The position numbers were made by a program, and so were the translations under genes. DNA of 64,000 nucleotides from Cryobacterium levicorallinum. Lineage in GTDB: Bacteria; Actinomycetota; Actinomycetes; Actinomycetales; Microbacteriaceae. Below the pieces are notes generated by a model. The model was not told where the DNA came from. It made no database searches and was given only the letters and a program-made list of their open reading frames with translations. How positions within the stretch are numbered: the stretch's first letter is position 1; each line of letters starts with the position of its first letter. The stretch covers positions 62,001 to 126,000 of the forward strand of contig NZ_SOFE01000014.1 in NCBI RefSeq assembly GCF_004402405.1, read 5' to 3'. Of this stretch, positions 1 through 64,000 are shown piece after piece.

Positions 1-54
1 GAGCTGCGACGCGAGCCAGGCGATTCCGAGCTCGTCGTCGTCTGGCGCCACTAG
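1..54 (+). CDS. C-terminal tail of an unidentified protein (cut by window start)
   Basis: The first 17 codons read ELRREPGDSELVVVWRH and stop at TAG, in a frame open from the first base of the window. The stop overlaps the stop codon of the convergent pyrE gene by a few bases, a spacing typical of tightly packed convergent genes. Too little sequence is present to name a family. It could also be a chance open frame. Confidence 0.4.
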   Translation, partial: ELRREPGDSELVVVWRH

Positions 55-599
55 TTCAGCCCCAGGTCCTCAAGGGAGATCGCGGCAAAATAGGGGTAAC
101 CGGCGGCTTCGATCACTTCACGGGCACCGGTGTTGCGATCGACCACGACGGCGACGCCGGCGATCTCAGCGCCGATCTTGAGCAGGGCTTCGATGGCGGC
201 GAGGGGCGACCCCCCGGTCGTCGAAGTGTCTTCGAGCACGATCACGCGCTTGCCGGCGAGTTCGGGGCCCTCGACCTGGCGGCCCCGTCCGTGGTCCTTC
301 GGTTCCTTGCGCACGACGAACGCGTCGTAGCTCGCGCCGCGGGCCACGCCCTGGTGCATGACGGCGGCGGCGATCGGGTCAGCGCCCATGGTCATGCCGC
401 CGACGGCGACGACGTCGGGAACGTCCTGAATCAGGTCGAGCATGACCTGCCCGATGAGCGGGGCGACCCGATGGTCAAGGCTCACCCGGCGCATGTCCAC
501 GTAGTACGTGGCCTTCTTGCCGCTCGTGAGAACGAAGTCGCCGTGAAAAACGGCCTCGGCCGAGATGAAGTCGATGAGTTTCTGCCGCGTATCAGTCAC
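51..599 (-). CDS. pyrE: Orotate phosphoribosyltransferase
   Basis: Cytosolic enzyme of de novo pyrimidine synthesis that joins orotate to PRPP to give orotidine 5'-phosphate. The 182-residue product starts at a GTG and has the usual length for bacterial PyrE. The phosphoribosyltransferase PRPP loop VIVLEDTSTTGGS lies near residues 119-131, and a VVRKEPKDHGRGRQVEG lysine-rich flexible loop precedes it. The frame stays open further upstream but those residues do not resemble PyrE. No Shine-Dalgarno is visible before the GTG; instead TAAACT, a good -10 hexamer, ends 7 bases before it, so the mRNA may be leaderless. It converges with the partial gene at the window start. Confidence 0.93.
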   Translation of the reverse strand: MTDTRQKLIDFISAEAVFHGDFVLTSGKKATYYVDMRRVSLDHRVAPLIGQVMLDLIQDVPDVVAVGGMTMGADPIAAAVMHQGVARGASYDAFVVRKEPKDHGRGRQVEGPELAGKRVIVLEDTSTTGGSPLAAIEALLKIGAEIAGVAVVVDRNTGAREVIEAAGYPYFAAISLEDLGLN

Positions 600-823
600 G
601 CTCGCCAGTTTAGAGCATGGCTCACAGCCCCCAGGAGACAAGGCGGGGCGGGTTTCCTGCGGGGTTGCGAATTTTTGCTCGAGGAGCAGGTGACCCTGCC
701 CCGCCGATCCCCATGAAGGAGTGCACAAACGCAGCCAGTGAGGACGCAGATGGCTCGGTTTCACAAACGGCCCTACGAGGGGCGGATGCGAGAGCGGGAA
801 GTGAAGTGAAGAGGCGGTGGGAG

Positions 824-979
824 TTAGAAGGCGCGAACGAGATTGCGACGCTCGATCTGACGGTAGCCATCGCGGCGAACCTCAACGACGAGGGCGGCGA
901 TGGAGACAACGGCAACGGACAGGAGTGAGATGAGGATGAACACGAGGTGCCTTTCAGAGGAGATGGAGTGGCCCGGCAC
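824..979 (-). CDS. Small single-pass membrane protein
   Basis: A 51-residue open frame from a GTG codon encodes a short hydrophilic start, one hydrophobic helix (HLVFILISLLSVAVVSIAAL, about residues 11-30) and a basic tail containing RRDGYRQ. The positive-inside tail fits a single transmembrane segment. In my recollection small membrane proteins ending in an RDGYR-like tail are common in Microbacteriaceae, but no function is known to me. It is divergent from the LysR gene. Start choice is weak because no ribosome binding site is seen, and the frame remains open upstream. Confidence 0.45.
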   Translation of the reverse strand: MPGHSISSERHLVFILISLLSVAVVSIAALVVEVRRDGYRQIERRNLVRAF

Positions 980-1075
980 GGAGGCGACATTGCTCGTGTA
1001 TGACTCTTTTAGTAGAACACCAACAACCGTGCAGCACAATCGCTTTATGTTGCATGAACTGTTTAGGCTAACTAC

Positions 1076-1990
1076 ATGGACGTGCAACGACTCGAACTAC
1101 TCCGCGAACTCGCCGACCGCGGCAGCGTCACAGCGGTCGCCCTGGCCACCCACCGCACCCCCTCGGCGGTCTCCCAACAGCTCAAGGTGCTCGAACGCGA
1201 AGCCGGTCTGCCGCTCACCCAGCGTCAGGGTCGCGGCCTCGTGCTCACCGACGCCGGCCGTGCGCTCGCCCGCAGCGCAACGGATGTCGCGGTGTCACTC
1301 GCGAAGGCGACCGCCCTCTGGGACGAATTTCGGAACCTCGCCACCGGCGAAGTCAGCCTCGTCACCTTTCCCACCGCCGGCCAGATGCTGCTGCCCGGCG
1401 TGATCAAGCACCTGAGGCCCGGCCTCGTGCTCAATTGCGCCGACGAAGACCCCGAACTGAGCGACTTTCCCGCGTTCACAGCAGAGTACGACATCGTGCT
1501 GGCCCACTCGATGAGTGGGCAGCTTTCCTGGGCCGGCCGCGGCCTGAAAGTGGTGCCGCTGATGACCGAGCCGTTGGATGTGGGGCTGCCGGTGGGGCAT
1601 CCGCTTGAAGATCGCGCCTGGGTGCGTCCGAGCGACCTGATCGGCGAGACCTGGATCGGCGTGACCGACGGGTATCCGTTCGAGCGCATTCTGCACGCGA
1701 TCGAGCAGGAGGCGGGCGCGCGGCTGTCGATGTCGCAGCGGTTCGCCGACCTCGCCCTGATCGAATCGTTCGTGATCGCCGGGCTCGGCATCGCGCTGGT
1801 GCCGCGTTACACCTCCGGCGGCGGCCAGCCCGGCCGCCTCGTGCTGAAGCCCCTGCGCGGAATCGAATCCGAGCGCCAAATCGTGGCCCTCATGCGCCCC
1901 GACCGAGCCGAGCGCCTGGCCGTGCGCACCGTAATAGAAGCCCTGCAATCCGAGGCCGCGAGGGTGCAGCAGTCCCACACCGCCCACTAG
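1076..1990 (+). CDS. LysR-family transcriptional regulator
   Basis: A 304-residue DNA-binding regulator. The N-terminal winged helix-turn-helix covers about residues 1-60, with the LysR signature around TPSAVSQQLKVLEREAGLPL, followed by a periplasmic-binding-protein-like effector domain from about residue 90. Length and domain order are typical of the family. It is convergent with the pyrimidine/beta-alanine degradation operon and separated from it by a strong bidirectional terminator, so control of that operon by this protein is possible but not indicated by promoter placement. Its own divergent partner is the small membrane protein. The effector is unknown. Confidence 0.88.
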   Translation: MDVQRLELLRELADRGSVTAVALATHRTPSAVSQQLKVLEREAGLPLTQRQGRGLVLTDAGRALARSATDVAVSLAKATALWDEFRNLATGEVSLVTFPTAGQMLLPGVIKHLRPGLVLNCADEDPELSDFPAFTAEYDIVLAHSMSGQLSWAGRGLKVVPLMTEPLDVGLPVGHPLEDRAWVRPSDLIGETWIGVTDGYPFERILHAIEQEAGARLSMSQRFADLALIESFVIAGLGIALVPRYTSGGGQPGRLVLKPLRGIESERQIVALMRPDRAERLAVRTVIEALQSEAARVQQSHTAH

Positions 1991-1996
1991 GCCGCC

Positions 1997-2051
1997 GAGA
2001 GCGCAAAAAGTGCCCGATTGGAGGTTCCAATCGGGCACTTTTTGCGCTCTC
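1997..2051. terminator. Bidirectional terminator with a perfect 26-bp stem
   Basis: Bases 1997-2022 and 2026-2051 are exact reverse complements separated by only three bases (GGT). Both arms contain a run of five A or T (positions 2006-2010 and 2038-2043), giving a terminator shape on both strands. It lies between the stop codons of the convergent LysR and mmsA genes. Confidence 0.9.
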
Positions 2052-2062
2052 GCGGGGAGGAA

Positions 2063-3562
2063 CTAGTGGTTCTGGGGGAAGCCCAGGTTGATTCCTCCAT
2101 GGCTCGGGTCGAGCCAACGGCTCGTGACCGCCTTCTCTCTCGTGAAGAAGTTGACGCCGGCGGGGCCGTAGGCCTTCGCGTCGCCGAACAGCGAGTTCTT
2201 CCAGCCGCCGAAGGAGTGGTACGCCACCGGAACCGGAATCGGTACGTTGATGCCGACCATGCCGACCTGCACCTCGTTCTGGAACCGACGAGCGGCCCCG
2301 CCGTCGTTGGTGAAGATCGCGGTGCCGTTGCCGTACTGGCTCGCGTTGATGAGGTCGAGGCCCTCCTGGTAGCTGGCGACGCGCACGATCGACAGCACCG
2401 GTCCGAAGATTTCGTCGAGGTACACGGCGGAGTCCACGCTGACCTTGTCGAACAGGGTCGGGCCGAGCCAGAAGCCGTCGGCGTCTCCATCAACCTCGAT
2501 GTCACGACCGTCGATGACGACGTCGGCACCGTCCGCCGTGGCGATGTCAATGTAGCCGGCGACCTTGTCGCGGTGCACCTTGGTGATCAGCGGGCCCATG
2601 TCGCAGCCGCGCGTGCCGTCACCGACCGTGAGGCCCTTGACGCGCTCGGCGATCTTCGCGATGAGCTCGTCGGCGACGGGCTCGACGGCCACGATGACGC
2701 TGATGGCCATGCAGCGCTCACCGGCGGATCCGAACCCGGCGTTGACGCCGGCATCCGCTGCCAGGTCGAGGTCGGCATCGGGCAGCACGAGCATGTGGTT
2801 CTTGGCGCCACCGAGGGACTGCACGCGCTTGCCGTGCTTGGCCGCGGTCTCATAGATGTAGCGGGCGATCGGCGTGGAGCCGACGAACGAGATCGCCTGC
2901 ACGTCGGGGTGCACGAGCAGCGCGTCGACGGCTTCCTTGTCGCCGTGCACCACGTTGAGCACACCGGCGGGCAGGCCGGCCTCGGTGAACAGCTCGGCGA
3001 GCCAGTTCGACGCTGACGGGTCCTTTTCGCTCGGCTTGAGCACGACGGTGTTGCCGGCCGCGATGGCGATCGGGAAGTACCAGAGCGGCACCATCGCCGG
3101 AAAGTTGAACGGGCTGATGATACCGACCACGCCGAGCGGCTGGCGCAGCGTGTAGACGTCGACGCCGGTCGAGACGTTCTCGGAGTACTCGCCCTTGGAG
3201 AGGTGCGGCATGCCGAGCGCGAATTCTACGACCTCGAGGCCGCGAATGATCTCACCGAGCGCATCGGAGGTGACCTTGCCGTGTTCGGCCGTGAGAATTT
3301 CGGCCAGGTCGCCCTTGCGCGCGTTGAGCAGTTCGCGGAAATTGAACATGATGGTCTGGCGGCGAGCCTGGCTCATGTCGCGCCAGGCCGGGTAGGCGGC
3401 CTGGGCGACCGCGACGGCAGCGTCGAGATCGGCCGTGCTCGCGAGCAATACGTTCTTGGCGACTTTGCCGGTGGCCGGGTTGTAAACCGGCGCGGTGCGG
3501 GTGGAGGTGCCGGCGGCAGCTGCGCCGTCGATGTAGTGCTGAATGGTGGGGGTGTCGGTCAT
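2063..3562 (-). CDS. mmsA: CoA-acylating methylmalonate/malonate-semialdehyde dehydrogenase
   Basis: NAD- and CoA-dependent aldehyde dehydrogenase that converts malonate semialdehyde (from beta-alanine) to acetyl-CoA, or methylmalonate semialdehyde to propionyl-CoA. The product has 499 residues. The aldehyde dehydrogenase fold is shown by the PFNFP motif near residue 151 and the nucleophile Cys284 in GSAGERCMA, the CoA-acylating MMSDH form. The ATG is preceded by GAAGGACG, a clear ribosome binding site. It is the last gene of a five-gene minus-strand operon and follows the aminotransferase after 29 bases, which assigns it to the last step of the uracil to acetyl-CoA route. Confidence 0.93.
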   Translation of the reverse strand: MTDTPTIQHYIDGAAAAGTSTRTAPVYNPATGKVAKNVLLASTADLDAAVAVAQAAYPAWRDMSQARRQTIMFNFRELLNARKGDLAEILTAEHGKVTSDALGEIIRGLEVVEFALGMPHLSKGEYSENVSTGVDVYTLRQPLGVVGIISPFNFPAMVPLWYFPIAIAAGNTVVLKPSEKDPSASNWLAELFTEAGLPAGVLNVVHGDKEAVDALLVHPDVQAISFVGSTPIARYIYETAAKHGKRVQSLGGAKNHMLVLPDADLDLAADAGVNAGFGSAGERCMAISVIVAVEPVADELIAKIAERVKGLTVGDGTRGCDMGPLITKVHRDKVAGYIDIATADGADVVIDGRDIEVDGDADGFWLGPTLFDKVSVDSAVYLDEIFGPVLSIVRVASYQEGLDLINASQYGNGTAIFTNDGGAARRFQNEVQVGMVGINVPIPVPVAYHSFGGWKNSLFGDAKAYGPAGVNFFTREKAVTSRWLDPSHGGINLGFPQNH

Positions 3563-3591
3563 GGTGAAACGTCCTTCAGGGTTGACTGCGG

Positions 3592-4947
3592 TTAGGAAAG
3601 CAGGTCGAGGCTGAGCACCTCGTCGTAGATGGCGAGCGCCTCGGCAACTTCGACGTCGGTCACGACGCACGGCGGAACGACGTGGATGCGGTTCTCCATG
3701 AGGAAAGGCAGCAGGCCGCGCCCGAGCAGCTCGGCCTTGACGCGGGCCATGACGGCGCCGCTCACCGGCTCGCGAGTTGCCGGGTCGGCGACGAGTTCGA
3801 GCGCCCAGAACACGCCGACCCCGCGCACCTCGCCGATAATCGGGTGCTTGACCTGCAGGGCTTTCAGCCCAGGCTCGAGCACGTCCCGCCCGATGCGGGC
3901 CGCGTTCTCCACGATGCCCTCGTCGGCCATCGCATCCAGCGCACCGACGATCGACGCCATGGCGAGCGGATGCCCGCTGTAGGTGAGTCCGCCGGGAAAG
4001 ACCGTCTCGTTGAAGGTTGCCGCGATGGCATCGGAGATGATCACGCCTCCGGTCGGTACATAGCCGGAGTTGACGCCCTTGGCGAAGGTGATCAGGTCGG
4101 GCACGACGTCATAGGCCTGAAAAGCGAACCAGTTGCCCGTGCGCCCGAAGCCGCACATGACCTCGTCGAGGATCAGCATGATGCCGTACTTGTCGCAGAG
4201 CGCGCGTACCCCGGGCAGGTAGCCGACCGGCGGCATCATGATTCCGGCGGTGCCGGGAATCGACTCGAGCAGAATAGCGGCAACCGAGGCCACACCCTCA
4301 CCCTGGATGACACGTTCGAGGTGGTGCAGCGCGCGGGCGCATTCCTCCTCTTCGCTGCTCGCCCAGAATTCGCTGCGGTAGAGGAACGGCCCGAAGAAGT
4401 GCACGTGGCCGCGCGCGTACTCGTTGGGAATGCGGCGCCAGTCGCCGGTGGCGACCACGGCCGCCCCGGTGTTGCCGTGATACGACTTATAAAGGGAGAG
4501 CACCTTGTCGCGGCCGGTGTGCAGGCGGGCCATGCGCATGGCGTTTTCATTCGCATCCGCTCCCCCGTTGGTGAAGAAGACCTTGTTGAACCCGGCGGGG
4601 GCGCGATCGGTGATGCGCTGGGCTGCTTCGCCGCGGGCCAGGTTCGCCGTCGACGGCGCAATGGTGGTCAGCAGAGCGGCCTGCTCGGTGATGGCTTTCA
4701 GTACCGACGGATGCTGGTGGCCGATATTCACGTTCACCAACTGACTCGAAAAGTCAAGATACCTGCGACCATCGTGGTCCCAGACGCGACAGCCCAGCCC
4801 GCCAGCGATGACGAGCGGCTTCAGCGCCGCCTGCGCCGACCAGGAATGGAAGACGTGCGCCCGGTCGAGTTCGCTCGTGCGCGCATTGAGGCTCGGCGCC
4901 TCGCCGGTGGCTGCGGGAGGGACGGTGTGTGTGCTGGTGTCAGTCAC
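3592..4947 (-). CDS. Class III aminotransferase, probable beta-alanine transaminase
   Basis: PLP-dependent omega-aminotransferase of 451 residues, a typical class III length. Visible features are the LILDEVMCGFGRTG cofactor segment and the Schiff-base lysine in the following LITFAKGVNSGY segment, with the conserved GLTYSGHPLA motif after it. By context, between hydA/LLM genes and mmsA, its amino donor is most likely beta-alanine with formation of malonate semialdehyde. The family also uses putrescine, GABA or adenosyl substrates, so the substrate is inferred. Start is GTG with AGAAAG upstream. It belongs to the five-gene pyrimidine degradation operon. Confidence 0.88.
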   Translation of the reverse strand: MTDTSTHTVPPAATGEAPSLNARTSELDRAHVFHSWSAQAALKPLVIAGGLGCRVWDHDGRRYLDFSSQLVNVNIGHQHPSVLKAITEQAALLTTIAPSTANLARGEAAQRITDRAPAGFNKVFFTNGGADANENAMRMARLHTGRDKVLSLYKSYHGNTGAAVVATGDWRRIPNEYARGHVHFFGPFLYRSEFWASSEEEECARALHHLERVIQGEGVASVAAILLESIPGTAGIMMPPVGYLPGVRALCDKYGIMLILDEVMCGFGRTGNWFAFQAYDVVPDLITFAKGVNSGYVPTGGVIISDAIAATFNETVFPGGLTYSGHPLAMASIVGALDAMADEGIVENAARIGRDVLEPGLKALQVKHPIIGEVRGVGVFWALELVADPATREPVSGAVMARVKAELLGRGLLPFLMENRIHVVPPCVVTDVEVAEALAIYDEVLSLDLLS

Positions 4948-4992
4948 GTATATCGCTGGCTTTCTGGGTCGGTGATGGTGGAGATGAAAATG

Positions 4993-6009
4993 CTATTTTG
5001 TGGCCATGATGGAATCGGTCATGGCCGGAATCACGGTTTCGCCGTAGACGCGCATCGTTTCTTCCTTGTTGTCGTGCTGCAGATAGCTGGCGAACTGGTC
5101 GACGCCGAGGTCTCTGAGTGCCTCGAGCTTCTCGATGTGGTCTTTCGCGGTGCCGAGCAGGCAGAATCGGTCGACGATCTCGTCGGGCACGAACGCGGCG
5201 TGCTCGTTGCCCGCCTTGCCGTGCTGGTTGTAGTCGTAGCCCTCACGGTTTTTGATGTAGTCGGTGAGGGCCGCGGGAACGATGGAATCGGTGCCGTACT
5301 TGGCCACGATGTCGGCCACGTGGTTGCCGACCATTCCGCCGAACCAGCGGCACTGGTTGCGCATGTGTTCCCAGTCCGAACCGACATAGGCGGGGGCGGC
5401 GACGCAGAATTTGATCGCCATCGGGTCGCGCCCGGCGTTGGAGGCTGCGGTGCGCACGCTCTCGATCATCCACTTGGCGACGTCGAGGTCGGCCATCTGC
5501 AGAATGAAGCCGTCGCCGACCTCGCCGGTGAGTTTGAGCGCGAGCGGACCGTAGGCGGCGACCCAGACCTCGAGGCTCGATCCGCGGCTCCACGGAAACT
5601 GCACCGTGGCCCCGTTGTATTCGACCGGGCGGGAGTTGGCAAGCTCCCGAATGACATGGATCGACTCGCGCAGGGTCTTCAGCGTGGTCGGCGCGCCATT
5701 CGTGGTGCGCACGGCCGAGTCGCCGCGCCCGATGCCGCAGATGGTGCGGTTGCCGTACATCTCGTTGAGAGTTGCATAAGTGGATGCCGTCACCGTCCAG
5801 TCGCGGGTCGCCGGGTTGGTGACCATGGGGCCGACGATGATCTTGCTGGTCTCGGCCAGGATACGGCTGTAGATCACATAGGGTTCCTGCCAGAGCAGAT
5901 GCGAGTCGAAGGTCCAGACGTGACTGAATCCGTGGGCCTCGGCTAGTTTGGCCAGTTGCACGGTGCGCGCCGACGGCGGGTTGGTCTGCAGTACTGCTCC
6001 GAAATCCAT
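4993..6009 (-). CDS. Luciferase-like (LLM) F420-type oxidoreductase in the pyrimidine degradation operon
   Basis: A 338-residue protein of the bacterial luciferase-like superfamily, resembling the uncharacterised group named in TIGR03842 (CPS_4043 family) that I recall as occurring beside dihydropyrimidinase genes. It opens with MDFGAVLQTNPP and carries the barrel motifs WTFDSHLLWQEP, GPMVTNPATRDW and GIGRGDSA expected for F420 or flavin binding. The ribosome binding site GGGGGGAAGAC precedes the ATG. It lies 10 bases after hydA, and no classical dihydropyrimidine dehydrogenase is in the operon. The proposal that it reduces uracil or thymine (or oxidises the dihydro form) is inference from position. 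It might instead act on another pyrimidine. Confidence 0.85.
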   Translation of the reverse strand: MDFGAVLQTNPPSARTVQLAKLAEAHGFSHVWTFDSHLLWQEPYVIYSRILAETSKIIVGPMVTNPATRDWTVTASTYATLNEMYGNRTICGIGRGDSAVRTTNGAPTTLKTLRESIHVIRELANSRPVEYNGATVQFPWSRGSSLEVWVAAYGPLALKLTGEVGDGFILQMADLDVAKWMIESVRTAASNAGRDPMAIKFCVAAPAYVGSDWEHMRNQCRWFGGMVGNHVADIVAKYGTDSIVPAALTDYIKNREGYDYNQHGKAGNEHAAFVPDEIVDRFCLLGTAKDHIEKLEALRDLGVDQFASYLQHDNKEETMRVYGETVIPAMTDSIMATK

Positions 6010-6019
6010 GTCTTCCCCC

Positions 6020-7438
6020 CTAAATCAGATACTGGCTCAGGCCGCGCTTGATATACCGGCCGTCACCCTTGGTGCCGAGATAGGCGAAGCCGTCGACGAC
6101 GACCTTGCCGCGGGAGATGACGGTGTCGACGTGGCCGTCGATCTCGTAGCCCTCCCAGGCGGAGTAGTCCATGTTCATGTGGTGAGTCTTATCGACACCA
6201 ATCGAGGTGTGCCCGTTCGGGTCGTAGATGACCACATCGCCGTCGGCGCCCGGCTGAATCACGCCCTTCTGGCCGTACATGCCGAACATGCGCGCCGGGG
6301 TGGTCGAGCAGACCTCGACCCAGCGTTCGAGCGAGATTTTGCCGTCGACCACGCCCTGGTAGAGCAGGTCCATGCGGTGTTCGACCGACCCGATGCCGTT
6401 GGGAATTTTAGAGAAGTCGGTCAGGCCCATCTCCTTCTGACCCTTCATGCAGAACGGGCAGTGGTCGGTGGAGACCATCTGGATGTCGTTCGTGGCGAGG
6501 CTCTGCCACATGTGGTGCTGGTGGCCCTCGGCCTTGGCGCGCAGCGGCGTCGAGCACACCCATTTCGCGCCCTCAAACCCGGGAGCACCGAGATTGTCCT
6601 CGAGCGAGAGGTACAGGTATTGCGGGCAGGTCTCGCCGAAGACATTCTGGCCGTTGTCCCTGGCCTGAGCGATCTGGTCCACGGACTGCTTGGCAGACAC
6701 GTGAACTATATAGAGAGGAGCACCGGTGAGGTTGGCGAGCATGATCGCCCGGTGCGTGGCTTCTTCTTCGGCCTGCCAGGGCCGGGTGAGGCCGTGGTAC
6801 AGCGGGCTGATATTGCCGGCGGCGACGGCCTGCTGTACGAGCAGGTCGATAACGCTGCCGTTCTCGGCGTGCATCATGATCATGCTGCCGTTGGTGGCCG
6901 CGCGCTGCATGGCCTTGACGATCTGGCCGTCGTCGCTGAGAAAGACACCCTTGTAGGCCATGAACAGCTTGAAACTCGAGACGCCCTCGGCGACGAGTTC
7001 GTCCATGGCGGTCAGTGAGCTGTCCTGCACGTCACTGAGAATCTGATGAAAGCCGTAGTCGATGGCGCACTGGCCGGCAGCCTTCTGCTGCCAGGCGGCG
7101 TAGCGCTCGAGCACGTTTTCGCCGGCGTACTGCACGACGAAGTCGACGATGCTCGTGGTGCCGCCCCAGGCGGCGGCGCGGGTTCCGGTTTCGAAGGTGT
7201 CGCTGGCCTGGGTGCCGCCAAACGGCATCTCCATGTGGGTGTGGGCGTCGATGCCGCCGGGAATGACGTACTTGCCGCCGGCGTCGATGACGCGGTCGAC
7301 ATTGCCCGCCACATCGAAGCCGAGCAGGTTCGAGCCGGGCGCGAGCACGGCAGCGATTTTCTCCCCGTCGATCAGCACATCGGCGAGTCCTCGGCCCGTG
7401 GCATTGACCACGGTGCCGTTCTTGATCAAAGTCTTCAT
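6020..7438 (-). CDS. hydA: Dihydropyrimidinase / D-hydantoinase
   Basis: Amidohydrolase that opens dihydrouracil or dihydrothymine to the N-carbamoyl-beta-amino acid. The 472-residue length is typical. Metal ligands are visible: His66 and His68 in DAHTHMEMP, the carbamylated lysine Lys157 in SSFKLFMAYKG, His190 in MMHAENG, His246 in YIVHVSAK and the aspartate in VSTDHCPFC. The ATG follows AGAGGATGCC. A 96-base gap containing a hairpin separates it from the upstream beta-ureidopropionase gene; the LLM gene follows after 10 bases. The operon context favours a dihydropyrimidinase rather than an unspecific hydantoinase role. Confidence 0.94.
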   Translation of the reverse strand: MKTLIKNGTVVNATGRGLADVLIDGEKIAAVLAPGSNLLGFDVAGNVDRVIDAGGKYVIPGGIDAHTHMEMPFGGTQASDTFETGTRAAAWGGTTSIVDFVVQYAGENVLERYAAWQQKAAGQCAIDYGFHQILSDVQDSSLTAMDELVAEGVSSFKLFMAYKGVFLSDDGQIVKAMQRAATNGSMIMMHAENGSVIDLLVQQAVAAGNISPLYHGLTRPWQAEEEATHRAIMLANLTGAPLYIVHVSAKQSVDQIAQARDNGQNVFGETCPQYLYLSLEDNLGAPGFEGAKWVCSTPLRAKAEGHQHHMWQSLATNDIQMVSTDHCPFCMKGQKEMGLTDFSKIPNGIGSVEHRMDLLYQGVVDGKISLERWVEVCSTTPARMFGMYGQKGVIQPGADGDVVIYDPNGHTSIGVDKTHHMNMDYSAWEGYEIDGHVDTVISRGKVVVDGFAYLGTKGDGRYIKRGLSQYLI

Positions 7439-7470
7439 GGCATCCTCTTCGCTGAAAAGTGTCAGGGATA

Positions 7471-7507
7471 GCGGATCCTGCCGACCGGGTCGGTCGGCAG
7501 CCTCCGC
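7471..7507 (-). promoter_or_regulatory. Intra-operon hairpin between beta-ureidopropionase and hydA
   Basis: CTGCCGACC (7478-7486) pairs with GGTCGGCAG (7492-7500) around a 5-base loop, and GCGGA (7471-7475) can extend the stem with TCCGC (7503-7507) across a small internal loop. No U-tract follows, so it looks more like an mRNA stability or processing element than a full terminator. The role is inferred. Confidence 0.5.
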
Positions 7508-7534
7508 AGTGCTGATTTAACTGCGCCGTGCGCT

Positions 7535-8410
7535 TTAAGGGGCGACGAGGGGCGCGTACGAGTCGGGGCGACGGTCGCGGTAGAACTGCCAGTCGCGGCG
7601 CACCTCGCGAATGACGCCGAGGTCGAGGTCACGCACGACGATCTCCTCGGTGTCGGTCGAGGCCCGCTCGCCCACGTAGTTGCCCTTGGGATCAACGAAG
7701 TAGGAGCTGCCGTAAAACGTCACGGCCTCGTCGCCAAACTCTGCCTCTTCGTTGCCGATGCGGTTGTTCGCGCCGACGTAGTACTGGTTGGCGACCGCGG
7801 CGGCTGGCTGCTCGAGCTCCCACAGCCGGTTGGACAGCCCGGGCTTGGTCGCCGAGGGATTGAACACGATTTCCGCGCCGTTCAGGCCGAGCGCCCGCCA
7901 GCCCTCCGGGAAGTGGCGGTCGTAGCAAATATAGACGCCGATCTTGCCGTACTTGGTGTCGAACACCGGGTAGTCGGTGTTGCCGGGGCGAAAGTAGAAC
8001 TTTTCCCAGAACTGGGGCAGGTGCGGAATGTGGTGCTTGCGGTACTTGCCGAGATAGGTTCCGTCGGCATCGATGACCGCGGCGGTGTTGTAGAGCACGC
8101 CGGGCTGTTCTTCTTCGTACATCGGAACGACGATGACCATGTTGTACTCGCTCGCAAGCTTTTGAAACCGTTCGACGATGGGGCCGGGAACGGGCTGCGC
8201 GTAGTCGTAGTACTTGGCGTCCTGCACGATGCCGAAGTAGGGGCCGTGAAAGAGTTCCTGAAAGCAGATCACCTGAACGCCCTGGGCGGCCGCGGTGCGC
8301 ACGAATCCCTCGTGCTTCTGAATCATGGATTCTTCATCACCGGTCCAGGTGGCCTGAGTGATCGCCGTTCGAACGATGTTTCTGGTGTCGGAGGTGGTGC
8401 CGTTGCTCAT
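7535..8410 (-). CDS. Beta-ureidopropionase (nitrilase superfamily amidohydrolase)
   Basis: Hydrolyses N-carbamoyl-beta-alanine to beta-alanine, CO2 and ammonia. The Glu-Lys-Cys nitrilase triad is visible at Glu52 (FQELFHG), Lys125 (GKYRKHHIP) and Cys162 (VYICYDRHFPEG). The chosen ATG gives 291 residues and has GGAAGGCAC about 7 bases upstream; an ATG ten codons earlier is possible but lacks such a site. It is the first gene of the minus-strand operon and is divergent from the MocR regulator. Its place directly before hydA supports the pyrimidine role over other nitrilase-fold amidases. Confidence 0.92.
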   Translation of the reverse strand: MSNGTTSDTRNIVRTAITQATWTGDEESMIQKHEGFVRTAAAQGVQVICFQELFHGPYFGIVQDAKYYDYAQPVPGPIVERFQKLASEYNMVIVVPMYEEEQPGVLYNTAAVIDADGTYLGKYRKHHIPHLPQFWEKFYFRPGNTDYPVFDTKYGKIGVYICYDRHFPEGWRALGLNGAEIVFNPSATKPGLSNRLWELEQPAAAVANQYYVGANNRIGNEEAEFGDEAVTFYGSSYFVDPKGNYVGERASTDTEEIVVRDLDLGVIREVRRDWQFYRDRRPDSYAPLVAP

Positions 8411-8561
8411 GCTGTGCCTTCCACTTGCTTCGTTAGTCAATGACCGTAACGAACCGCGCTGTTCGTATTGTTATTATTTGACGTAAACATTTCAAATGTG
8501 TTTCTCTGTGTATCGCACGCATTAATCATCCTGTCGGCCAACGCACCCAGGGGCAAGGGCA
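8411..8561. promoter_or_regulatory. Divergent promoter region with a palindromic candidate operator
   Basis: This 151-base AT-richer region separates the pyrimidine degradation operon from the MocR gene and must hold both promoters. It contains the 13-base palindrome ACATTTCAAATGT at 8487-8499, close to TTGACGTAAA, which could be a -35 element. MocR proteins usually bind in such shared intergenic regions, so this is the best candidate operator. No binding data can be read from sequence. Confidence 0.5.
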
Positions 8562-9944
8562 ATGCAGAACTTTATCGACGAAATTGAGCAGCGCACCCCC
8601 GCGGGGATCGCCGCGGCCATCGGGCGGCTGATCGCCTCCGGTCGCCTCGCACCGGGCGACCGCCTGCCCACCGTGCGCCTGCTGGCCGGCGAGCTCGGCG
8701 TGAGCCCCGCGACCGTCAGCCACGCTTGGCAGGCGCTCTCCGCGGTCGGCCTGATCGTGTCGCGTGGTCGCGGCGGCACCTTCGTTCAGGATGCCGCGCC
8801 CAGGTGGTTGCCGGCCCGCAGCCAGTCCATGATCGGCGCGGTCGGTCCGGCCCGCCTCGACCTCTCCCACGGCACGCCAGACCCGCGGTTGTTGCCGGCG
8901 CTGGGGCCGGCGCTCTCCCGGGTAGCGCAGCGCGCGGAAACGCCGAGCTATCAGGATCTGCCCATTATTCCGGAGCTGCTCGAGGTACTGCGGACTTCGT
9001 GGCCGTACCCGGTGGAGACGATCACCATCGTCGACGGTGCCCTCGACGCCATCTCGCGCAGCCTCGATGCGGTCGCTCGCTTCGGCGACCGGGTGATCGT
9101 GGAGAACCCGTCGTTCCCACCGTTCTTCGACCTGCTCGACCAGCTCGGGCTGGAGCGGCTGCCGGTGGCCGTCGACGAGCACGGCATCATTCCGGCCGAC
9201 TTCGCCGAAGCCCTCAAACTCGGTCCGGCCGTCGTGCTCCTGCAGCCGCGCGCGCACAATCCCACCGGCGCGTCGATGACCGTGCAGCGGGCCGAGGAAC
9301 TCGCCCACCTGTTGCGCACAACGGCGGCCAGCGCCGACACCATCGTGATCGAAGACGACCACTCCGCCGAGATCAGCATCGCCCCCGATGTGAGTCTCGG
9401 CGTCTGGCTGCCCGAACGAACCCTGCACGTGCGCAGCTTTTCGAAGTCGCACGGCCCCGACCTCCGCATGGCCGCCCTCGGCGGTTCGGCCGCTTTGATC
9501 GACCCGATCGTGTCCCGCAGGATGCTCGGCCCGGGGTGGACCAGCCGCATGCTGCAGACAATTTTGCACGACCTGCTCACCAACGGCGAGAGCATGGCGC
9601 AGATCAGCGAGGCCCGGCGCATCTACTTCGCCCGGCAGCGTGCCCTCGCCGATGCCCTGGGCGAGTTCGGCCTCGACGTGGTGCAGGCCGACGGTATCAA
9701 CACCTGGCTGCCGGTGCAAAACGAACGGGACGCCATGGTGCGCCTGGCCGCCTCCGGCATTCGGGTGGCCGGCGGCTCGCCGTTTCTCGCAACCCCGTAC
9801 CTTTCCAGCACCGGCGGTCCCGCGTTCATTCGCGTGACCGCCGGTGCCCTGCCCGACGATATTCGGCCGGTGGCCGAGGCCCTGGCCGCAGCGGCGCATC
9901 CGCCTGATTCCGCGCTGCACGAGGTCGGGGCGCGCTGGGCGTAG
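8562..9944 (+). CDS. MocR-type regulator (GntR HTH fused to aminotransferase domain)
   Basis: A 460-residue MocR/GabR/PdxR-type regulator. Residues 1-75 form a GntR winged helix (LAGELGVSPATVSHAWQALS), followed by a linker and a class I aminotransferase fold that uses PLP as a sensor. The Schiff-base lysine is in VRSFSKSHGPDLR near residue 290, and the NPTG motif occurs in PRAHNPTGAS. It is divergent from the beta-ureidopropionase to mmsA operon, which contains an aminotransferase. Control of that operon in response to beta-alanine or a related amine is likely by analogy with GabR, but inferred. AAGGGC precedes the ATG. Confidence 0.9.
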   Translation: MQNFIDEIEQRTPAGIAAAIGRLIASGRLAPGDRLPTVRLLAGELGVSPATVSHAWQALSAVGLIVSRGRGGTFVQDAAPRWLPARSQSMIGAVGPARLDLSHGTPDPRLLPALGPALSRVAQRAETPSYQDLPIIPELLEVLRTSWPYPVETITIVDGALDAISRSLDAVARFGDRVIVENPSFPPFFDLLDQLGLERLPVAVDEHGIIPADFAEALKLGPAVVLLQPRAHNPTGASMTVQRAEELAHLLRTTAASADTIVIEDDHSAEISIAPDVSLGVWLPERTLHVRSFSKSHGPDLRMAALGGSAALIDPIVSRRMLGPGWTSRMLQTILHDLLTNGESMAQISEARRIYFARQRALADALGEFGLDVVQADGINTWLPVQNERDAMVRLAASGIRVAGGSPFLATPYLSSTGGPAFIRVTAGALPDDIRPVAEALAAAAHPPDSALHEVGARWA

Positions 9945-9966
9945 CGGGCTTCGGCCAGCGCGCGGA

Positions 9967-10971
9967 TCAGCCCAGCTGACGCAGCCGGGGGGCCAGGTCG
10001 CGCTCGAACAGGTCGAGGAAGCGCTTCTGGTCATGGCCGGGGGCATGGAAGACCAGGTGGTCGAGGCCCGCGTCGAGGTAGGGCTTGATCAAGGCGACGG
10101 CCTCGTCGGGGTCGGACGCCACGATCCAGCGCTTGGCGACCTGTTCGATCGGCAGGGCGTCGGCAGCGGCCTCCATCTCGAGCGGGTCTTGGATGGAGTG
10201 CTTCTGTTCGGGGGTGAGGGACAGTGGCGCCCAGAACCTGGTGTTCTCGAGCGCGGTGTCCCGGTCGGTGTCGTAGGAGATCTTGATCTCGATCATGCGA
10301 TCGATGTCGTCCTGCGGGCGCCCGACCTTCTCGAGGCCCTCAGCCACGGCCGGCAGCAGCTTGTCGGTGTAGAGCTCCATGCCCTTGCCCGAGGTGCAGA
10401 TGAAGCCGTCACCCGCCCGGCCGGCGTAACGGGCCACGACGGGGCCGCCGGCCGCGATGTAGACCGGCACCGGGGCATCCGGAACGTCGTACAGGGTGGC
10501 ACCGACCGCGCTGTAGTACTCACCGTCGAAGTCGGTTCGTTCGCCGGTCCAGAGCTGGCGCATGAGGTCGACGGCCTCGCGCAGGCGGGCGAAGCGTTCC
10601 TTGAACTCGGGCCACTCACCCCGGTAACCGGTGGCGATCTCGTTGAGGGCTTCGCCGGTTCCGACGCCGAGCATGATGCGCCCGGGGTACAGGCAGCCCA
10701 TGGTGGCGAAGGCCTGGGCGATCACGGCCGGGTTGTAGCGAAAGGTGGGGGTCATCACCGACGTGCCGATCTGCACCCGCTTCGTGCGCTCGCCGACCGC
10801 GGCCATCCAGGCCATGGCGTACGGCGCGTGCCCGCCCTCGTGCCGCCAGGGCTGAAAGTGGTCGCTCACCGTCACGCTGTCGAGCCCGTGTTCCTCGGCC
10901 ATGACACCGAGTTCGACCAATTCTCGCGGTGCGAACTGCTCCGCCGACGCCTTCAGCCCCAGCTTCAACAT
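9967..10971 (-). CDS. fgd: F420-dependent glucose-6-phosphate dehydrogenase
   Basis: Cytosolic enzyme that oxidises glucose-6-phosphate to the gluconolactone while reducing coenzyme F420, the main source of F420H2 in actinobacteria. The 334-residue product is collinear with mycobacterial Fgd1 in my memory of that sequence, including [48 protein letters not shown] and the C-terminal [18 protein letters not shown] precedes the ATG. It is divergent from the F420-precursor ABC transporter and convergent with the MocR gene, placing F420 reduction between the F420 supply genes and an operon with an F420-type oxidoreductase. Confidence 0.95.
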
Positions 10972-11057
10972 GCGCTCTCCCTCGTCGAGTTACTCAGCCT
11001 GTTCAGCCTATGCCCTGTTTTTTCTGCGCCCCTGATACGGTGTTCACGACCACCGAT

Positions 11058-11145
11058 TAGATTTTATTGGTTGAGCTTGCCTCGATTTGGGCAGCAGGTC
11101 GCTGGACAGTCCAGTTTACCGCGCCCAAATTTTGTGAGGTCCCAC
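11058..11145 (+). promoter_or_regulatory. Promoter and structured leader of the F420-precursor transporter operon
   Basis: A TAGATT -10 hexamer at 11058-11063 would start transcription near 11070. The resulting leader contains nested complementary segments: ATTTGGGC (11085-11092) pairs with GCCCAAAT (11123-11130), enclosing the self-complementary CTGGACAGTCCAG (11102-11114). The right outer arm ends just before the GAGG ribosome binding site. This is compatible with a cis-regulatory RNA or an operator. No known riboswitch class was recognised. Confidence 0.45.
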
Positions 11146-12153
11146 ATGCTCCGTCGTTCCCGTTTTCTGTTCATCGGCGTCGGCATCAACGCCGCCCTGC
11201 TGCTCAGCGGATGCGCCGCCACGACAACGCCCGCCGCCACTTTGGCCTCGTCCCCCGCTTCGTCAACAGCTGCCCGCGCGGGCTACCCCATCACGGCTGA
11301 CAACTGCGGCACCAGCGTCACCGTCGCAGCCGCCCCCGAACGGATCGTGTCGATCAAGTCCTCGGCCACCGAACTGCTGCTCGCCCTTGGACTCGGCGAC
11401 CGCATCGTCGGCTCAGCCTTTCTCGACGGGCCCCTACCTGAGTCGCTCGCGGCAGCCGGCGCCGACCTCACCGTGATCAGCGACTTTCTGCCCGGACAGG
11501 AGGCGGTGCTTGGCCTGAACCCCGACTTCATCTACGGCGGGTGGGAATCCAACTTCAGCGCCGACGGCGTGGGCGAGCGCCCCGCCCTCGAGGCTCTCGG
11601 CGTGGGAACCTACGTCTCGCCGGCCGCCTGCAAGGGCGACTCCATGCCGAACCCGCTCACCTTCGACACGGTTTTCGCCGAAATCGACGAGGCCGGTGCC
11701 ATCTTCGGCGCAACGGATGCCGCAGCCAAGCTGGTCAGCGGCCTGCAGTCCGACCTCGCCGCCCTCAAGCCGACCGCGACCGACACCACGGCCCTGTGGT
11801 ACTCGAGCGGCACCACGACCCCCTATGTCGGTGCTGGTATCGGCTCACCCGAGATGATCATGGACGCCGCCGGGCTCACCAACATCTTCGCCGACGTGAG
11901 CGACACCTGGACCTCGGCGGGCTGGGAATCGATCATCGAGGCCAACCCGAGCGTCATCGTGCTCGTCGACGCCACCTGGAACACCGCCGCGTCGAAGATC
12001 GCCCACCTGGAGTCCGACCCGGCCACGCAGGTGCTCGACGCCGTCAAGAACCAGCGCTACATCATCCTGCCGTTCGCCGCGACCGAGGCCGGCATCCGCA
12101 ACGTCGAAGCGACGGCGTCCACGATCTCGCAGCTAGCCGCGCTCGACGAGTGA
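11146..12153 (+). CDS. F420-0/deazaflavin-precursor ABC transporter, substrate-binding lipoprotein
   Basis: A 335-residue extracytoplasmic binding protein of the cobalamin/iron-siderophore fold. A signal peptide with lipobox LLLSGC ends at a cysteine near residue 22, anchoring it to the membrane. ERIVSIKSSATELLLALGLG is the family start of the mature fold. Together with the next two genes it matches the three-gene actinobacterial cassette described in TIGR03868, TIGR03869 and TIGR03873, proposed to import F420-0 because of its link to cofE and F420-dependent enzymes. GAGG lies 7 bases before the ATG. The exact ligand (F420-0 or FO) is unproven. Confidence 0.88.
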   Translation: MLRRSRFLFIGVGINAALLLSGCAATTTPAATLASSPASSTAARAGYPITADNCGTSVTVAAAPERIVSIKSSATELLLALGLGDRIVGSAFLDGPLPESLAAAGADLTVISDFLPGQEAVLGLNPDFIYGGWESNFSADGVGERPALEALGVGTYVSPAACKGDSMPNPLTFDTVFAEIDEAGAIFGATDAAAKLVSGLQSDLAALKPTATDTTALWYSSGTTTPYVGAGIGSPEMIMDAAGLTNIFADVSDTWTSAGWESIIEANPSVIVLVDATWNTAASKIAHLESDPATQVLDAVKNQRYIILPFAATEAGIRNVEATASTISQLAALDE

Positions 12154-13166
12154 CCCGCAGTAAGTACCTCGGGTGGCTGGTCGCGGCAGCCGCTCTACTC
12201 GTGCTCGGGTGCGCGGTTGCCGTGACCATCGGGCCGGCAGCGGTGAGCCTTGCCCAGGTGGCGGGCAGCATCGGCGCGCACCTCGGCCTGCCCGTCGAGC
12301 CGGTACCGCTACTCATCGACTCGATCGTCTGGCAGCTCCGGCTACCGCGCGTGCTCACGGCCGCCCTGGTCGGCGCGGGCCTCGCCCTGAGCGGCGCCGT
12401 GATGCAGAGCGTGACGCGCAATCCCCTCGCCGACCCGTACCTGCTCGGGCTGTCGAGCGGGGCATCCGTTGGTGCGGTGTGCGTGGTCATTCTCGGCATC
12501 GGATTTGCCTTGCCGGCCGCAGCGTTTGCCGGGGCATTGCTGGCCCTAATGGCGACGCTCAGCATCGCCAAGGTCGGGGGAACGATCACCCCGGTGCGGG
12601 CCGTGCTCGCCGGCCTGGCCATCGCCCAGCTCGCCGGTGCCCTCACCTCGTTCATCATCTTCTGGGCGGCCAAGGGCGACTCCTACCGCGAGATCCTCAA
12701 CTGGCTGCTCGGCTCGCTGGCCGGTGCCACCTGGCAGAGCGTAATGATCGCGGCGACAGCCGTTTTGGTCGTGGGCACCGGCATTGTCCTGTCGGCGACC
12801 CGGCTCGACGCGTTCGCCTTCGGTGACACGTCGGCGACCAGCCTCGGCATCAATGTGAATCGCACCCGCTGGGCCCTGCTCGGTTCGGTCGCTCTGCTCA
12901 CCGGGGCCATGGTGGCCGTGAGCGGGTCCATCGGGTTCGTCGGGCTCATTCTGCCGCACCTGGTGCGCGGCATCAGCGGCCCGGGCCACCGCCGCCTGCT
13001 CCCGCTCGTCGCGGTCTGCGGGGCGCTGTTCCTGGTGATCGCCGATACCCTCGCGCGCACCGTGTTCGATCCGCGCGAGCTGCCGGTGGGCATCATCACC
13101 GCGTTCATCGGCGTGCCGGTGTTCATTTTGCTGATCAAGAGAAAGAAGTCGAAGCTGTGGGCGTAG
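12150..13166 (+). CDS. F420-0/deazaflavin-precursor ABC transporter, permease
   Basis: A 338-residue polytopic membrane protein of the FecCD/BtuC type, with about ten hydrophobic segments. The family motif GAVMQSVTRNPLADPYLLGLSSGAS is visible near residues 80-105, and the coupling region GFVGLILPHLVR is near residue 260. The GTG start overlaps the stop of the binding-protein gene in GTGA, showing translational coupling. It forms the membrane channel of the importer with the downstream ATPase. Confidence 0.9.
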   Translation: MTRSKYLGWLVAAAALLVLGCAVAVTIGPAAVSLAQVAGSIGAHLGLPVEPVPLLIDSIVWQLRLPRVLTAALVGAGLALSGAVMQSVTRNPLADPYLLGLSSGASVGAVCVVILGIGFALPAAAFAGALLALMATLSIAKVGGTITPVRAVLAGLAIAQLAGALTSFIIFWAAKGDSYREILNWLLGSLAGATWQSVMIAATAVLVVGTGIVLSATRLDAFAFGDTSATSLGINVNRTRWALLGSVALLTGAMVAVSGSIGFVGLILPHLVRGISGPGHRRLLPLVAVCGALFLVIADTLARTVFDPRELPVGIITAFIGVPVFILLIKRKKSKLWA

Positions 13167-13939
13167 AACTCGATCGGTTGTCGTTCAGCGTCGACGGCAC
13201 CAGCATTTTGCGGGACGTTTCGGCGTCACTGCCCACCGGCAGCGTTACCGGCCTGCTCGGGCCGAACGGCGCCGGCAAGTCCACCCTGCTTCGCCTGATC
13301 GCGGGTATCGACACAGCGGATGCCGGCACCGCCTCCCTCGACGACGTCGCCATCGGCTCCCTTCCGCGGCGCGAGGCGGCCCGGCGGATCGCGCTGCTCG
13401 AGCAGAACGCCGCCCCGAGTGTGGAACTGACCGTGCTTGAGGTTGTGCTGCTGGGGCGCATTCCACACCGCACCAAACTCATGGGCTCGTTCAGCGGCGC
13501 GGAGGATCGCACGGTCGCTCTGGACGCCCTCGAACTGGTCGGTGCGGGAACTCTGGCCGATCGGTCGTGGCCCACTCTGAGCGGTGGGCAGCAGCAGCGC
13601 GTGCAGATCGCCCGGGCCATGGCGCAGCAACCGAGCCTGCTTCTGCTCGACGAACCGACCAACCACCTCGACGTGAGTGCCCAGCTCTCGTTGCTCGGGC
13701 AGGTGCGCGAGCTGGGCGTGACGGCGATCATGGCCCTGCACGATCTCAACCTCGCCGCGGCCTACTGCGACCACATCCTGCTGCTCGATGGTGGCCTGCT
13801 GGTAGCCTCCGGCACGCCCGCTGCGGTGCTCACCCCCGAGATCATCGGCGCCGTCTACGGCGTGGACTGCTACATTCTCGAGCATCCGCGCGGCGGTCAT
13901 CCGGTCATCGTCTATGCGGCTGCTTCGGTGTCGGCATGA
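13157..13939 (+). CDS. F420-0/deazaflavin-precursor ABC transporter, ATP-binding protein
   Basis: A 260-residue ATPase of the FecE/BtuD type that powers the importer. Walker A GPNGAGKST lies near residue 35, the signature LSGGQQQRVQIARAMA near residue 140, Walker B LLLLDEPTNHLD near residue 160 and the H-loop ALHDL after that. It starts at GTG inside the end of the permease gene (10-base overlap) and its own stop overlaps the cofD start, so importer and F420 assembly genes form one transcript. Confidence 0.91.
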   Translation: MGVELDRLSFSVDGTSILRDVSASLPTGSVTGLLGPNGAGKSTLLRLIAGIDTADAGTASLDDVAIGSLPRREAARRIALLEQNAAPSVELTVLEVVLLGRIPHRTKLMGSFSGAEDRTVALDALELVGAGTLADRSWPTLSGGQQQRVQIARAMAQQPSLLLLDEPTNHLDVSAQLSLLGQVRELGVTAIMALHDLNLAAAYCDHILLLDGGLLVASGTPAAVLTPEIIGAVYGVDCYILEHPRGGHPVIVYAAASVSA

Positions 13940-14955
13940 GCGGCGTCGGCATGACGAGCCTGAAGCGCGTGACCGTTCTGGCCGGCGGTGTCGGCGGTGC
14001 CCGTTTCACCCGCGGTGTGTTGGCGCAGCTCGCGGTGGAAGCTCCAGACGCCACCGTGACGGTGATTGTGAACACGGGCGACGACATGTGGCTGGACGGG
14101 CTGCGCATCTGCCCCGACCTTGACACGGTCATGTATACGCTCGGTGACGGTATCAACGAGGAGCAGGGCTGGGGCCGCCCCGACGAGACCCGGAGGACCT
14201 CCGCTGAGATCGCGGCTTACGGTCGCGGCTGGTCCTGGTTCACCCTCGGCGATCTCGATCTGGCCACCCACATCGTGCGCACCGATCTACTGCGCAGCGG
14301 TTCGACGCTCTCTGAAGCGACGGAATTTCTCTGCCGCCGCTGGCAGCCCGGGGTGCGGCTGCTGCCGATGAGTGATCAGCCCGTGGAAACCCACGTATGC
14401 CTCGCCGAGAATATAGATGAGCACTCCGTGGGCGACTATATCCACTTCGAAGAATGGTGGGTTCGCTACCGGGCGAAGGTGCCGATCACCGGGTTCGAGC
14501 AGCGGGGACTCGCCGACGCGGTCGCCGCGCCGGGGGTGCTCGAAGCCATCACCGAGGCCGACCTCGTCGTGCTGCCGCCGTCGAATCCGGTCGTGTCGGT
14601 CGGCACGATCCTGGCCGTTCCGGGCATACGTGATGCGCTGCGGTCGACCGCGGCCCGCGTGGTCGGCGTCTCTCCGATTGTCGGCGGCGCGGCGGTGCGC
14701 GGAATGGCCGACGCCTGCCTCCGCACGATCGGGGTCGAGACCAGTGCACTCGCGGTCGCGCTGCACTACGGTGCCCGCAGCCGGGGCGGCATCCTCGACG
14801 GCTGGCTCATCGACGAATCGGATGCCGTGGCCCTGCCCGCTCTCGCGGCCGCCGGCATCCGCTCGGCCGCTGTGCCACTGTGGATGACCGACCTGCCCGC
14901 CACGACCGCGATGGCGGCCGCCGCCCTGGCGCTGTGGCCCGGAGCCAGGAGCTAG
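13936..14955 (+). CDS. cofD: 2-phospho-L-lactate transferase (F420 biosynthesis)
   Basis: CofD/FbiA joins FO to an activated phospholactate or phosphoenolpyruvate guanylyl intermediate to make F420-0 or its dehydro form. The 339-residue product shows VLAGGVGGARF near the start, the NTGDDMWLDGLRICPDLDTVMYTL block typical of CofD and LPPSNPVVSVGTIL in the middle. It starts in an ATGA overlap with the ABC ATPase stop; a second ATG five codons later is an alternative. Its presence in the importer operon implies that FO, not only F420-0, must be available in the cell. It overlaps convergently with cofC by 4 bases. Confidence 0.93.
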   Translation: MSGVGMTSLKRVTVLAGGVGGARFTRGVLAQLAVEAPDATVTVIVNTGDDMWLDGLRICPDLDTVMYTLGDGINEEQGWGRPDETRRTSAEIAAYGRGWSWFTLGDLDLATHIVRTDLLRSGSTLSEATEFLCRRWQPGVRLLPMSDQPVETHVCLAENIDEHSVGDYIHFEEWWVRYRAKVPITGFEQRGLADAVAAPGVLEAITEADLVVLPPSNPVVSVGTILAVPGIRDALRSTAARVVGVSPIVGGAAVRGMADACLRTIGVETSALAVALHYGARSRGGILDGWLIDESDAVALPALAAAGIRSAAVPLWMTDLPATTAMAAAALALWPGARS

Positions 14956-15581
14956 ACCAGTTCGCTCGTGTGCGGCCCGAGCCCCAGCGCCCGGGCGGTG
15001 TCGAGGTCGGCTGCGGTGTCGACGTCGCGTCGCAGCGACGAGCTCAGCGGCAAGTCCAGCACGACGTGCCCGTCGCCCTCGTGCGCGGCGCGGGAGCCGA
15101 GACCGAACCGCGGAGTGAACCTGTAGCCGGCCTGCGCGAGCAGCGTCGTTGTTCCCACGCCCTCCGCATCGGCCACCATCGAGAGCGGGTGCGTGGCCGC
15201 GAGCGCGAACGCCGTTTCTACATCGGCCACGTGCAGGGCCGGCAGATCTCCGGTCACAACGGCCAGATTCGCGTCGGGGCACGCGAACCGGGCCGCCTCG
15301 GCACCCTGCTCGATCGCGGCGTTCAATCGGTCCTGCCCCGCGTCCGGGCCCGGCACCTCCGGCACGATGACGGCGCCGAGTGCGGCGAGAAGCACGCCGA
15401 GCCGTGCACTCGCGGTCACCACGAACACGCGCTCCACAGCGGATGCCGCCACCAGCGCCGCTACCGTGTCCAACGCGAACGCATCGGCGAGGCCCGCCCG
15501 CCCGGCTCCGGCCCCGAGGCGGCTCTTCGCCCCGGCGGTTCCCTTCACCGGGACGACCACCACCCACCGAGTCTGATCCAC
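14952..15581 (-). CDS. cofC: Phospholactate/phosphoenolpyruvate guanylyltransferase (F420 biosynthesis)
   Basis: CofC/FbiD activates 2-phospho-L-lactate or PEP with GTP for CofD. From the GTG at 15581 the product is 209 residues, the usual length, beginning VDQTRWVVVVPVKG. Nucleotidyltransferase features include PVKGTAGAKSRLG, VVTGDLPAL and the FGLGSRAAH segment. The frame is open upstream but those residues do not match the family. TAGCGT ends 7 bases before the GTG, suggesting a leaderless mRNA, similar to pyrE. It overlaps cofD convergently. Confidence 0.88.
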   Translation of the reverse strand: MDQTRWVVVVPVKGTAGAKSRLGAGAGRAGLADAFALDTVAALVAASAVERVFVVTASARLGVLLAALGAVIVPEVPGPDAGQDRLNAAIEQGAEAARFACPDANLAVVTGDLPALHVADVETAFALAATHPLSMVADAEGVGTTTLLAQAGYRFTPRFGLGSRAAHEGDGHVVLDLPLSSSLRRDVDTAADLDTARALGLGPHTSELV

Positions 15582-15694
15582 GGTAAATACGCTATCAGCG
15601 CTCCGCCGGCAAACCCGCGCAACCCGGCAAGCGGTAGCCTCAGGGGTCGAGTAGCCAACATCCGTACGTTCGAATGAACGGCCCAGGAGGTCCC

Positions 15695-16054
15695 ATGTCA
15701 CAGTCACTCACCGCACAGGCTCGCGCGCTTCCCATGGCGATCGTCACCTATCTGGAGCGCAGCGCGAGCGCCAAGCCCACCTCCGCTCAAGCGACCTTTG
15801 TCGAAAACGCTGTCGTCGTCGACGACGACGGCAAGACGTACACCGGCGAGCCGGCCATCACGGCCTGGCTGGCCGGCAGCGCCGCCGAGTTCGAATACAC
15901 GACCACCCTCCTGCGCACCGAGAAGGACGAGGCGGCAACGACCGTCATCAACCGCATCGAGGGCAACTTTCCCGGCCGCAGCGTCGACCTCAGCTACCGC
16001 TTCGAGCTCGCCGCCGAGACCGGCCTGATCCAGAACCTCACGATCTCGATCTAG
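15695..16054 (+). CDS. SnoaL-like / NTF2-fold small protein
   Basis: A 119-residue single-domain protein that looks like the SnoaL/NTF2 alpha+beta barrel: an N-terminal helix, [26 protein letters not shown], then alternating strands ending in [16 protein letters not shown] precedes the ATG by a good distance. Such proteins include isomerases, hydrolases and accessory proteins, so no reaction can be assigned. It sits between cofC and cofE on the other strand and overlaps cofE convergently by 4 bases, so a link to F420 is only positional. Confidence 0.72.
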
Positions 16055-16887
16055 CTTTTCTCGGCTGCTGCAGCCAACCCGGCGGCGAACCCCTCGCGAT
16101 ACCCTTCGGCGCGGGCCTCGGTGGTACCGAGCCTAAACATGTCGGTGTCGCTCGGGCGCTGTAACGCCCGGGCGCCGACGGCATCGAGGTCGCCGACCAG
16201 TCGTCCGAGTCCGCGCAGCACGGCGACCGGGTTGCAGCTGGTCTTGCCCTTGACCAGATCGGCGGCTCCGGCGATCTCGTCGGCGACCGCCGCGACGGTG
16301 ACGTCGAGGCGGCGACCCGAGACATCCGTTGTGCCGCGCAGGTCGTCGAGTACCACAAGCCCCGCCGCACCGATGGCGATGTCGGTCTGGCCCTCGCGCC
16401 ACGGGCGCCCGGCAGTATCGGTGATCAGCACGCCGAGCCGCAGGCCGGTGCGCTCGCGAAGGGCTGTGCAGAGCGCGCGAGCGGAGGCATCCGGATCCAC
16501 CGGCAGCAGCAGCACGACGCCCGCGGGCGCGTTGCTGGTGTCGACGCCGGCCGCCGCCATCACGAGTCCCTGCCGGTTCTCGACGATGCGGGTGACTCCA
16601 CCCGGGTAGGCGCGTGAGGCCACGATCCGCACGGTCTCTTCGGTGATCGCCTGTTCGCGGTCGGCCGCTGGCACAGCCCGCCCCTCGGCCTTCGAAACGA
16701 TCTTGCTGGTCACCGCCACAATATCGCCGTCAATCAGGCGGGACCGAGCGGCCTCCGCGATTAGGGCGGCGAGGTCGTCACCGGCCGTGATCTCACCGAA
16801 CCCACCGAGGGTGAACACCTTGAGGCCGAACAGTTCCATTGCCCCCACTTCCGCCGCGGCCGCGTCGGGCCGGGCGTCGTGCGGCAT
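16051..16887 (-). CDS. cofE: Coenzyme F420-0:L-glutamate ligase
   Basis: CofE adds gamma-linked glutamates to F420-0 with GTP to give F420-1, F420-2 and longer tails. The 278-residue product contains [18 protein letters not shown] near residue 55 and [20 protein letters not shown] in the middle, both CofE hallmarks, followed by a [17 protein letters not shown] segment. It lacks the FMN reductase-like C-terminal domain of mycobacterial FbiB, so only the ligase function is encoded. The ATG overlaps the stop of the upstream Fgd-like gene (TGATG). An ATG 16 codons later is an alternative start. Confidence 0.92.
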
Positions 16888-17888
16888 CAGCGCACCAGCT
16901 TCGGCAGAACGGATGCGCCGAAGACGTCGATCCACTGCTTCTGGTTGCGGCCGACGTTGTGCAGGTAGATGCGATCGAAGCCGAGGTCGACGAATTTCTG
17001 GATGTATTTGCGGTGCTCGTCGGGGTCGGCCGAGATGACCATGCGGCCCTCGAAGTCCTCCGGACGCACCATTTTGGCCAGCTGCTCGAACTCGAACGGC
17101 GATCGAATATCGCTCTTCGGAAACTTCATGCCGCCGTTCGGCCACTCGTGCAGGGCATTGGTCATGGCCTCTTCGTCGGTTTCGGCCCAGCTCATGTGTA
17201 GCTGCAACACCTTGGGCATCGTCGACGGGTCTTTTCCGGCCTCGCGGGCGCCGCCGTCGAATTTTGCGAACAGCATCGCGATCTTCTCCAGCGGGGCGCC
17301 GACCGTGATCAGGCCGTCCGCCAGCCGACCGGCGCGTTTGGCCGTGACCGGGCCGGCCGTGGCTACCAGAATCTCCGGGGCAACGTCCGGCATGGTCCAC
17401 AGCCGGGTGGATTCAAGCTTGAAGAATTGCCCGGAGTGCTTGACGTCCTTGTCGGCCAGGGACCCGGCGAACAGCTTGGAGATGATCTCGATGGCCTCGA
17501 ACATGCGATTGATGCGCTCCGGGGCTTCGGGCCAGTAGCCGCCCACAATGTGCTCGTTCAGCGCTTCACCGCTGCCGAGTCCCAGCCAATGCCGCCCCGG
17601 GTGCATCGAGGCCAGCGTCGCGGAAGCCTGCGCGACCATGGCCGGGTGCCAGCGAAAGGTGGGCGCCGTCACGCCGGGACCGAAGTCGCCGGTGGTGCGC
17701 TCGGCGATCGAGGCGAGCACGCTCCAGACGAAGCTCGACTGACCCTGCGCTGGAACCCAGGGCTGAAAGTGGTCGGCCGCCATCACGCCGGTGAAACCGT
17801 GCTGCTCCGCGTAGGCCGACAGTGCGACCGCCTCGGCCGGTGCAAACTGCTCCAGCATGGCCGCGTAGCCAATCCGCAACTCCGTCAA
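16887..17888 (-). CDS. Fgd-like F420-dependent oxidoreductase upstream of cofE
   Basis: A luciferase-like superfamily enzyme of the G6PDH-related F420 group (TIGR03557-like). It shows [63 protein letters not shown] and [16 protein letters not shown]. It is clearly diverged from fgd, so it probably uses another substrate. The TTG at 17888 gives 333 residues and has GGAAAGG about 5 bases upstream; an in-frame ATG at 17906 is the alternative. It is translationally coupled to cofE. The substrate is unknown. Confidence 0.85.
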
Positions 17889-18017
17889 AATACCCTTTCC
17901 GCCCATAACCGTGTATCTATGTCCATTCAATCGCAACACGGTCGGGGCTGCGTTCGATACCGCGGAAGGCGGCATCCGCTTGGCCGGGCGGCACGCTGGC
18001 CCTTATAGGCTGGAGTC

Positions 18018-18854
18018 ATGCGCATCGCCACCTGGAACGTCAATTCCGTTCGTGCCCGCTCCGGACGAATCGTCGACTGGATGGAACGCGAAGACATCGA
18101 CGTTCTCGCCATGCAGGAGATCAAGTGCAAGCCCGAGCAGTTTCCCTCGCAGGTGTTCGAGGACGCCGGCTACGACCTCGCCATTCACGGTTTGAGCCAG
18201 TGGAATGGCGTGGCGTTTGCCAGCCGCGAGCCAATGACGGATGTCGTCACCAGTTTTCCGAATATGCCCGGCTTCCTGAAGGGTGCGGTCGGTCCAGACC
18301 AGCCGCTCGAGGCGCGCGCGCTCGGCGTGACCGTGAACGACCTGCGCCTGTGGAGCCTGTACGTGCCGAACGGGCGTGCGCTCGGCGACCCGCACTACGA
18401 CTACAAGCTGGCCTGGCTGAAGGCCCTCGAGGCCCACGCGGTCGCGGAGCTCGAGGCCCATCCCACGCTCGCGCTGGCCATGATGGGCGACTGGAACGTC
18501 GCGCCCCGCGACGAAGACGCCGGTGACCCGACGCTGGTTCCCGGTCTCTCCACGCACATTTCGCCGCCGGAACGCGCGGCGTTCGAGGCCTTCCAGGCAG
18601 CCGGCCTGACCGACGTCGTGCGCCCGATCGTGCCGGAGGGCTTCACCTACTGGGACTACAAGCAGCTGCGGTTTCCGCGCAACGAGGGCATGCGCATCGA
18701 CTTCATCCTCGGCTCGCCCGCCTTCGCCGATCTGGTAACGGATGCCAGCATCCATCGCAATGAACGCAAGGGCGACGCCCCGAGCGACCACGTTCCGGTG
18801 CTCGTCGACCTCGATCTGGGCGGCGACGATGACGACCGCCCGATGATCTTCTAA
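18018..18854 (+). CDS. xth: Exodeoxyribonuclease III (AP endonuclease family)
   Basis: DNA repair nuclease of the exonuclease III/AP endonuclease family, 278 residues. Family motifs are MRIATWNVNSVRAR at the start, MQEIKCK near residue 35 with the metal-binding glutamate, GDWNVAPRDEDAG near residue 160, YWDYKQLRFPRNEGMRIDFILGS and the catalytic histidine in PSDHVPVLVDL. It is a single cytosolic domain. A strong terminator separates it from the convergent putP. Confidence 0.94.
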   Translation: MRIATWNVNSVRARSGRIVDWMEREDIDVLAMQEIKCKPEQFPSQVFEDAGYDLAIHGLSQWNGVAFASREPMTDVVTSFPNMPGFLKGAVGPDQPLEARALGVTVNDLRLWSLYVPNGRALGDPHYDYKLAWLKALEAHAVAELEAHPTLALAMMGDWNVAPRDEDAGDPTLVPGLSTHISPPERAAFEAFQAAGLTDVVRPIVPEGFTYWDYKQLRFPRNEGMRIDFILGSPAFADLVTDASIHRNERKGDAPSDHVPVLVDLDLGGDDDDRPMIF

Positions 18855-18868
18855 TAGAAAGATGCGTT

Positions 18869-18912
18869 AACGACAGCTGCCCCCGGCTTTTCGGCCGGGG
18901 GCAGCTGTCGTT
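18869..18912. terminator. Bidirectional terminator between xth and putP
   Basis: Bases 18869-18887 and 18894-18912 are a perfect 19-bp inverted repeat around a 6-base loop (TTTTCG). The stem is GC-rich and ends in AA/TT on its outer side. It lies between two convergent stop codons. Confidence 0.88.
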
Positions 18913-18944
18913 GCAGTAAAACGTACAGTGCGAGGTGCCGGTGG

Positions 18945-20447
18945 TTAGACCGAGACCTTCTTGGGAGCCTGGTACTTCGGGTGTGCCTGTTCTGCGGCCA
19001 GTTCGAATTCGGCATCGATCTCGGCGTTCGGCTTGTACGTGGCGAGGGAGACCACGACGGCCACGATCATGCTGGCAGCGAAGCCGGGCACGATCTCATA
19101 CAGGGTGTCGCCGAGGGCGGAGTTACCCCAGACGAACACGACGACGGCACCGGTGACCATGGAGGCCAGGGTGCCCCAGGTGGAGAGCTTCTTCCAGTAC
19201 AGCGAGAGGATGACCACCGGACCGAAGGCGGCACCGAAGCCGGCCCAGGCGAAACCGACCAGGTCGAGAATGGTCGAGTTCTGCTGCAGCGCGATCAGTG
19301 CGGCGATGACGGCCACGACGAGCACACCGATACGGCCGAGCATGACCAGCTGCTTGGGCGCGGCATCCTTGCCCACAATCTTGTAGAGGTCTTCAACGAG
19401 CGCCGACGACGAGACGATGAGCTGCGAGGAGATGGTGCTCATGATCGCGGCAAGCACGGCGGCGAGCACGAGGCCCGCGATGAAGGGGTGGAACAGGGTC
19501 TGCGAGAGAATGAGGAACACAGTCTCCGGGTTTGCGAGATCCAAGTCGGGGTTCTGCTGGAAGTACGCGATACCGATCAGGGCGGTCGCAATAGCACCGA
19601 GGGCGGTGAGGATCATCCAGCCGATGCCGATGCGGCGACCAGCCTTGGCGTCCTGCGGGGTGCGCATGGCCATGAAACGCACGATGATGTGCGGCTGGCC
19701 GACGTAACCGAGGCCCCAGGCGGCAGCCGAGATGACACCGAGCACGGATCCGCCGGCGGTCAAAGACAGCAGGTCGGGGTTGACTTCGCGGATGGAGTCG
19801 AGGGTTGCGACGACTCCGCCGGTGGCGTTCAGCGCTACGAGGGGAACAGCGATCAGCGCGGCGAGCATGAGGAGGCCCTGGGCAACGTCGGTGAGGGTAG
19901 CACCGAGAAAGCCGCCGAACAGGGTGTACAGCAGGGTGACGCCGCCGACGATCAGCATGCCGGTGACGAACGTGGAGCCGAAAGACTCCTCGAAGAACAC
20001 ACCTCCGGCAACCATGCCGGAGGAGACGTAGAACGTGAAGAACACCAGGATGATCACACCGGAGACCACGCGCAGCAGGCGCGACGTGTCTTTCAGTCGG
20101 TTCTCGAAGAAGCTCGGGATGGTGATCGAGTTCTTCGATACGAAGGTGTAGGAGCGCAGCCGCGGTGCCACGAACTTCCAGTTCAGCCAGGCACCGATGG
20201 TGAGGCCGATGGCGATCCAGGCCTCAACGAGGCCGGACACGTAGATGGCTCCGGGGAGACCGAGCAACAGCCAGCCGGACATGTCCGAAGCACCCGCGCT
20301 CAGGGCCGCTGTGCCCGGCTTGAGTCCTCGGCCGGCGAGCATGTAGTCGTCAAGGTCTTTGGTCTGACGAAAGGCGAAGTAGCCGATGGCAACCATGCCT
20401 GAGAGATATAAAACGATTGCAATGAGTTGAAATGTTTGATCCGTCAA
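18945..20447 (-). CDS. putP: Sodium/proline symporter
   Basis: Sodium:solute symporter family protein of 500 residues with about 13 transmembrane helices. PutP-like motifs include LAGRGLKPGTAALSAGASDMSGWLLLGLPG near residues 37-66, WNSALGD-type loops and GFAWAGFGAAFGPVVILSLYW near residue 410. The TTG start follows AAAGGAATCCCA, a good ribosome binding site; no suitable ATG fits. Proline is the best-supported substrate for this subfamily. It ends at the terminator shared with xth. Confidence 0.9.
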   Translation of the reverse strand: MTDQTFQLIAIVLYLSGMVAIGYFAFRQTKDLDDYMLAGRGLKPGTAALSAGASDMSGWLLLGLPGAIYVSGLVEAWIAIGLTIGAWLNWKFVAPRLRSYTFVSKNSITIPSFFENRLKDTSRLLRVVSGVIILVFFTFYVSSGMVAGGVFFEESFGSTFVTGMLIVGGVTLLYTLFGGFLGATLTDVAQGLLMLAALIAVPLVALNATGGVVATLDSIREVNPDLLSLTAGGSVLGVISAAAWGLGYVGQPHIIVRFMAMRTPQDAKAGRRIGIGWMILTALGAIATALIGIAYFQQNPDLDLANPETVFLILSQTLFHPFIAGLVLAAVLAAIMSTISSQLIVSSSALVEDLYKIVGKDAAPKQLVMLGRIGVLVVAVIAALIALQQNSTILDLVGFAWAGFGAAFGPVVILSLYWKKLSTWGTLASMVTGAVVVFVWGNSALGDTLYEIVPGFAASMIVAVVVSLATYKPNAEIDAEFELAAEQAHPKYQAPKKVSV

Positions 20448-20672
20448 TGGGATTCCTTTGTTGGGATGCCCGACGTACTGGACGTGATTACTCGAGGTGC
20501 GAGCAAGCTCAAAGCTCCAGTCTCGCAGAAATATGGGCATGGCGCCATCTTTAACCGCCCATTCGCCCCCGTAACCGTTTAATAACGGAGGGCTTACCCC
20601 CTGCCCGCGGTCGCCCTGAACGTGCCCACAATGACCGCACGAGGCGTCCACTCCTTCCCCTCCTCGGCCAAA

Positions 20673-20689
20673 TTGGATACAGTATCCAA
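20673..20689. promoter_or_regulatory. GntR-type palindromic operator overlapping a leaderless promoter
   Basis: TTGGATACAGTATCCAA is a perfect 17-base palindrome directly in front of the ATG at 20690. It contains TACAGT (20678-20683), a -10 hexamer whose spacing puts the transcription start at or next to the A of the start codon. A repressor bound here would block RNA polymerase. The GntR gene at the end of the same operon is the probable binder. Confidence 0.75.
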
Positions 20690-21850
20690 ATGACCGGGAT
20701 TATTGATGAGGCGCGCACGACGGGTCCGCTGGACGGCATCCGTATTGCGGATTTTTCTCGCGTGCTCGCCGGGCCATTTGCCACCATGATGCTGGCCGAT
20801 TTCGGCGCCGATGTGATCAAAATCGAGCACCCGCTCGGCGATGACACCCGCGCCTGGGTGCCGCCGGTCGACCTGAACGGTATTGGTAGCTATTTCGCGA
20901 GCGTCAACCGCAATAAACGCTCTGTGGTCTGCGATTTACGTACCGAGAACGGCCTGGCTGAAGCGCGCGCCCTCGCGCTGAGCGCCGACGTCGTGATCGA
21001 AAACTTTCGCCCGGGCGTCATGGAGCAGTACGGCCTCGACTACGCCAGTTTGACCGCGGAGCGCCCCGAGCTCGTCTACTGCTCGGTCACCGGATTCGGC
21101 CGCGCCGGCGGCGCGGCGCTCCCCGGTTACGACCTGCTCGTGCAAGCGGTCGGCGGGCTGATGAGCGTGACCGGCTCGGCCGCCGAAGAACCGAGCAAGG
21201 TCGGGGTCGCCCTCGTCGATGTACTGACCGGGCAGAACGCGGTCGTCGGCATTCTGGCCGCACTGCGCTCGCGCGAGCAGACCGGTCTGGGCCAGCGAGT
21301 CGAGGTGAATCTGCTCTCGTCCTTACTCGCCGGGCTGGTCAACCAGGCCTCGAGCACCCTCGCCACCGGGGTCGCCCCCCAGCGCCTTGGCAACGCTCAC
21401 CCGAGCATCGCACCCTATGAAACGTTTCGAACCCTGGACGACCCGATCGCGATCGCGGTCGGCACCGACAAGCAGTTCAGCGCACTCGTACAGGTGCTCG
21501 ACCGCCCCGAGCTGGCACGCGATCACCGGTTCGGCTGCAACGCCGACCGCCTCGCCCATCGCGCGGCGCTCAAAGAGCTGCTCGAAGCGCGGCTCGCCAC
21601 CCGTCCGGCCACGGAATGGACCGCACTGCTGGCGACCGCGCGCGTGCCGGCCGGCAAGGTGAATTCGATCGCCGAGGCGCTCGAACTGGCCACCGAACTC
21701 GGCCTCGCCCCGATCGTGCCGGTGACCGATTCGAACCGGTCGCGGGTGAGCCAGCAGATCGCCAACCCGATCAGCCTCTCCGCGACCCCCGCACGATACC
21801 GGCGCCCGCCGCCACTGCTCGGGGAACACAATGGTGCGACTTTTTTCTGA
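20690..21850 (+). CDS. CaiB/BaiF family CoA transferase, probably glutarate CoA-transferase
   Basis: Class III CoA transferase of 386 residues. Family features are DGIRIADFSRVLAGPFATMMLADFGADVIKIE near residues 15-46, with the catalytic aspartate expected in GYDLLVQAVGGLMSVTG near residue 147. Its partner gene 35 bases downstream is a glutaryl-CoA dehydrogenase-like enzyme, so it may activate glutarate with succinyl-CoA as donor, as human SUGCT does. That substrate is inferred. The start codon lies directly after an operator palindrome and has no ribosome binding site, consistent with leaderless translation. Confidence 0.85.
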   Translation: MTGIIDEARTTGPLDGIRIADFSRVLAGPFATMMLADFGADVIKIEHPLGDDTRAWVPPVDLNGIGSYFASVNRNKRSVVCDLRTENGLAEARALALSADVVIENFRPGVMEQYGLDYASLTAERPELVYCSVTGFGRAGGAALPGYDLLVQAVGGLMSVTGSAAEEPSKVGVALVDVLTGQNAVVGILAALRSREQTGLGQRVEVNLLSSLLAGLVNQASSTLATGVAPQRLGNAHPSIAPYETFRTLDDPIAIAVGTDKQFSALVQVLDRPELARDHRFGCNADRLAHRAALKELLEARLATRPATEWTALLATARVPAGKVNSIAEALELATELGLAPIVPVTDSNRSRVSQQIANPISLSATPARYRRPPPLLGEHNGATFF

Positions 21851-21885
21851 CCATAAGCATCCGCTCTACTGAAGGAAGACGACTC

Positions 21886-23070
21886 ATGACTACCCTCATT
21901 GACACCGATCTGACCGACGCCGCCGACCTCGTGGGCATCGATTCCCTGCTGACCGAGACCGAGATCACCCTGCGCATTGCGGTGCGGGCCTTCGTCAACA
22001 CCACGATCAAACCGAACATCGCCGGGTGGTACGAGAACGCGTTCTTTCCGCTCGAGATCATTCCGCAGCTGGCCAGGCTCGGCCTGCTCGGCATGCACCT
22101 CACGGGCTACGGCTGCCCCGGGCGCAGCTCGGTCGAGTACGGCCTCGCTGCGCTCGAGCTCGAGGCCGGCGACTCTGGGCTGCGCACCTTCGTGAGCGTG
22201 CAGGGGTCGCTCGCGATGAGCGCGATCCACAAGCACGGCTCCGAGGAGCAGAAAAATGAGTGGCTGCCGCGCATGGCCGCCGGTTCGGTGATCGGCTGCT
22301 TCGGGCTGACCGAGCCTTCGGCCGGCTCCGACCCGGCGAGCATGACCACTTTCGCGCGCCGCGACGGCACCGACTGGGTTCTCAACGGCACCAAGCGTTG
22401 GATTGGCCTGGCCTCGATCGCACAGGTCGCCATCATCTGGGCGATGACGGATGACGGAATCCGCGGCTTCGTCGTCCCCACCGATACCCCCGGATTCGTC
22501 GCCACGCCGATCGAGCAAAAGCTCTCGATGCGAGCCTCGATTCAGTGCGAGATTGAATTGACCGAGCTGCGCCTGCCCGACTCGGCGATGCTGCCCAAGG
22601 CGCGCGGTCTGCGCGGCCCGTTCGAGTGCCTGAACGAGGCCCGCTACGGCATCGTCTGGGGCGTCATGGGTGCGGCCCGCGACAGCTACCTTGCGGCGCT
22701 GGCCTTCTCGCAGGAGCGGATGCAGTTCGGTAAGCCGCTCGCCGGCTACCAGCTGACCCAGCAGAAGCTCGTCAACATGGCGCTCGAAATCAACAAGGGC
22801 ACGCTGCTCGCCCTGCAGCTCGGCCGGCTCAAGGACGCCGGCTCGCTCGCTCCGCACCAGATCTCGGTCGGCAAGCTCAACAACTGCCGCGAAGCCATCG
22901 CCATTTGCCGGGAGGCCCGCGCCATGCTCGGCGGCAACGGCATCACCCTGGACTATTCCCCGATGCGCCACGCCAACAACCTCGAAAGCGTGCGCACCTA
23001 CGAGGGCACCGACGAGGTGCACACCCTCATTCTCGGCCAGCACATCACCGGCATCCCGGCCTTTCGCTAG
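21886..23070 (+). CDS. gcdH: Acyl-CoA dehydrogenase, probably glutaryl-CoA dehydrogenase
   Basis: FAD-dependent dehydrogenase of 394 residues. GCDH-like features are GDSGLRTFVSVQGSLAM with the substrate-binding arginine, FGLTEPSAGSDPASM, RWIGLASIA, and the catalytic glutamate in VRTYEGTDEVHTLILGQ near residue 370. GCDH oxidises and decarboxylates glutaryl-CoA to crotonyl-CoA. AAGGAAG precedes the ATG. The pairing with a CaiB-type CoA transferase and a GntR regulator supports glutarate or lysine breakdown. Another short dicarboxyl-CoA substrate remains possible. Confidence 0.85.
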   Translation: MTTLIDTDLTDAADLVGIDSLLTETEITLRIAVRAFVNTTIKPNIAGWYENAFFPLEIIPQLARLGLLGMHLTGYGCPGRSSVEYGLAALELEAGDSGLRTFVSVQGSLAMSAIHKHGSEEQKNEWLPRMAAGSVIGCFGLTEPSAGSDPASMTTFARRDGTDWVLNGTKRWIGLASIAQVAIIWAMTDDGIRGFVVPTDTPGFVATPIEQKLSMRASIQCEIELTELRLPDSAMLPKARGLRGPFECLNEARYGIVWGVMGAARDSYLAALAFSQERMQFGKPLAGYQLTQQKLVNMALEINKGTLLALQLGRLKDAGSLAPHQISVGKLNNCREAIAICREARAMLGGNGITLDYSPMRHANNLESVRTYEGTDEVHTLILGQHITGIPAFR

Positions 23071-23080
23071 AGTTTTGACA

Positions 23081-23740
23081 GTGTCTTCTCCCAATCCGAC
23101 CCAGCGCCCGCCGACAGTTCCGGCATTCGTGCTCGCTGAGTTGCGGCGCCTGATCGCCGTCGGCGAGTTTGTTCCCGGGCAGCCACTGCGACAGGAGGAT
23201 CTGGCCGAACGCCTCGGCGTCAGCCGGGTTCCGGTGCGGGAGGCCCTCAACACGCTCGAAACCGAGGGGCACGTCGTGCACGAGCCGCATCGCGGCTACC
23301 GGGTGACCGAGCTCTCGCTTGCCGACCTGCTCGAAGTGTACCGACTGCGGCAGCTGCTCGAGGCGGAGGCGGTGCGCGCCACGATCGCGCGCGGCGGCGA
23401 ACACGTGCTCACCGCGCTGCGCGCCACCGCCGTCGAGGTGGAGCGGGCTAATGCGGCCGGCGACATGCTCGCCATGAACGAGGCCAACCGGCGGTTTCAC
23501 TTCGTACTCGTGACGTCATCCGGGCTCCCCCGGCTGGAACGCATTCTGCGTGCGCTCTGGGATTCGACCGAAGCCTACCGCCGGCTCTACTACGAGCAGG
23601 CGGGCAACCGGGCCTTGGTCGAGCACGAGCATGCCGCCATCGTCGACGCCTTCGCCGCCGGGGACACCGAGCTCGTCATCGGCCTACTCGATGAGCATCG
23701 CGGCCACGCCACGACCGCCCTCGGCGCGCTGCTGGCCTGA
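23081..23740 (+). CDS. GntR-family (FadR/FCD type) transcriptional regulator
   Basis: A roughly 219-residue regulator with an N-terminal winged helix (LRQEDLAERLGVSRVPVREALNTLETEGHV, about residues 40-70) and a helical FCD effector domain. As the last gene of the CoA transferase/dehydrogenase operon it probably represses that operon through the TTGGATAC-A-GTATCCAA palindrome. The effector is likely a CoA ester or dicarboxylate by analogy. A GTG is chosen as start; a TTG two codons upstream is equally possible. It ends 23 bases from the convergent hydrolase gene. Confidence 0.87.
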   Translation: MSSPNPTQRPPTVPAFVLAELRRLIAVGEFVPGQPLRQEDLAERLGVSRVPVREALNTLETEGHVVHEPHRGYRVTELSLADLLEVYRLRQLLEAEAVRATIARGGEHVLTALRATAVEVERANAAGDMLAMNEANRRFHFVLVTSSGLPRLERILRALWDSTEAYRRLYYEQAGNRALVEHEHAAIVDAFAAGDTELVIGLLDEHRGHATTALGALLA

Positions 23741-23763
23741 GCTGCCAGGCAAGCGGATACCGG

Positions 23764-24507
23764 TCAGACGACGCGGAACGCGAGCTCGCCGATCCCGTTG
23801 ATTCCGGCGGTGACGTCGTCACCGGGCTCAATGCGGCCGACACCGGCGGGAGTCCCAGTGAAAATCAGGTCACCCGGACGCAGCGTGACGAAGCGGGACA
23901 GCGCGGCAATCACGTCGGGAACGGGCCAGATTTGGTCGGCGAGGTCCCCGTCCTGGCGGGTGTCACCGTCGACGTCGAGCCAAATGCGGGCCGCGGCCGG
24001 ATGACCGATCGTGGCCGCGGCGACGAGCGGCGAGCACGGTCCGGAAAAGTCGAAGCCCTTGGAGAGGTCCCACGGGCGACGCACGGCCTTGGCTGCATCC
24101 TGCAGGTCGCGGCGGGTGAGGTCGACGCCGGCGGCGTAGCCGAAGACGTGACCGAGGGCATCCACTGCCGCGATGTCGGCGCCGCCAACGCCGATCGCGA
24201 CAACGAGTTCCATCTCGAAGTGCAGGTTGTCGGTCTCGGGCGGGTAGGGCACCTCGTGGACAGAAACGCCGCGAGCGGGAACGCCCTCGGTCACGGCGAA
24301 CACGGCGTCGGCCGGTTTGGCGAAGAAGAAGGGCGGCTCCCGATCGGGGTCATTGCCCATTTCTCGCGCATGGTCGGCGTAGTTGCGGCCGACGCAGTAG
24401 ACCCGGTTCAGGTAGAACCGGTCGGCCGAGTCACTGATCGGCAGGCTGGTGGGTTTCGGCGGGGAGAACGGGGCCGGCAAACCGGTCTCGGGGGTGCTGA
24501 GCGACAT
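23764..24507 (-). CDS. Fumarylacetoacetate hydrolase family protein
   Basis: A 247-residue FAH-fold enzyme. It shows YLNRVYCVGRNYADHAREMG, the metal-binding HFEMELVVAIG segment, GYAAGVDLTRRDLQ, KGFDFSGPCSPLV and LIFTGTPAGVGRIEPGD near the end. Family members act as fumarylpyruvate hydrolases, acylpyruvases or oxaloacetate decarboxylases; the specific one cannot be read. GAAAGG lies 6 bases before the chosen ATG, and another ATG two codons upstream overlaps that site. It may share a transcript with the upstream AEC transporter. Confidence 0.85.
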   Translation of the reverse strand: MSLSTPETGLPAPFSPPKPTSLPISDSADRFYLNRVYCVGRNYADHAREMGNDPDREPPFFFAKPADAVFAVTEGVPARGVSVHEVPYPPETDNLHFEMELVVAIGVGGADIAAVDALGHVFGYAAGVDLTRRDLQDAAKAVRRPWDLSKGFDFSGPCSPLVAAATIGHPAAARIWLDVDGDTRQDGDLADQIWPVPDVIAALSRFVTLRPGDLIFTGTPAGVGRIEPGDDVTAGINGIGELAFRVV

Positions 24508-24642
24508 TTTCATCCTTTCGAGGGCAAAATCACTTGGTGCCCCTGCATACCTGCGGAGAACTTCACGGTCACGCGAACGCACCGTGCGGTGACCCAGTGA
24601 TTTCGGGGAATGTGAGTAAAATCTCCGCAGTTCTGCCGGCAC

Positions 24643-25563
24643 TCAGGCAAGGAGGGCCGCGATCACGAGCAGGGCGGGCATGGACAGGATCGTGGTGAGC
24701 AACACGGTGTCGCGGGTGACGACCACGGCCCGGTCGTAGCGCGAGGCGAAGTTGAAGATGTTCTGCGCGGTCGGCAGCGCCGACACGGCGACGACGGCGA
24801 ACAATTCGGCACCGGCGAGGTCGAACACGAAGTGCCCGAACAGGTACGCGACGATCGGCATGAGCGCGACCTTGATCGCGGTCGCGGCGACGACCTGTTT
24901 GCGCCCGGTTCGGGCTTTCAGCAGGCGCTGGCCGTGCAGCGACATGCCAAACGACAGCAGCACCAGGGGAATGGCGGCGCCGCCGATCAGCTCGAACGGG
25001 GCGAGCACGGGTTTGGGCAGCGTGATGCCCAGCATCGCCACGAGCACACCGGCGAGCGAGGCGATAATCATCGGGTTGCGAATGGGCTGAGTCACGATCG
25101 ACCGAAACGACGCTCGGCCCTGGGTGGCGAGGTCGAGAATGGCCAGAATGGTCGGGGCCAGAATGACCAGCTGCAGCAGCAGCACGGGAGCCACGTACTG
25201 CGCGCTGCCGAGCACGTAGATGGCTACCGGAAGCCCGATATTGTTTGCGTTGACGTACGTCGCGGTCGATGCGCCGAGCACCGTCTCGGCCAGCGGTCGA
25301 CGAAAAAACAAGCGGGCGGCGATGACATAGACGACGACACCGACCACGATGGTGCAGACAATGGCGAGCAGAAATTCAGAGAACAGCACGGTGACATCCG
25401 CGTGCGAGAGCACCGTGAACAGCAGCGCCGGAGTCGCCACGAAGAAGGCCATCCGATTGAGCACCCGGCCGGTGCCGACACCGACGATGCCGAACCGTTC
25501 GACAAAGTACCCGATCAGGATTACAAATCCGATAATCGAAAACCCGACCAGTACACCGCCCAT
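24643..25563 (-). CDS. AEC (auxin efflux carrier) family transporter
   Basis: A 306-residue membrane protein with about ten transmembrane helices arranged as two inverted halves. The conserved crossover segment TYVNANNIGLPVAIYVLG is near residue 100 and its counterpart SALPTAQNIFNFASRY near residue 265, typical of AEC transporters of malonate, malate or similar carboxylates. It is upstream of the FAH-family hydrolase on the same strand (135-base gap), so the pair may import and process a carboxylic acid. Substrate not determined. Confidence 0.87.
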   Translation of the reverse strand: MGGVLVGFSIIGFVILIGYFVERFGIVGVGTGRVLNRMAFFVATPALLFTVLSHADVTVLFSEFLLAIVCTIVVGVVVYVIAARLFFRRPLAETVLGASTATYVNANNIGLPVAIYVLGSAQYVAPVLLLQLVILAPTILAILDLATQGRASFRSIVTQPIRNPMIIASLAGVLVAMLGITLPKPVLAPFELIGGAAIPLVLLSFGMSLHGQRLLKARTGRKQVVAATAIKVALMPIVAYLFGHFVFDLAGAELFAVVAVSALPTAQNIFNFASRYDRAVVVTRDTVLLTTILSMPALLVIAALLA

Positions 25564-25678
25564 TATGTTGAGCCTAGGGGTTTCGGACCGCTCACCAGGT
25601 CAAAACAGCCTCTGCCGATTCCAGCCATCGCAGAGCCTGGTCTTTCGGGCGCACCGGACGTGGCGCTACGCTCGGGGC

Positions 25679-26494
25679 ATGCCCAGACTCGATGTTCCCG
25701 GCGCTTCGCTCTACTACGAAACACTGGGCGACCCCGAATCTCCCGCCCTGCTGTTGCTGCACGCCGGCATTGCGACCCTGCGCATGTGGGATCCGCAGGT
25801 CGCGGCTCTCGCGGCGCACCACTTCGTCATTCGCTTTGATGCCCGCGGTTTCGGCCAGACGACGACCGAGAATGTGGAATTCTCCAATCGAGCGGATGCC
25901 GCGGCGCTGCTCGATCATTTCGGCGTCGCTCGGGCCACCCTCATCGGCTGCTCACGCGGTGGCACGATTGCGATCGACCTGGCCGTCGCCAGTCCCGAGC
26001 GGGTGGCGGGCCTGGTCACGATCGGCTCCGGCCCCAGCGGATTTCCCGAGGTGGAGCTCACCGAGCGGGAAGACGCCCTGTTCGACAAGCTCGATGCGGC
26101 TTTCACCGCCCGCCAGTGGCCCCGGCTGGCCCGGCTTGAGGTCACCCTGTGGGCGGTCGGGCCGACCCGTAAGCCGGCCGACGTCGACCCGGCCTTTCTC
26201 GCCCTGGCGCAAGAACTCAACCTGCGCAACGTCATCCACGCTACGGAGGCGCCGATCTCGATTCCGCTTGAGCCGCCCGCGCTCGACCGGGTCAGCGACA
26301 TCGATGTTCCGGCGCTCGTCACCGTGGGCGAGCTCGACGTCACCTCAGCGCTGGCCCATTATGAATTTCTGCTGGAGATGCTGCCGCAATCAAGCGGATG
26401 CACGTTCCGCGGCACCGCGCACCTGCCGAGCGTGGAGCATCCGCTGGAATTTCAGCGTGTGCTGATCAGCTGGCTCGCTACGAACAACCTCTGA
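25679..26494 (+). CDS. Alpha/beta fold hydrolase
   Basis: A 271-residue hydrolase. The nucleophile elbow is GCSRGG (around residue 100), the oxyanion segment is LLLHAGIATLRMWDPQ, the acid is probably in TVGELDVT and the histidine in GTAHLPSVEHP. The family covers esterases, epoxide hydrolases and lactonases, so substrate is unknown. It is divergent from the AEC transporter gene with 115 bases between them. Confidence 0.82.
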   Translation: MPRLDVPGASLYYETLGDPESPALLLLHAGIATLRMWDPQVAALAAHHFVIRFDARGFGQTTTENVEFSNRADAAALLDHFGVARATLIGCSRGGTIAIDLAVASPERVAGLVTIGSGPSGFPEVELTEREDALFDKLDAAFTARQWPRLARLEVTLWAVGPTRKPADVDPAFLALAQELNLRNVIHATEAPISIPLEPPALDRVSDIDVPALVTVGELDVTSALAHYEFLLEMLPQSSGCTFRGTAHLPSVEHPLEFQRVLISWLATNNL

Positions 26495-26795
26495 TCGGCA
26501 GCGCTCCTCCCCCGCACGGAGTGGGGAGAGGGTCAGGTTCCGCAGACAGCTCGCGCAGGGCGACGGAGGTCTCGACAGGGTCGACCGACGGAGAGGCAGT
26601 TCAGGAGACCTCAAGGCACAGGCACAGGCACAGAAAGGCTGGGGCCCCGGTCCGTCAAGGTGGTCACCTTCCTGCTGGAAGAGTTCCAACTATGGGAGTA
26701 CGAGTGCCCCAGCCACAAAAACAGCACTCATCTTCGCGGGAAATGCAAGATTAATTTCGCATTATTTTCGGCGCTGACGCGACCGGTTCCGGGCG
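26495..26795. other. Gene-free spacer with repeat-like sequence
   Basis: No convincing gene is visible. Just after the hydrolase stop, CTCCCC and GGGGAG flank about ten bases and may form a weak terminator. GGTCTCGACAGGGTCGACC (26568-26586) resembles a dispersed intergenic repeat that I recall from Microbacteriaceae genomes, and CACAGG is repeated about three times near 26622-26638. The low coding quality suggests a repeat or decayed sequence. Confidence 0.4.
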
Positions 26796-28199
26796 CTAGG
26801 AGCGACGCGATCCGAGGCTCTCCAGCAGGCGTTCCTCGGCGTCGTGGCCCGGCGCGATTCCAGCCGGAATGCGCAGGTAGAAGAACACGCCGCCGACCCA
26901 CCAGAGGGCGAACAACACCCAGGGTTCGAACGACAACGCGGCCGGCATGCCGGGCATATACAGGCTGAGCAGGGCCAGGCAGAGCGCGACTGCGGCAACG
27001 CCGATCACGACTCCGCCGTTGCCCTTGCCGCCCACGCGCAGCGGGCGGTCCATCTTCGGTTCGCGGCGGCGCAGCACCACAAAGGCCACGGCAACCAGAA
27101 TGTAGGCGATGACGATGCTCGGGGCTCCGGAATCCACGAGCCATCCGAGCATCTGCGTTCCGAAGAACGGCGCCATGAACGACAGAACGCCGACGAAGAT
27201 GAGCGAGTTGGTCGGCGTGCGAAATTTCGGGTGCAGCTTGCCGAACCAGGCCGGCAGCATGCCGGAGCGCGCCATCGAGAACATCAGGCGTGATGCCCCG
27301 AGCAGCAGCGAGTTCCACGAGGTGAGGATTCCGGCGATTCCGCCGGCGATGAGCACCCTGGCCATGACGTCGCTGCCGAAGAGCGCGCCCATGGCATCCG
27401 CTGTGGCGATATCGGTTTGGCCAATGGCCGCCGCCGACATGGACGATGACGTGGTGAGCACGATCATGACGTACCAAATGGTCGCGAGAATAACGGCAAC
27501 CACAACGAGCCGGCCGATCTGGCGCGGCGCAACGTTGACCTCTTCGGCCGATTGCGGAATGACGTCGAAGCCGACGAACAGGAAGGGCACGACGACGAGC
27601 ACGGCGAAGAATCCGCCCATGCCGCCGGTGAAGAACGGTTCCATGTTCACCGTGGAGCCGCCGGTGAACGAGCCCAGCACGAGCATCGCACCGACTATCA
27701 GCAGAAACAGCACCACAAAGGTCTGCACGACCCCGGCCAGTTTCACACCCCGGATGTTGATCCCCGTGATCACGACGGCCGCCACGGCTCCGACCAGCGC
27801 CCAGGTCAGATAGACCTGCTCGCCAGCTATCTGCCAGAGCGGGATCTGGCTCAGGTTAGGAAAGAGATACCCGGCCGTGCGCGGTAGGGCGACGGCCTCG
27901 AAGGCGACGATGGTGACGTAGCCGCCGGTGATCGCCCACGATCCGACGAACGACCAGCGCGGCCCCATGGCCCGCAGTAGAAAGTTGTGTTCGCCGCCGG
28001 CCTTGGGCATTGCCGCGGTGAGTTCGGCGTAGGTGAGGCCGACGATGCTCATGATGATGCCGCCGGCGATCATGGCCGTGACGGCGCCCATCGTGCCGGC
28101 GTCGTTGATCCAGCCGCCGGTCAGCACGACCCAGCCGAAACCGATCATGGCACCGAAGCCGAGGGCGAGTGCGTCTCTGTTGCCGAGCACTCTGAGCAA
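26796..28199 (-). CDS. APC-superfamily amino acid/polyamine permease
   Basis: A permease of at least 467 residues with about 12 transmembrane helices. The APC signature GNRDALALGFGAMIGFGWVV lies in helix 1, and AMPKAGGEHNFLLRAMGPRWSFV is the conserved loop after helix 2. The start is uncertain: TTG at 28199 is used, but good family-like residues (TTHHHAPSLLRVLG) continue a few codons upstream where no ATG or GTG occurs. The substrate is an amino acid or amine by family. It follows the SDR gene on the same strand after 138 bases. Confidence 0.87.
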   Translation of the reverse strand: MLRVLGNRDALALGFGAMIGFGWVVLTGGWINDAGTMGAVTAMIAGGIIMSIVGLTYAELTAAMPKAGGEHNFLLRAMGPRWSFVGSWAITGGYVTIVAFEAVALPRTAGYLFPNLSQIPLWQIAGEQVYLTWALVGAVAAVVITGINIRGVKLAGVVQTFVVLFLLIVGAMLVLGSFTGGSTVNMEPFFTGGMGGFFAVLVVVPFLFVGFDVIPQSAEEVNVAPRQIGRLVVVAVILATIWYVMIVLTTSSSMSAAAIGQTDIATADAMGALFGSDVMARVLIAGGIAGILTSWNSLLLGASRLMFSMARSGMLPAWFGKLHPKFRTPTNSLIFVGVLSFMAPFFGTQMLGWLVDSGAPSIVIAYILVAVAFVVLRRREPKMDRPLRVGGKGNGGVVIGVAAVALCLALLSLYMPGMPAALSFEPWVLFALWWVGGVFFYLRIPAGIAPGHDAEERLLESLGSRRS

Positions 28200-28337
28200 A
28201 GACGGTGCGTGGTGGTGCGTGGTAGCGATGGTGTCCCCGTTTGTTTCGGCTCGTACTCAACATTGAGTGACGCCGGATGGTGCGCCGCCGGCGCTGGTCT
28301 ACCTTAAGTCTGCCACTTTCCCGGCGGTCGGGGGCCG

Positions 28338-29174
28338 CTACCCGCGACCGACCCACCGATCCATCGAGCGGTACACGCCGAAGACGCGACCGGCGACGGT
28401 GTCCCAGGCTGCCAGCGGCAGCACGCCGCGCAGCACCTTCGACAGGCTGACCGTCCAGGGCAACAGCAGCTGCGGCTTGCCGGCGAGCATGGCCCGCCAG
28501 ACCCGATCGACGACATATTCCGGGGTCATCAGTGGGGTGAGCAGCGGCCCGCGCGCGCCCTCGAACATGCCGGTATCGATGTAGCTCGGGCAGACCGTGG
28601 TGACCTTGACCTGGCCGTGACCCTGCTGCACGAGCTCGAGCCGCAGCGAATCGCTCCATCCGATCAGGGCGGCCTTCGAAGCGGCATAAACGCTCATGCG
28701 CGGGTTACTGAGGGTGCCGGCGGCCGACGCGATATTTACGATGCGTGACTCACGCCATCCGCTCGCAATCATGGCCGGGAGAAACTCTCGGGTGATGTAC
28801 ATCGGGGCGAGCGCGTTGATCTGCATGGTAGGGCGGGTGTCTGCGCCGTTGTCGTGCTCCCAGAAATATTTGCCACGCACGATTCCGGCGTTGTTGATGA
28901 CGACGTCGGGGTTGCCGATCTCGGTGCGCACGCGCTGTGCGGTCTGCGCGATGGCGCCGAGATCGGCGATATCCACGACGTACGGCGCGATCCGGGTGAG
29001 CCCGTTAGAGCGTTCCGTCAGGATGGCAGCAGTTTGGGCGAGCGCAGCACCGTCGCGGTCCCAGAGGATGACGGCTTTGGCCCCCTCGGCAACGCAGCGT
29101 TCGGCATACAGGCGGCCCATGCCGCTGGCTGCTCCGGTTATCAGCACGTGGGCTCCGGCGACGGTTCGACTCAT
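28338..29174 (-). CDS. Short-chain dehydrogenase/reductase (SDR)
   Basis: A 278-residue classical SDR. NAD(P)-binding TGAASGMG is at about residues 13-20, NNAG at about 93-96, and the catalytic YAASK follows the serine in VNIASAAG. The C-terminal extension (KPQLLLPWTVSLSKVLRGVLP) resembles retinol-dehydrogenase-like or 17-beta-HSD-like members with a membrane-associating tail. The substrate is unknown. It is divergent from the cation/proton antiporter. Confidence 0.85.
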   Translation of the reverse strand: MSRTVAGAHVLITGAASGMGRLYAERCVAEGAKAVILWDRDGAALAQTAAILTERSNGLTRIAPYVVDIADLGAIAQTAQRVRTEIGNPDVVINNAGIVRGKYFWEHDNGADTRPTMQINALAPMYITREFLPAMIASGWRESRIVNIASAAGTLSNPRMSVYAASKAALIGWSDSLRLELVQQGHGQVKVTTVCPSYIDTGMFEGARGPLLTPLMTPEYVVDRVWRAMLAGKPQLLLPWTVSLSKVLRGVLPLAAWDTVAGRVFGVYRSMDRWVGRG

Positions 29175-29234
29175 ACCCCCATCATGCCGTCTGCAGCAGT
29201 ACTACGCTCGATCTAGCAATAGGAGGAGGCGCGG

Positions 29235-30386
29235 ATGGACTTTCAAACCCTCGCGATCATCTCCGTGGTCGCGTTGCTCGGGCCACTCCTGGCAATGCCG
29301 CGCCGCTGGAATATCCCGGTCGTCATTGGCCAGCTCGCCGCCGGCGTCATCGTCGGTCGAACCGGCTTCGGCCTCATCGAGGCCGCCGACCCCACGCTGA
29401 CCCTGTTAGCGGATGTCGGATTCGCGTTGATCATGTTCGTGGCCGGCACGCACGTGCCGGTTCGTACCGGCGCGATTCGCGCGGCGCTCTCGGCGGGCCT
29501 GGTGCGGGCGATTCTCGTCACGGTCTCGGCGAGCGCCCTCGGCGTGGCCATCGCGATAATGTTCGGAACGAATCATGCACCTCTCTATATAGTGCTGCTG
29601 GCTTCCTCGTCGGCCGCGCTCGTGCTGCCGCTCATCCACTCCCTGGGGCTGCGCGGGCGCTCGATGCTCGAACTCACGGCACAGGTTGCGATCGCGGACG
29701 TCGCGGCCATCGTGGCGCTGCCCCTGGCCATCGACCCGCCGAATGCGGGCCGCGCGGCGCTCGGCGCCGCCCTGATCGCGGCGTTGGCCGTGGCCTTGTA
29801 CGTCTTGTTGTCCCGTTTGGAACGAAACGGCTCCCGCGCACGGCTGCACAAGCTCTCGGCGAACCGCAAGTTCGCCCTCGAGCTGCGCATCCAACTGGCC
29901 ATTCTGTTTGCCCTCTCGGCGGTGGCCGTGTTCAGCTATGTCTCGGTCATGCTCGCCGGTTTCGCGTTCGGGCTCGCCGTCGCAGCGGTCGGCGAACCGC
30001 GCCGCCTCGCCCGACAGCTCTTCGCCCTCGCCGACGGATTCTTCGGCCCGCTGTTCTTCGTCTGGCTCGGCGCTTCGCTCGCGCTGCGCGACCTGACCGA
30101 CCACCCGCAGATGATCGCCCTCGGCCTGACACTGGGCCTGGCGACCTTGCTGACCCACGCGACCACCCGGGTGCTGGGCCTGCCCCTGTCATTCGGGCTG
30201 CTGTCGGCGGCCCAGCTCGGTATACCGATCGCGGCCGCGACGATCGGTACCCAGCTGCACGTGCTCGCCCCCGGGGAGGCGGCGGCGCTGCTGCTCGGCG
30301 CACTCGTTACCATCGCGGTGACCGCGGCGGCAAGCGGATGGGCGCGGCCGCGCGCAGCATCCGCTGCCGAAAAGACGGTCGGTTAG
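29235..30386 (+). CDS. CPA2-type cation/proton antiporter
   Basis: A 383-residue membrane protein of the KefB/NapA-like monovalent cation:proton antiporter 2 family, with about 11-12 helices. ADVGFALIMFVAGTHVP near residues 56-72 and LPLIHSLGLRGRS near 130 are family-like, as is DGFFGPLFFVWLGASLALRD near 265. The C-terminal TrkA-N regulatory domain found in Kef proteins is absent. GGAGGAGG gives a strong ribosome binding site. Its stop overlaps the convergent small membrane protein gene by 4 bases. Confidence 0.87.
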   Translation: MDFQTLAIISVVALLGPLLAMPRRWNIPVVIGQLAAGVIVGRTGFGLIEAADPTLTLLADVGFALIMFVAGTHVPVRTGAIRAALSAGLVRAILVTVSASALGVAIAIMFGTNHAPLYIVLLASSSAALVLPLIHSLGLRGRSMLELTAQVAIADVAAIVALPLAIDPPNAGRAALGAALIAALAVALYVLLSRLERNGSRARLHKLSANRKFALELRIQLAILFALSAVAVFSYVSVMLAGFAFGLAVAAVGEPRRLARQLFALADGFFGPLFFVWLGASLALRDLTDHPQMIALGLTLGLATLLTHATTRVLGLPLSFGLLSAAQLGIPIAAATIGTQLHVLAPGEAAALLLGALVTIAVTAAASGWARPRAASAAEKTVG

Positions 30387-30784
30387 ACGAACATCAGCAC
30401 GATGCCGGTCACGCCGGCGAGCACGCCGATGCCGAGCAAGACCAGGCCGATCAGGCGCAGGCCCTTGCCGTCGAGTTCGGGGTCGTGTGTGCGGCAACGC
30501 TCGGGATGGCGGTTGCGAAACCACACGCGCACATCGTCGCCGGGCACCAGGTGGTGCGTCTCGTGGGTGTCGGCCGGGCATTCGTGGACATCGCCGTCGC
30601 CATCAAACCAGCGGATGACCGTGGCCGGCCCCGACGCGGCGATCACCGCGGTCGTGCGGGTCCAGCGGCCACTGATGCCGCGCACGGACAAGCCGACAAT
30701 GTAGAGCAGCGCTCCGATGATGAGGCCGACGAGGGTGAGGATCTCGCTCATGATGCCGGCGAAGTCGAGAGCGTGCACTGTCAC
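30383..30784 (-). CDS. DUF3592-like membrane protein
   Basis: A protein of up to 133 residues with a transmembrane helix near each end (EILTLVGLIIGALLYIVGL and LIGLVLLGIGVLAGVTGIVL) enclosing a soluble beta-rich region. The domain order of two helices flanking an extracytoplasmic domain is like DUF3592 proteins, whose function is unknown. The GTG start gives the longest form; an ATG 11 codons later, right before the first helix, is an alternative. Confidence 0.65.
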   Translation of the reverse strand: MTVHALDFAGIMSEILTLVGLIIGALLYIVGLSVRGISGRWTRTTAVIAASGPATVIRWFDGDGDVHECPADTHETHHLVPGDDVRVWFRNRHPERCRTHDPELDGKGLRLIGLVLLGIGVLAGVTGIVLMFV

Positions 30785-30864
30785 CGCCGTCCGTTTATTG
30801 TTGTCGTCCTGGCTCCAGAGTAACGTTTGACGCCCCGACCAGGCGGCAGTCTAGGCATGAAACC

Positions 30865-31191
30865 ATGCGATTCGGACTGTTGGTACCCCAGGGCTGGCGA
30901 CACGATCTGGTCGGAATCGAACCCGCCGAGCAGTGGGCAACCATGAGCGGCCTGGCCACCCACGCCGATGCCGGTGCCTGGGAATCCATTTGGGTCTAAG
31001 ACCACTTTCATACCGTGCCGGTGCCAAGTACGCAGGCCATGCACGAGGCGTGGTCGCTGATCTCCGCGTTCGCTGCCACCACGACACGAGTGCACCTCGG
31101 CCAGATGTGCACCTGCATGAGCTACCGCAACCCCGGTTACCTGGCCAAAGTGGCCACGACCGCCGATATCATCTCGGGTGGACGCATCGAG
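30865..31191 (+). pseudogene. Luciferase-like F420/flavin oxidoreductase pseudogene
   Basis: The frame MRFGLLVPQGWRHDLVGIEP ... AGAWESIWV is interrupted by TAA at 30997-30999, after which DHFHTVPVPST and CMSYRNPGYLAKVATTADIISGGRIE continue in the same frame. The family has YDHFHTVP at this point, so a Tyr codon has become a stop. After GGRIE the expected GAGWYEHEW motif is lost and recognisable similarity ends, so roughly the last two thirds of the gene are missing. It resembles the TIGR03560-like group of F420-type enzymes. It is not likely to be functional. Confidence 0.8.
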
Positions 31192-31303
31192 CCGATCGTA
31201 GCCCTGGGCCATACCAATTCCATGCCGCTTTCGGCCATGCCGTCGCGGGCATCCTGGCTGGGAAAAATCGGCCTGCTGCGCGCTCTTGACAAGGTTGCGC
31301 CGA

Positions 31304-31987
31304 CTAGTGGGGAAGGCCGGCGCCGTCTACCGTGTCTTGGTGATCACGGATCGTCGCGGCGGTCTGCATGACGTGAGCCATCATGCACACCGCTGCCCGG
31401 TCGCCGTCGTGGTCGCGCAGCGCCTCGTAAATCTGGCGGTGCTGATCCCACGAGCCGGCGGCCCGGGTCACGACGACCTGGTAGAAATACCAGCGAATTC
31501 GTCGTTGCAGCACCCCCAGCATTCGGGCAATCACCGAGTTGTCGGCGGCCTCCACGACAATATTATGAAACCGGTCGTTGAGCTCTAGCAGGTGCTTAGC
31601 GTCCTGGGCCGCGATCGCCGCATCACCATGCCCCAGCAGTTCCTGGAGCCGAGCTAAATCGACGTCTGAAATATTTCCGGCGGCCAACCGTGCGCAGTCG
31701 CTTTCCAACAGTGAGCGGGCGTGGAAAACCTCCTGCACTTCCTTGTCACTGGGAGCGTGCACGAAGGCACCCTTCTTGCCCGGCCGATGTTCGACGAAGC
31801 CGTCGTGCACGAGCCGTTGAATGGCCTCACGCACCGGGTTTCGGCTCACCCCCAGCTGCTTGGCGACTTCGTCTTCGCGCAGGTGGGAACCCGGTGCGAT
31901 GACACCGTCGACAATGGATTCTTCCAACACCTCGTAAACCCGTTCGCCCAGGGTTTGCGCAGCTTTCAGTAGGCCGAGAGTGCGCAA
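31304..31987 (-). CDS. GntR-family (FCD type) transcriptional regulator
   Basis: A 227-residue FadR-like regulator. The winged helix includes LREDEVAKQLGVSRNPVREAIQRLVHDGFVEH (about residues 35-66), and the FCD domain has the metal-binding type helix pattern around LNDRFHNIVVEAADN and MMAHVMQT. The TTG start follows AAAGGGGATGAG with good spacing; a GTG eleven codons upstream lacks a site. It lies 154 bases after ggt on the same strand and probably controls the ggt/TSUP region, where a related half-operator is seen. Confidence 0.87.
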   Translation of the reverse strand: MRTLGLLKAAQTLGERVYEVLEESIVDGVIAPGSHLREDEVAKQLGVSRNPVREAIQRLVHDGFVEHRPGKKGAFVHAPSDKEVQEVFHARSLLESDCARLAAGNISDVDLARLQELLGHGDAAIAAQDAKHLLELNDRFHNIVVEAADNSVIARMLGVLQRRIRWYFYQVVVTRAAGSWDQHRQIYEALRDHDGDRAAVCMMAHVMQTAATIRDHQDTVDGAGLPH

Positions 31988-32141
31988 CTCATCCCCTTTC
32001 GACTCCAAGACGTCCCACACTTCAGCTATTCCTCTTCGACCATTCCTGCGTGGCGGACCGCCATCTGCCGCCGTCCGGCGCGCACAACATTTGTTGATTA
32101 TGCCGCAGTTCTCGGGGCGCCTCGTTCAGTGCCCCGTGCGA

Positions 32142-33920
32142 CTAGCGCCCGACGGCGTAGCCCTGGTTGCCCCGAGGGTTGGCCGCAGCCTTGAGCCAGC
32201 CGCCATCGCGCGCCACGGCGCTCACTCGCCCTTCGGACCACGGCTCACCGACCACGACGACGTGACCGCGATCCCGCAGCTCGTCAAGCACGGCCGAAGC
32301 AAACCGACTCTCCAGATAGACCTCGGCTGGATGCGCATCCCGCGGGAAGAAAGAGTTGGGCATGTGCGTGGAGTGAAAACCGGGGGCATCGATACCCTCC
32401 TGCAGATTCATATCGCCGTGCACGAGGTTCAGGAAGTAGTTCAACGACCATTGATCCTGCGCGTCGCCGCCCGGGGTTCCGAACGCGAGCCAGGGCCTGC
32501 CGTCGCGCAGGGCGAAGGACGGCGTCAGCGTGGTTCGTGGGCGAGCGCTCGGGCGCAGGGAGTTCGGCAGACCCTCCTGGAGCCAGAACATTTGAGCGCG
32601 GGTGCTGAGGCAGAAGCCCAAGGCGGGGATCGTTGGGGACGATTGCATCCAGCCGCCACTGGGCGTGGCCGAGATCATCATTCCGTTGGCATCGACCACG
32701 TCGACGTGGCAGGTATCCCCCAGGGTCTCCCCCGATTTGGAGATCGTCGGCTCGCCGGATCCGATCAAATTCTCATATCCGGCTGGAGATGCCGGGTAAT
32801 GCGGCAGTCGTGCCTGGGCGCCGCCGGGGTTGCCGGGGCGGAGTTCCACGGAGGCCGTGTCGGTGATCAGCAGGCGACGCTGCGCGTTGTATTCCGGGCT
32901 GAGCAGAGCCGCCATGGGCACGTCGGTGAAATTCGGGTCGCCGTACCAGGCCTCGCGATCGGCAAAGGCGAGTTTGCAACTCTCCAGGATGGTGTGCACC
33001 CAGTCAGCTGAGCCGGGTCCCATCGCGGTCAGATCAAAGCCTTCGAGCAGCGCCAGTTGCTGCAGAAAGACGGGTCCCTGCCCCCAGGGGCCCGTCTTGC
33101 AGACGGTGTAGTTGTGATACTCGTAGGTGAGCGGCTGTTCCACCGTGGGCTCCCACCGGGCCAGGTCCTCGGCTGTCAACAGCCCCCGATGACGCTCCCC
33201 CGAGGTATCCATCACCTCGTTGTCTGCGCAGAATTCACCGATGGCTTCGGCGACAAAACCTCGGTACCAGCAGTCCCTGGCCGCGCGGATTTGCGCTTCT
33301 CGCGACCCGCCGGCAGCTTCGGACTCCGCGACTATCCGGCGCAGGGTCGCGGCCAGCACAGGATTTCGGAAACAGCTTCCGGTTGCGGGCACCTGTCCGC
33401 CCGGCAGCCAGGTCGCAGCTGAGCTGGGCCACTCGGTCGTGAACAGTTCCTGCATCGTTTCGATGGCAACGGATACCCGTTTGAGCAGCGGATGCCCCTC
33501 CTCGGCATAGTGGATGGCCGGTTCCAGCACCTGGCGCAGCGTCATGGTGCCGTGCAGTTCCAAGAGGAGCGTCCACGCCCCAAAGGCACCCGGCACGACC
33601 GCGGGCAGCAGGCCCGTCCCTGGCATCACGTCCAGGCCCAACCCGGTCACGGCCTCGATCGTTGCCGCAGCCGGCGACACGCCCTGACCGCAAATGGTGG
33701 ATACCTGCTGGTCGATTTCCGACCAGACCAAAATCGGAACCTCGCCACCGGGTCCGTTGAGGTGAGGCTCAATAATTTGCAGCACGAAGCCGGTGGCTAC
33801 CGCGGCATCGGCGGCATTGCCGCCGCGCTCGAGGATGCTCATTCCGGTGGCCGAGGCGATCCAGTGGGTGGAGGCCACCATACCGACGTTTCCGACGAGT
33901 TCAGGACGGGTGGTAAACAA
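32142..33920 (-). CDS. Gamma-glutamyltransferase family protein
   Basis: An Ntn-hydrolase family gamma-glutamyltransferase/acylase of 592 residues, made as a proenzyme that cleaves itself. LERGGNAADAAVATGFVLQIIEPHLNGPGGE near residues 25-55 and SWPG-like APSGGWMQ are recognisable. The processing threonine is expected in the GETLGDTCHVDVVDANG segment. No obvious signal peptide is seen. The TTG start has AAGGAG nine bases upstream; the residues further upstream in this frame are not GGT-like. The gene overlaps the stump of an oligopeptide ABC ATPase, as if it once belonged to a peptide uptake operon. Confidence 0.83.
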   Translation of the reverse strand: MFTTRPELVGNVGMVASTHWIASATGMSILERGGNAADAAVATGFVLQIIEPHLNGPGGEVPILVWSEIDQQVSTICGQGVSPAAATIEAVTGLGLDVMPGTGLLPAVVPGAFGAWTLLLELHGTMTLRQVLEPAIHYAEEGHPLLKRVSVAIETMQELFTTEWPSSAATWLPGGQVPATGSCFRNPVLAATLRRIVAESEAAGGSREAQIRAARDCWYRGFVAEAIGEFCADNEVMDTSGERHRGLLTAEDLARWEPTVEQPLTYEYHNYTVCKTGPWGQGPVFLQQLALLEGFDLTAMGPGSADWVHTILESCKLAFADREAWYGDPNFTDVPMAALLSPEYNAQRRLLITDTASVELRPGNPGGAQARLPHYPASPAGYENLIGSGEPTISKSGETLGDTCHVDVVDANGMMISATPSGGWMQSSPTIPALGFCLSTRAQMFWLQEGLPNSLRPSARPRTTLTPSFALRDGRPWLAFGTPGGDAQDQWSLNYFLNLVHGDMNLQEGIDAPGFHSTHMPNSFFPRDAHPAEVYLESRFASAVLDELRDRGHVVVVGEPWSEGRVSAVARDGGWLKAAANPRGNQGYAVGR

Positions 33921-34110
33921 AATTCGTGTCTCCTTGGCTGATGCGCGGTGCGCCATTTTCTGCGGTGACGAGGTGGCAGGCGCTCTGGTGTTCGGGGCTT
34001 GTTCCGCCGAGCAGACGCGGCACCTCGGTTCGGCAGTGATCAATCGCAACCGGGCAACGGGCGTGGAACGGGCATCCACTTATTGCTTCGGTTGGACTCG
34101 GCAGGTGAAA
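33901..34110 (-). pseudogene. C-terminal stump of an oligopeptide/dipeptide ABC transporter ATPase
   Basis: In a second minus-strand frame the sequence reads LPSPTEAISGCPFHARCPVA, then IDHCRTEVPRLLGGTSPEHQ and SACHLVTAEN before a stop at 33901. This is the cysteine-rich C-terminal signature of OppD/OppF-type ATPases (GCPFHxRCPxAxxxC...ACHL). The nucleotide-binding domain is absent: upstream lies only about 80 bases before the TSUP gene. The stop overlaps the first codons of ggt, an intact-operon arrangement, so a deletion has removed most of the ATPase and probably the permease genes. Confidence 0.8.
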
Positions 34111-34134
34111 GGAGTGAAATAGTTCGTCCGTTGT

Positions 34135-34151
34135 CTGGATACTGTATACGG
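34135..34151. promoter_or_regulatory. Candidate GntR operator before the TSUP gene
   Basis: CTGGATACTGTATACGG shares 12 of 17 positions, including the GGATAC half-site and central GTAT, with the palindrome in front of the CoA transferase gene. It lies 37 bases before the TSUP start and upstream of the ATPase stump/ggt on the other strand, so it could serve both directions. The nearby GntR regulator is the likely binder; this is inference. Confidence 0.5.
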
Positions 34152-34187
34152 TATAGAAACAGATCGTCTATGAATAGGACAATAACC

Positions 34188-34964
34188 ATGGAAATTGAGA
34201 TAGGGCTACTCAATGGCACGATTATCTTCGTGGCGGGGATCGTGGCCGGAATCATCAACGTGGTGGCCGGCGCGGGAACGCTGATCACCTTTCCGACCCT
34301 GCTCGCCCTCGGCATCCCGCCGATCACCGCCAATGTGTCGAACACCGTTGGTCTGGTACCAGCCTCCGTCACCGGCGCCTACGGCTACCGTCGAGAACTC
34401 CAGGGGCAGTGGCGCGCCGTGGGGCTCATGGCCATCTTCTCCGCCATCGGCGGGATCGTCGGCGGCGTCCTGCTGCTGGTTCTGCCGGCATCCGCATTTT
34501 CCATGGTCGTTCCGTACCTGCTGATCCTTGCAGGTGTGCTCTCCGCAATTCAGCCGCGCATCGCGCGATTCGTGCGGCGCAAATCTGCAGCAACCCATGC
34601 CGACACCCGCCCGGTGACGATTGGTCTCAGCCTCGGCGTGCTGGCGACGGGCGTGTACGGCGGCTATTTCGGTGCAGCCCAGGGCGTTGTACTTCTCGCC
34701 CTCCTCGGGATTCTCTGGTCGACCGACATGCACCGCGCCAACGGGGCCAAGAACGTTTTGGCCGGTGTCGCCAACGTCGTGTCGTCGGTGATCTTTATCT
34801 CCAGCGGCACGGTCGACTGGATGATTGTCCTCCTGATCGGCGTGGGCTCAGCCCTCGGCGGCTGGCTCGGTGCCAGAATCGGGCGGCGCCTGCCCGCTCC
34901 AGTGCTGCGCACGATTCTCGTGATCGTCGCGCTGACGGCCGCGGCCGTGTTGCTGGTCACGTAG
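34188..34964 (+). CDS. TSUP family sulfite/organosulfonate exporter-like permease
   Basis: A 258-residue membrane protein of the TauE/SafE (TSUP) family with about eight helices in two repeats. The family signatures are AGIINVVAGAGTLITFPTLLALGIPPITANVSNTVGL near residue 20 and VYGGYFGAAQGVVLLALLGIL near residue 160. TSUP members move sulfite, sulfoacetate or other sulfur anions. AGGAC lies 8 bases before the ATG. It is divergent from the ATPase stump and ggt, and a GntR-like operator lies upstream. Confidence 0.87.
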   Translation: MEIEIGLLNGTIIFVAGIVAGIINVVAGAGTLITFPTLLALGIPPITANVSNTVGLVPASVTGAYGYRRELQGQWRAVGLMAIFSAIGGIVGGVLLLVLPASAFSMVVPYLLILAGVLSAIQPRIARFVRRKSAATHADTRPVTIGLSLGVLATGVYGGYFGAAQGVVLLALLGILWSTDMHRANGAKNVLAGVANVVSSVIFISSGTVDWMIVLLIGVGSALGGWLGARIGRRLPAPVLRTILVIVALTAAAVLLVT

Positions 34965-34999
34965 TTACTCCGGTCAGGCAATCTGACACACTGGATGCA

Positions 35000-35893
35000 A
35001 TGAGTCTCAGTGACAACGCGGTACCAACCTGGTGGCGGGGGCTCGGCCTGCCCGGGCTGGTCGACCTGCACACCCATTTTCTTCCCGAGCGGATGCTGCG
35101 GCGCGTCTGGGCTCACTTCGACGAGATCGAGCCGCTCATCGGTCACCCGTGGCCGATTCACTATCGCGACGACCAGGAGTCGCGACTCGCGACGATTCGC
35201 CGACTCGGCGTGCGGCGCTTCACCGCGCTGTCCTATGCGCATCGCCCCGGAATGGCGGCGTCCCTGACCGATTTCTCACTGGACCTCGCGGACGAGCATG
35301 CCGACTGCGTTCCGAGTGCCACGTTTTACCCGGAGGATGGCGTGCTCGATCAGGTTCAGTCCGCCCTCGACCGCGGCGCTCGAGTATTCAAAATTCATGT
35401 GCAGATCGGGGCTTTTGACCTGCGCGAACCGATCCTCGACCCGGTCTGGGGGCTACTGGCCGACGCAGCGATTCCGGTCGTGATCCATGTCGGCAGCGGG
35501 CCGGTTCCTCGACCGGGCATCACCGGGCCGCACACGCTTGCAGGAGTGCTGGTGCGGCATCCGCTGTTGACGGTCGTCGTTGCACACATGGGCGCCCCGG
35601 AATACGGCGAGTTTCTCGACCTGGCCGAGCGGTATCCCTGGGTGCACCTCGATACGACGATGGTGTTCACCGACTTTTTCGAGCAGCTCGCGCCCTTCGA
35701 CCCCGCCCTGCTGTCCCGGCTGGCGGACCTGCCCGACCGTGTGGTGCTCGGCAGCGATTTTCCCAACATTCCGTACCCGTATGCGCACCAGTTGGAGGTG
35801 CTCGAACGCCTGCGCGCCCGAGAGCCGCGACTCGACGACGACTGGCTACGCGCGGTCTGCTGGTACAACGGCCTGCGCCTGATCGGCGAGTAG
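35000..35893 (+). CDS. Amidohydrolase (TIM-barrel metal-dependent hydrolase)
   Basis: A 297-residue amidohydrolase of the ACMSD/amidohydrolase-2 type. The N-terminal metal site DLHTHFLPE is at about residues 22-30, VIHVGSG near residue 160, VVAHMGAPEYGEF near 195 and the aspartate in LGSDFPNIPYP near 255. It follows the TSUP gene after 35 bases and may be co-transcribed with it. Substrate unknown; decarboxylase activity is also found in this family. Confidence 0.82.
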   Translation: MSLSDNAVPTWWRGLGLPGLVDLHTHFLPERMLRRVWAHFDEIEPLIGHPWPIHYRDDQESRLATIRRLGVRRFTALSYAHRPGMAASLTDFSLDLADEHADCVPSATFYPEDGVLDQVQSALDRGARVFKIHVQIGAFDLREPILDPVWGLLADAAIPVVIHVGSGPVPRPGITGPHTLAGVLVRHPLLTVVVAHMGAPEYGEFLDLAERYPWVHLDTTMVFTDFFEQLAPFDPALLSRLADLPDRVVLGSDFPNIPYPYAHQLEVLERLRAREPRLDDDWLRAVCWYNGLRLIGE

Positions 35894-35914
35894 TTCGGTA
35901 ACGAACTCAGGACG

Positions 35915-36676
35915 TCAAAATTGGATTCCGCGGGTGAGCGCGCCATCGATCAGCAGGTTCGCGCCCGTTGTTCGGCTCGACACCGGGCTGGATAGAAACA
36001 CGACGCTCGCTGCAATCTCCTGCGGCGTGCCCATGCGACCGGTCGGGTTGAGCCCTACCGCCTCGGTGAAGAAGTCGGTATCACTGGTCTCGAGGCTCTC
36101 CCAGACTCCACCCGCATGGTACGTATTGCCCGGTGAAACCGTATTTGCACGGATTCCTTTCGCTGCAAGCTGGTAGGCGACACCGGCAATGTAACCGATG
36201 ATGGCCGTCTTCACCGTGCCATACGGGCCGCTCGCGAAGTCCACCTCGCGGCCGGATACGCTCGACAACGCCACTATCGACGGCGCGGTGCTCTGCTCCA
36301 GAAATGGGATCGATGCCTTCACGAGGTTGACCGTTCCCATTAGATCGACCTCGATTGAGTCCGTCCAGTTGGCCGCCGTATCTGGAATGGCCAGGGCGCT
36401 CACGTTACTCACCACCATGTCGATGCCGCCGAAGCGCTTGGCGGAGTCGGCAACCCATCGCCCCAGAGCCTCGCTGTCGCGTACGTCGAGCACCGTGCCG
36501 ACGACAGTGGCTGGGCCATTGGCGAATTCGGATTCGGTAGCGGCGACTTCCGCTGCACTGCGGGCACAGAAGGCGACGTTGGCGCCCTCGGCAACGAAGG
36601 CATCGACGATCGCGCGCCCGATGCCCTTCGTGCCGCCGGTGACGAGTGCGGTTTTTTGGGCGATGCGCAGATCCAA
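35915..36676 (-). CDS. Short-chain dehydrogenase/reductase (SDR)
   Basis: A 253-residue classical SDR. TGGTKGIG is at about residues 14-21, VVSNVSA replaces the usual NNAG motif, the catalytic serine lies in LSSVSGREVD and the tyrosine/lysine pair in YGTVK. SRTTGANLLIDGALTRGI is the common C-terminal motif. The TTG start has GAAAGGACC upstream. It is downstream of the acetamidase gene on the same strand and may be in one operon with it. Substrate unknown. Confidence 0.85.
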   Translation of the reverse strand: MDLRIAQKTALVTGGTKGIGRAIVDAFVAEGANVAFCARSAAEVAATESEFANGPATVVGTVLDVRDSEALGRWVADSAKRFGGIDMVVSNVSALAIPDTAANWTDSIEVDLMGTVNLVKASIPFLEQSTAPSIVALSSVSGREVDFASGPYGTVKTAIIGYIAGVAYQLAAKGIRANTVSPGNTYHAGGVWESLETSDTDFFTEAVGLNPTGRMGTPQEIAASVVFLSSPVSSRTTGANLLIDGALTRGIQF

Positions 36677-36731
36677 GGTGGGTCCTTTCGGTGATGCGGG
36701 TTCGGAGCGAGTGAGAAAGTCTCGGAACAGG

Positions 36732-37730
36732 TCAGCGGATGGCGGCCCGCTCGCGCAGGTCGCGGTGCATCCCGTCGAAAGCGTGAACGGTGGGGAATAG
36801 CGATTTGCGCACCTTCACGACGACGCTGTAATTGGGGTCGACCACGTTGGCAATGGGTGCCTCGGCGGTCTGGCTAAGCAGTTGGTAGGCATCCATTTCG
36901 TGCAGATCGAAGAGCTCGCTGAGCCAGCGGATCATCTCGAGCTGAGCGATCCGCCAGGAATCTTCCATGGGTCGGGACGAGCCGACGATCATCCAGTAGT
37001 CGTCGGTTTCCAGGCGCGGCCATAGCGGAGCGCGGCCCTTGATCAGGTCGACCAGAATGACGGAGTTCATTGCACCCTCGACGGCGGTGCCGCAGCTCTC
37101 ACCCTCGCCCTGCCGGTAGTGACCGTCGCCGATAGAGAATAGAGCGCCCTCAACGTTTACACCTAGAAAGACGGTGGTGCCGGGCTTGATCTCGGGGGTA
37201 TCCATGTTGCCGCCAAAACGCTCGGGCACGAGGGAGGAGCGCACCTCGCCCCCTGATGGGGCTACTCCCACCGTGCCGAGCATGGGTGCGAGTGGCAGTG
37301 CTACCTCAAAATCGCTAAAGCGGGATTGGAAGCCGACGGTGCCAGCCAGCGTATCAACCTCGTAGATCCAAGTAGCTTCAGGCAGCGCCTGTTGCAGCAT
37401 GGCGGTGCGATCGGTGCTCGTCATGCCGCCAAAGAAGGGGATGGCAGCCGAGGCTCCCCAGCTGCGCGCCGGGGTGAGATCAATGATGTGAATGGCCAGA
37501 GTGTCGTCCGGTTCGGCCCCTTCCACGTAGAAGGGGCCGGTCTGCGGGTTGAGGTAGCGAAAGTCGAGCACGTGGCTGGCGACGTCGCTGACGCGCGTCA
37601 GTGCGTGGTTGAACGCGTCCTCCGACCAGAGGTTGAGCAGGGTCCCTGGCCGCACCCGGTGGCTGGGCGCCGCGCCGCCGAAGGTGTACACGAACTGGCT
37701 GCGATCCGGGCGAAAGTCGAGGGAGTCCAT
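36732..37730 (-). CDS. Acetamidase/formamidase family protein
   Basis: A 332-residue beta-rich amidohydrolase of the FmdA/AmdA family. Visible features are HVLDFRYLNPQTGPFYVEGAEPGD-like start (with EPDDTLAIHI), GAAIPFFGG, TVFLGVNVEGALFSIGDGHYRQGEGE near the middle (conserved DxHxxxGxGE-type metal/active-site motif) and DDYWMIVGSSRPMEDSW. It hydrolyses short amides to acid and ammonia in characterised members. The ATG lies just downstream of a 15-base palindrome. An earlier in-frame ATG adds 14 unrelated residues and was not chosen. Confidence 0.83.
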   Translation of the reverse strand: MDSLDFRPDRSQFVYTFGGAAPSHRVRPGTLLNLWSEDAFNHALTRVSDVASHVLDFRYLNPQTGPFYVEGAEPDDTLAIHIIDLTPARSWGASAAIPFFGGMTSTDRTAMLQQALPEATWIYEVDTLAGTVGFQSRFSDFEVALPLAPMLGTVGVAPSGGEVRSSLVPERFGGNMDTPEIKPGTTVFLGVNVEGALFSIGDGHYRQGEGESCGTAVEGAMNSVILVDLIKGRAPLWPRLETDDYWMIVGSSRPMEDSWRIAQLEMIRWLSELFDLHEMDAYQLLSQTAEAPIANVVDPNYSVVVKVRKSLFPTVHAFDGMHRDLRERAAIR

Positions 37731-37738
37731 AATGCAGC

Positions 37739-37753
37739 ATATCGCGGCGATAT
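37739..37753. promoter_or_regulatory. Palindrome upstream of the acetamidase gene
   Basis: ATATCGCGGCGATAT is a perfect 15-base palindrome nine bases upstream of the minus-strand ATG. Its place between promoter and start makes it a candidate operator. No regulator can be assigned. Confidence 0.45.
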
Positions 37754-37816
37754 ATGCCCACGTCGTCACCATATGCCGATACCTGCATGGCTTGCGTTGG
37801 CGGCGGTCAACCTACT

Positions 37817-37945
37817 TCAATCCGCGGCGGGGAGTAGAAAATCGCTCAGACCGGATGCCCCGCCCACGACGTAATACCCGTCGCCAGCGTCGGTCCCACC
37901 CATGAGCACGCCCCGCGCGGCGCGGTAGGCGGCGCACCGCTCGAG
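37817..37945 (-). pseudogene. C-terminal fragment of an unidentified gene
   Basis: A minus-strand frame reads ERCAAYRAARGVLMGGTDAG and then DGYYVVGGASGLSDFLLPAAD before TGA. It has coding-like composition but no start, beginning where the HEPN fragment ends. I do not recognise the family. It appears to be the 3' end of a gene joined to the toxin remnant by deletion. Confidence 0.35.
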
Positions 37946-38013
37946 GGTGGTCGGTTGAGTACGTCAATATGATCGAGTGCGTCCCGCACGAGCTCGACAT
38001 CGGACCGGCTCAC
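37945..38013 (-). pseudogene. HEPN-type toxin fragment (HepT-like), first ~23 residues
   Basis: Starting at a GTG that overlaps the MNT stop codon (GTGA), the frame reads VSRSDVELVRDALDHIDVLN and then leaves family-like sequence. Start, overlap and first helix fit HEPN-domain proteins that pair with MNT antitoxins. The rest of the domain, including the RX4-6H ribonuclease motif, is missing. It is a dead remnant. Confidence 0.6.
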
Positions 38014-38280
38014 AGCGGCACGGCCTCTTTCACTACTCGTTCAGAGAGGTGTTCGCGAAGGCCACTGGCCACGACGTCAACTTTGGTTCCGAGCTGGTCG
38101 CCCAGCTCGCGTTCCAATCGAGCCAGCGCGAGCAGTCCCGTTCTTGGCGCAATGTCGGCCTTCAGGTCGATATCGGACTCCGAGGTATCGATGCCGCGGG
38201 CAGCACTCCCGAAGACGCGGAGGTTCGTAGCCCCGTGAGCGGCGGCCAGAGCGATTATCTTGCTGCGATGCTGCCATCGC
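38010..38280 (-). pseudogene. MNT-type minimal nucleotidyltransferase antitoxin, 5' end damaged
   Basis: The minus-strand frame contains HRSKIIALAAAHGATNLRVF, the signature GSAARG...SDIDL (FGSAARGIDTSESDIDLKAD) and the family C-terminus SGLREHLSERVVKEAVPL. This is the MntA/MNT family, which adenylylates and neutralises a HEPN toxin. No start codon is available: at its 5' end the gene abuts the Fic remnant on the other strand. The core looks otherwise intact, but its toxin partner is truncated. Confidence 0.72.
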
Positions 38281-38955
38281 TTTGGCCGACGGCTTAAACC
38301 TCGACGCCGTTCTCACCATGCACCGTGCTCTGTTGGAGAAGTCGAATCCCCTGATTGTCGGACGCTGGCGGAACGAGCAAGTGTGGATCGGCGGTGATTC
38401 AATTTCTCCGCACAACGCCTCGTTCATTCCCCCGCACCAGGACCGAGTCCCCGAATTCATGGATGACGTAATGAAGTTCGTACGTCGCAGCGATCTCCCT
38501 GTGATCGCGCAGGTCGCGATAGCGCATGCTCAGTTCGAAACCATCCATCCCTTCCCCGACGGCAACGGTCGCACCGGGCGCGCCCTAGTGCAGGGGATGC
38601 TGCGCGCAGGCGGCGTCACCAAAAACGTGACCGTCCCAGTCTCCGCCGGTCTCCTCGGCGACACCAAGGGCTACTTCAATGCACTTAATGCTTATCGCAA
38701 TGGGGATGTGCGTCCGATTATCGAGACGATGGCGGAAGCCGCGTTCGCTGCCGTCACAAACGGTCGCAGGCTGGAGAAGGAAATCACGTCGATCACCGCC
38801 GGATGGGACGCAACGGTACAAGCGCGCTCGTCGATGCCGGCATCCTGTCTCAGCCGACAGCAGGCCGACGCAATCGCCACTGGCAGGCGACAGAACTACT
38901 GAACGCGCTGGACGATTTCGGTGCCCGCGCACGTCGTCAACGCTTGGGAAACTGA
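38267..38955 (+). pseudogene. Fic-domain protein pseudogene (N-terminus lost, internal deletion)
   Basis: The frame begins abruptly at DAAIALADGLNLDAVLTMHR, lacking the Fic N-terminal region, and contains the AMP-transferase motif HPFPDGNGRTGR (38546-38581). After WDATVQARS the reading frame changes: the C-terminal winged-helix part (LVDAGILSQPTAGRRNRHWQ ... ARRQRLGN) continues in another frame to TGA at 38955. An internal deletion near 38820-38835 explains this. Fic proteins AMPylate target proteins. This copy lacks a start and is frameshifted. Confidence 0.8.
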
Positions 38956-39067
38956 GGGCCCTCAGATTTCGCATTACGTGTCGCGCGCGGAACTCACGAC
39001 TCCCCTCTGGCTTGCTCCGCGCGATAGGACGGGACCTCGAAGGGGTTCTGGGGAAGGGGTGACTCCG

Positions 39068-39251
39068 GTGAGCTACACAGTAGAAGTCACACGCGAGGGA
39101 GGCCGAAACTCGGGCGGTGGTCACCGACACGTCCGAACGCGCCGTCGAACTGGCCGACGCAGGTTATTCGGTTCGCGATATCGGACACCTCCTCGGCATC
39201 ACAAAGGGCCGCGATTCCCGAATCGTCCCCGGCAGGCGTATCAGAGCCTGA
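39068..39251 (+). pseudogene. HicB-like antitoxin pseudogene with internal deletion
   Basis: GTG with a GGGG-rich site upstream starts MSYTVEVTREGG, typical for the beta-strand start of HicB-like antitoxins. The middle is missing: in another frame the sequence resumes as EAETRAVVTDTSERAVELAD and AGYSVRDIGHLLGITKGR, a C-terminal helix-turn-helix. The two parts are joined by an internal deletion of unknown size with frameshift. No toxin gene is seen beside it. Confidence 0.55.
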
Positions 39252-39466
39252 GTATGCACGCTCCACTCCGGTGCACGGTCACGTCGGTATGAAGTGCGCG
39301 CACGCGAGCGGAACGTCGATTCTCGGCGTCCAAACCCAGCACGAGCGACGATTTGTTGCGAAAAATAGCAAGAAAACGCCGCTCCGTGACCGATATTCTG
39401 AAAGAGCAGCCTTTTCGGTGCGCACGCCCGTCGCGACCGCGGCACTCACGAGAACGGGAGGTTCCC

Positions 39467-40873
39467 ATGTCGATATCTGTTGAAAAAACACACGTAGCTA
39501 ACGCTCTGGTCGGAGAGCCCGAGGTTCTCGAAGACGGCGTCAATCTCGCGCAGCATCCGTCCTGGCTCGACCTCAAGGCCGCGGCGACCTCGCTGCAGGG
39601 CCTGCAGTCGCAGGACGGCTCGATTGCCGACGCCTCGCGGCATGCGGATGCTGACGTCTCCGTTTCGCGCATCACCGCCGCGGTCACCGACCTCGCGCCG
39701 CGCTTCACACACGATGCCGCCTATCTTGAAGCCCTGATCGTGGACTTTGACCGTTGGGCCTCCGACGGATTCGGCGTGCCCGACTTCTACGATTCCCTGA
39801 TGGCTTTTCAGCCGCAGCAGCACCGCATCAACGGGCTGCGCCACCTCGTGGTATTCCCGATGTACACGCAGAACGGCAGCGCCAACCGGCTCGTCGAGGC
39901 CGTGCTGATCGAGGTCATCTGGCCGGAATTCATCGGCGAACTTGAGGCCGGCTATACGAACAAACTGTTCGTGCCAATTCGTTTTCTCGATTTCACGCCT
40001 GGCTACGACACCAACTCGGCCGTACTCTTTCCCGAGACGGTCGCGATGCGCGAGATTCCGACGTTTACCTGGGGGGCGATTTTCGCCGACCGTGAAGCCG
40101 CCCGTTTTCGCCGGGTCGTGCGCGCGGCCGCCGAGATCACGCGGCTCGAGCTGCCGTCCGAGGCTACCGCGCTGCTCGACGACCAGCACCTCACCGAAGA
40201 GACCTTCGTGATGTGGGATCTCATCCACGACCGCACGCACATGCGCGGCGACCTGCCGTTCGACCCGTTCATGATCAAGCAGCGCATGCCGTTCTTCCTG
40301 TATTCACTCGAAGAACTGCGCTGCGACCTGACCGCCTTTCGCGAGTCGGTCACGATCGAGCGCAGCGAGCTGGCCAGCCCGGAGGCGCGTCGGCACGCGA
40401 AACTGGTGCAGTACGCGGTCATCTTCGACCGCATCTTTCGGTTCGCCATCACCGGCAACCGGGTGCGCAACTATGACGGCCTCGGCGGCCAGCTATTGTT
40501 CGCCTGGATGCACCAGCACGGTGTTCTGCACTGGACCGACACCCGCCTCACCTTCGATTGGGACGCCGTTCCCGAGGTGGTCATCGCACTCGGAGCGCAG
40601 GTCGACGAGCTGTACTGGGCGTCGATCGACCGACCGAAGAAGGCGCACTGGCTCGCGGCCTACGAGATGATCTCGAAGACCCTCACTCCGAATCCGGCGT
40701 CGACCTGGGCCCGCGGCCTGCCGCTCGAGGTGCTCGCCGGCGCCCCGAAGGGCTACACCGACCAGGTTCTCGACGACGAATTTCCGCTGTCGATGTTCTT
40801 CGAAGCGCTGGAAAAGAAGATGCGCACGGTCATCGACTCGACGGCCGGTATCACCGCCAGCGCGGTCGACTGA
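39467..40873 (+). CDS. DUF6421-like protein of unknown function
   Basis: A 468-residue soluble protein without signal peptide or membrane helices. GGGAGG precedes the ATG. It contains the histidine-rich stretch DLIHDRTHMRGDLPFDPFMIKQ near residues 250-270 and LFAWMHQHGVLHWTD near residue 345, which could bind metal. I associate it with the actinobacterial DUF6421 family, which I recall next to SDR and threonine aldolase genes, as here. The SDR start overlaps its stop (TGATG), so the two are translationally coupled. No function is known to me. Confidence 0.75.
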   Translation: MSISVEKTHVANALVGEPEVLEDGVNLAQHPSWLDLKAAATSLQGLQSQDGSIADASRHADADVSVSRITAAVTDLAPRFTHDAAYLEALIVDFDRWASDGFGVPDFYDSLMAFQPQQHRINGLRHLVVFPMYTQNGSANRLVEAVLIEVIWPEFIGELEAGYTNKLFVPIRFLDFTPGYDTNSAVLFPETVAMREIPTFTWGAIFADREAARFRRVVRAAAEITRLELPSEATALLDDQHLTEETFVMWDLIHDRTHMRGDLPFDPFMIKQRMPFFLYSLEELRCDLTAFRESVTIERSELASPEARRHAKLVQYAVIFDRIFRFAITGNRVRNYDGLGGQLLFAWMHQHGVLHWTDTRLTFDWDAVPEVVIALGAQVDELYWASIDRPKKAHWLAAYEMISKTLTPNPASTWARGLPLEVLAGAPKGYTDQVLDDEFPLSMFFEALEKKMRTVIDSTAGITASAVD

Positions 40874-41538
40874 TGGGTGCCAGTCTGGCCGTCGCTGGCC
40901 GAACCGTGCTCATCGCCGGGGCGACCAGCACGGCCGGCCTGGCCGTCGCCTCGTCACTAGCGGATGCCGGCGCGCGCGTCGTCGCCGTCGGCTCCAATCT
41001 CGCCCGCCTCCAGTCCGTGCTCGCGGTCGCGCCCGAGGCCGCGCTCTACGAGTGCGACCTCACTGACTTTGCCGCCGTGACTGCCCTAGCCGGCGCGATC
41101 GGCCCGATCGACGGGCTCATTCACCTCGTGGGCGGCTGGCGCGGCGGCGGCGGTTTGGCCGGTCAGACCGACGAGGATTGGGAATTTCTGCACTCGCACG
41201 TGGTCACCACGCTGCGCAACACCACCCGGGCGTTCAACGCCGACCTGCTGGCCGCGTCGGCCGGGCGGCTCGCCATTGTGTCGAGCGTGTCGGTAGACCG
41301 ACCGACCGCTGGCGGCGCAAATTATGCGGCCGCGAAGTCCGCGGCCGAAACCTGGGTGCGCGCGGTCGGAGCGGGGTTTGCGAAAGCGGGTGACACCGCC
41401 GCGGCTGCGATCTTCGTCGTGCGCTCGCTCGACGGGCTCGAAACAGATCTGGCTACCCGGGTGACGGGTTTGTGGGAGGAGGCGGCGGCATCCGTCAATA
41501 ACAGTCGGGTCCTGCTCAAGGCCGACACCGAAACCTAA
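40873..41538 (+). CDS. Short-chain dehydrogenase/reductase (SDR), compact
   Basis: A 221-residue SDR. The nucleotide site is AGATSTAGLAVASSLADAG near residue 15, GLIHLVGGWRGGGGL takes the place of NNAG, and the catalytic YAAAK follows IVSSVS. It is short because the C-terminal region ends soon after ATRVTGLWEE. It is translationally coupled to the DUF6421-like gene, suggesting the two act on one substrate or product. Substrate unknown. Confidence 0.82.
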   Translation: MGASLAVAGRTVLIAGATSTAGLAVASSLADAGARVVAVGSNLARLQSVLAVAPEAALYECDLTDFAAVTALAGAIGPIDGLIHLVGGWRGGGGLAGQTDEDWEFLHSHVVTTLRNTTRAFNADLLAASAGRLAIVSSVSVDRPTAGGANYAAAKSAAETWVRAVGAGFAKAGDTAAAAIFVVRSLDGLETDLATRVTGLWEEAAASVNNSRVLLKADTET

Positions 41539-41582
41539 TGCTGTGAAACACAAGCCGCGCTGCCGAAACCGGCGCACGCGCC

Positions 41583-41614
41583 GGCCGGTGGATGTGTCGG
41601 CCGGTGGATGTGTC
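41583..41614 (+). repeat. Tandem duplication of a 16-base unit
   Basis: GGCCGGTGGATGTGTC occurs twice head to tail (41583-41598 and 41599-41614) in the spacer before the ABC ATPase gene. It is the only perfect tandem copy of this size noticed in the window. Confidence 0.85.
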
Positions 41615-41664
41615 GCGCCGGCCGCCCGCGCTACCGTGAAGTCACGCACAACGAAGGGGCGGGC

Positions 41665-42549
41665 ATGCTCGACATTCGGGGAGTCACCAAGAGCTACGGA
41701 ACCCGGCAGGTGCTCAGCGACGTGAGTTTCACCGTCGGGGACGGCCGCATGACCGGCTTCGTCGGCGCGAACGGGGCCGGCAAGACCACGACGATGCGCA
41801 TCATTCTCGGTGTGTTGTCGCCCGACTCGGGCACCGTGCTCATCGACGGGGTTCCGGTTACCGCGAGTGATCGCCGCCGGTTCGGCTACATGCCCGAGGA
41901 GCGTGGCCTCTACCCGAAAATGAAGGTCGCCGAGCAACTCGTCTACCTGGCCCGCCTGCACGGGCTGTCACCGGCATCCGCTCGCCGCAACACGACCAAT
42001 CTGCTGGAGCAGCTCGGCCTCGGCGAACGGGCCGGCGATACCGTCGAGTCACTGTCGCTCGGCAACCAGCAGCGCGCCCAGATCGCCGCCGCGCTCGTGC
42101 ACGACCCCGAGTTTCTCGTGCTCGACGAGCCGTTTTCCGGCCTTGACCCACTCGCCGTCGAGGTGGTCATGAGCGTTCTCGCGGGTTACGCGGCGCAGGG
42201 CGCGCCCGTGCTGTTCTCGTCGCACCAGCTTGACATCGTCGAACGGCTCTGCAACGACCTCGTCATCATCGCCGAGGGTGAAATTCGCGCCAATGGCTCC
42301 GGCGAGGCCTTGCGCGACCAACACGGTCGCCCCCGGTATGAGATTCGTACCGCGGGCAACATCAGCTGGATCCGTTCGCAGCCCGGCATCACCGTCGTCG
42401 ACTTCGACGGCGATTACGCCGAATTCGACGCAGAAACGGATGCCGCCAGCCAGGCCGTCCTGCAGCACGCGATCACGCTCGGCGCGGTTCACACCTTCAG
42501 CCAGCAGAGACCCAGTCTCGCCACCATCTTCAAGGAGGTCATCGCATGA
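41665..42549 (+). CDS. ABC transporter ATP-binding protein (NatA-like)
   Basis: A 294-residue ATPase. Walker A GANGAGKTT lies near residue 37, the signature SLSLGNQQRAQIAAAL near residue 130 (degenerate LSLGN instead of LSGGQ, as in NatA-type exporters), Walker B FLVLDEPFSGLDPLA near residue 155 and an H-loop in LFSSHQLD. AAGGGG precedes the ATG. It couples to the downstream permease by an ATGA overlap. The pair is a probable efflux system; substrate unknown. Confidence 0.88.
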   Translation: MLDIRGVTKSYGTRQVLSDVSFTVGDGRMTGFVGANGAGKTTTMRIILGVLSPDSGTVLIDGVPVTASDRRRFGYMPEERGLYPKMKVAEQLVYLARLHGLSPASARRNTTNLLEQLGLGERAGDTVESLSLGNQQRAQIAAALVHDPEFLVLDEPFSGLDPLAVEVVMSVLAGYAAQGAPVLFSSHQLDIVERLCNDLVIIAEGEIRANGSGEALRDQHGRPRYEIRTAGNISWIRSQPGITVVDFDGDYAEFDAETDAASQAVLQHAITLGAVHTFSQQRPSLATIFKEVIA

Positions 42550-43658
42550 GCAACGCCACCCGCCCGCTGCACACCGCGCCCACCTTCGCCCAGGGTGTCT
42601 GGCTGGTTTCCAACCGCGAGATCGCGGCGCGGTTGCGCAGCAAATCGTTTCTGATCGCGACCGGCATTTTGCTGTTCATCTCGATGGGCTCCGTCATCGT
42701 CGGCAGCATTATGAGCCAGAACACCAGCCTGACCAAGGTCGCCGTGGTCGGCACCGCGATCAGCGTCGTCGAGCAGACGCAAGCCTTCGACATCGTGGAA
42801 GCATCCAGTGCCGAAGACGCCGAGGCGCTCGTGCGCGATGGCACGGTCGATGCGGCCGTTGTGCCGTCGACGAATCCCGCTTCCTTGCTTGGCATCACCG
42901 TGATCGCGCTCGATTCGGCGCCGGGCGAGGTTCTCGGCGCGCTCAGCGTGAACCCCGAACTTGCGATTCTCGAACCGGCCGAGCAGGACGGTTTTCTTGC
43001 GTACCTCGTGGCGATCGGCTTTGGAATCATCTTTCTCATGTCCGCGACAACCTTTGGCGCCACGATCGCGCAGAGCGTCGTCGAAGAGAAGCAGACCCGC
43101 ATCGTGGAGATTCTCCTGTCAACGATTTCGGTGCGGGCCCTGCTCGCCGGAAAGGTGCTCGGCAACAGCCTGATGGCGTTCGCGCAGATCGTCTCGATCG
43201 GCTTGTTGGTCTCGATCGGTCTGGCGGTGACCGGGCAGCGGGTGCTGCTGGCCGACGTCGGCCCGGCGATCGTGTGGTTCGCCGTGTTCTTCGCCTTCGG
43301 CTTCGTGCTGCTCGCCGCCCTCTACGCGGCCACGGCATCAATGGTGTCCCGGCAGGAAGACGTGGGATCAGCGACCTCGCCGGTGTTGTTCCTCGTCATG
43401 ATCCCGTATTTCATGGTGGTTTTCTTCAACGACAACCCACTCGTGCTGGCAATCATGTCGTACGTGCCGTTCTCAGCGCCGGTCGGGATGCCGGTGCGCA
43501 TCTTCCTGGGCCAGGCCGAATGGTGGGAGCCGGTGCTCTCGCTCGTCGTGCTCGCCCTGTCGACGATGGTGGTGATTCTGATCGGGTCGCGCATCTACTC
43601 GAACGCGCTGCTGCGTATGGGCTCCCGCGTCTCCCTGCGCGAGGCTCTGCACAAGTAG
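42546..43658 (+). CDS. ABC transporter permease (NatB-like)
   Basis: A 370-residue ABC-2 type membrane protein. One helix near residue 40 (FLIATGILLFISMGSVIVG) is followed by a large extracytoplasmic domain and then five or six helices from about residue 160, with the family motif VVEEKQTRIVEILLSTISVRALLAGKVLGN near residues 178-207. This architecture is typical of NatB and related sodium or drug exporters. It is coupled with the ATPase gene by a 4-base overlap. Confidence 0.87.
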   Translation: MSNATRPLHTAPTFAQGVWLVSNREIAARLRSKSFLIATGILLFISMGSVIVGSIMSQNTSLTKVAVVGTAISVVEQTQAFDIVEASSAEDAEALVRDGTVDAAVVPSTNPASLLGITVIALDSAPGEVLGALSVNPELAILEPAEQDGFLAYLVAIGFGIIFLMSATTFGATIAQSVVEEKQTRIVEILLSTISVRALLAGKVLGNSLMAFAQIVSIGLLVSIGLAVTGQRVLLADVGPAIVWFAVFFAFGFVLLAALYAATASMVSRQEDVGSATSPVLFLVMIPYFMVVFFNDNPLVLAIMSYVPFSAPVGMPVRIFLGQAEWWEPVLSLVVLALSTMVVILIGSRIYSNALLRMGSRVSLREALHK

Positions 43659-43707
43659 CGGCATCCACTTCGTGCAGACGGCCAGACGAATGCGGGAGGA
43701 TGGAGGG

Positions 43708-44772
43708 GTGACCCAACTCCATGATCTTTCGTCCCGCGGTTTCGCCTCCGACAATTACTCCGGCATTCATCCGGAGATTCTGGAGGCGATGACCCGGGCC
43801 AATGGCGCCCACCAGGTCGCCTACGGTGAAGACGTCTACACGGCCCGGCTACAGGAGGTCTTCGTCGAACAGTTCGGCGCTGGCGTTGAAGCGTTCCCCG
43901 TTTTCAATGGCACCGGCGCCAACGTCACCGGGCTGCAGTCAATGCTGCCACGCTGGGGCGCCGTGATCTGCTCGGCCACCGCGCACATTCACACTGACGA
44001 GGGCGGCGCCCCCGAACATGTCGGCGGCTTCAAGCTGCTGCCGGTCGTGACCCCCGACGGCAAGCTGACCCCGGAGCTGATCGACCAGGAGGCCTGGGGC
44101 TGGGGCGATGAGCACCGCGCCCAGCCGCTCGTCGTCGCGATCACCCAGACCACCGAGCTCGGCACCGCGTACACCGTCGACGAGGTGCGCGCCATCGCCG
44201 ATCACGCCCACTCCAAGGGCATGACGCTGCACATGGACGGCGCCCGCATCTCCAACGCCGCCGCCAGCCTGGGTGTGCCGCTGCGCGCGTTCACCCGCGA
44301 CGCCGGCGTCGACGTGCTCAGCTTCGGCGGCACCAAGAACGGCATGATGCTCGGTGAGTGCATCGTGGTATTGAACCCATCGGCATCCACTGGTCTGAAA
44401 TTTCTGCGCAAGTCGAACATGCAGCTCTCCAGCAAGATGCGGTTCGTCTCGGCGCAGCTCATCGCGCTGCTCGACGGCGACCTGTGGCTGCGCAACGCCA
44501 GCCATGCCAATGCCATGGCGGCTCGGCTGCGCGGCGCGCTCGAGACCGAACTCGCCCAGGGAACCATCACCGGCCTCAACTTCAGTCAGGCCACCCAGGC
44601 CAACGCCATCTTCGCCACCCTGCCCGACGGTGTCGCCGACCGGCTGCGCGAATCCTTTCGCTTCTACGACTGGGATGCGTCCAAGAACGAGGTGCGCTGG
44701 ATGTGCGGCTTCGACACGACCGAAGACGACATCGACCAGTTCATCGCCGCCATCACCCGAGAACTGTCATGA
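43708..44772 (+). CDS. Low-specificity L-threonine aldolase family protein
   Basis: PLP enzyme of 354 residues that cleaves L-threonine or allo-threonine to glycine and acetaldehyde. It shows RGFASDNYSGIHPEILEAM, FNGTGANVTGLQ, HIHTDEGGAPE, LHMDGARISNAAASLG and the Schiff-base lysine in LSFGGTKNG near residue 210. The GTG is preceded by GGAGGATGGAGGG; an upstream start is possible but not needed. The stop overlaps the acyl-CoA ligase start (ATGA). Beta-eliminating lyase relatives are the alternative. Confidence 0.88.
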   Translation: MTQLHDLSSRGFASDNYSGIHPEILEAMTRANGAHQVAYGEDVYTARLQEVFVEQFGAGVEAFPVFNGTGANVTGLQSMLPRWGAVICSATAHIHTDEGGAPEHVGGFKLLPVVTPDGKLTPELIDQEAWGWGDEHRAQPLVVAITQTTELGTAYTVDEVRAIADHAHSKGMTLHMDGARISNAAASLGVPLRAFTRDAGVDVLSFGGTKNGMMLGECIVVLNPSASTGLKFLRKSNMQLSSKMRFVSAQLIALLDGDLWLRNASHANAMAARLRGALETELAQGTITGLNFSQATQANAIFATLPDGVADRLRESFRFYDWDASKNEVRWMCGFDTTEDDIDQFIAAITRELS

Positions 44773-46454
44773 CCTTCAAGGATCAGCCCTGGCTCGCCTC
44801 TTACGCGCCCGGCGTGCCCGGCACCATCGACGAGACCACCGAAACCCTCACCGAGATGATCGAGGCCTCGGTCGAGACCTTCGCGTCGAACATTGCCTTG
44901 GATTTCTTCGGCGCCACGACCACCTTTGAGCAGCTCGGTGAGCAGATCTCCCGAGCCGCCAACGGCCTGCGCAAGCTCGGCGTGAGCCCGGGTGACCGAG
45001 TGGCCCTCGTGCTGCCTAACTGCCCTCAACACGTCGTGGCGTTCTACGCGGTGCTGCGCCTCGGCGCCATCGTGGTTGAGCACAATCCGCTCTACACCGA
45101 CCGCGAGCTGCGCCACCAGTTTGAAGACCACGGCGCCAAGGTCGCGATCGTCTGGGACAAGGCCTACGACGCCGTCCGTGCTTTTCCCAGAGATATGGGC
45201 ATAACGGATGTCGTCACCATCGATCTCACGCGCGCCATGCCGTTCTCGAAACGGCTGGCCCTCAAGCTGCCGATCAGGAAGGCCCGGGACGCTCGCGCCT
45301 CCCTCACCGCCGGGCCTGGAAAGGGCGCGATCAGCTGGGACTCCCTCGTCGGAACCCGCAAGTTGCATGCCTCGCATCAGCGCCCACTGCTCGGGGACAC
45401 CGCCGTTTTGCAGTACACGAGCGGCACGACCGGCACCCCCAAGGGCGCCATTCTGAGTCACTACAACCTGCGCGCCAACGCCGCCCAGGGCTCCGCCTGG
45501 GTGGCGGGCCTGCGGCCCGGCGAGGAAACCGTGTACGGCGTGCTGCCCATGTTCCACGCCTACGGCCTCACGCTGTGCCTCACCTTTGCGATGAGCATCG
45601 GTGCCCGCCTCGTGCTGTTTCCCAAATTCGACGAGAAGCTCGTGCTCGACGCCACCAAGCACGCACCGCCCACCTTCCTGCCGGCAGTGCCGCCGATCTA
45701 CGACCGCCTGGTCACGGCCGCTGCGAAGAAGAACGTGAGTCTCGCCGGCATCCGTTTTGCTATTTCTGGTGCCATGAACCTGCCGGTGTCGATCGTGGAG
45801 CGCTGGGAGAGCGCGACCGGCGGGCTGTTGGTCGAGGGCTACGGCATGACCGAGGCGTCCCCGATCGTGGCCGGCAACCCGATCGGCCCGAGCCGCCGCC
45901 CCGGAACGGTCGGCGTGCCGTTTCCGAGCACCGACATTCGCGTGGTCGACCCGGAGGACCCGACGGTTGAGCGCGGCTTCGAGGAGGAGGGCGAGCTGCT
46001 CGTGCGCGGTCCGCAGGTGTTCTCGGGCTATTGGGACCGCCCGAGCGAGACCGCCCAGGTGCTGCTGCCCGGCGGCTGGCTGCGCACCGGCGATATCGTG
46101 CGGGTCTCCGCCGACGGCTTCATCACCGTCGTCGACCGGATGAAGGAACTCATCATTACCGGCGGATTCAACGTGTCGCCGTCTGAGGTCGAAGAAGCTC
46201 TGCTCTCGCACCCCGACATCGTTGATGCTGCCGCGGTGGGTCTGCCGAGCGCGAACGGCGGCGAAGACGTCGTGGCCGTGGTCGTATTGGCTACCGGCGC
46301 CGAACTCGACGTGGCCGCGGTGCGCGAGTACTGCCGCACCCGGCTCTCGGCATACAAGGTGCCGCGCCGCATCGTCGAGGTCGACGACCTGCCGCGCAGC
46401 CTCCTCGGAAAGGTGCTGCGCCGCGAGGTGCGGGGCCGGCTGCAGGGCAAGTAG
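44769..46454 (+). CDS. Long-chain fatty acid--CoA ligase
   Basis: Adenylate-forming enzyme of 561 residues. The P-loop motif YTSGTTGTPKGA is near residue 218, VEGYGMTEASP near residue 355, WLRTGDIV near residue 437 and DRMKELIITGGFNVSP with the hinge near 458. The catalytic lysine lies in LLGKVLRREVRG at the C-terminus. The length and HAYG-containing region fit medium/long-chain acyl-CoA synthetases. It is coupled with the threonine aldolase gene by an ATGA overlap. Confidence 0.9.
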   Translation: MTFKDQPWLASYAPGVPGTIDETTETLTEMIEASVETFASNIALDFFGATTTFEQLGEQISRAANGLRKLGVSPGDRVALVLPNCPQHVVAFYAVLRLGAIVVEHNPLYTDRELRHQFEDHGAKVAIVWDKAYDAVRAFPRDMGITDVVTIDLTRAMPFSKRLALKLPIRKARDARASLTAGPGKGAISWDSLVGTRKLHASHQRPLLGDTAVLQYTSGTTGTPKGAILSHYNLRANAAQGSAWVAGLRPGEETVYGVLPMFHAYGLTLCLTFAMSIGARLVLFPKFDEKLVLDATKHAPPTFLPAVPPIYDRLVTAAAKKNVSLAGIRFAISGAMNLPVSIVERWESATGGLLVEGYGMTEASPIVAGNPIGPSRRPGTVGVPFPSTDIRVVDPEDPTVERGFEEEGELLVRGPQVFSGYWDRPSETAQVLLPGGWLRTGDIVRVSADGFITVVDRMKELIITGGFNVSPSEVEEALLSHPDIVDAAAVGLPSANGGEDVVAVVVLATGAELDVAAVREYCRTRLSAYKVPRRIVEVDDLPRSLLGKVLRREVRGRLQGK

Positions 46455-46904
46455 ACCGGTCGGGCTCCGTCGGAGAGCAACATGCAGCCGGCTCGGTTCA
46501 TTGTTGCCCGCCGCGGCTAGGCGAGCTTTGCGAAGATCAACGATGCTCTCATGGGCTTCAACAAGGCGTGGGCCGACACGGCATCCGTTCTGATCGCCAG
46601 CGTGGCGAAGCTGTCGATCGATGAGACCCGCGAGAACCCGTGGGCACGCTACGACCTCGGTCAGGCCGTTGCCCACCTGTCGATCCAGGCCCAGCACGAC
46701 GGACTGCACACCCACCAGATGGGCGGATTCGATGGTGCAGCCATCGCCGCAGCGTTCAACCTCACCGAGGATCAGACCGTCGTCACCGTCACGGCGCTGG
46801 GAGTGCTGGGCAATGCCGACGATCTCACCGCCGAGCTGCGCGAACGCGAAGTTGCCCCGCGCAGCTGCAAGCCGCTCACCGAGCTGCTGCTCGTCAACGA
46901 CTAG
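46455..46904 (+). pseudogene. Nitroreductase family pseudogene
   Basis: Directly after the ligase stop, and in the same frame, the sequence reads TGRAPSESNMQPARFIVARR, then G, a TAG at 46518-46520, and ASFAKINDALMGFNKAWADT onward to an intact C-terminus with PWARYDLGQAVAHLSIQA and LHTHQMGGFDG. These are nitroreductase motifs (APSxxNxQPWRF, AxxHLxxQA). The first ~25 residues are missing, tryptophan of QPWRF is alanine here, and there is an in-frame stop. The remaining ORF from the ATG at 46551 encodes only the C-terminal part. Confidence 0.78.
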
Positions 46905-47371
46905 CTCGCAGCGCGTGGCCCACGGAGTAACAGCGTCGGAATCAACGAACCGACAATGATCAGGGCCGTGAGCCACGCGAGGTGTACGTCGAGCGGGAAC
47001 GGCCAATACATGGTCACCCCCACGCCGGCAAGGGTGACAATGAGTGCACCCAGGGCCGGCCCCCACACTCTGCGCCACGCCACTACCAGGGCCGCGGCGG
47101 GAAGCCAGTAGGCGACTTGGCTGCCCGCACCCATGTCCCGAACCATGTCGGCCGGTGCCAGCAGAAACGACACGGCGTCGACCCAGGGCCCGAAGAACAT
47201 CGCGGCGCAGTGAAAAACCAGGGCAAGCCCGCTGACGAACGCCACCACAGCCCCCAGCCATCCCACGCGCACCGAACGTTCTCGCAGCAGCGGGTGACCC
47301 ACCACGAGCCGCAGAATCGCGGAGGCGATGGCGAAGGCCAGTAGCCCTCCCCAGAGGAACGGTTGGTTCAC
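46901..47371 (-). CDS. Hypothetical membrane protein
   Basis: A 156-residue protein with about five hydrophobic helices (for example LWGGLLAFAIASAILRLVVG, WLGAVVAFVSGLALVFHCAAMFFG and WLTALIIVGSLIPTLLL). The GTG start follows GGAGGGACAATT. I do not recognise a family. It overlaps the nitroreductase pseudogene convergently by 4 bases and follows the alcohol dehydrogenase gene on the same strand after 32 bases. Confidence 0.7.
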   Translation of the reverse strand: MNQPFLWGGLLAFAIASAILRLVVGHPLLRERSVRVGWLGAVVAFVSGLALVFHCAAMFFGPWVDAVSFLLAPADMVRDMGAGSQVAYWLPAAALVVAWRRVWGPALGALIVTLAGVGVTMYWPFPLDVHLAWLTALIIVGSLIPTLLLRGPRAAS

Positions 47372-47403
47372 AATTGTCCCTCCAGAGCGGGCCAGACGGT
47401 GGG

Positions 47404-48453
47404 TCAGGGGCGGAGCAGCACCTTAATAGCGCGGCGCTCGTCCATCGCGGCGTAGGCCTCGGCCACCTCGGCCAGCGGCAGCTGCAGGTCGAAGACCCGG
47501 CCCGGGTTGATCTGGCCGGAGAGAACCTCGGGCAGCAACTCCTCGACATAGCTGCGAACGGATGCGACACCACCGTTCACGCCCACGTTTGTTCCAAACA
47601 GGGTGCGGATCGGCAGTTCGGCGCCGCCGTTGGGCACGCCGACGTAGCCGACCATTCCGCCGGGGCGAGCCGATCGGATGGCCTGGTCCATGGATTCCTG
47701 GGTTCCGACGCACTCGAGCACGTAGTCAGCGCCGACGCCATCGAACAGGGCCTGCACGGCGGCAACGCCCTCATCGCCGCGCGCCTCGATGATGTCGGTC
47801 GCACCGAATTCGCGGGCGACGGCCTGGCGGTCGGCGTGGCGGGACATGGCCACGATGCGGCTCGCGCCGAGGCGCTTGCTCGCGAGAATGGCGCAGAGTC
47901 CAACAGCTCCGTCACCGACGACGACCACGGTGCTGCCCGGTTCCACGCCGGCCGAGACGGCCGCGTGGTGTCCGGTGCCCATGACGTCGGCGAGGGTGAG
48001 CAGGCTCGGAACGAGGTCATCGCTCGGAACTGTCGGCGTGGCAACGAGCGAACCGTCGGCGTGGGGAACACGCACGCGCTCGCCCTGGGCTCCGTCGGCG
48101 AATCCGCCGAGCTGGTCGTCCGCGCCCCACCAGCCGCCGTTGAGGCAGGAGGTGCTCACACCGTTCTGACAGTTGATGCAGGTGCCGTCGCAGTCGTAGA
48201 AAGGCGCAATGACGAAGTCACCGACCTTGATGGTCGAGACGTCGGGACCGATGGCTTCGACGATGCCGACGAATTCATGGCCGATCCGGTGCGGTTCCTT
48301 GGTGGGGGCGATACCCCGGTACGGCCACAGGTCTGACCCGCAGACGCAGGCCGCAGTCACGCGAACAATGGCGTCGCCACCGGTCGAGAGTACGGGTTCG
48401 GGAACTTCTTCGAGGCGAACATCCCGTTCGCCATAAATCACAGTTGCGAGCAT
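47404..48453 (-). CDS. Zinc-dependent alcohol dehydrogenase
   Basis: A 349-residue medium-chain dehydrogenase. Catalytic zinc ligands are in CVCGSDLWPYRG and GHEFVGIVE (about residues 38 and 60), and a structural-zinc-like cysteine loop CDGTCINCQNGVSTSCLNGG is near residues 88-107. The Rossmann motif VVVGDGAVGLCA lies near residue 176. The substrate is not evident; related genes are annotated as threonine, formaldehyde or general alcohol dehydrogenases. Confidence 0.87.
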   Translation of the reverse strand: MLATVIYGERDVRLEEVPEPVLSTGGDAIVRVTAACVCGSDLWPYRGIAPTKEPHRIGHEFVGIVEAIGPDVSTIKVGDFVIAPFYDCDGTCINCQNGVSTSCLNGGWWGADDQLGGFADGAQGERVRVPHADGSLVATPTVPSDDLVPSLLTLADVMGTGHHAAVSAGVEPGSTVVVVGDGAVGLCAILASKRLGASRIVAMSRHADRQAVAREFGATDIIEARGDEGVAAVQALFDGVGADYVLECVGTQESMDQAIRSARPGGMVGYVGVPNGGAELPIRTLFGTNVGVNGGVASVRSYVEELLPEVLSGQINPGRVFDLQLPLAEVAEAYAAMDERRAIKVLLRP

Positions 48454-48513
48454 GAATTAAGCGTAACCCGTGACTCTGGACATCTCCCTTTTACACGCGA
48501 GAGCGGGAATCGG

Positions 48514-50694
48514 CTAGAGCAGGTCCTCCTCGAGGGGAACGTCCAACAGCGCGGGGGCGGATTCGACGGTGAGCGAGTCCCCGTCGGCTTCCAGACTCAC
48601 GAGCACCGTGTCGCCGTCGCGAATCTCCCCGGAAAGCAGCGCCCGCGCCAGGCGGTCGTCGATCTCGCGCTGCATGAGGCGTCGCAACGGACGCGCACCG
48701 TAGATCGGGTCATAGCCGCGTTCGGCCAGCCAGCGGCGGGCATCCGGTGTCACGGCGAGCTCGAGGCGACGTTCGGCCAGGCGCTTCTGCAGCCGGTCGA
48801 CGTCGAGTTCGACGATTTCGCCAAGCTCCTCGGTGGTGAGCGAGGAGAACACCACGATGTCGTCGAGCCGGTTGACGAACTCGGGCTTGAAGGCCTGCCG
48901 CACGAGCGACTGCACGGCTTGTTCCTTCTGCTCCACCGACAGGGTCGGATCGACCAGAAACTGCGAACCAAGGTTCGAGGTGAGCACGAGGATGGTATTG
49001 CGAAAGTCCACCGTGCGGCCCTGGCCATCGGTGAGGCGGCCGTCGTCGAGCACCTGCAGCAGCACGTCGAATACCTCGGGGTGCGCCTTCTCGACCTCGT
49101 CGAACAAAATCACCGAATACGGGCGACGCCGCACGGCCTCGGTCAGCTGCCCACCCTGCTCGTAGCCGACGTAGCCCGGAGGCGCTCCGACCAGGCGCGA
49201 CACCGAGAACTTCTCGCCGTACTCGCTCATGTCGATGCGCACCATTGCTTTTTCATCATCGAATAGAAACTCGGCGAGCGCCTTGGCGAGCTCGGTCTTG
49301 CCGACGCCGGTCGGGCCGAGAAAGAGGAAGGATCCGGTCGGCCGGTCGGGGTCGGAGATCCCGGCGCGTGAACGCCGCACGGCGTCGGCGACCGAGCGAA
49401 CTGCCCGCTTCTGCCCGATCAGGCGGTGGCCGAGCTCATTTTCGAGGTTCAACAGTTTTTCGGTTTCGCCCTGCAGCAGCCGGCCGACCGGAATGCCGGT
49501 CCAGGCGGCGACGACAGCGGCGATGTCCTCGCTCGTGACCTGGTCGTTGACCATGCGGGGTCCGACTGATTCTTCTTTTTCGGCGTCGGCGAGCGCGCGT
49601 TCCATCACCGGAATATCCCCATAGAGCAGCCGGGAGGCCTTTTCGAGGTCGCCTTCCCGCTGAGCCCGGTCCGATTCGATGCGCGCGGTGTCCAGCCGCT
49701 CGCGCAGTTCGCCGACCCGGTTGAGCGAGGCCCGCTCGGCGTCCCAGCGGGCCTGTAGTTCCCCCAGGTTCGCTTGGCGCTCCGTGAGGTCGCTGCGCAG
49801 TTTTACCAAACGTGCTTTCGACGCGTCGTCTTTCTCCTTCTTCAAGGCGAGTTCTTCGAGTTTGAGCCGGTCGACGCTGCGCCGCAGCTCGTCGATCTCC
49901 ACCGGAGAGGAGTCGATCTCCATGCGCAGCCGGCTCGCGGCCTCATCGATCAAGTCGATGGCTTTGTCGGGCAGCTGGCGGGCGGTGATATACCGATTCG
50001 AGAGGGATGCCGCGGCCACGAGGGCAGAATCGGCGATTGTCACCTTGTGGTGGGCTTCGTAGCGTTCCTTGAGCCCGCGCAGAATAGCGACGGTGTCTTC
50101 GACCGAGGGTTCGCCGACGAGCACCGGCTGAAAACGGCGCTCGAGCGCGGCATCCTTTTCAATGAATTCGCGGTACTCGTTGAGGGTCGTGGCGCCGATC
50201 AGGCGCAGTTCGCCGCGGGCGAGCATGGGCTTGAGCATGTTGCTGGCCGCGACGGAGCCCTCGCCGCCGCCCGCGCCCATGAGCGTGTGCAGTTCGTCGA
50301 CGAAGGTGATGATCGCTCCGTCGGCGTCATTGATCTCCTTGAGCACGGCCTTGAGCCGTTCCTCGAACTCGCCGCGATACTTGGCGCCAGCCACGAGGGC
50401 GGCCAGGTCGAGCGAGACCAGCTGTTTGTCCTTGAGCGAGTCGGCAACGTCACCGGCCACGATGCGCTGGGCCAGTCCCTCGACCACGGCGGTCTTACCG
50501 ACGCCGGGTTCGCCGATCAAGACCGGGTTGTTCTTGGTGCGCCGGGTGAGCACCTGGCTGATCCGGCGAATCTCGGCGTCGCGCCCGATCACCGGGTCGA
50601 GCTTGCCGCTGCGGGCGATGTCGGTGAGGTTCACCCCGTAGAGCTCGAGGGCCGTCTTGGCGTCTTGCTGCGGTGGTCGCTGACCGGCTTGCAT
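48514..50694 (-). CDS. clpB: ClpB-type disaggregase lacking the N-terminal domain
   Basis: AAA+ protein disaggregase of 726 residues that works with DnaK. NBD1 starts at about residue 40 with Walker [14 protein letters not shown], followed by the coiled-coil M domain (about residues 270-380, [19 protein letters not shown]) and NBD2 with [19 protein letters not shown] near residue 455 and arginine-finger region. The M domain distinguishes it from ClpA/ClpC. The Clp N-domain of usual ~860-residue ClpB is absent; only ~35 residues precede NBD1. AGAGGAGAC precedes the ATG and a HAIR operator lies just upstream, so HspR heat-shock control is likely. Confidence 0.92.
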
Positions 50695-50711
50695 GAGCTG
50701 TCTCCTCTAAA

Positions 50712-50732
50712 GTTGAGCCTTGCTGGCTCAAG
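50712..50732. promoter_or_regulatory. HAIR operator (HspR-binding inverted repeat) of clpB
   Basis: GTTGAGC-N7-GCTCAAG matches the HspR-associated inverted repeat consensus CTTGAGT-N7-ACTCAAG, with perfect inner six-base arms. It lies 18 bases upstream of the clpB start codon, overlapping the expected transcription start. HspR/HAIR control of clpB and dnaK is established in actinobacteria. No hspR gene is in the window. Confidence 0.85.
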
Positions 50733-50965
50733 TTTAGTCCCCCCAGGCTAACCGCCGAAATAGGTCGCCGAAAATTACAAAACTGAACAACTTGTTCGGC
50801 CAAGCCCGCTGAACACCAGTCAGATAGTGCAGTTTGTGACGTGCTGATTGGTCGAATTGTCAAACTTCTGCTGCATCACTACGCTCTGAACCAGACCCGT
50901 CATTGCCGACGCTTTACTCGACGCGCATGTCTGGCACACCCGTCCCGAGTTGAGGTTGAAAAGTT

Positions 50966-52033
50966 ATGGTGCAGCAACGCGAAGCCATCAGCAGACTGCC
51001 CGCGTACAAGCAGGGCGCCGCAGCGGGCGATTCCGGAGCGTTCAAGCTCTCCTCGAACGAGAACCCGTTTGCGCCGCTCGCCTCGGTGACCGAGGCAATC
51101 GCATCCGCTCTCGGGGAGATTCATCTGTACCCGAGCATGGCCGTCGCCGAAGTCACCGACCGTATTGCGGCCCGGTTCGGAGTCTCGAGCGACAACGTGG
51201 CCTTCGGTGCCGGGTCGGTCGAGGTGCTATCCCAGATCATCCACGCGAGCGCCGGGGCCGGTGACGAGGTCATCTTCGCCTGGCGGTCATTCGAGGCTTA
51301 CCCGATTCTGGTGCAGGTCGCCGGTGCGACGCCGGTGCCGGTCGCGCTCACGAGCGATGAGTGCCACGATCTGAACGCTATGGCCGATGCCATCACCGCG
51401 CAGACGCGACTGATTTTGGTCTGCAACCCCAACAACCCGACCGGCGCCTTCGTCACCAGCGAGGAACTGCACGCGTTCCTGGCCCGGGTCCCCGAGAACG
51501 TGCTGGTCGTCGTCGACGAGGCCTACGTGCACTTCAACCGTGACGCCTCCTCCGCTGTTGGCATTGATTTCTTTCGCCGTTACCCCAACGTGGCCGTGCT
51601 GCACACCTTCTCCAAGGCGTACGGCCTGGCCGGCCTGCGCATCGGCTACGCGATCGCACCGACCGCTATCGCGGCCAACCTGCGCCGGGTGGCCCTGCCG
51701 TTCGGCGTAACCGCGCTCGCCCAGCGCGCGGCCCTCGCCTCTTTCGACGCGGAGGCCGAGCTGACCGTGCGCATCGACCAGATCGTGGCCGAACGCACCC
51801 GGGTGCTCGGGTCATTGCAGGCGAGCGGATGGCGCGTAACCGACTCGCAGGGAAACTTCGTCTGGCTCCGCACCGGCGACGACACCGACCGGGTGAACGC
51901 CGTGTTCATCACCGAAGGCATTCTGGCCCGGGCTTTCCCCGGCGAGGGACTGCGCGTGACGATCGGCACGGCCGAGCAAAACGACCGGTTCCTGGTCGCC
52001 GCGGCAGCCGCCCTCGCGCCCGCAACCGTCTAA
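50966..52033 (+). CDS. Histidinol-phosphate/aromatic aminotransferase
   Basis: Class I/II PLP aminotransferase of 355 residues in the HisC/Pat group. It shows KLSSNENPFAPLASV near residue 27, VFGAGS-like FGAGSVEVLSQ, CNPNNPTGAFV near residue 155, VVVDEAYVHF near 180 and the Schiff-base lysine in LHTFSKAYGLAGLRIGY near 215. Actinobacterial paralogues outside his operons are aromatic amino acid transaminases (Pat). The downstream tryptophan-type importer supports that role. GAGG lies upstream of the ATG. The spacer before it carries the palindrome GAACAACTTGTTC at 50785-50797. Confidence 0.85.
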   Translation: MVQQREAISRLPAYKQGAAAGDSGAFKLSSNENPFAPLASVTEAIASALGEIHLYPSMAVAEVTDRIAARFGVSSDNVAFGAGSVEVLSQIIHASAGAGDEVIFAWRSFEAYPILVQVAGATPVPVALTSDECHDLNAMADAITAQTRLILVCNPNNPTGAFVTSEELHAFLARVPENVLVVVDEAYVHFNRDASSAVGIDFFRRYPNVAVLHTFSKAYGLAGLRIGYAIAPTAIAANLRRVALPFGVTALAQRAALASFDAEAELTVRIDQIVAERTRVLGSLQASGWRVTDSQGNFVWLRTGDDTDRVNAVFITEGILARAFPGEGLRVTIGTAEQNDRFLVAAAAALAPATV

Positions 52034-52100
52034 CCCCTAACCGTCCGGCCGCAGATTCCTGCGTGCCGTATCAGCATAAATTCAAAGGAGAATTTCCAGC

Positions 52101-53096
52101 ATGAAACACACCAGATCTTTATCCGGTCTCGCCCTGGTCGCCGCGGGCGCCCTCGCACTCAGCGGATGCGCGGCGAGCGAGCCGGAAGCATCCGCTTCAG
52201 ACGACATGATCACGATCGGCATCAGCCAGATCGTGCAGCACCAGGCGCTCGACGACGCCCGCGAGGGCTTCAAGCAGGCCTTCGTGGACGCCGGCTACGT
52301 CGAGGGCACCGACATTGAGTTCGACGAGCAGAACGCGCAGGGTGAGCAGGCCACCGCGAGCACCATCGCTGCTAAGTTTGCCGCCGACAAGGTCGACCTC
52401 GTGCTGGCGATCGCCACGCCCACCGCGCAGGCCGCCGCGCAGACGATCATCGACATTCCCGTGCTGTTCACCGCCGTGACCGAGCCCAAAGAAGCCGGAC
52501 TGGTCGAGAGCTGGGAGAAGCCGGGCAGCAACATCAGTGGTACTAGTGACCTGAACCCGGTCAAGGAACAGCTCGAACTGATCCAGGAGATTCTGCCAGA
52601 CGCCCAGACGGTCGGCATCATCTACAGCTCGGGCGAGGTCAACTCCGACGTGCAGGTTGAGCTCGCCAAGGAGGCTGCTAAGGACCTGGGCCTGACCATC
52701 AAGGAAGCCACCGTCACCAACTCAAGCGAGGTCGCCCAGGCCACCGTATCGCTCGGCGATGTCGACGCCATCTATATTCCCACCGACAACCGTGTCACCG
52801 AGGGCCTCGAAGCCGTCATCCAGTACTCCGAGTCGAACCAGATTCCGTTGTTCGGTGCCGAAAACGGCCAGGTCGAGCGTGGCGCCATCGCGACCTACGG
52901 CATCAGCTACACCGACCTCGGCTACCAGACCGGCCAGATGGCCATCCGCATCCTCGAAGACGGGGAGAACCCGGGCGATATGCCCGTTGAAACCCTCGAC
53001 ACGATCGAGTTCATCCTCAACCCGGCCGCTGCCGAGCGCATGGGAGTGACCCTCACCGAAGAACTCATCGCCAAGGCCGACCGAATCATCGAATAA
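52101..53096 (+). CDS. ABC transporter substrate-binding lipoprotein (TrpX-like)
   Basis: A 331-residue binding protein of the PF04392 type. The signal peptide ends at lipobox LALSGC (cysteine near residue 23), so it is a lipoprotein. The mature fold begins MITIGISQIVQHQALDDAREGFKQ and has LAIATPTAQAAAQT and IYIPTDNRVTEGLE. AAAGGAG precedes the ATG. With the next two genes it forms an importer like TrpXYZ. Tryptophan or another aromatic compound is the probable ligand, supported by the aromatic aminotransferase upstream, but unproven. Confidence 0.87.
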   Translation: MKHTRSLSGLALVAAGALALSGCAASEPEASASDDMITIGISQIVQHQALDDAREGFKQAFVDAGYVEGTDIEFDEQNAQGEQATASTIAAKFAADKVDLVLAIATPTAQAAAQTIIDIPVLFTAVTEPKEAGLVESWEKPGSNISGTSDLNPVKEQLELIQEILPDAQTVGIIYSSGEVNSDVQVELAKEAAKDLGLTIKEATVTNSSEVAQATVSLGDVDAIYIPTDNRVTEGLEAVIQYSESNQIPLFGAENGQVERGAIATYGISYTDLGYQTGQMAIRILEDGENPGDMPVETLDTIEFILNPAAAERMGVTLTEELIAKADRIIE

Positions 53097-53128
53097 CAAC
53101 CGCTCCTCATATCCGAAGGAATAACCAG

Positions 53129-54040
53129 ATGAATGCGGCTCTCGAACTCGGCCTGCTCTACGGAATCATGGCGTTGGGTGTCTACCTGACGTTTCGAATC
53201 CTCAACTTTCCCGACCTCACCGTCGACGGAAGTTTCACGACCGGGGCCGCGGTAGCCGCGTCGCTCATTATCAATGGTGTGCCCGCTCCCCTCGCCACCC
53301 TCGCCGGGGCGGCGTCGGGAGCGGTGGCCGGTCTGGTCACCGGTGTGCTCTATACCAAGGGGCGTATCGACGGCCTCCTCGCCGGCATCCTGACCATGAT
53401 CGCGCTGTGGTCGATCAACCTGCGCATCATGGGCAAATCCAATCTGCCCTTGTTGCGCGAAGACACCATGATGACGCCGCTGCGTGACGCCGGTCTGCTC
53501 GGCGGAGCCTGGAGCATCCTGATCTTCGCCGTTGCGGCCCTCATCATCAAGTTCGCCATCGACTGGTTTCTCAGTACCGACCTCGGCCTGTCGATTCAGG
53601 CGACCGGCAACAACGAGCAGATGATCCGCAGCCTCGGCGTCAATACGCACCGCACGACGATTCTCACCCTCGCGATCTCCAACGGGCTTGTCGCGCTCTG
53701 CGGCGCGCTCATCGCGCAGTACCAGGGCTTCGCCGACGTCAGCATGGGCATCGGCCTCATTCTGGTCGGACTCGCCTCCGTCATCGTCGGCCAGGCCGTT
53801 TTCGGGCGTCGCACCATTTTTCTCGCCTCGCTCGCCGTCATCGGCGGCGCCGTCATCTATCGCTTGGTGATCTTCTTTGCCCTGGGCGCCGGCCTCAACC
53901 CGAACGATATGAAGCTCATCTCGGCGCTGCTCGTCGTCGCAGCGCTGCTGTTGCCGCGCTGGGGCTTCCTGAAACACATCCCCTCGCTGCGCCAGATGCG
54001 TTCCGCCGCCGGCAGTGCCAACTACAGCAAAGCCACTTAG
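53129..54040 (+). CDS. ABC transporter permease (TrpY-like)
   Basis: A 303-residue permease of the LivH/branched-chain type with about eight or nine helices. It begins NAALELGLLYGIMALGVYLTFRILNFPDLTVDGSF, the usual start in this importer group, and has the coupling motif IQATGNNEQMIRSLGVNTHR near residue 157. It follows the binding protein after 32 bases and precedes the ATPase by 7 bases. Confidence 0.88.
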   Translation: MNAALELGLLYGIMALGVYLTFRILNFPDLTVDGSFTTGAAVAASLIINGVPAPLATLAGAASGAVAGLVTGVLYTKGRIDGLLAGILTMIALWSINLRIMGKSNLPLLREDTMMTPLRDAGLLGGAWSILIFAVAALIIKFAIDWFLSTDLGLSIQATGNNEQMIRSLGVNTHRTTILTLAISNGLVALCGALIAQYQGFADVSMGIGLILVGLASVIVGQAVFGRRTIFLASLAVIGGAVIYRLVIFFALGAGLNPNDMKLISALLVVAALLLPRWGFLKHIPSLRQMRSAAGSANYSKAT

Positions 54041-54047
54041 GAGTCTC

Positions 54048-54839
54048 ATGCTGCTCATTCAGAACATCACCAAGACCTTCTTTCCCGGCACAATCAACGA
54101 ACGCGTCGCCCTCAACGACGTATCACTGCAGCTGAAAACCGGTGATTTCGTCACCGTCATTGGCAGCAACGGCGCCGGCAAATCCACCCTGCTCAACATG
54201 ATCAGCGGCAAGCTGCCGATTGATTCCGGCGACCTGTCGATCGATGGCAGTTCTGTCAAGCGGATGCCCGACTACGCACGCGCCGCGTACGTCGGCCGGG
54301 TGTTCCAGGATCCCATGGCCGGCACAGCGCCCGACCTGAGCATCGAACAAAACCTTGCGCTCGCGCTGCGCCGCGGTCAGCGTCGCGGGCTCGCCTGGGG
54401 CGTCACCCACAAGCGTCGGGCGTTCTTTCGCGAGGAGTTGCTCTCGCTTGAGCTCGGCCTCGAAAATCGGCTCAAGGCCCGGGTAGGACTGCTTTCAGGC
54501 GGCCAGCGGCAGGCGCTGTCACTGCTCATGGCGAGCTTCACTCAGCCACGCATCCTGCTGCTCGATGAGCACACCGCCGCCCTCGACCCGCAGCGGGCTG
54601 AGCTGGTCACGACGCTCACCCAGAGCATCGTCGAGAAGCACCATCTGACCACGCTCATGGTCACGCACAATATGGAACAGGCGCTGCGCCTCGGCAACCG
54701 ACTCATCATGATGCACGAGGGCCAGATCATTCTCGACGTCGACGCCGAGCGCAAGGCCACCATGACGGTGCCCGACCTGCTCGCTGAGTTCGCGAAGATC
54801 AAGGGCGCGTCCCTCGACGACCGGGCGCTGCTCGGGTAG
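54048..54839 (+). CDS. ABC transporter ATP-binding protein (TrpZ-like)
   Basis: A 263-residue importer ATPase. Walker A GSNGAGKST lies near residue 42, the signature LLSGGQRQALSLLMA near residue 149, Walker B RILLLDEHTAALDP near residue 167 (DEHTAALDP is characteristic of this subgroup) and the H-loop in TLMVTHNMEQ. GGAG lies 8 bases before the ATG. It ends the four-gene run that starts with the aminotransferase. Confidence 0.89.
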   Translation: MLLIQNITKTFFPGTINERVALNDVSLQLKTGDFVTVIGSNGAGKSTLLNMISGKLPIDSGDLSIDGSSVKRMPDYARAAYVGRVFQDPMAGTAPDLSIEQNLALALRRGQRRGLAWGVTHKRRAFFREELLSLELGLENRLKARVGLLSGGQRQALSLLMASFTQPRILLLDEHTAALDPQRAELVTTLTQSIVEKHHLTTLMVTHNMEQALRLGNRLIMMHEGQIILDVDAERKATMTVPDLLAEFAKIKGASLDDRALLG

Positions 54840-55095
54840 TCGGCGGCGGCAAGGAACGCGGGTTCGGCCCTGCGGAATTGCGCAGTCCGGGCGGCGCTTC
54901 TAGGGTCAGGGACTCAATCGCGGCTGGCTCGGCGGCGTCTGAGCCGGACAGGCGGTCTATAACGACCTTGGTGAAGAAGAGCAGGCCGTGGTCCGGTTGG
55001 ACCTCCAGCGCATCTTCACTGGCACACCATTTTGAGCGGATGCAGTCCACCAGATTGAGCACCACGCGTCACACACGAAGACGGTATGACGGGTT

Positions 55096-55109
55096 ATGAC
55101 TTGCGTCAT
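55096..55109. promoter_or_regulatory. Palindrome on the start of the mazE remnant
   Basis: ATGAC-TTGC-GTCAT overlaps the start codon of the antitoxin remnant. Antitoxins of this type often repress their own promoter by binding such palindromes, so it may be a relic autoregulatory operator. Confidence 0.4.
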
Positions 55110-55207
55110 GAAGACTGCGATCTCGGTTCCCGATGGCGATTTCGAGCGCTTCGAGCGCATCGCGGGCAAGCACGGCATGAACCGTTCGGAGTTCTATCGA
55201 CTCGGCG
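55108..55207 (+). pseudogene. MazE-like antitoxin remnant (N-terminal DNA-binding part)
   Basis: From ATG the frame reads MKTAISVPDGDFERFERIAG and then KHGMNRSEFYRLGA, a ribbon-helix-helix antitoxin start. It then runs directly into the toxin gene in a different frame. The toxin-neutralising C-terminal half is missing. The junction at about 55205 joins both genes with a frameshift. Confidence 0.72.
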
Positions 55208-55543
55208 CGCGGGGATGTCGTCTGGGTCGATTTCGGGTCGTCCCGCGGCTCCGAACCGGCGAAAGTTCGCCCTGCGGTCGTTGTTCAGGAGGACTGGCTG
55301 TTGGCCACGAACATCGCCACGGTACAGGTCGTCCCGTTGACGTCGAACACGGGACTGGAAGCATTCCCGGGGAACGTCCTGATACCCGCCGAGGCCTCCG
55401 GACTTGAGAAGGACTCCGTCGCCATTGTCTCTCAGGTCGGTCCGATCAGCCGGGAATTCCTCGACCCCTATCCCGCCGGGCATGTACCTGCGTACCTGCT
55501 CGCCGAGATCGGCGCGGGCATTCGCCTCGCACTCGGTTTATAG
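55208..55543 (+). pseudogene. MazF-type mRNA interferase lacking its start codon
   Basis: The frame reads RGDVVWVDFGSSRGSEPAKV, RPAVVVQEDWLLATN, VQVVPLTSN and onward to the normal C-terminus LAEIGAGIRLALGL: a nearly full-length MazF/PemK toxin. In this frame the nearest upstream stop is TGA at 55178-55180 and no ATG, GTG or TTG lies between it and the toxin sequence. The original start was lost in the deletion that also removed the antitoxin C-terminus. Probably untranslated. Confidence 0.75.
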
Positions 55544-55890
55544 AGCCAGAACGCCCCGCGGCAGCTAACTTAGCCGTCTGACTGAATGCCCTTCGGGCAA
55601 TTCGCCGCCGCAGAACCCAGGCTATGAGCGACCAGGGCGCGATGGCTCCGCTGCTCAACACTCCCGCTATCCGCAATCCCGGTGTCGTCAGCGTAAGTGC
55701 GAACAGGGCGCAGAGAGCGCACGGTGGTGGAGCCACGTGCTGTGGTACGGCGCCAGAGTATCCGCATTCACCCGGCGCCGTTCACAACTGCGGATACTTG
55801 TGGATCATCAGCTGAACGGTGGCACGGGAGACGAAACGAACGCAAATATGCAAGTTCTCTTGGAGTACAAACTGTTGCAAGACTTCGCTC
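55544..55890. other. Gene-free spacer between two toxin-antitoxin remnants
   Basis: No open frame here looks coding on either strand. The only structure seen is the small hairpin GCCCTTCGGGC near 55588-55598. The stretch probably is decayed sequence between the two broken loci. Confidence 0.5.
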
Positions 55891-56122
55891 ACGATACGCA
55901 CTGACCTAGAAACTGAACGGGCTCTAGCAGCGCTGACCGGTGACGGACTGTCCCGCTCGGATGGCGATCATGGAGGCTGAACGTACTCACCGCCGCGCTC
56001 GACTCCGGGCCGAGTCCGAAGCGCTCCGGAACGATCCGGAAGACGTCACCGCTTCTCGCAAACTTGCGGCCGAGCTGGACGCTTTTCGTGCGTGGCGACC
56101 TCTACCGCCTGAAGACGCCTAG
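55891..56122 (+). pseudogene. VapB/RHH-type antitoxin pseudogene (frameshift)
   Basis: TIRTDLETERALAALTGDGLSRSD is readable in one frame without a start codon; after that a one-base shift near 55960 moves the family-like sequence AIMEAERTHRRARLRAESEA and LRNDPEDVTASRKLAAEL into another frame, ending at TAG. It is the usual size for a ribbon-helix-helix antitoxin partner of PemK toxins. The 3' end overlaps the toxin start, the normal arrangement. Confidence 0.65.
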
Positions 56123-56359
56123 TGACCCTCGTGGACACGAGCAAACTGGGGCGCGGTTCGCTGTGGTCCTGCAGTCCGACGAGGTGAGGCGTCATTTCGC
56201 CCCGAGGTCGAAATCAATGGAACGAAGACCAGAGTGTTGGTCGAGCAACTGACAGCGGTCAATCAGGAAATCCGGCTGGGTGAGTTCGCCGGTCGCTTGA
56301 ATGGCTCGAAAATGCGCGCCATAGACGCGGCTCTGCAGAACCTGCTGGGTCCGGACTGA
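56088..56359 (+). pseudogene. PemK/MazF-type toxin pseudogene with internal deletion
   Basis: GTG inside the antitoxin gene starts VRGDLYRLKTPSDPRGHEQT and GARFAVVLQSDE, a PemK/MazF N-terminus. About 20 central residues are then missing and the frame changes near 56190: FRPEVEINGTKTRVLVEQLT, LGEFAGRLNGSKMRAIDAAL and a normal stop follow in another frame. The start and end are preserved while the centre is deleted, so the toxin cannot be made intact. Confidence 0.72.
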
Positions 56360-56387
56360 CCGCTAGTTGCGGGGGCGGGCCGTTCCG

Positions 56388-57158
56388 CTACGACTGGTAG
56401 CGGGCGAGAAACTCGATCGCAGCTTGTTTGAACGCCCGTGAGCTGACCGCGTTCATATGGGTACGGGCCGGCAGCCACAACACTTCGGAGCAGGCGGCGA
56501 GCGCCGCGAGCTCGGCCGTGCCGGTCGCGAGCACATCACGGTCGCCGGTCACGAAAAGAAGGGGCCGAGACGGAACGGATGCGCCCGGCTCGAACCGCTC
56601 AGCCTTGATCGCGGCGACCAGCCGCAGCAGGGCCGGGGTGTTCGCGCCCGGAGCGAGCTGCATCAGGGTCATCAGTGAGGCGGTCGACTCGTGCGCGATC
56701 GCGCTGGAATCCGACAGAAACAGGGCGGCCGCCTCGAGGTCGAAGTCGGCGAGCGGGTCCTCGGCGCTCATGCCGCCGAGCACCGCGCGATTGACCAGGT
56801 CGGGCCGCTCGGCGGCGAGTTCCCAGGCCAGGCGCGAGCCGAGCGAGTACCCGACCAGGTCGACGCCGGATGCGGGCTGGCCGACCTTGCGGGGCCGGGC
56901 GCCGGCCAGGGTGAGCACCTCGAGAACCGCCGCGCGCAGGCGGCTGGGGGCGTAGGCATCCGTCTTGAGCGGTGCCCTGCTCGCTCCGTGGCCGAGCAGA
57001 TCGATGGTAATGACGCGCCGTCCGGCGCTCACGAGGTCACGCACCCAGCCGGTCGCCTCCCAGTTGAGGGCGGTGGATGAGGCGAAGCCGTGCACGAGCA
57101 GCACCGGGGCAAGGCCCGCGTCGAGTTCGGGTTCGTGCTGGCGCCAACTGGTGAGCAT
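56388..57158 (-). CDS. Alpha/beta fold hydrolase in the 2-oxoacid dehydrogenase operon
   Basis: A 256-residue hydrolase. HGF oxyanion loop (LLVHGFASST) lies near residue 22, the nucleophile elbow GYSLGS near residue 103, an acid in TGDRDVLATG and histidine in RTHMNAVSS near the C-terminus. Its ATG lies 2 bases after the stop of the lipoyl-domain gene, so it is co-translated with the E1 alpha, E1 beta and lipoyl genes. In acetoin dehydrogenase complexes the E2 protein (AcoC) is a lipoyl domain fused to an alpha/beta hydrolase; this gene may be the separate catalytic half of such an E2. Confidence 0.82.
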   Translation of the reverse strand: MLTSWRQHEPELDAGLAPVLLVHGFASSTALNWEATGWVRDLVSAGRRVITIDLLGHGASRAPLKTDAYAPSRLRAAVLEVLTLAGARPRKVGQPASGVDLVGYSLGSRLAWELAAERPDLVNRAVLGGMSAEDPLADFDLEAAALFLSDSSAIAHESTASLMTLMQLAPGANTPALLRLVAAIKAERFEPGASVPSRPLLFVTGDRDVLATGTAELAALAACSEVLWLPARTHMNAVSSRAFKQAAIEFLARYQS

Positions 57159-57160
57159 GT

Positions 57161-57490
57161 CTAGTCCCCGTCGAGAACGACGGTGAGGCGCACGCGGCGT
57201 TTCGGCGCGGCCTCTGCCGGCACAGTGCCGACGATGCCGGCCGAGTCGTCGGCGACCGTGAAGGTGATCAGCGGAGTGTCGACGAGCACCACGTCGCCGG
57301 GCTCGCCGTGCAGGGTGAGCACGATACCGGCGATGGGTGACGGCAATTCCACCGACGACTTCGTCGTTTCAACCTCGACGAATGGCTGGTTGCGTTCGAC
57401 TTGGTCACCCACCGTGACGAGCCATTCGAGCACGGTCGCCTCGAGCAGTCCCTCACCGAGGTCGGGCAGGGGAAAAGAGATTTCAGCCAC
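57161..57490 (-). CDS. Stand-alone lipoyl-domain protein (minimal E2)
   Basis: A 109-residue protein that consists of one lipoyl domain: ISFPLPDLGEGLLEATVLEW at the start, the lipoylated lysine in VEVETTKSSVELPSP near residue 44, GEPGDVVLVDTPLITF, then a short tail ending RRVRLTVVLDGD. The E1/E3-binding domain and the acyltransferase domain of a normal E2 (~400 or more residues) are absent and the gene ends cleanly at a stop. It starts at GTG within the end of the E1 beta gene (8-base overlap) and is followed at once by the hydrolase gene. Confidence 0.85.
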   Translation of the reverse strand: MAEISFPLPDLGEGLLEATVLEWLVTVGDQVERNQPFVEVETTKSSVELPSPIAGIVLTLHGEPGDVVLVDTPLITFTVADDSAGIVGTVPAEAAPKRRVRLTVVLDGD

Positions 57491-58565
57491 GGCGGTACTC
57501 CAATACTCGCTGAACTCCAAAGAGAATTCGATCAATGTTCGGGATGTACTCGTCCTCCAGATCGCCAGACGGGTACGGCACGTCGAAGCCGGTCACGCGC
57601 TCGACCGGCGCCCGCAGCGTGTCGAAGCAGCTCTGCGAGACGAGCGCGGCGACCTCGGCACCGAGGCCAATGGTGCGCGGCCCCTCGTGCACGACGATGG
57701 CCCGACGCGTGCGTGAAACGGATGCCGCCAGCCCCGCTTCGTCGATCGGCTTCAGCCAGCGCAGATCGAGCACCTCGAGTTCGATGCCATCTTCCGCGGC
57801 TAACTCCGCCACCTGGAGGCAGCGGGAGACCATTGAGCCCCACGCGATGAGGGTCGCGTGCTTGCCCGGACGAGCGATCACCGAGCCCTCGAGGGAGGCG
57901 CGGCCGGTGAGCGGGCCATCCGTTCCCCCGGAGATGCCATCACCGACCACGTTGTCGACCAGGTTGACCCCGGCCTTGTTCCAGTAGCGCGCCTTGGGCT
58001 CCATGAAGATGACCGGGTCGGGCATCGAGACGGCGTGCTTGAGCAGGTGGTAGGCCTGCTGCGGGTTGGCCGGCGACACGACCTTGAGTCCGGGCACGTG
58101 CGCGAACAGCGATTCGAGGCTCTCACCGTGGTGTTCGGGGGCGCGGATGCCGCCAAAGCTCGGCACCCGCAGCGTCACAGGCATCGGCAGGCGTCCGCGG
58201 CTGCGATAGTTCATGCGGGCCAGCTGCGTGATGATCTGGTTGACGGCCGGGTAGGCGAAGCCGTCGAACTGCACCTCGGGGATCGGGTGAAAACCGGCCA
58301 TGGCCAGCCCAATCGCGGTGCCGAGAATGCCAGACTCTGCGAGCGGGGTGTCAAAGACCCGGTTCGCGCCGAAGCGCTGCTGCAGCCCGTCGGTGACCCG
58401 AAAGACTCCGCCGAGCACGCCGACGTCTTCGCCGAAGATGAGGGCGCGCTCATCCGTTTCGAGAATCTCACCGAGCGCCCGGTTGATGGCCTGCTGCATG
58501 GAGAGTTGCAGGAGCGGGGCCTCCCGCACGAGTTCGAGGACGGCGCCGTTCATAGACTCAGACAT
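57483..58565 (-). CDS. 2-oxoacid dehydrogenase E1 component, beta subunit
   Basis: A 360-residue thiamin-diphosphate enzyme subunit. It has FGEDVGVLGGVFRVTDGLQ near residue 45, FDTPLAESGILGTAIGLAMAG near 72, AVNQIITQLARM and RVPSFGGIRAPEHHGESLE, typical of branched-chain 2-oxoacid (or pyruvate/acetoin) dehydrogenase E1 beta. The ATG overlaps the E1 alpha gene by 8 bases. The upstream E1 alpha and divergent Lrp regulator favour branched-chain 2-oxoacid oxidation; acetoin cleavage is the main alternative given the AcoC-like downstream pair. Confidence 0.88.
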   Translation of the reverse strand: MSESMNGAVLELVREAPLLQLSMQQAINRALGEILETDERALIFGEDVGVLGGVFRVTDGLQQRFGANRVFDTPLAESGILGTAIGLAMAGFHPIPEVQFDGFAYPAVNQIITQLARMNYRSRGRLPMPVTLRVPSFGGIRAPEHHGESLESLFAHVPGLKVVSPANPQQAYHLLKHAVSMPDPVIFMEPKARYWNKAGVNLVDNVVGDGISGGTDGPLTGRASLEGSVIARPGKHATLIAWGSMVSRCLQVAELAAEDGIELEVLDLRWLKPIDEAGLAASVSRTRRAIVVHEGPRTIGLGAEVAALVSQSCFDTLRAPVERVTGFDVPYPSGDLEDEYIPNIDRILFGVQRVLEYRRG

Positions 58566-59682
58566 GCTCGGATTCCTCTCTCCACTGGCGCGCCTGGGCG
58601 CCAAGCGTCGGGGTTGATTCTTGAAAAACGAAGTCGAACATTTCGCTTCCGGGCCGGCTTTCGAGGGCCACGACTCCGTCGCGAATCTCGTCGGCACGCG
58701 CCTGGGCGTCGGCGTCAGCCACGGCGAAGAAGGCAGAGTCAGCCACGTTGTCGGCCAGCAGCACCGCGCGAAACCGGTTGAGCGGATCTTCGCCACCGTC
58801 GGTTTTCTCGTCCTCGAGGGTGCGGTAGCGACCGGGGTCGTCGCTCGTGGAGTGCGGACCGCGCCGGTAGGTCATCGCCTCGACCACGACCGGGCCGAGG
58901 CCCGCGCGGGCGTGGGCGACCGCGCGTCGGGTGGCGTCCAGCACGGCGAGCACGTCGTTGCCGTCGACCTGCACGGCTGGCATGCCGTAGCCGGCAGCGC
59001 GTGCGGCCACCGAGCCGCCGGCCACCTGTTGTTCGGTCGGCACCGAGATGGCCCAGCCGTTGTTTTGCACGAAGAACACCACCGGCGCCTTCAGAATGGC
59101 GGCGAAGTTCATCGCCTCGTGCACGTCACCCTGCGAGCTCGCGCCGTCGCCGAGAAAGGCCAGGCCCACGCCGAGGCCGGTTGTTGAAACGGATGCTGCA
59201 CCGCCCGTTACCACAGCCGTCCCGTTCAGCGTCTGGCCGTTCAGGGTCTGCCCGTGCGCCCAGCCCACCGCGTGCAGAACGGATCCGCCGACAACCGCTT
59301 GAAAGGGCGCGAAGTGGGTGGCCCCGGGGTCGTAGAGCCCGCCGTGCCAGATCGCTTTGTGGGTCGACATGTACTCGACCATGTTCACGCCGACCGTGTA
59401 GGCCACGCCCATCTCACGGTAGGTCGGAAAGATGAAGTCCCGGGTCTTATCGACGCCGAAGCCGGCACCGACCTGGGCTGCCTCCTGGCCGAGCATCGGC
59501 GCGTAACCGGGAATAAGACCCTGGCGCTGCCACGCCACGGCATCGCGGTCGAGCTGACGCACGTTCGCCAGCATCCGATACAGGTCGCGCAGCTGATCCG
59601 GGGTGAGGTCGCCGACATCCGCACTCTGCATCTGCATCTGCCCTGAACGCAGGGGAAGGGTGTCGAGGGCGTGAGTCGCCAT
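58558..59682 (-). CDS. 2-oxoacid dehydrogenase E1 component, alpha subunit
   Basis: A 374-residue ThDP-dependent subunit. The ThDP motif GDG...N is GDGASSQGDVHEAMNFAAILKAPVVFFVQNN near residues 178-208, and the phosphorylation-loop-like region YRRGPHSTSDDPGRYR is near residue 268. GQEAAQVGAGFG near residue 65 and THFAPFQAVVGG are family-like. An internal direct repeat of GQTLN (two copies near residues 145-155) is encoded by an imperfect 15-base duplication. GGAG precedes the ATG. First gene of the operon, divergent from the Lrp regulator. Confidence 0.9.
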   Translation of the reverse strand: MATHALDTLPLRSGQMQMQSADVGDLTPDQLRDLYRMLANVRQLDRDAVAWQRQGLIPGYAPMLGQEAAQVGAGFGVDKTRDFIFPTYREMGVAYTVGVNMVEYMSTHKAIWHGGLYDPGATHFAPFQAVVGGSVLHAVGWAHGQTLNGQTLNGTAVVTGGAASVSTTGLGVGLAFLGDGASSQGDVHEAMNFAAILKAPVVFFVQNNGWAISVPTEQQVAGGSVAARAAGYGMPAVQVDGNDVLAVLDATRRAVAHARAGLGPVVVEAMTYRRGPHSTSDDPGRYRTLEDEKTDGGEDPLNRFRAVLLADNVADSAFFAVADADAQARADEIRDGVVALESRPGSEMFDFVFQESTPTLGAQARQWREESEHV

Positions 59683-59766
59683 GCTGGCTCCTTCTGATCG
59701 TTGACTGGGCGGGCTACCGCAAAGTTAGTGACTTTGCCGAGCGTCTGCCACAGCGACCATTTGAAG

Positions 59767-59793
59767 TGCACACTCTGTGAATAATTGTGTGCA
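59767..59793. promoter_or_regulatory. Candidate Lrp operator in the E1 alpha/Lrp intergenic region
   Basis: TGCACAC (59767-59773) and GTGTGCA (59787-59793) form perfect inverted arms around a 13-base spacer. The site lies about halfway between the two divergent start codons. Lrp-type regulators of branched-chain dehydrogenase operons bind in such shared promoters. Confidence 0.5.
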
Positions 59794-59871
59794 TTTTCAA
59801 CGAAACACCATACAGTTGGTACACCCCCGCTCGGCAACGATGCCCGACCGGACCACCGAAAGGTCACGCTC

Positions 59872-60387
59872 ATGGATGTCGACTCGCTGGATGCTCGACT
59901 CGTCACACTGTTCTGCGAGCGGCCGAAGCTCTCGGTGCTCGAGGCCTCGCGGCGGCTCAAGGTGGCCAGGGCAACCGTGCAGGCCAGGCTCGACCGGCTA
60001 ATGAGCCGCGGGGTGATCAAATCCTGGGCGCCGACCCTGAACCCGAGCGAGTTCGGCTACCCGGTCACCGCCTACTGTTCGCTCACCGTGCGGCAGGACT
60101 CTGGCCACGCGGTTGTCGTTGCGGCTCTCGCGAAGATTCCCGAGATTCTGGAGTTGCACACGGTCTCCGGCGACAGCGACATGCTCGCCCGGGTCGTCGC
60201 CCGGTCGAACGCCGACGTGCAGCGCGTGCTCGACCTCATCGTCGCCACCCAAACGGTCGTGCGCTCCTCGAGCGTGATCGTGCTGCAGACCCGCATCGAG
60301 GCGCAGGCCCTGGCCCTGCTGCAGGCCACTGCCGCCGGCACTATCTCCACTCCTGGCACGCCGGAGCCGCCCGTCGATCGTGGCTAA
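59872..60387 (+). CDS. Lrp/AsnC family transcriptional regulator
   Basis: A 171-residue Lrp-type regulator: helix-turn-helix in about residues 5-55 (KLSVLEASRRLKVARATVQARLDRL) and an effector-binding RAM domain with HTVSGDSDMLARVVARS near residue 105. AAAGG precedes the ATG. It is divergent from the E1 alpha gene, as BkdR is in characterised branched-chain operons, so it probably controls that operon in response to an amino acid. The effector is inferred. Confidence 0.87.
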   Translation: MDVDSLDARLVTLFCERPKLSVLEASRRLKVARATVQARLDRLMSRGVIKSWAPTLNPSEFGYPVTAYCSLTVRQDSGHAVVVAALAKIPEILELHTVSGDSDMLARVVARSNADVQRVLDLIVATQTVVRSSSVIVLQTRIEAQALALLQATAAGTISTPGTPEPPVDRG

Positions 60388-60475
60388 TTCAGGATAATTT
60401 CGGCGAGCGACCCCGCGGCTCCCGAACCAATGCGGCGCAACTCCCCCCGCTCAGGCAATTTCCTGAATTAGCCAC
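60380..60475. repeat. 96-base element with 15-bp perfect inverted ends
   Basis: GTGGCTAATTCAGGA (60380-60394) and TCCTGAATTAGCCAC (60461-60475) are exact reverse complements 66 bases apart. The left arm contains the stop codon of the Lrp gene (TAA at 60385-60387). It may be a long-loop terminator, or the terminal repeats of a miniature mobile element. No flanking target duplication was recognised. Confidence 0.6.
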
Positions 60476-60571
60476 CAGGCAGCTCCGTGACACACCACGC
60501 TGAGCTGAGCCACTCAGGCTCGCGTGAGAGAATAAGGGTTGGTCCCTTTTTCTTACGGAGCTCCCTCACCT

Positions 60572-63500
60572 ATGGCCCATTCCCTCAGCACTCACGAGAT
60601 CGCCCGCATCGTCGGCAGCCAGTCGTTCTCGCGCGGTGAACGGTACGCCCGCAACGGACACGTCACCGAACAGTCCTGGGCCCCGTCGGGAACACACCTC
60701 ACCGGACGCGTGAGCGGCACCAGTCCCCAGCCGTACACCGTGCTGGTCTCGTTCACCCTCAATGCGGCCGGCCAGGCCGTTCGAGCCAGCGGAACGTGCA
60801 CCTGCCCGATGGCCAGGAACTGCAAGCACGTCGCCGCCCTGCTGCTGGCGAGCCGCAGCACGCCCGCGGAGCTGAATGCCGAGCGCGCGGCGTCCAACGT
60901 GCGTGCCATCGGCGACCGCCGCACCCCCGTCTTCGAGTCGACCTTCGTACCGACCGCGTATCAGCCGCCCACCCCGGCCCCCGTCGTTCCCATTCGCCCA
61001 CCGGTCCCGGCCTGGCGCGCCGCCCTGGCCCCGCTTGCGAAGCCGAGCGGCGCCGAGACGGTCACGAGCACGGCCCTCGCGCTGCAATTCGACCTGCTTG
61101 ATCCCGTCTACAGCCCGAACCGCCGCACCGGGCCTCGCCGCCTCGGCGCACGCCCCATGGTGATGGGCAAGAAGGGCAAGTGGATCCGCGGCTCCCTCAC
61201 CTGGGACAACCTGTCCTGGACGCCCGGCACCTACAACCGCGGCCACCGCAAAATCCTGAACGCCCTCTACGCCCTGTCGGCCACCGGGCAGCGTTATTAC
61301 AGCTACACCGACCACTGGCTCTACCTCGACAACTTCGAGAACAAGGCCCTCTGGGATCTGCTGCACGAGGCCCAGCTGAGCGGTCTGCCACTCGTCTGCG
61401 CAACGGATGCCCAGAACCCCGTCCTCCTCTCTCCCACGCCCGCCTCGCTCGAGGTCGACATTCGGCGGGACGATGACGGCCTGCAGCTGACCCCCTTGCT
61501 CGTGTTGAGCGAGAAGCTGCACCGCGGCTCCGAATTCGGTTTTCTCGGCGATCCGGCGCACGGCGCCTACACCTGGACCGCCCCGGCCGACCCGCTCGCG
61601 ACCGGCAATCAGCTCATCCTCGCCCCGCTGACTGCCACGGTGAACTCCGAGATCCGCGCCCTGGCCGTGACCGGCGGCTTCGATATTCCGGCCGACGACG
61701 AGGTGGCCTTCCTCACCGACTTCTACCCCTTTCTTCAGCAAAAACTAATCTTGACCAGCCATGACGCATCGTTTGAGTTGCCCAAGACCGCTCGCCCCCA
61801 ACTCGCCCTCACCATCACGCACCAAACGGATGCCCGCATCACCCTGGCCTGGGAGTGGCAGTACGTCGCGCCCACCGACCAGGCCGCAGCCGTCCCGACC
61901 GACGCCTTCGAAATAGAGCCCGCCCCCGTGCTCTACCGCCACCCGCTGCGCCCGACACCCAACGACACCCGCTTTCGCAACGCGACCCGCGAGAGCGACA
62001 CGCTGCGAGACGTCGAACGCGCCATCAGCTCGTTCGAGCAGCTCTGGCAGCCGGCAACCCCGATCAGTGCGGCCCTACTGCTCGAGCACGCCGAGCTGCA
62101 GGGCGCCGTCATGATCACCTTCCTCGGTGAAGCCGTATCCCAGCTCGCGAAAGATGGCGTCATCGTGCACGTCTCCGCCGACGCGCCGAGCTATCGCGAG
62201 GCTGACGAAGCGCCCGTGATCAGCCTCGCCACCACCGAGAGCACCGATACCCGCGACTGGTTCGACCTCGCCGTCACCGTGTCGATCGAGGGCGAAGACA
62301 TTCCCTTCGACGACCTCTTTCGAGCGCTGGCCACCGACCAGGACCTGATGATCCTCGACAGCGGAACCTATTTCAGCCTCGACCGGCCCGAGCTGCAGCA
62401 GCTGCGCCGCCTGATCGAAGAGGCCCGTGGCCTGCAGGAGAGCAATGCCGGCACTCTCGGCCTCAGCCGTTTTCAGGCCGACCTGTGGGACGAACTGCAG
62501 CTGCTCGGCGTGGTCGCCGAACAGGCCGCTACCTGGCGCAGCGCCGTCGAGGGCCTGTCTGAAGCCGCTCCCATCGCCGAACGCCCGCTCCCGCTGGCCG
62601 TGCACGCCACCCTGCGCGCCTACCAGCAGACCGGTTTCGACTGGCTCAGCTTTCTCTACGACCACCAGCTCGGCGGCGTACTCGCCGACGACATGGGGCT
62701 CGGCAAGACCCTGCAGGCGATCGCCCTGATCGCCCACGCCCGGGACAGCGAACGCGCGCAGCCGGGCACCGTGCGCAAGCCGTTCCTCGTCGTCGCGCCC
62801 ACGAGCGTCGTCTCCAACTGGGCCACCGAGTGCGCCCGGTTCGCTCCCGACCTGGCGACAGCAGCCATCACCCAGACCGCCGGAAAGCGCGGCTCCAGCC
62901 TGCAGGACGTGATGGGTGAAGCGGATGTCGTGATCACCTCGTACACGCTCTTTCGCCTCGACTTCGAGGAATACAACGCTCAGGACTGGGCCGGACTGCT
63001 GCTCGACGAGGCCCAGTTCGTGAAGAACCACCAAAGCAAGGCGCACGTCTGCGCCCGCCGGCTGCGCACCCCGTTCAAGCTCGCCATCACCGGCACGCCG
63101 ATGGAAAACAACCTGATGGAGTTGTGGTCACTGCTCTCCATCACCGCGCCCGGCCTGTTCCCGAGCCCGAGCCGCTTCGCCGACTACTACCGCAAGCCCA
63201 TTGAAACGGATGCCGACGGTGAGCGGCTCACGCAGCTGCGCCGCCGCATCCGTCCCTTCATGCTGCGCCGCACCAAAGCCCAGGTGGCGAGCGACCTGCC
63301 CGAGAAGCAGGAGCAGGTGCTGGAACTCGACCTGCACCCGCGGCACCGCAAGGTCTACGACATGCACCTGGCCCGGGAACGCCAGAAGGTGCTCGGCCTG
63401 ATCGAGGACATGAACGCGAACCGGTTCGAGATCTTTCGCTCGCTCACCATGCTGCGCCAGCTCAGCCTCGATGCGAGCCTGTACGACAAGAAGTACGACA

Positions 63501-64000
63501 GCGTTCCCTCGACCAAGCTCGACGCCCTGCTTGAGCTGCTCGAAGACACCGTCGCCGAGGGCCACCGCACCCTCATCTTCAGCCAGTTCACCCAGTACCT
63601 CGGCAAGGCGCGGGACCGGCTCGACGCAGCCGGCATCAGCTACTCCTACCTCGACGGCAAGACCCGCAATCGAGCCAAGGCCATCAGCGACTTCAAGGAG
63701 GGCTCGAGTTCGGTTTTCCTGATCAGCCTCAAGGCCGGCGGATTCGGCCTCAACCTCACCGAGGCCGACTACGTCATCCTGCTCGACCCGTGGTGGAACC
63801 CGGCGACCGAGGCACAGGCGGTCGACCGCGTACACCGCATCGGCCAGACCAAGAACGTCATGGTCTACCGATTGGTGTCGAAGGACACTATCGAGGAGAA
63901 GGTCATGGCCCTCAAAGCCACCAAGGCCCGCCTGTTCGAGAGCGTTATGACCGATGGCGCCCCGGCCGGCACCGCCCTGACCGCCGCCGACATCCGAGAG
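60572..64000 (+). CDS. SWIM zinc-finger SNF2-family helicase (3' end beyond window)
   Basis: An open frame of 1143 codons from an ATG to the end of the window, without a stop. The N-terminus carries the SWIM zinc finger TCTCPMARNCKHVAALLLA near residues 73-91. A long middle region of unknown fold follows. The SNF2 ATPase core has motif I DDMGLGKTLQAIAL near residue 708, the DEAQ box LLLDEAQFVKN near residue 810, ITGTPMENNLMELWSLLS, and C-terminal helicase motifs FSQFTQYLGKARDRL, LDGKTRNRAKAI, LISLKAGGFGLNL and DPWWNPATEAQAVDRVHRIGQ. Such proteins act on DNA as ATP-driven translocases; the cellular role in actinobacteria is unclear. Confidence 0.92.
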   Translation, partial: MAHSLSTHEIARIVGSQSFSRGERYARNGHVTEQSWAPSGTHLTGRVSGTSPQPYTVLVSFTLNAAGQAVRASGTCTCPMARNCKHVAALLLASRSTPAELNAERAASNVRAIGDRRTPVFESTFVPTAYQPPTPAPVVPIRPPVPAWRAALAPLAKPSGAETVTSTALALQFDLLDPVYSPNRRTGPRRLGARPMVMGKKGKWIRGSLTWDNLSWTPGTYNRGHRKILNALYALSATGQRYYSYTDHWLYLDNFENKALWDLLHEAQLSGLPLVCATDAQNPVLLSPTPASLEVDIRRDDDGLQLTPLLVLSEKLHRGSEFGFLGDPAHGAYTWTAPADPLATGNQLILAPLTATVNSEIRALAVTGGFDIPADDEVAFLTDFYPFLQQKLILTSHDASFELPKTARPQLALTITHQTDARITLAWEWQYVAPTDQAAAVPTDAFEIEPAPVLYRHPLRPTPNDTRFRNATRESDTLRDVERAISSFEQLWQPATPISAALLLEHAELQGAVMITFLGEAVSQLAKDGVIVHVSADAPSYREADEAPVISLATTESTDTRDWFDLAVTVSIEGEDIPFDDLFRALATDQDLMILDSGTYFSLDRPELQQLRRLIEEARGLQESNAGTLGLSRFQADLWDELQLLGVVAEQAATWRSAVEGLSEAAPIAERPLPLAVHATLRAYQQTGFDWLSFLYDHQLGGVLADDMGLGKTLQAIALIAHARDSERAQPGTVRKPFLVVAPTSVVSNWATECARFAPDLATAAITQTAGKRGSSLQDVMGEADVVITSYTLFRLDFEEYNAQDWAGLLLDEAQFVKNHQSKAHVCARRLRTPFKLAITGTPMENNLMELWSLLSITAPGLFPSPSRFADYYRKPIETDADGERLTQLRRRIRPFMLRRTKAQVASDLPEKQEQVLELDLHPRHRKVYDMHLARERQKVLGLIEDMNANRFEIFRSLTMLRQLSLDASLYDKKYDSVPSTKLDALLELLEDTVAEGHRTLIFSQFTQYLGKARDRLDAAGISYSYLDGKTRNRAKAISDFKEGSSSVFLISLKAGGFGLNLTEADYVILLDPWWNPATEAQAVDRVHRIGQTKNVMVYRLVSKDTIEEKVMALKATKARLFESVMTDGAPAGTALTAADIRE

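Follow-up and report, generated by a model that had tools for sequence, protein, structure and literature searches.

A putative F420-dependent reductase in place of dihydropyrimidine dehydrogenase in pyrimidine degradation operons of Actinomycetota

A five-gene operon of Cryobacterium levicorallinum very probably encodes the full reductive route of pyrimidine degradation, begun by an F420-dependent protein of the luciferase-like (LLM) class rather than by the flavin- and iron-sulfur-containing dihydropyrimidine dehydrogenase (DPD; PreTA). The operon lies in a 64,000 nt stretch of DNA, termed the window. The LLM gene is the sole redox gene of the operon without an assignment, and the first step of the pathway is the only one that otherwise lacks a gene. 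As the best explanation of these sequences, we infer that LLM is an F420H2-dependent uracil/thymine reductase and a non-homologous replacement for DPD. Gene neighbourhoods, whole genomes and comparison across phyla all speak for F420 dependence of the enzyme acting between uracil and dihydrouracil, and many soil bacteria appear to start uracil and thymine breakdown with an F420 enzyme unrelated to the textbook iron-sulfur enzyme.

All five genes are on the minus strand, in the order CN-hydrolase (BUP), hydA, LLM, aminotransferase and mmsA, as described in an earlier sequence-only reading that had the operon cover every step from dihydrouracil to acetyl-CoA. The hydA product (6020..7438) matches the dihydropyrimidinase/D-hydantoinase expected in a reductive pyrimidine degradation operon (TIGR02033, 555.8 bits versus a cut-off of 393; PDB 3sfw, E 7e-144). 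LLM (4993..6009) does reside between hydA and the gene for a class III aminotransferase (3592..4947; NF004718, 737 bits versus 472; PF00202), which is likely a β-alanine/3-aminoisobutyrate transaminase. Ten bases separate LLM from hydA, and GGGGGGAAG precedes the LLM ATG. The mmsA gene (2063..3562; TIGR01722, 680 bits versus 448) encodes a CoA-acylating (methyl)malonate-semialdehyde dehydrogenase; its open frame extends to 3670, but the ATG within it at 3562 is the better start, given that the MmsA profile begins at residue 43 of the long frame. The part of the earlier reading that is less secure concerns BUP (PF00795; PDB 5h8i, 2vhh and 8pt4), which spans 7535..8410 from an ATG or extends to 8440 from a TTG and is likely a β-ureidopropionase. 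This protein scores 262 bits against the N-carbamoylputrescine amidase model, below the cut-off of 410. Among solved structures, those closest to it are N-carbamoylputrescine amidohydrolases (206 and 202 bits), followed by 2vhh (190 bits) and two named β-ureidopropionases (175 and 174 bits). Its substrate is therefore not fixed by sequence.

A MocR-type regulator gene (8562..9944, plus strand; PF00392 (GntR) and PF00155 (aminotransferase domain)) is divergent from the operon and presumably controls it. Divergent MocR genes are present at 55 of 80 related loci. When the window is aligned with the intergenic regions of 15 related loci, a conserved block appears between regulator and operon (8468..8535) that is a probable operator/promoter. 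The hydrolase-hydA-LLM order on one strand is retained at all 80 loci. A single insert separating LLM from the aminotransferase gene was scanned; it comes from locus L003 and encodes an ABC transporter with an NMT1-type binding protein. A gap of this size is present at 52 of 73 loci. At the Streptomyces locus L083 several of the frames chosen, and at L134 one, matched no family and are probably not the true reading frames.

The absence of the usual FAD/FMN/Fe-S enzyme, first noted within the window, extends to the whole genome at the thresholds used. A genome-wide search for pydA and preT-preA yielded no PreA match at E <= 1e-60. Candidates for a canonical DPD elsewhere in the genome were rejected: the single Fer4_20 match is the glutamate synthase small subunit GltD (TIGR01317, 666 versus 448), the one strong DHO_dh match is the quinone-dependent dihydroorotate dehydrogenase PyrD (NF003648, 487 versus 433), and a sub-threshold DHO_dh match is FabK-like. 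Among 296 Actinomycetota genomes, PreA is present in two, neither of which has TIGR03842 over the cut-off. In one of these two, G196, preT-preA are encoded on the hydA strand, 1.3 kb upstream of that gene. LLM would share with PreTA/PydA, including the ferredoxin variant PydAc described in a passage of PMC7332683, the conversion of uracil and thymine to dihydropyrimidines as well as the association with hydA. In contrast, LLM is a 338-residue TIM barrel that matches PF00296 only, and has none of the DHO_dh, Fer4_20 and Fe-S components that define PreA/PreT (NF006183), such that the two share no domain. The electron donors would likewise differ, being NAD(P)H or ferredoxin for PreTA/PydA and, as proposed, F420H2 for LLM.

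LLM is a full-length member of TIGR03842, a hypoth_equivalog family of unassigned function in NCBIfam (590.5 bits versus a curated cut-off of 295; profile positions 1-329 of 329). The solved proteins closest to it, in sequence as well as in fold, are F420-dependent methylene-tetrahydromethanopterin reductases (Mer), which occupy the top eight Foldseek matches (TMq 0.77-0.82). Three residues at positions of the Mer F420 site, Val63, Asp97 and Gln171, do not vary across the 132 aligned rows (125 distinct sequences). Val63 corresponds to the cis-peptide Val62 of Mer, making a cis bond at this position plausible, and Asp97 corresponds to Mer Asp96, which is modelled touching the pyrimidine ring of the pterin according to a passage of PMC11094777. 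Gln171 occupies a carboxamide position that the same passage gives as Gln178 in jMer; by count, residue 178 is Asn in the aligned deposited sequence, and both side chains are carboxamides. Confidence in the LLM structure model is low (pLDDT < 50) for loops 36-40 and 96-102, the latter containing Asp97. Assignment of LLM as a Mer was rejected, since it falls below both Mer cut-offs (132.9 versus 276 bits for NF002619 and 127.7 versus 348.7 bits for TIGR03555) and the catalytic Glu6 of Mer is replaced by Val, Thr or Cys in all 132 LLM rows. LLM also has its own residues, kept in >= 98% of rows and not in Mer, among them Arg95, Ser98, Trp140, Tyr153, Trp222, His230 and Tyr258-Asp259-Tyr260.

RutA, a pyrimidine monooxygenase that acts on uracil, belongs to the LLM superfamily and shares the PF00296 fold with TIGR03842, which raises the alternative that LLM is an FMN-dependent oxygenase opening the uracil ring. 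We consider this very unlikely. LLM matches 24 NCBIfam families at E <= 0.001, and these include the Mer models (133 and 128 bits) and not the RutA model (TIGR03612). Whereas RutA employs FMN and oxygen chemistry with other partner genes, the operon encodes hydrolases for a reduced ring, without RutB-F partners or a flavin reductase, and the reductase in the Leisingera LLM operon described below is an NADPH:F420 reductase. A RutA-type oxygenolytic pathway was also rejected for C. levicorallinum itself, whose genome has no TIGR03612 match at E <= 1e-100. RutA exceeds its cut-off in none of the 296 Actinomycetota genomes and is detected in one at E <= 1e-100.

Co-occurrence in these 296 genomes was surveyed by counting LLM over the TIGR03842 cut-off and hydA at E <= 1e-100, as the sequence-only reading had suggested. 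LLM is present in 62 genomes, hydA in 89 and the two together in 61 (Fisher p 4e-40, without correction for kinship). The two genes lie within 10 kb in 49 of the 61 genomes, where about 0.4 would be expected at random for 3-Mb genomes, and within 20 kb in 52; in seven they are on other contigs. At least one pair within 10 kb is found in 13 of 14 families. The F420 assembly gene cofD accompanies LLM in 59 of 62 genomes versus 111 of 234 others (p 3e-13), which also argues against an FMN oxygenase. Fgd, another F420 LLM that served as a control, is not linked with hydA (8/21, p 0.46). Some F420-dependent LLM reductases bind FMN too, as stated in a passage of PMC6279831, which counts against the proposal. 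The cofD count and the cof-npdG-LLM arrangement in Leisingera and Paracoccus point indirectly to F420 as the cofactor that LLM would use.

Several genomes count against the proposed reductase. No cofD was found in three of the 62 LLM genomes (G115, G224 and G232; drafts that are 90-96% complete), in which CofH-like matches consist of two below the cut-off in G232, a fragment in G115 and nothing convincing in G224. One LLM genome (G194) has no hydA at E <= 1e-100, and LLM and hydA are 13-50 kb apart in family f33, 12 kb in G031 and 3.4 Mb in G208.

In the window, fgd (9967..10971, minus strand; TIGR03554, 677.5 bits versus 420) indeed adjoins the operon's regulator. A general partnership of fgd with TIGR03842 LLM was rejected, as fgd is found in five of the 62 LLM genomes, all from the window's own family. 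Additional F420 genes, absent from the earlier note, cluster at 13951-17975: cofD/fbiA (13951..14955, plus strand; TIGR01819, 349 bits versus 257) and cofC/fbiD (14952..15707, minus strand; TIGR03552, 125.5 bits versus 105) for F420 assembly, a cofE-type F420-0:glutamate ligase gene (16051..16887 with its ATG at 16887, minus strand; TIGR01916, 233 bits versus 181) and a second F420-type LLM of the Fgd group (16887..17975, minus strand; TIGR03557, 283 bits versus 210). F420 biosynthesis is incomplete in the C. levicorallinum genome, with cofC, cofD and cofE present and no FO synthase (FbiC/CofH) match at E <= 0.001. This is a caveat that counts against the proposed reductase. FO synthase was likewise not found in a genus-mate (G373) or, at E <= 1e-30, in 95 of 120 genomes of the family, and a literature search on fbiC and Microbacteriaceae found nothing about a missing FO synthase. 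F420 here would therefore depend on FO that is taken from another source or that an unrecognised enzyme produces. Among the 80 LLM loci, FbiA is within the fetched flank at 47, and full-length FbiC (queried with the frame holding both radical-SAM motifs) is in the flank at four, plus an edge fragment in L080.

The strongest evidence for an F420-dependent uracil/thymine reductase comes from outside the phylum. Two Leisingera plasmids and one Paracoccus plasmid carry cofGHDCE-npdG-LLM consecutively on one strand. On the Leisingera plasmids this F420-biosynthesis operon, with LLM as its last gene, is divergent from pntAB and genes for an aminotransferase, an M20 hydrolase, HydA and an NCS1 nucleobase permease. 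The Paracoccus plasmid, the only part of that genome searched, lacks hydA, which counts against the proposed reductase, and its locus encodes an NMT1/THI5-type binding protein, a family that includes thiamine-precursor transporters. Such a protein, also encoded in operon L003, would fit a role for LLM in which F420 is used on a relative of uracil (thymine only, 5- or N-substituted pyrimidines, a thiamine-type pyrimidine or a hydantoin precursor) and the operon degrades that compound rather than uracil, as would the resemblance of HydA and CN-hydrolase to hydantoinase and other N-carbamoyl amidase families. We regard this as improbable, given that MmsA and the aminotransferase suit the products of uracil and thymine, that the Leisingera cluster includes a nucleobase symporter, and that preT-preA adjoin hydA in G196.

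LLM is expected to work as a reductase because npdG and pntAB adjoin it in Leisingera and Fgd is present in the window's family. F420H2 would be made by Fgd from glucose-6-phosphate in that family and elsewhere by the NADPH:F420 reductase NpdG. Its deazaflavin would rest against Val63, the presumed residue of a non-prolyl cis-peptide, at the TIM-barrel bottom, from where hydride could pass directly to C6 of uracil or thymine, with C5 protonated by an enzyme acid to give the 5,6-dihydropyrimidine. Ring opening by HydA, conversion by the CN-hydrolase to β-alanine or 3-aminoisobutyrate, transamination to the semialdehyde and MmsA action would then yield acetyl-CoA or propionyl-CoA. Dehydrogenases do exist among F420 LLM enzymes, Fgd being an example, and the sequence is compatible with reversibility, so LLM might instead oxidise dihydrouracil to uracil and reduce F420 in salvage or redox supply. 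This direction seems extremely unlikely: dihydropyrimidines are consumed by the operon's HydA, a supply of F420H2 is indicated by npdG, pntAB and fgd alike, and a passage of PMC6279831 places Mer, the nearest group, in a reductase clade.

No report of an F420-dependent pyrimidine reductase was found in the literature searched, a search outside which subscription papers and preprints lay. The nearest published idea, as far as the relevant passages of PMC12507026 go, is a putative F420-dependent yanthine reductase in Chloroflexota, also a PF00296 protein proposed to replace a PydA-like/YgfK flavoenzyme in a reductive heterocycle pathway. Compared by description only, it differs in phylum and substrate and belongs to ssnA uric-acid clusters, for which those passages name NADH and ferredoxin, with F420 for yanthine only. 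If our proposal is true, F420H2 would be a third type of electron donor, after NAD(P)H and ferredoxin, and LLM a second enzyme, not homologous to DPD, that initiates the reductive breakdown of uracil and thymine; F420 would gain a plausible role in ordinary nitrogen nutrition, and TIGR03842 could be named in many genomes. Human DPD inactivates 5-fluorouracil, and bacterial equivalents are therefore of wider interest. Passages of a 2021 review (PMC8498797) list as open questions the reason for F420 production in Proteobacteria and Chloroflexi and for the large number of F420-type LLM and other enzymes in mycobacteria. They also state that, outside Actinobacteria, no bacterial F420-dependent reductase or dehydrogenase had then been studied experimentally. 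With the Leisingera cluster, one answer becomes directly testable. On balance, we favour the broader view that reductive pyrimidine catabolism in Actinomycetota usually begins with TIGR03842 (62/296 versus 2/296 for canonical PreA), that this enzyme is F420H2-dependent, free of iron and flavin and unrelated to DPD, and that some Roseobacter-group bacteria, at least, carry the whole operon for F420 biosynthesis on a plasmid mainly to serve it.

Among the 89 hydA genomes, 28 lack LLM, and the surroundings of hydA were viewed in 16 of these, including G196. In the 15 others, no preA, preT or LLM above 50 bits was found near hydA, and three encode a CN-hydrolase nearby (68% identity in G266; 31-32% in G290 and G202). 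Most LLM-less cases viewed therefore look like other hydantoinases. Ten ORFs flanking hydA in G266 (L160), G264 (L155) and G119 (L154) were scanned against Pfam and include no DPD-like or LLM protein; three of the L160 frames match no family. G266, a draft that is 91% complete, has a hydrolase and hydA like those of the window, with no LLM or other first enzyme seen. At L155, an amine oxidase and a haem oxidative demethylase family protein are encoded near hydA.

The window carries five genes on its minus strand that encode, in order, a CN-hydrolase (7535-8440), HydA (6020-7438), the TIGR03842 luciferase-like protein (LLM; 4993-6009), a class III aminotransferase (3592-4947) and MmsA (2063-3670). 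Gene order and family scans agree with the pyrimidine-degradation operon, with LLM at the first step, that had been read from the sequence alone; the exception is the hydrolase, whose exact substrate is not fixable by sequence. A MocR regulator gene (8562-9944) is divergent from the operon, with a conserved intergenic block (8468-8535) between the two. Past this regulator are fgd (9967-10971; assigned by family scan) and a group comprising cofD, cofC, a cofE-type ligase and a second, Fgd-group LLM gene (13951-17975). The operon very probably represents a variant of the pyrimidine breakdown pathway with a non-homologous first enzyme, and we infer that LLM catalyses this step and uses F420. Past mmsA are a LysR regulator gene (1076-1990), which lies just beyond it, and the orotate phosphoribosyltransferase gene pyrE (51-764; TIGR00336, 132 bits versus 107).

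The usual dihydropyrimidine dehydrogenase (DPD; PreA/PreT), reported missing within the window, is also absent when the whole genome is searched (3.75 Mb, 36 contigs, listed completeness 100%). Specifically, no match was obtained there with the PreA model at E <= 1e-60 or with the model for the uracil monooxygenase RutA at E <= 1e-100. The sole two DPD candidates proved to be other enzymes. The single Fer4_20 match is the glutamate synthase small subunit (GltD), and the one strong DHO_dh match is the quinone-dependent dihydroorotate dehydrogenase (PyrD); a second, sub-threshold DHO_dh match is FabK-like.

Six models were run against one common set of 296 Actinomycetota genomes. TIGR03842 scored above its cut-off in 62 genomes and hydA (E <= 1e-100) in 89, and the two occur together in 61, leaving a single genome (G194) with LLM and no hydA. 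The F420 gene cofD (E <= 1e-10) is present in 170 genomes, including 59 of the 62 with LLM; the three LLM genomes lacking it, all drafts, count against the proposed use of F420. PreA (E <= 1e-60) was detected in only two genomes, G181 and G196, both without LLM, and the G181 match contains an in-frame stop; RutA was above cut-off in none of the 296. The reading made from the sequence alone, an F420-type LLM as first enzyme, is supported overall, with two corrections: fgd is not its general partner, and FO synthase is missing from this genome. Fgd (E <= 1e-120) is found in 21 genomes, of which five carry LLM and eight carry hydA (p 0.46, in a survey whose p-values ignore kinship). Among the 61 genomes with both genes, LLM and hydA are less than 500 bases apart in 22, less than 10 kb in 49 and less than 20 kb in 52, and are on separate contigs in seven. 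The fairer figure is the count by family: 13 of the 14 families with LLM include at least one genome in which it lies within 10 kb of hydA. In G208 (C1:121370-122355) and G206 (C1:2193491-2194476), TIGR03842 matches in two separate pieces, owing either to frameshifts or to assembly errors; hydA is 3.4 Mb from LLM in G208.

Neighbourhoods were compared in 80 loci chosen for similarity, the best of 561 (80-96% identity, almost all from Microbacteriaceae, some stopping early at contig ends), the nearest being Cryobacterium strains at 93-96% protein identity. Hydrolase, hydA and LLM follow one another in this order on a single strand in all 80. The aminotransferase is present in 73, a divergent MocR gene in 55 and MmsA in 38, and none has PreA, PreT or RutA above 100 bits. 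Within this best 80 of 561, LLM and the aminotransferase are separated by 3.0-4.5 kb in 52 of the 73 loci having the latter. One of the 80, L003, was scanned, and there the interval holds the genes of an ABC transporter that includes an NMT1-type binding protein. A second set comprised 19 LLM loci, one per genome, from 13 further families; hydA is within the fetched stretch in 16 and at least one further pathway gene in all 19. G196, which lacks LLM, is a natural counter-case: preT-preA lies 1.3 kb upstream of hydA on the same strand.

Two further loci differ in content. The LLM-hydA cluster of L122 (G023) carries the CN-hydrolase in duplicate; the copies share 64% and 70% identity with that of the window and perhaps serve two carbamoyl substrates. 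L160 (G266:C326:1-18000) encodes a hydrolase and HydA that share 68% and 62% identity, respectively, with those of the window; LLM, PreA and PreT were found neither nearby nor above cut-off across this draft genome, a case that counts against the proposal.

Outside Actinomycetota, a tblastn search of plasmid records (E <= 1e-40) gave 13 matches: ten in Leisingera and one each in Paracoccus, Streptomyces and Rhodococcus, the last too distant to count (34%). Surroundings were examined in four of the 13 records (two unannotated), over a longer stretch in the Leisingera one, and in a second Leisingera species, which covers two of the ten Leisingera records. On plasmids of L. caerulea and L. aquaemixtae (NZ_CP081074.1 155760-171579 and NZ_CP081061.1), LLM stands at the end of a cofG-cofH-cofD-cofC-cofE-npdG-LLM series, and a divergent operon carries the transhydrogenase genes pntA-pntB followed by genes for an aminotransferase, an M20 hydrolase, HydA and an NCS1 nucleobase symporter. 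This arrangement links LLM with F420 supply as well as with pyrimidine breakdown at a single locus. It also suggests which way electrons pass: from NADPH via F420H2 to the pyrimidine. The Paracoccus alcaliphilus plasmid has cofGHDCE-npdG, then LLM, then an NMT1-type ABC transporter; hydA was not found on that plasmid, the only replicon searched. The role of F420 in Proteobacteria is called unanswered in PMC8498797, in whose examined text no word begins with uracil or hydantoin.

The supply of F420 in the window's genome counts against the proposal. FO synthase (FbiC/CofH) was not found in the genome of the window or in its genus-mate G373, and of 120 genomes from its family, 95 gave no match at E <= 1e-30. 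The window's genome and its family nevertheless contain genes for F420 assembly as well as F420-type LLM enzymes, and among the best 80 of 561 LLM loci, 47 have fbiA-type genes in the flank and four a full-length FbiC. Either FO is taken up, or FO synthase is of a new type, or the enzyme uses another deazaflavin or flavin. The family pattern suggests FO scavenging or a novel FO synthase, at least where cofD is kept.

LLM has 338 residues. Its closest solved relatives, both by sequence and by AlphaFold model (pLDDT 81.8, pTM 0.84), are F420-dependent methylene-tetrahydromethanopterin reductases (Mer); FMN-type luciferases and monooxygenases rank below them. We aligned LLM with Mer of M. jannaschii, taking the roles of positions from PMC11094777. 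Val62 (of the cis-peptide) and Asp96 of Mer are matched by Val63 and Asp97, which are invariant in all 132 rows of the alignment (125 distinct sequences), as is Gln171 at the carboxamide position, whereas the catalytic Glu6 of Mer is replaced by Val, Thr or Cys. Unlike Mer, LLM has Arg95, Ser98, Trp140, Tyr153, Trp222, His230, Tyr258-Asp259-Tyr260, His263 and Cys283, each in at least 98% of rows. These residues may bind the pyrimidine and protonate C5, roles that are a guess because the model is unreliable at loops 36-40 and 96-102.

TIGR03842 is a hypothetical equivalog in NCBIfam (June 2026), and its model takes its name from a CPS_ locus tag, a prefix of Colwellia. The open-access literature searched yielded no paper describing a pyrimidine reductase that depends on F420. 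The closest printed idea is a putative F420 yanthine reductase in uric-acid clusters of Chloroflexota (PMC12507026), and PMC7332683 describes a form of the pyrimidine enzyme that uses ferredoxin. A Streptomyces venezuelae strain deleted for fbiC is reported in PMC12282290. Elsewhere in the window, a partial PF00296 match (positions 1-107) at 30865-31209 (G000:C22:92865-93209) contains one TAA and is possibly a decayed LLM gene.
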